From Pseudomonadota bacterium (GTDB taxonomy: Bacteria > Pseudomonadota > Alphaproteobacteria > Caulobacterales > Caulobacteraceae), in NCBI GenBank assembly GCA_023416055.1, contig JAEZIH010000173.1:1-11146 (forward strand): DNA of 11,146 bases, in the 5' to 3' direction. Shown here in pieces: positions 1-11,146 of the stretch (positions are counted from its first letter, which is position 1; the number at the start of each line of letters is the position of its first letter). Both the position numbers and the translations under genes were made by a program. The notes beneath the pieces are model-generated. The model had not been told where the DNA came from and made no database searches. It saw only the letters and a program-made list of their open reading frames with translations.

Positions 1-1000
1 CGACGTAGATCACCACCGCCATATTGGCCACCGGGCTGGTGATGCGGAACACCGCCACCGCCAGCGGCAGCACCAGGCCGGCGGTGCGGGTCGAGACGCC
101 CATAGCCGTGCGCGCCTGCTCGACCATGGCCGGCAGGCTGGCCAGCGACGACTGGGTCGAGAAGGCCACCACCTGGGCCGGAATGGCGCCGCGGGCGAAG
201 CGGGCGAGCCCGATCCGACCCCACGGCACGGCCACGGCGTAGATGAGCAGGATCAGACCCACCTGGGCCAGCACCACCAGAGCGACGTAGTGGCCCAGCA
301 TGCCCAGCGCCCCGAGGCCGGCGTTCAGCCCCACCCCCATCGACAGGGCGAACACCCCGATCGGCGCCGCCAGCAGCACCCAGTGGACGATCACGATCAT
401 GGTCTCCGAGATCGACTCGAAGAATTCGACCAGCGGCACGCGTCTGGCCGGACCCAGCCGGGTGACGGCGAAGCCGAAGGCCACCGCGAACACTACGATC
501 CCGAGGATGGCGTCCTCGGCCGCGGCGCGGATCGGGTTGGCGGGCGCCAGGCCTGCCAGGAAACCCGGCAGGCCCGCCCCGCCGGCGCTCTCGCGCACCA
601 CCGAGGCGTCGGGCGCTCCGGCCAGCAGTACCCGCCCGCCGGCCGGATCGATCGGCCACAGCAGGTGCAGGGCCTCCGATGCGAATATGGCGTAGATCGT
701 CGCCCCCAGCAGCAGGACGGCGCACACCATCAGCGCCTTCAGCGCCAGCCGCCCGGTCGCCGCGGCGTCGGCGATGGAGGCCACGCCGGTGACCAGCAGG
801 CTGAACACCAGCGGGATGATCGTCATCTTCAGGGCGTTCAGCCACAGCGTGCCGATCGAGCCGATCAGGTCGGCCGTCCCGACGCCGCCGGGCAGGCCCC
901 AGGCCTGGGCCGCAGCCCCCGCGAACAGCCCCGCCAGCAGGGCGACCAGCACCCACAGGCTCAGCGATCGAAGGGTGCGGCGAAGTCGGGAGGCGGCCAT
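1..1000 (-). CDS. DAACS-family dicarboxylate/amino-acid:cation symporter, C-terminus cut by window edge
   Basis: Translating the minus strand from ATG at 1000 gives 333 codons without a stop up to the window edge; family members are usually 400-450 residues, so roughly the last fifth is missing. An in-frame TAG lies 9 bases before the ATG, which fixes the start closely. The protein is very hydrophobic. Family landmarks are the early KMTIIPLVFSLLVTG segment (58-72), PANPIRAAAEDAILGIVVF (153-171) and the re-entrant hairpin serine motif STQSSLASLPAM (281-292). Members are inner-membrane secondary transporters that import C4-dicarboxylates or acidic amino acids with Na+ or H+. Oddity: where transporters such as GltPh carry NMDGT, this one reads LPLAVAVFRITSPVANMAV (311-329), so substrate and coupling ion cannot be inferred. 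No Shine-Dalgarno is visible; TAGCTT lies 6 nt before the ATG (minus strand, 1012-1007), so a leaderless transcript is possible. It diverges from the gene at 1128. The family call is firm; the substrate is unknown. Confidence 0.88.
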   Translation of the reverse strand, partial: MAASRLRRTLRSLSLWVLVALLAGLFAGAAAQAWGLPGGVGTADLIGSIGTLWLNALKMTIIPLVFSLLVTGVASIADAAATGRLALKALMVCAVLLLGATIYAIFASEALHLLWPIDPAGGRVLLAGAPDASVVRESAGGAGLPGFLAGLAPANPIRAAAEDAILGIVVFAVAFGFAVTRLGPARRVPLVEFFESISETMIVIVHWVLLAAPIGVFALSMGVGLNAGLGALGMLGHYVALVVLAQVGLILLIYAVAVPWGRIGLARFARGAIPAQVVAFSTQSSLASLPAMVEQARTAMGVSTRTAGLVLPLAVAVFRITSPVANMAVVIYV

Positions 1001-1082
1001 CTGGCGAAGCTAGGGACGCGCCGTGGGTTTGACCATAGGTCCCGTGCGGCGGCGTGAACGATCCTTAACTCGACCCCGGCGC

Positions 1083-1110
1083 CTGACGTACGCAAGCTGG
1101 GCCCTAGCAC
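1083..1110 (+). promoter_or_regulatory. Candidate vegetative promoter for the membrane metalloprotease-like gene
   Basis: CTGACGT (1083-1089) and CCTAGCAC (1103-1110), separated by 13 nt, resemble the Caulobacter housekeeping consensus TTGACGS-N10-14-GCTANAWC, with two mismatches in each half. Transcription would start near 1117, just upstream of the ATG at 1128. The 127-bp divergent gap 1001-1127 must also hold the promoter of the minus-strand transporter; TTCACG-N15-TATGGT (minus strand, 1058-1032) is a weak candidate. Judged by eye only. Confidence 0.35.
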
Positions 1111-1127
1111 ACGAACGGGGGCTTCCA

Positions 1128-1646
1128 ATGCCGCGCATGCGCACCGGGATCGGCTTCTATCTGCTGGTGTTCGTCGCCGGCTTCGTCACCTTCACCCTGC
1201 ACGAGGGCGGGCACTGGGCCGTCGCCGAGCTGCTGGGTCACGACGGCTTCTTCAGCCTGAACCGGGCCGGCGCGCGCGAGGCGCCCGGCGCGGACCACAT
1301 GGCGCTGATCACCGCCGCCGGCCCGGCGGTCACCATCCTGCAGGGCCTGATCGCCTTCGCCCTGGTGCAGGCCCGGCGCAGCGCCCTGGCCTGGATCTTC
1401 CTTTTCTGGGCGGCCTTCATGCGGCTGATGGCGACCGTGATCAGCCTGTGGAATCCCAACGACGAGGCGCGCCTCAGCGAGCATTTCGGCCTCGGCGGCT
1501 GGACTTTGCCGATCGTCGTGACCGTGGCGCTGCTGGCGCTGTTCGCCGTCGGCAGCCGGCGCGTGCGGGTCCGCTGGACGACGCTGGGCCTGACCTGGCT
1601 GGTCGCGTCGGCCGCCATTTCAGCAATCGTGTTCAGCGGGCTTTAG
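1128..1646 (+). CDS. Small integral membrane protein with HExxH motif, M50 site-2-protease-like
   Basis: 172 residues with four or more hydrophobic segments (about 8-24, 60-80, 87-107, 125-142, 152-170). HEGGH (25-29) lies in the first helix, followed by AAGPAVT (63-69), reminiscent of the AGPxxN element of M50 proteins, and NPND (109-112), resembling the NPxDG motif that supplies the third zinc ligand. If active it would be an intramembrane zinc protease, but it is far shorter than RseP or SpoIVFB and lacks a PDZ domain, so catalysis is an inference. The frame is open upstream to 1023, but those residues (arginine-rich, no membrane segment) look non-coding; the ATG at 1128 places a hydrophobic helix near the N-terminus and sits after a promoter-like sequence. 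The ribosome-binding site is weak (CGGGGGC). Its last 14 bases overlap the end of the converging selU gene. The specific family is not certain. Confidence 0.75.
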   Translation: MPRMRTGIGFYLLVFVAGFVTFTLHEGGHWAVAELLGHDGFFSLNRAGAREAPGADHMALITAAGPAVTILQGLIAFALVQARRSALAWIFLFWAAFMRLMATVISLWNPNDEARLSEHFGLGGWTLPIVVTVALLALFAVGSRRVRVRWTTLGLTWLVASAAISAIVFSGL

Positions 1647-2682
1647 CGCCCTCGATGGCGGCGGCCGCGGCATCGGCCGCCCGCTCCATCGCCGCCTCGT
1701 CCAGCCCGTCCACCGTCACCGTGGCGAAGCAGGCGCGCCCCTGGCCCTGCCGTCGATAGGCCGGGTCGTAGTGGCCCACGATCAGCTCCGTCGCCAGCGC
1801 CAGCCGCTCTCCCGCCGCCGCCAGGGCCCGCCACCGCGACACCGTCTCCTTCGAGATATGCCGCGGCAGTCGTGTCAGCGCCTCGTCGATGGCGGCTGCG
1901 TCGAGCCCCGCGTAATCGCGCACGGACCGGGCGGCGCGCACCTCGACCGGCGACTCCAGCCGCACGGCCGGTGCGGCGGTCATCGCCGCCCACAGCGACG
2001 GCGGAATCTGCCGCGCGCCGATCCTCGAACTCTCCGCCTCGACCGCCACGGGCCGCTCCGGGTCCAGCCGCGACAGGGCGTCGTACACCCGCGACTCCAA
2101 CATCTTCTGCGACGGCTGCCCGCCGGGCCGGGCCCCGAACAGCGAGCCGCGATGGCCAGCCAGCGCCTCCAGGTCCAGGGTCTGCACCCCCCGCCCGGCC
2201 AGCGCCGCCAGCAGGACCGTCTTGCCCGCCCCCGTCGGCCCGTCGATCAGCACCAGGCGGTGCGCCAGCGGCCGGTCGTGCAGGGCCGCCGTGACCTGCC
2301 GCCGCCACGTCTGGTAGCCGCCCTCCAGCACCGTCACCGGCCAGCCGACCTGGTCCATCACCGTGACCATGGCCCCCGACCGCTGCCCCCCGCGCCAGCA
2401 ATAGACCAGCGGCCGGAACGAACCGTCCCGGCCGCCCAGCGCCCCCTCCAGATGGCCGGCGATGTTGCGCGCGACCATGGCCGCGCCGGTGCGGCGGGCG
2501 AGGAATTTCGACCCCTGCACGTATTCGGTCCCGACCGCCGCCCGTTGCGCGTCGTCCAGCACCGGCAGGTTGATCGCCCCCGGCACATGATCGACCGCGA
2601 ACTCCGAGGGGCTGCGCACGTCGATGATGGCGTCGAAGCCGTCGCGGGCGGCGGGCGACAGGTCCGTGCTGCGGCGGATCAT
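1633..2682 (-). CDS. selU: tRNA 2-selenouridine synthase SelU/MnmH
   Basis: 349 residues, matching the usual length of SelU (MnmH, formerly YbbB). The enzyme first geranylates 2-thiouridine at the wobble position (U34) of tRNAs for Lys, Glu and Gln, then exchanges the geranyl-sulfur for selenium from selenophosphate. Two domains are visible. The N-terminal rhodanese domain runs to about 130, opening with [20 protein letters not shown] (21-40) and carrying its active-site loop [10 protein letters not shown] (94-103) with catalytic Cys95. The C-terminal P-loop domain has GPTGAGKT (148-155), and a later [10 protein letters not shown] segment (218-227) is typical of the family. The ATG at 2682 overlaps the selD stop as ATGA, implying translational coupling; an upstream in-frame extension would be low-complexity Gly/Arg and is rejected. 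The gene follows selD, which makes its substrate. Its 3' end overlaps the converging gene ending at 1646. Identification is secure. Confidence 0.96.
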
Positions 2683-3725
2683 CCGACGACGCGCACCCGC
2701 GGCGGCCCCTCGACCACCCGGCCGACGACGTGGAAGCCGGCGCCGTTCACCCGCGCCAGGGCGGCGACGGCCTCGACCTCCGCCTCCGCCACGGCGATCA
2801 GCAGGCCGCCCGAGGTCTGCGGGTCGGTCAGCAGGTCGCGCCGCCACGGCTCCAGTCCCTCGGGCAGGTCGATCTCATGGCCGTAGCTGGCCCAGTTGCG
2901 CGTCGAGGCCCCGGTGCGCACCCCGTCCTCCAGCAGCTCCTGCACGCCCATGAGCGTCGGCGGCCGCGACCCGATCTCCACCGTCGCTCCCGCACCGCGG
3001 GCCATCTCCAGCGCGTGGCCCAGCAGGCCGAAGCCGGTCACGTCGGTGACCGCATGCACCTCCGGCCTTCCCGCCAGCTTCGCCCCGAGACTGTTCAGCC
3101 GCGTCGTCGAATCCTTCAGGGTCCGGTATCCGTCCTTGCTCAGCCGCTCCTGTTTGAAGGCCGCGCTCAGCACCCCGACGCCCAGCGGCTTGGTCAGGGC
3201 CAGCACGTCGCCCGGCCTTGCGCCGCGGTTGGTCAGCACGTGATCGGGATGGACCAGGCCAAGGGCCACCAGACCGTAGATCGGCTCGACGCTGTCGATG
3301 GAATGGCCGCCCGCGACCGGCACGCCCGCCGCGGCGCAGGCCGTGGCCCCGCCCTGCAGGATGCGGCCGATGGTCCGCGGCGACAGCACGTTCACCGGCA
3401 TGCCGACAATGGCCAGGGCCATGATCGGCGTCCCGCCCATGGCGTAGACGTCGGACAGGGCGTTGGTCGCGGCGATCTGGCCGAAGTGGAACGGGTCGTC
3501 GACCACCGGCATGAAGAAGTCGGTGGTGGCGATCAGGGCCTGCTGGTCGTTCAGCCGCCAGACCGCCGCGTCGTCCGAGGTCTCGGTCCCGACCAGCAGC
3601 TCGGCGAAGGACGCCGCCGGCGGCATCCGGGTCAGGATGTCCTGCAGCACGGCGGGCGCGATCTTGCAGCCGCAGCCGCCGCCGTGGGCGAGGGAGGTCA
3701 GGCGAGGTTCGTCGGCGTCGCTCAT
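2679..3725 (-). CDS. selD: Selenide, water dikinase SelD (selenophosphate synthetase)
   Basis: 348 residues from ATG at 3725, almost the same length as E. coli SelD (347). It makes selenophosphate from selenide and ATP, the selenium donor for tRNA selenouridine (SelU) and, where present, for selenocysteine. The glycine-rich catalytic start HGGGCGCKI has Cys18 and Lys21 in the positions of E. coli Cys17 and Lys20, so this is a cysteine, not selenocysteine, version. Further landmarks are [52 protein letters not shown] and DPQTSGG near the C-terminus. The start is uncertain: the frame is open to another ATG at 3794 (23 more residues) and a TTG at 3800; 3725 was chosen by family length, and no candidate has a clear Shine-Dalgarno. 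The gene overlaps selU by 4 bases (ATGA) and diverges from the GST-like gene. No selA or selB lies in this window. Confidence 0.96.
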
Positions 3726-3802
3726 GGCCAAGGTCTGGGCGAAACCGGGCGTGAACTCAATGGGCCGAACGGCCCCGGCGTGCGCCGCGCTCATTCCCAA
3801 AC

Positions 3803-3830
3803 TTCACAGTTGGCCGCGATCGGCTATCGT
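3803..3830 (+). promoter_or_regulatory. Candidate promoter for the GST-like gene
   Basis: TTCACA (3803-3808), a 16-nt spacer and TATCGT (3825-3830) fit a vegetative promoter loosely (5/6 and 4/6 to TTGACA/TATAAT); the -10 also reads GGCTATCG, similar to the Caulobacter-type -10. It lies in the divergent gap between selD and the GST-like gene. If selD starts at 3794 rather than 3725, the two genes share only about 63 bp of control region. By-eye call. Confidence 0.3.
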
Positions 3831-3857
3831 CCCCCTCCCGCCAGCCGGAAGCGCCCC

Positions 3858-4523
3858 ATGATCATCGTCCACCACCTCAACGACTCCCGCTCCCAGCGCG
3901 TCCTGTGGCTGCTTGAGGAGCTCGGACTGGCCTATGAGGTGAAGCGCTACCAGCGCGATCCGCAGACCATGCTGGCCCCCGCAGAGCTGAAAGCGGTGCA
4001 TCCGCTGGGCAAGTCGCCGGTGCTCGAGGACGGCGCCGTGCGCGTGGCCGAAACCGGGGCCATCGTCGAATACCTGCTGGACACCCACGGCGGCTCGGCC
4101 CTGCGCCCGGCGCGGGGCACGGAGGACGGCCGTCGCTTCACCTACTGGCTCCACTACGCCGAGGGCTCGGCCATGACGCCCCTGCTGCTCAAGCTGATCT
4201 TCAGCCAGATTCCGCAGCGGGTTCCCTTCCTGATCCGTCCGGTGGCCAAGGCCATCTCGCGGGCCATGACCGCCCGCATGATCGACCCCCAGCTGACTGC
4301 CCACACCGCCCTGTGGGAGGCCGAACTGGCCCGTTCCGACTGGTTCGCGGGCGACGCCTTCTCGGCCGCCGACGTCATGATGAGCTTCCCCGTCGAGGCG
4401 GCGGCGTCGCGGGTCGGCTTCGGCGCCGACAAGCCGCGGCTGAAAGCCTGGCTGGAACGCATTCACGCCCGCCCAGCCTGGCAGCGCGCGCTGGAGCGCG
4501 GCGGGCCCTACAGCTACGCCTGA
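3858..4523 (+). CDS. Glutathione S-transferase family protein
   Basis: 221 residues, normal for a cytosolic GST. The N-terminal thioredoxin-fold domain (1-80) shows SRSQRVLWLLEELGL (10-24), a cis-proline segment GKSPVLEDG (51-59, Pro54) and the glutathione-binding turn AETGAIVEYL (64-73). The usual ES pair there reads E65-T66, a conservative change that keeps a hydroxyl. The all-helical C-terminal domain has the N-capping box with Asp172 in FSAADVMMSF (168-177) and ends with a conserved-looking ARPAWQRALERGG (204-216). GSTs conjugate glutathione to electrophiles or act as thiol transferases and isomerases; substrate and subclass cannot be read from sequence. The frame is open far upstream, but that stretch lies antisense to selD and is not coding. 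ATG 3858 is preceded by GGAAG 8 nt upstream, a modest ribosome-binding site, and by a candidate promoter. Confidence 0.93.
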   Translation: MIIVHHLNDSRSQRVLWLLEELGLAYEVKRYQRDPQTMLAPAELKAVHPLGKSPVLEDGAVRVAETGAIVEYLLDTHGGSALRPARGTEDGRRFTYWLHYAEGSAMTPLLLKLIFSQIPQRVPFLIRPVAKAISRAMTARMIDPQLTAHTALWEAELARSDWFAGDAFSAADVMMSFPVEAAASRVGFGADKPRLKAWLERIHARPAWQRALERGGPYSYA

Positions 4524-4605
4524 GCCCCGGCGGCGCCGAAGCCACACCCGCCCGCCGCCGGCTGGCTGAGCCGCAACCCCTGCGCGTCCAGTCCGTTAAC
4601 GCGGC

Positions 4606-4806
4606 ATGCGCCTGAAAACCGTCCAAGCCGTCGCCGCCCTCGCGGCCGCCGTCGCCTTCATCCTGGCCTTCATGGCGGCCGGCGTGCTGCTCCTGTCCGC
4701 CCTGTTCATGGCCATGGGCCTGGCCGCCGTGGCCTGGCTGGCGTGGAGCCTGATCCGTCAGGTCCGCGGCCGCGACCGCCGCCGCGCCGCCTCGCGCTCC
4801 GTCTGA
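4606..4806 (+). CDS. Small hydrophobic membrane protein, function unknown
   Basis: 66 residues. Nearly all of residues 6-50 is Ala/Leu/Val/Met/Phe, enough for two short or one long membrane helix, followed by a strongly basic tail RQVRGRDRRRAASRS (51-65). By the positive-inside rule the tail should face the cytoplasm. I recognise no family. No clear Shine-Dalgarno precedes the ATG; the upstream GTTAAC (4595-4600) is AT-rich for this DNA but gives no convincing promoter. It lies 82 bp after the GST-like gene and 125 bp before greA, on the same strand. Support for coding is the membrane pattern plus a basic tail and a following hairpin; a spurious ORF in GC-rich DNA remains possible. Confidence 0.6.
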   Translation: MRLKTVQAVAALAAAVAFILAFMAAGVLLLSALFMAMGLAAVAWLAWSLIRQVRGRDRRRAASRSV

Positions 4807-4817
4807 GCGCGAAATCA

Positions 4818-4840
4818 CGGGGCCTTGAACCTTGGCCCCG
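4818..4840 (+). terminator. GC-rich hairpin downstream of the small membrane protein gene
   Basis: CGGGGCC (4818-4824) and GGCCCCG (4834-4840) form a perfect 7-bp stem around a 9-nt loop, starting 12 bases after the stop codon at 4806. There is no T-run after it, so it is not a classical intrinsic terminator, but it could stop or pause transcription between the small gene and greA. It could instead be part of the greA leader. Confidence 0.4.
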
Positions 4841-4931
4841 GGCGTCCTACCCTCTCCTGCCGGTCGCGTGCGCCCAGCGATCTCTGTGCCGAGTCAGTCT
4901 TCATTCGGGCTAACCAAGAAACTCACGACAT

Positions 4932-5405
4932 ATGGAAAAAGTGCCGATGACGGCCGAGGGCTATCGCGCCCTCGACGATCAGTTGAAGCAATTGAAGTCG
5001 GTCGAGAGGCCGAACGTGATCGCGGCCATTTCCGAGGCGCGCGAGCACGGCGACCTGTCCGAAAACGCGGAATATCACGCGGCCAAGGAGCGTCAGGGCT
5101 GGATCGAGGGCCAGATCGCCGAGATCGAGGACAAGATCAGCCGCGCCCAGGTCATCGACGTGTCGAAACTGAGCGGCGACCAGGTGAAATTCGGCGCCAC
5201 CGTCACCGTCGTGGACGAGGACACCGAGGAAGAGGGCACCTACCAGATCGTCGGCGAGCACGAGGCCGACGTGAAGGCGGGCAAGATCTCCATCGCCTCG
5301 CCGATCGCCCGGGCCCTGATCTCCAAGGAGGTCGGCGACGTGGTCGAGGTCAACACGCCCGGCGGCGTGAAGGCCTACGAGATCCTCAAGGTCGAGTGGA
5401 AATAG
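4932..5405 (+). CDS. greA: Transcription elongation factor GreA
   Basis: 157 residues, the standard GreA length. GreA enters the secondary channel of backtracked RNA polymerase and stimulates cleavage of the extruded RNA 3' end. The N-terminal coiled coil (about 1-75) carries the tip motif [15 protein letters not shown] (39-53), with Asp41 and Glu44 the acidic residues that help hold the catalytic magnesium. The C-terminal FKBP-like domain follows, with [11 protein letters not shown], an [12 protein letters not shown] segment and the closing [16 protein letters not shown] 4932 begins MEKVPMT, typical of alphaproteobacterial GreA. The ribosome-binding site is weak (AAGAAA). The VOC-fold gene follows after 4 bp and the ELM1-like gene after that, so greA probably leads a three-gene transcript. 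In many relatives greA is near carB; here it is not. Confidence 0.97.
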
Positions 5406-5409
5406 GCCG

Positions 5410-5832
5410 GTGACCGCGCCGTCCGAAACGCGCCCGCCTCTGGTGTCGCACGTTTCGGTCGGCGTCACCGACCTGCACCGCGCCGGCGTCTTCTACGACG
5501 CCGTTCTGGCCGTCGTCGGCGCGCGCCGCCTCATCGAGCGCGGCGCCGGGATCGGCTACGGCCGCGCCTTCCCGGAATTCTGGCTCAACCTGCCGCGCGA
5601 CGCCCGCTTCACCACCGTGGCCGGGCTGGGCGCCCACGTCTGCTTCAATGCCTCCGATCCTCCCGCCGTGGCCGCCTTCCATGAGGCGGGACTGGCGGCG
5701 GGCGGCTTCGACGACGGACCGCCCGGCCCTCGCCCCGAATACGCCCCGGGCTACTACGCCGCCTTCCTGCGCGACCCGGACGGCAACAAGGTCGAGGCCA
5801 TGTGCTGGATCGCCCGCCCCGACCCGGCGTGA
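5410..5832 (+). CDS. VOC (glyoxalase/dioxygenase superfamily) protein
   Basis: 140 residues starting at GTG 5410, 4 bp after the greA stop. One VOC unit of two beta-alpha-beta-beta-beta modules is seen: VSHVSVGVTDLHRAGVFYDA (12-31) opens the first, GAHVCFNASD (74-83) the second, and FLRDPDGNKVEAMCW (119-133) closes it. Possible metal ligands in the family pattern are His14, Glu56 (in PEFWLN), His76 and Glu129, so metal binding is plausible. The superfamily covers lactoylglutathione lyases, extradiol dioxygenases, epimerases and antibiotic-binding proteins; the sequence does not decide between these. Its stop overlaps the next start as GTGA (5829-5832), indicating coupled translation with the ELM1-like gene. 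Confidence 0.9.
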   Translation: MTAPSETRPPLVSHVSVGVTDLHRAGVFYDAVLAVVGARRLIERGAGIGYGRAFPEFWLNLPRDARFTTVAGLGAHVCFNASDPPAVAAFHEAGLAAGGFDDGPPGPRPEYAPGYYAAFLRDPDGNKVEAMCWIARPDPA

Positions 5833-6821
5833 CCGCGCCCCTGAACATCTGGGTCGTCTCCGACGGCCGCGCCGGCATCGAGAACCAGGCCCTCGGCCTG
5901 GCCGAGGCCGTGGCCCGGCTGACCCCCGCCGACATCTCCGTCAGGCGCATCCGCTGGCGCCGCGCCTTCGACCGCCTGCCCTCGGCGCTGAAGGCGCCAT
6001 GGATGCTGGACCCGTCTTCCGATCCCGTCGCGCCCGCGCCGGGCGAGGCCTGGCCCGATCTTTGGATCGCCGCCGGCCGGGCCACCCTGCCCCTGTCGGT
6101 GCGGGTGAAGGCCCGCTCGGGCGGCCGCACCTTCGTGGTCCAGGTCCAGGATCCACGCTGGCGCACCGACGCCTACGACCTGATCGTCGCCCCCGCCCAC
6201 GACCGGCTGAAGGGGCCCAACGTCCTGTCCATCACCGGCTCGCCCCACCGGGTCACGCCCGCCCGCCTGGCCGAGGGCGCCGCCGCCTTCGCCGACCGGC
6301 TGGAGGCCCTGCCCCGCCCTCGCCTCGCCGCCCTGATCGGCGGCCGCTCCATGGCCTTCGACCTGACCGAGGCCCACGCCGCCGGGCTGGCGGACCAGAT
6401 CGCGGACGCCGTGACCGCGGCGGGCGGCTCGCTGATGCTGACCTTCTCGCGGCGCACCCCCGAGGCGGCGAAGCAGGCCGTGACCGCCCGCCTGGCGGAC
6501 CTGCCGGGCATGATCTGGGATGGGACCGGCGCCAATCCCTACTTCGCCTTCCTGCATTTCGCCGACCACGTGCTGGTCACCGAGGACAGCGCCAACATGG
6601 CCGCCGAGGCCGCCTCGGCCGGCCAGCCGGTGCACATCCTGCCCATGGTCCCGCTCAAGCCCGCCGGCAAGTTCGCCCGGCTGCACGCCGACCTCCGCGC
6701 CCGCGGCGCGGCGCGGCCGTTCGACGGATCGCTCAAGGCGTGGCGCTACGATCCGCTGAACGAGACGGAGCGTGCGGCGCGGGCCGTGCTCGAGGCCCGC
6801 GCGGCGCGCAAGGCGCCCTAG
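5829..6821 (+). CDS. ELM1/GtrOC1-like (DUF1022) family protein
   Basis: 330 residues from GTG 5829; an in-frame ATG at 5802 would add 9 residues inside the preceding gene, but the 4-base GTGA overlap and the N-terminus at a beta-strand (LNIWVVSDGRAG, 5-16) favour 5829. Family landmarks are DGRAGIENQALGLAEA (12-27), FVVQVQDPRW (102-111), DLIVAPAHD (117-125), ALIGGRSMAF (168-177) and DHVLVTEDSANMAAEAASAG (246-265). The last resembles the nucleotide-sugar region of GT-B glycosyltransferases. The name comes from plant ELM1, which recruits a dynamin for mitochondrial fission; the bacterial members are widespread in alphaproteobacteria and their role is not established to my knowledge, though a link to envelope glycan synthesis has been considered because of the fold. 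No signal peptide or membrane helix is seen. Its stop codon shares a CTAG with the converging PPC gene. Confidence 0.88.
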   Translation: MTAPLNIWVVSDGRAGIENQALGLAEAVARLTPADISVRRIRWRRAFDRLPSALKAPWMLDPSSDPVAPAPGEAWPDLWIAAGRATLPLSVRVKARSGGRTFVVQVQDPRWRTDAYDLIVAPAHDRLKGPNVLSITGSPHRVTPARLAEGAAAFADRLEALPRPRLAALIGGRSMAFDLTEAHAAGLADQIADAVTAAGGSLMLTFSRRTPEAAKQAVTARLADLPGMIWDGTGANPYFAFLHFADHVLVTEDSANMAAEAASAGQPVHILPMVPLKPAGKFARLHADLRARGAARPFDGSLKAWRYDPLNETERAARAVLEARAARKAP

Positions 6822-7990
6822 CCTTCCAGCTGGTACGGCTGGAATTCGCAGCCGACGCTGCGGACCAGGGCATAGATCACCTCGGGATCCGTGGCGCCCG
6901 CCTCGGCGGCGAAGGCGACGCCGTCATACTCCGAGTAGAACTCCACCTCGTTGAAGCCGAGCACCCTCGGCAGGCCGTACTTGACGAACTCCCGGCCCTC
7001 GACGCGGACGGAGCCGCTGTCGCGGTACCAGCTCCGGCCCACCGCCTCGGTGGCGTTGAGATCGGCCGGCGGCGTCTCACGGCCCGCCGCTATCAGAACG
7101 CTCTCGGTCCCGTCCGTCTTGCCGGACATCGATCGCAGGGCGTGGGATCCCCGGAAGTAGACGCAGGCCTCCCTCTCGCGCAGTCCAGCGAACCGGGACG
7201 GGGCCGCGGTTGCGGGCGGGCCGCTCCCGCCGCCGCCGCCCGCAAGGCTGAGCCGGTAAGCCCCCGTCTCCCATGACCCGAGGCTGTTGGCGCGAATGCT
7301 GTAGACCCCATCCCGGGGCAGGGTGACGTCCACCCGGGAGTCAGTGCCGCCGGCGCCATCGTCGTCGGTGCGCAGCGGATCTCCCGCGCAATAGGCCCCG
7401 GGGTAGAGCCCCAGATAGGTGTCGAACTCGCTGGAGCGCATTTCGACGGACACCTGTTGACCCGCCCGGCCGGAGAAGGCGAAGCAGTCATAGAGGCTGT
7501 CGTCGCTGGCCGTCAGGTCGCCCGCGGACAACTCGCCGCGCACCGACTGGCCGAAGGAGATGGCGGCCCCTTCCCGCGCCACGGGGCCGGCGCCCAGTTC
7601 CACGACCGTGAGGGTGTACGGCCCGGTTTCATCCGCCAAAAGGCTGTTGGCGCGAACCGACCAGACGCGGCCGTCGCCGGTAAAGTCTATCCGTGAGTCC
7701 GTTCCGCCGGCGCTGTCGTCGTCCGATTGGCTGTCGCTCCAGACGCAGTTGCTCCCGGCGCCGAGGGCCATATAGGCGTCGAACACCTCGGAGTGCATCT
7801 CCACCCGGTACCGCCGTCCCGCCTCGGTTCGGAGCACGTGGCAGTCGTAGAAGCTGCCGTCATCCAGCCGGGCGTCCGACCTCGACAGGTCTCCCCGCAG
7901 AACACCCTCGGGCGTCAGAGCCGACTGCGCCTGCGCCGACCCGGCCAGGAGCGCCGCCGCGGCGAACACGCCAAGCTGCACTTTTTTCAT
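6818..7990 (-). CDS. Exported protein with two PPC-like domains and an uncharacterised C-terminal domain
   Basis: 390 residues from ATG 7990, preceded by a good Shine-Dalgarno (GAGGGGTGAG); an open extension to 8035 lacks both. A Sec signal peptide is clear: MKK, a hydrophobic core, then GSAQA with cleavage after residue 21. Two repeats with a 119-120 residue period follow (about 22-131 and 142-250), each ending in a SxRANSL...ETGxYxL strand pattern typical of bacterial pre-peptidase C-terminal (PPC) beta-sandwich domains. Each has an Asp-rich loop, SDDDSAGGTDSRID and TDDDGAGGTDSRVD, and one Cys pair 32 residues apart (50/82 and 169/201), probably disulfides. A Gly/Pro linker (250-262) leads to a C-terminal domain (about 268-390, Cys276 and Cys381) containing FVKYGLPRVLGFNE. 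I do not recognise it, but it recurs in the gene at 8364. No protease domain is present. Likely periplasmic or surface; function unknown. TTGACGT (minus strand, 8046-8040) may be a -35, with no clear -10. Confidence 0.88.
   Translation of the reverse strand: MKKVQLGVFAAAALLAGSAQAQSALTPEGVLRGDLSRSDARLDDGSFYDCHVLRTEAGRRYRVEMHSEVFDAYMALGAGSNCVWSDSQSDDDSAGGTDSRIDFTGDGRVWSVRANSLLADETGPYTLTVVELGAGPVAREGAAISFGQSVRGELSAGDLTASDDSLYDCFAFSGRAGQQVSVEMRSSEFDTYLGLYPGAYCAGDPLRTDDDGAGGTDSRVDVTLPRDGVYSIRANSLGSWETGAYRLSLAGGGGGSGPPATAAPSRFAGLREREACVYFRGSHALRSMSGKTDGTESVLIAAGRETPPADLNATEAVGRSWYRDSGSVRVEGREFVKYGLPRVLGFNEVEFYSEYDGVAFAAEAGATDPEVIYALVRSVGCEFQPYQLEG
6824..6844 (+). terminator. Possible hairpin just after the ELM1-like gene
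   Basis: TTCCAGC (6824-6830) and GCTGGAA (6838-6844) form a 7-bp stem with a 7-nt loop, 3 bases past the stop at 6821. No T-run follows. The hairpin lies inside the last codons of the converging gene, so codon constraint may explain it; the paralogue's equivalent end (9176-9200) does not form the same stem, which hints at a separate role. Weak call. Confidence 0.27.
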
Positions 7991-8074
7991 CGTCTCACCC
8001 CTCGACCCAGGCCGTCGAAGGGACGGGAAAGACAACGTTACGTCAAGCCGCCGCTGCGAGGCGCGATGGAAGGG

Positions 8075-8314
8075 TCAGTCCTCCCCGCCCCCGGAGGGGC
8101 CCTGGTCGCCGTCGCGATCGTCGGAGGACGCCGGGCCGTCACCGGGCTTCTTCCCGCGCCGTTTGCTCTCGTCCATGGCCAGGCCGAGGGCGACGCCGAT
8201 GGCGACGCCCGCGCCCATGCCGACCGCGATGTTGTCCATGGCCACGCCGATGCCGGCCCCGATGGCGAGGCCCAGCGCAATGCCGAAGCCCAGGTGGCTG
8301 CTGCGGCTTTCCAT
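8075..8314 (-). CDS. Glycine-zipper mini-protein, function unknown
   Basis: 79 residues from ATG 8314, with GGGAG as ribosome-binding site about 9 nt upstream. Residues 9-48 are two glycine-patterned hydrophobic stretches, FGIALGLAIGAGIGVAMDN and VGMGAGVAIGVALGLAMDE, each ending in AMD plus a polar residue; this looks like an internal duplication. Small residues at every second to fourth position are the hallmark of glycine-zipper helices that pack tightly in membranes. The tail (49-79) is polar, starting SKRRGKK and ending in an acidic, glycine-rich stretch, so probably outside the membrane. It has no signal peptidase site. It lies 84 bp upstream of the two-PPC gene on the same strand and could be co-transcribed with it; it diverges from the paralogue at 8364. 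Glycine-zipper proteins occur in envelope anchoring, bacteriocins and toxins; the sequence does not choose. Confidence 0.78.
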   Translation of the reverse strand: MESRSSHLGFGIALGLAIGAGIGVAMDNIAVGMGAGVAIGVALGLAMDESKRRGKKPGDGPASSDDRDGDQGPSGGGED

Positions 8315-8327
8315 TTCTGACTCCCGG

Positions 8328-8357
8328 TTGCCGGACTTTCTCCCGCCAGACTACCAT
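8328..8357 (+). promoter_or_regulatory. Candidate promoter giving a leaderless transcript of the one-PPC gene
   Basis: TTGCCG (8328-8333), an 18-nt spacer and TACCAT (8352-8357) lie in the 49-bp divergent gap 8315-8363. The -10-like element ends 6 nt before the ATG at 8364, so transcription would start at or next to the start codon. No Shine-Dalgarno is visible, which agrees with leaderless initiation. By-eye call. Confidence 0.35.
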
Positions 8358-8363
8358 CCGCCC

Positions 8364-9200
8364 ATGATGATCGCAGCCCTCGCTTTCGCCGCCGCACTCG
8401 GCGCGCAGCAGCAGCCCGCCGGCGCGGCCCCTCTCCTCACCCTCGGACAGTCGGTGCGCGGCGAACTGGCCCCTACGGATCCGACCGGAGACGCCGGCGC
8501 CCATTTCGACTGCTACAGCTTCAGGGGCTCGGCGAGGCAGGCCCTGACGGTTCGGCTCCAGTCCTCGGCCTTCTCCCCCGTACTGTACCTGCGTCGGGGA
8601 CCCACCTGCGACGGCAACTTCCTGTACGTGGCCCGGCCCACCGGCGACGAAGCCCTGGTGAACACCGACCTGAACTACGACGAGCTCTATTCCCTGACCG
8701 TGCGGAGCGTGAACGCCGGCGAGACCGGGGCCTACACCCTCACCCTCGGGAACCCTCCGCCCGCCATCCGGCGACCGCCGGCCGGGCAACAGCCCGCCCG
8801 TCAGCCGGAGCGCATCCGCGAAGGCTGCGGCTATACGCCGGGGACCAACCGCCTGTCTCCCATCGAGATCGGCGTGTTCGACGAGGACAACCTGCCATTC
8901 GTGGATCACCTTGGCCGGGCTGTCCGGGTGAACGGCCAGTGGATCCATCCGGCCGGGAGCCCCTATGCCGATGGCCGGTCCCGATCCTGGTTTATCAACA
9001 ACGAGCCGATCACCGTCCGCGGACGCGACTATGTGAAGTACGGTCTGCCGCGCGTTCTCGGGCTGAACGAGGCGGGGTGGTTCGCCGAACTCGACGGCCT
9101 GGCCGTGGTCGCCGAGAGCGGCTTGGCCGATCCGGAGGTGGTCTATGTGTTGATCGATCCGGCCGACTGCGCCTTCCAGCCCTATCAACCGAAGGCGTGA
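8364..9200 (+). CDS. Exported protein with one PPC-like domain and the same uncharacterised C-terminal domain
   Basis: 278 residues from ATG 8364 (a second ATG follows at 8367). The N-terminus is a short hydrophobic stretch, MMIAALAFAAALGA, then QQQPAG; it looks like a minimal signal peptide with no basic residues, so export is probable but less clear than for the paralogue. Residues 24-129 form one PPC-like unit beginning TLGQSVRGEL and ending GETGAYTLTLG, with Cys50 and Cys82 at the same 32-residue spacing as in the paralogue. The Asp-rich GGTDSR loop is lost. A Pro/Gln/Arg linker (131-150) leads to the C-terminal domain (152-278; Cys155, Cys269) with YVKYGLPRVLGLNE and CAFQPYQ. The last 60 residues align without gaps to the paralogue with 33 identities by hand count. 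The frame is open upstream to 8163, but that stretch is antisense to the glycine-zipper gene. Function unknown. Confidence 0.87.
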   Translation: MMIAALAFAAALGAQQQPAGAAPLLTLGQSVRGELAPTDPTGDAGAHFDCYSFRGSARQALTVRLQSSAFSPVLYLRRGPTCDGNFLYVARPTGDEALVNTDLNYDELYSLTVRSVNAGETGAYTLTLGNPPPAIRRPPAGQQPARQPERIREGCGYTPGTNRLSPIEIGVFDEDNLPFVDHLGRAVRVNGQWIHPAGSPYADGRSRSWFINNEPITVRGRDYVKYGLPRVLGLNEAGWFAELDGLAVVAESGLADPEVVYVLIDPADCAFQPYQPKA

Positions 9201-9222
9201 CACCTCCCCTTTGTCGGAATCA

Positions 9223-9238
9223 GCGCCTAGATAGGCGC
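9223..9238 (+). promoter_or_regulatory. Palindrome with embedded -10-like element directly before trxB
   Basis: GCGCCTA (9223-9229), two bases, then TAGGCGC (9232-9238) form a perfect 7-bp inverted repeat ending exactly at the trxB ATG (9239). Inside it TAGATA (9228-9233) resembles a -10 element and ends 5 nt before the ATG, which would give a leaderless message. TTGTCG (9211-9216) could be the -35, but the spacer is only 11 nt. The palindrome could be an operator or simply a hairpin; no Shine-Dalgarno is seen. Confidence 0.4.
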
Positions 9239-10249
9239 ATGAGCACTCCCCGCACCGTCCGCGTCGCCATCATCGGGTCCGGCCCCGCCGGCTGGACCGC
9301 CGCCATCTACGCCGCCCGGGCGCTGCTGAACCCGGTGGTCATCGCCGGCCTCCAGCCCGGCGGCCAGCTGACCATCACCACCGACGTGGAGAACTATCCC
9401 GGCTTCGCCGACGTCATCCAGGGTCCCTGGCTGATGGAGCAGATGCAGAAGCAGGCCGAGCACGTCGGGACCGAGGTGATCCACGACATCGTGGTCAAGG
9501 CCGACCTGTCGCAGCGCCCGTTCCGCCTGACGCTGGACTCGGGAACCGAGCTGCTCGCCGAGACGGTGATCATCTCCACCGGCGCCCAGGCCAAGTGGCT
9601 GGGGCTGGAGAGCGAGGCCAAGTACCAGGGCTTCGGCGTCTCCGCCTGCGCCACCTGCGACGGCTTCTTCTACCGCGGCAAGGAAGTCATCGTGGTCGGC
9701 GGCGGCAACACCGCCGTCGAGGAGGCGCTGTTCCTCACCAACTTCGCCTCAAAGGTCACCGTCGTGCACCGCCGCGACGAGTTCCGCGCCGAGCGCATCC
9801 TGCAGGACCGCCTGTTCGCCAATCCCAAGGTCGAGGTGATCTGGGACTCGGCCATCGACGAGATCCTCGGCGAGACCAGCGACCTCGGCGCCGTCAACGT
9901 CACCGGCGCCCGCCTGAAGAACGTCAAGACCGGCGAGACCCGCGACGTCGCCGCCGACGGCGTCTTCATCGCCATCGGCCACGCGCCCTCGTCCGAACTG
10001 TTCAAGGGGCAGCTGGAGATGAACGCCGGCGGCTATCTGAAGGTGAAGCCCGGCACGGCGGCGACGGAGATCGAGGGCGTCTGGGCCGCCGGCGACGTCA
10101 CGGACGACGTCTACCGCCAGGCCGTCACCGCCGCCGGCATGGGCTGCATGGCGGCGCTGGAGGCGGTGCGCTTCCTCGCCGAGCAGGACCACAAGGCCGA
10201 AGGCCATCCGATCGCGCACAAGGAAGCGGAGAAGATCGGAGCCTGGTGA
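9239..10249 (+). CDS. trxB: Thioredoxin-disulfide reductase TrxB
   Basis: 336 residues, slightly longer than the roughly 320 of E. coli TrxB. The flavoenzyme passes electrons from NADPH through FAD to its redox cysteines and then to thioredoxin in the cytoplasm. Visible in order: FAD-binding GSGPAG (13-18), QPGGQLTITTDVENYPGF (39-56), the redox-active CATC (Cys137, Cys140) followed by DGFFYRGK, NADPH-binding GGGNTA (154-159) with HRRDEFRA downstream (177-184; HRR binds the 2'-phosphate, so NADPH use is expected), and the second FAD motif AAGDVTD (283-289) with YRQAVTAAGMGCMAA. The C-terminus ends in a short polar extension HKAEGHPIAHKEAEKIGAW. ATG 9239 is chosen from the conserved start of the Rossmann strand; upstream is a palindrome with a -10-like sequence instead of a ribosome-binding site. 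Only the last base of its stop lies in the heptamer inverted repeat. Confidence 0.97.
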   Translation: MSTPRTVRVAIIGSGPAGWTAAIYAARALLNPVVIAGLQPGGQLTITTDVENYPGFADVIQGPWLMEQMQKQAEHVGTEVIHDIVVKADLSQRPFRLTLDSGTELLAETVIISTGAQAKWLGLESEAKYQGFGVSACATCDGFFYRGKEVIVVGGGNTAVEEALFLTNFASKVTVVHRRDEFRAERILQDRLFANPKVEVIWDSAIDEILGETSDLGAVNVTGARLKNVKTGETRDVAADGVFIAIGHAPSSELFKGQLEMNAGGYLKVKPGTAATEIEGVWAAGDVTDDVYRQAVTAAGMGCMAALEAVRFLAEQDHKAEGHPIAHKEAEKIGAW

Positions 10250-10340
10250 GGTTCTAGGTTCTAGGGGCCAGGTTCTAGGGACGCGGACCTGCCTGGCATG
10301 CACAGCCCACCTAGAACCTAGAACCTAGAACCTAGAACCT
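10249..10340. repeat. Inverted repeat of tandem heptamers between convergent genes
   Basis: The left arm is four tandem 7-mers, AGGTTCT at 10249, 10256 and 10270, with a degenerate AGGGGCC at 10263. The right arm is four perfect AGAACCT copies at 10313, 10320, 10327 and 10334, the reverse complement of the left unit. The arms (10249-10279 and 10310-10340) can pair over 28 of 31 positions around a 30-nt centre (10280-10309) containing GCATGC. Each heptamer junction makes CTAG, seven times in 92 bp, against about four in the rest of the window. It starts at the last base of the trxB stop and ends 5 bp short of the response regulator stop, so it could end transcription from both sides or stabilise mRNA 3' ends. 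No T-run is present. Confidence 0.9.
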
Positions 10341-10345
10341 ACCCC

Positions 10346-10753
10346 CTACCCAAACAGCTGCAGTTCCGGCGGCGCGTACTGCACCGGCTGGCCCTTGCGA
10401 CGCCGCAGGGCGTAGTCGACCGCCGTCTGGACGGCGCGCTCGTCGGTCGGCTTGGACAGCACCCCGATCGTCCCCGCCACGCCCTGGCGCACCATGCCGG
10501 GATTGGCCGTCATGAACAGCACCGTGACGCCCATCTCCTGACCCAGTTCGCGGCCGAGGGCCACGCCGGTGGGCCCGTCCGACAGGTGGATGTCCACCAG
10601 CGCCAGATCCACCTCCGTCTCGCGCACCACCTGACGCGCCGTGGATGCATCTGCGGCGGTGGCCACGACCTCGTGGCCGAGGTCCTCGAGGACGAACCGA
10701 AGCTCCATCGCCACCAGGGCCTCGTCTTCGATGATCAGGATGCGGGCGGTCAT
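10346..10753 (-). CDS. Single-domain response regulator (receiver only)
   Basis: 135 residues, a CheY-like receiver with no output domain. Acidic pocket residues are Glu9-Asp10 (IIEDE), the phospho-acceptor is Asp54 in ALVDIHLSDGPTG (51-63), the switch threonine is Thr82 in LFMTANPGM, and the conserved lysine is Lys101 in LSKPTD. A short tail (120-135) ends in PPELQLFG. Such proteins act by protein-protein contact or as phosphate sinks. The LFMTAN stretch resembles, but does not match, the FATGUY motif of alphaproteobacterial stress-response receivers. The gene lies 61 bp after the HWE kinase gene, its likely partner. No Shine-Dalgarno is visible before ATG 10753 (CCCCTCCC). An EcfG-like promoter and a small inverted repeat sit in the gap, so it may be expressed independently of the kinase. 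Confidence 0.94.
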   Translation of the reverse strand: MTARILIIEDEALVAMELRFVLEDLGHEVVATAADASTARQVVRETEVDLALVDIHLSDGPTGVALGRELGQEMGVTVLFMTANPGMVRQGVAGTIGVLSKPTDERAVQTAVDYALRRRKGQPVQYAPPELQLFG

Positions 10754-10788
10754 GGGAGGGGTCGTCTGAACTCGGGGCAGTTCGGGAA

Positions 10789-10813
10789 AGCGTCGGGCGA
10801 TGAGTCGGGTTCC
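10789..10813 (-). promoter_or_regulatory. Candidate EcfG (general stress response sigma factor) promoter before the response regulator
   Basis: On the minus strand GGAAC (10813-10809), a 16-nt spacer and CGCT (10792-10789) match the alphaproteobacterial EcfG consensus GGAAC-N16-17-CGTT with one mismatch. The -35 lies 2 bases after the kinase stop codon begins to end (TGA 10817-10815), and transcription would start about 30 nt before the response regulator ATG (10753). GAACT-N6-AGTTC (10768-10783) lies between promoter and ATG and might be a regulatory site. By-eye match in GC-rich DNA. Confidence 0.45.
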
Positions 10814-10814
10814 G

Positions 10815-11146
10815 TCATGCGACGTTTTGTGCGGCGCGGCGCCGGGACAGGGCGGTGGCGGGCAGATCGGCGATCACCTGCAGCCCCTCGGGCCGCCAGT
10901 GACGCTGCAGACGCCCGCCCAGCTGACCCTCGACCGACAGCTCGGCCAGCGACGAACCGAAGCCGGAGCGTTCCGGCGGACCCGACACCGGCGGCCCCCC
11001 GGTCTCGGCCCAGGTCAGCACGAAGCGGTCGCCATCGCGTCTCGTGTCGAGTGCGACCCGGCCGTCCTCGCGCGACAGGGCGCCGTATTTGGCGGCGTTG
11101 GTGGCCAGCTCGTGGAACAGCAGGGCCACCGAGGTGGCGGCCTGAT
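10815..11146 (-). CDS. HWE-family sensor histidine kinase, C-terminal ATPase part only
   Basis: The last 109 residues of a kinase whose start lies beyond the right edge; the frame is open to 11146. The ATP-binding N-box is HELATNAAKYGALS, followed by LTWAETGGPPV, where the W-x-E pair gives the HWE family its name, and the glycine box SGFGSSLAELSVEGQLGG with the downstream W-x-x-E-G-L (WRPEGL). The phospho-acceptor histidine and any PAS, GAF or membrane sensor domain are outside the window, so the signal is unknown. A GTG at 11129 could look like a start but would cut the N-box helix; the residues before it (QAATS) continue the family pattern. It precedes the response regulator gene by 61 bp on the same strand. 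HWE kinases in alphaproteobacteria often feed the PhyR/EcfG general stress response; that role is inferred here. Confidence 0.92.
   Translation of the reverse strand, partial: QAATSVALLFHELATNAAKYGALSREDGRVALDTRRDGDRFVLTWAETGGPPVSGPPERSGFGSSLAELSVEGQLGGRLQRHWRPEGLQVIADLPATALSRRRAAQNVA

Follow-up and report, generated by a model that had tools for sequence, protein, structure and literature searches.

Gene arrangement and PPC domains

The analysed DNA (the window) is 11,146 nt in length and carries two divergent genes, P1 and P2, which flank a small glycine-zipper ORF (GZ). The features are as follows.

5802..6821, plus strand: ELM1-family protein, PF06258 E 1.5e-101; one flank, context only
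6818..7990, minus strand: P1, 390 aa; signal peptide (by eye), two PPC domains and the shared C-terminal domain; ATG at 7990
6821..7189, minus strand: P1 copy of the shared domain, residues 268–390; Cys276 and Cys381; 34/60 identities with P2, alignment A3
7244..7561, minus strand: P1 PPC domain 2, residues ~144–249; Cys169/Cys201; best PF04151 stretch 167–235
7604..7900, minus strand: P1 PPC domain 1, residues ~31–129; Cys50/Cys82; BLASTP to the P2 PPC domain, E 7e-10
8075..8314, minus strand: GZ, glycine-zipper mini-protein, a 79-aa ORF between P1 and P2
8364..9200, plus strand: P2, 278 aa; one PPC domain and the shared C-terminal domain; ATG at 8364
8436..8747, plus strand: P2 PPC domain, residues ~25–128; Cys50/Cys82; sub-threshold in Pfam, BLASTP to P1
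8802..9197, plus strand: P2 copy of the shared domain, residues 147–278; Cys155 and Cys269; model pLDDT 95.8
8988..9188, plus strand: conserved core of the P2 domain, W...KYGLPRVLG...E...C-F-Q-P-Y-Q; invariant and near-invariant columns of 83 sequences
9239..10249, plus strand: TrxB-like pyridine-nucleotide oxidoreductase, PF07992 E 5.2e-51; conserved flank, context only

The reading frames given in an earlier note on this DNA are correct, i.e., the ATG at 7990 (minus strand) yields P1 and the ATG at 8364 (plus strand) yields P2. Both genes are nested in longer mechanical ORFs with TTG starts (6818–8035, minus, and 8163–9200, plus). P2 is 38 bp upstream of the oxidoreductase gene, which we take to be trxB, and on the same strand. 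GZ has the same orientation as P1, and P2 diverges from it. P1 homologues reach 98% identity in a protein search. There are six cysteines in P1 and four in P2, two for every domain, PPC or shared.

PPC (PF04151) covers only the N-terminal half of the proteins, as two copies over the cut-off in P1 and one diverged copy in P2. The score for P1 is 36.6 bits over two stretches, which exceeds the Pfam gathering cut-off of 25.9 bits, and the pair of PPC domains described in the earlier note is thus upheld. The single domain described in P2 scores 14.1 bits (E 0.09) and falls below this cut-off, yet it is homologous to PPC domain 1 of P1 by BLASTP (E 7e-10). P2 also aligns with the second PPC domain plus shared domain of P1 over 253 columns with 35% identity (E 1e-43). 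Because the low score is accompanied by BLASTP homology, the P2 domain is regarded as a diverged PPC domain and not as a scored member.

A Pfam scan of P1 and P2 up to E 10 shows no peptidase family, in agreement with the earlier statement that a protease is missing. Attachment to a protease is usual for PPC but not required; its absence is not unusual, since PPC-only proteins are present among the database matches, e.g., P0158, P0207 and P0216. The description of both proteins as secreted holds for P1, whose N-terminus is an ordinary signal peptide as judged by eye. The N-terminus of P2 is hydrophobic but has no charged n-region (also by eye), so P2 is a putative exported protein.

The shared C-terminal domain

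The shared core of P1 and P2 aligns without gaps over 60 residues with 34 identities, one more than an earlier hand count of 33. In 10,000 shuffles of this comparison the mean number of identities is 4.65 and the maximum is 14. The existence of a shared domain is therefore sound, but its length is nearer to 125 residues than to the ~115 originally proposed.

The domain was also reported as unrecognised, and this remains so. No Pfam or NCBIfam family is over the cut-off for the window domain, and the 83 members of alignment A3 give scattered weak matches only in these libraries. Neither a sequence search of the PDB nor a Foldseek search with the predicted structure provides a name or a clear match. 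The window domain finds nothing in PHROGs, and a viral fold library gives no match at E 0.001 or below. The portions of the open-licence literature covered, PMC4828448 included, contain no description of it. The possibility that it is a diverged PPC domain was considered and rejected: PPC has no match on the window domain, and none of the fold matches listed is described as PPC. Six of the 83 A3 members match PPC weakly; some members of A3 themselves have PPC domains.

Structure prediction for two subfamilies yields an almost all-beta fold with pLDDT values of 95.8 and 92.0 and the same strand order, with 51 rows common to the alignments behind the two models. The invariant residues are W, GLPR, C and FQPY. 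The cysteine pair is conserved (74/75 and 83/83), and both cysteines are also invariant when diverged short members are included (14 rows). Seven diverged Gemmatimonadota members have lost GLPR and have a displaced second cysteine. Judging from its conservation, the near-invariant pair probably closes the domain as a predicted disulfide.

The conserved residues bear on whether the domain could be a small exported enzyme. R84 and Q126 (domain numbering) are invariant and K79, Y80 and E105 are conserved. All are polar, and these K, Y, R, E and Q residues could instead make up a small catalytic site, which counts against a non-catalytic reading. However, there is no invariant Ser, His or Asp in the alignment and, besides the second cysteine, no invariant nucleophile or metal-ligand set. 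In addition, diverged members have lost R, K and E or carry substitutions there, and the domain is fused to non-enzymatic modules. An enzyme is quite improbable.

Distribution and the glycine-zipper gene

The shared domain occurs also in two bacterial phyla besides that of the window. An HMM built from A3 matches 213 of 319 listed proteins, 81 of which are in A3 itself. In Gemmatimonadota, the phylum of G005, the domain is found in 74/298 genomes, with up to 8 copies and at E below 1e-30 in 12 (at most nine candidates scored per genome). Brevundimonas, the genus of G001, has it in 13/131 genomes, with at most 21 and at most twenty-nine candidates scored per genome in the surveys. In the family of G007 there are 3 of 147, and G010, a known carrier, is absent among those matches. 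A class-wide sample has it in 1/337 genomes, this one being G001 itself; since at most 8 candidates were scored per genome, absence elsewhere in the class is weak evidence.

The domain is found alone, after PPC, before PPC, with a PKD-like domain (PKD_6 in P0309), or at the end of a long N-terminus and a proline-rich linker. These classes follow a rough rule that leaves 39/213 as 'other', misfiles P0055 (a barrel piece) as standalone and probably assigns P0069 wrongly to PPC. One interpretation is that the domain has no ligand and serves only to stabilise or cap exported proteins at their C-terminus, or as a secretion or assembly signal. It is terminal in most architectures and its invariant residues are mostly structural, and in some secreted proteases PPC domains can be processed off or truncated, according to PMC3327674 and PMC4906391. 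However, the domain is often the whole protein (73/213 standalone by the rough rule, fragments included) and can come first, before PPC, as in P0049. We consider this interpretation unlikely.

An IQ-TREE analysis included 62 loci, the window and 21 of the 319 proteins, with matches above E 1e-4 or shorter than 75 residues dropped. The 86 sequences were reduced to 78 without identical ones and to 76 tips after removal of Brevundimonas L036 (>35% gaps) and of L141_264 (a partial copy, by hand). P1-type domains form a clade (99%, 8 tips) apart from a P2/standalone-type clade (90%, 9 tips). A recent local duplication is not supported, because the P1-type and P2-type domains lie in these separate clades. 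Both clades are in one 26-tip clade (94% UFBoot) that holds Brevundimonas loci, the window, database proteins with no taxon assigned, and L035, which has a long branch. There is no indication of a mobile origin: no contig is identified as phage, as none of nine pattern matches was confirmed, and plasmid records are absent. Outside Brevundimonas, six loci, two of them from one assembly, were inspected by eye for ORFs of 120 aa or more; the close relatives L009 and L010 share their neighbours, and otherwise none recurs.

The earlier note proposed that P1, GZ and P2 are one small envelope system, with two copies retained around GZ. GZ is present in all 13 domain-bearing Brevundimonas genomes, 12 of which have the domain gene beside GZ/trxB. 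However, GZ is also kept in 90 of the 118 domain-less Brevundimonas genomes, at no more than 200 bp from trxB in 85. Both paralogues are seen together in none of the 13 domain-bearing genomes, where no second copy is seen (some assemblies are incomplete). The 62 Gemmatimonadota and 8 Chitinophagaceae loci, mostly of ~2–4 kb, have no clear GZ match, the one match being 43 residues at E 0.055. With the best match per genome taken (103 of 106 matches), the distance between GZ and trxB is at most 2.5 kb in 103/103 Brevundimonas genomes with GZ, 90 of which are domain-less. Of the three second matches left out, the one in G124 likewise adjoins a trxB match; the other two, in G043 and G134, lie far from trxB. 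The position near trxB therefore explains why GZ is found beside the domain gene, and a check of gene neighbours reveals no pairing beyond it. Homologues scattered without the paralogue or the mini-protein, named in the earlier note as evidence against its proposal, are present; they tell against the system and not against the domain. GZ appears to be a neighbour by position only and is probably not part of a system with P1 and P2. The one-system proposal is already largely refuted and very improbable. This case illustrates how counts across genomes can undo a 'system' to which a small, conserved neighbouring gene seemed to point.

A candidate envelope module

Four proteins with a PPC pair 48–57% identical to that of P1 (P0150, P0157, P0170 and P0178; 4/4 scanned) have the OmpA C-terminal domain (PF00691) in place of the shared domain. 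PF00691 has no match up to E 10 in P1 or P2, and the almost all-beta fold predicted for the shared domain is unlike that of OmpA_C, which is mixed alpha/beta. In Gemmatimonadota the domain is carried after a proline-rich linker by opacity-like/OMP_b-brl barrels (PF13505, PF13568), a barrel-linker-domain layout that resembles OmpA. The barrels are carriers only, as their matches do not cover the shared domain. PF13505 exceeds its cut-off in a single protein, the diverged member L054, and P0054 is annotated in one source as an 'opacity protein-like surface antigen'. The main-type barrel assignment is weak (PF13568 E 0.036 in P0057), and P0066 and P0115 show no Pfam barrel family up to E 0.1. An OmpA end was also sought on domain-less Gemmatimonadota barrel siblings: L163, the sole one readable to its end, has a C-terminus that is unnamed by Pfam and is not OmpA, and L160 is cut by the contig end.

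The best structural alignment, repeated but weak, places the second half of the domain with the SpaI/NisI lantibiotic-immunity lipoproteins (Spa1_C, PF18218), which are likewise small exported beta proteins. Spa1_C is not among the Pfam matches of the 83 members up to E 10, and a PF18218 search of G001 gives no match but is uninformative, with 14 control genomes likewise silent. It is doubtful that the domain is a distant relative with this fold and that, like those lipoproteins, it protects the cell by binding antimicrobial peptides or comparable amphipathic molecules at the envelope. Equally doubtful is a wider version, an undescribed family common to Gemmatimonadota, Bacteroidota and Caulobacterales that uses a SpaI/NisI-related fold as a general envelope module, on PPC, on barrels or alone; its ligands, bound at the cell surface or in the periplasm, would be antimicrobial peptides or a precursor of the cell wall.

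The best explanation, to which we give about an even chance, is that the shared domain represents an unnamed family, an exported non-catalytic beta domain that serves envelope proteins as a module for recognition or anchoring. Its role in these proteins is most likely that of a candidate binding or anchoring piece. P1, with its signal peptide seen by eye, and presumably P2 would be exported to an oxidising compartment and fold there, and the conserved cysteine pair may close the domain. Carried by PPC domains, or by an outer-membrane barrel with a proline-rich linker, the domain would bind a partner located in the periplasm, in the cell wall or on the cell surface, and the putative binding surface may lie around the conserved KYGLPR and CxFQPYQ motifs. 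In Brevundimonas the genes would occupy a variable stretch beside trxB that is marked by GZ in most genomes.

What is new is a confidently folded domain that has no Pfam or NCBIfam model or clear PDB match and is present in apparently exported proteins of three phyla. Its presence behind a close PPC pair, in the place taken elsewhere by the anchor of OmpA, points to another way of envelope tethering or sensing.

P1, P2 and their shared C-terminal domain

P1 (390 aa) and P2 (278 aa) are neighbouring PPC proteins, and in both the PPC-type sequence is followed by a linker and then by the same C-terminal domain.

7990-6818, minus strand: P1, within a longer mechanical ORF
8364-9200, plus strand: P2, within a longer mechanical ORF

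The two copies of the domain have 34 identities over the last 60 core residues, compared with a shuffle maximum of 14, which bears out the common C-terminal domain proposed in the earlier note. The PPC content described there stands for P1, where Pfam shows two stretches (36.6 bits); the single PPC of P2 is sub-threshold (14.1 bits), yet it is homologous to both of those in P1. P1 has six cysteines and P2 has four, with two per domain. This fits export to an oxidising compartment; P2 is probably exported, and the domain probably contains a disulfide.

The shared domain is a real unnamed family, and its member proteins are apparently exported. Pfam has no family for the window domain and gives weak scattered matches only across the 83 members of the domain alignment (A3); NCBIfam gave the same outcome. 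Three protein searches gave 154, 244 and 254 hits, and the 120 top-ranked hits of each search make up 319 distinct sequences. An HMM made from A3 detects the domain in 213 of these, 81 of which are themselves rows of A3, and a strict motif pair detects it in 208. The W, G-L-P-R, C and F-Q-P-Y positions are conserved in 83/83 sequences of A3, the first cysteine in 74/75, K79 and Y80 in 78/83 and E105 in 76/83. The fold is predicted with confidence. Diverged short Brevundimonas members retain the W, one F and both cysteines (14-row alignment, A4). P0009, P0010 and L033:1501-2382 form a P2-like subgroup with a histidine-rich insert ahead of the domain's last strands, possibly a metal site.

Distribution and history of the domain

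The domain is found in 11 of 131 Brevundimonas genomes with A3 and 13 of 131 with A4. It is in 74 of 298 Gemmatimonadota genomes, 12 of them at E < 1e-30; the other matches are diverged forms, down to E about 1e-5. Chitinophagaceae, the family of G007 (Flavisolibacter), have it in 3/147 genomes, all three known beforehand, and the class of Brevundimonas genome G001 in 1/337, namely G001 itself (with no more than 8 candidates scored in each genome). A named-genome scan gave 12 loci, all within Brevundimonas, Gemmatimonadota and Chitinophagaceae, and searches of phage and plasmid sequences revealed no matches. Gemmatimonadota have the most copies among the groups searched, with up to eight in a single genome, and transfer out of this phylum is possible.

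In a domain tree of 76 tips the Brevundimonas side is one group (94%, 26 tips), within which P1-type and P2/standalone-type sequences are separate branches. The window's two copies therefore look like old paralogues, and the separate branches disfavour a recent duplication as the source of the P1 and P2 domains. Gemmatimonadota loci L049, L050, L051, L052, L054, L055 and L056 form a diverged clade (100%, 7 tips) that has lost GLPR and has the second cysteine in an LDC-like motif and not at the C-terminal one, which would fit a rewired disulfide.

The glycine-zipper gene and the Brevundimonas locus

Most Brevundimonas loci compared display the order ELM1-family gene, GZ (the 79-aa glycine-zipper gene, minus strand), trxB, response regulator and kinase; an ELM1-family match is absent from the 17 kb of G002. 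A domain gene adjoins GZ/trxB in 12 of 13 domain-bearing genomes. In seven of the 12 (G001, G002, G003, G004, G054, G075, G136) it occupies the GZ-trxB interval, and in the other five (G012, G050, G081, G116, G118) it is beyond GZ, on its far side. In G027 the domain copy and trxB are on different contigs. In the window, one domain copy flanks GZ on either side.

The best GZ match is ≤2.5 kb from trxB in 103/103 genomes that have GZ, 90 of them without the domain; in 85 of these 90 it is within 200 bp (median 88 bp). GZ is thus part of the trxB surroundings, with domain genes varying alongside; its place is positional, and the small envelope system of P1, GZ and P2 suggested earlier is not supported. 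By raw counts, with relatedness ignored, GZ is present in 13/13 domain-bearing genomes versus 90/118 others. The 70 loci from Gemmatimonadota and Chitinophagaceae, most of them short, gave no GZ apart from one 43-residue match (E 0.055).

ORFs that we take to be DUF559-type nucleases lie between the ELM1-family gene and GZ in three Brevundimonas loci (L001:825-1583, L004:976-1383 and L105:642-1064, minus), which marks this stretch as a variable spot. Short, strongly diverged family members are located beyond GZ at the same locus in four genomes that have no P1 or P2 match (L121:733-1167, L063:6490-6903, L064:8511-8954 and L136). P2 and its relatives occupy the GZ-trxB interval (window 8364-9239), the expected site of the trxB promoter; the P2-trxB gap is 38 bp, and there may be read-through from P2 into trxB. 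Two overlapping genes at 1633-3800 (minus), likely one operon, presumably encode SelD and an MnmH/SelU-like protein for selenouridine; relatives of one or both are in 7/13 loci in the comparison, two of which belong to one genome.

Architectures and C-terminal ends

A rough rule assigned the 213 domain proteins to standalone (73, fragments included), long N-terminus with Pro-rich linker and domain (42), other (39), PPC+domain (22), domain with C-terminal extension (15), partial barrel/linker (13), without start (8) and domain+PPC (1). In P0309 the domain is followed by a PKD-like domain. L054, a diverged member, carries an outer-membrane barrel (PF13505, E 2.9e-9); among the main barrel-type proteins P0057 has a weak barrel score, and P0066 and P0115 have none.

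Four proteins (P0150, P0157, P0170 and P0178) have a PPC pair close to that of P1, with 57, 54, 50 and 48% identity over 57–64% of P1, and end in OmpA's domain. The OmpA-ended proteins suggest that two envelope-binding termini, the shared domain and OmpA's domain, have been exchanged with each other. L163:1192-2376 (minus, Gemmatimonadota), the only barrel sibling lacking the shared domain whose C-terminus is readable, has a Pro-rich linker and then a different stretch, unnamed by Pfam, and so lends no help to the idea of an exchange. The shared domain probably works in binding or anchoring.
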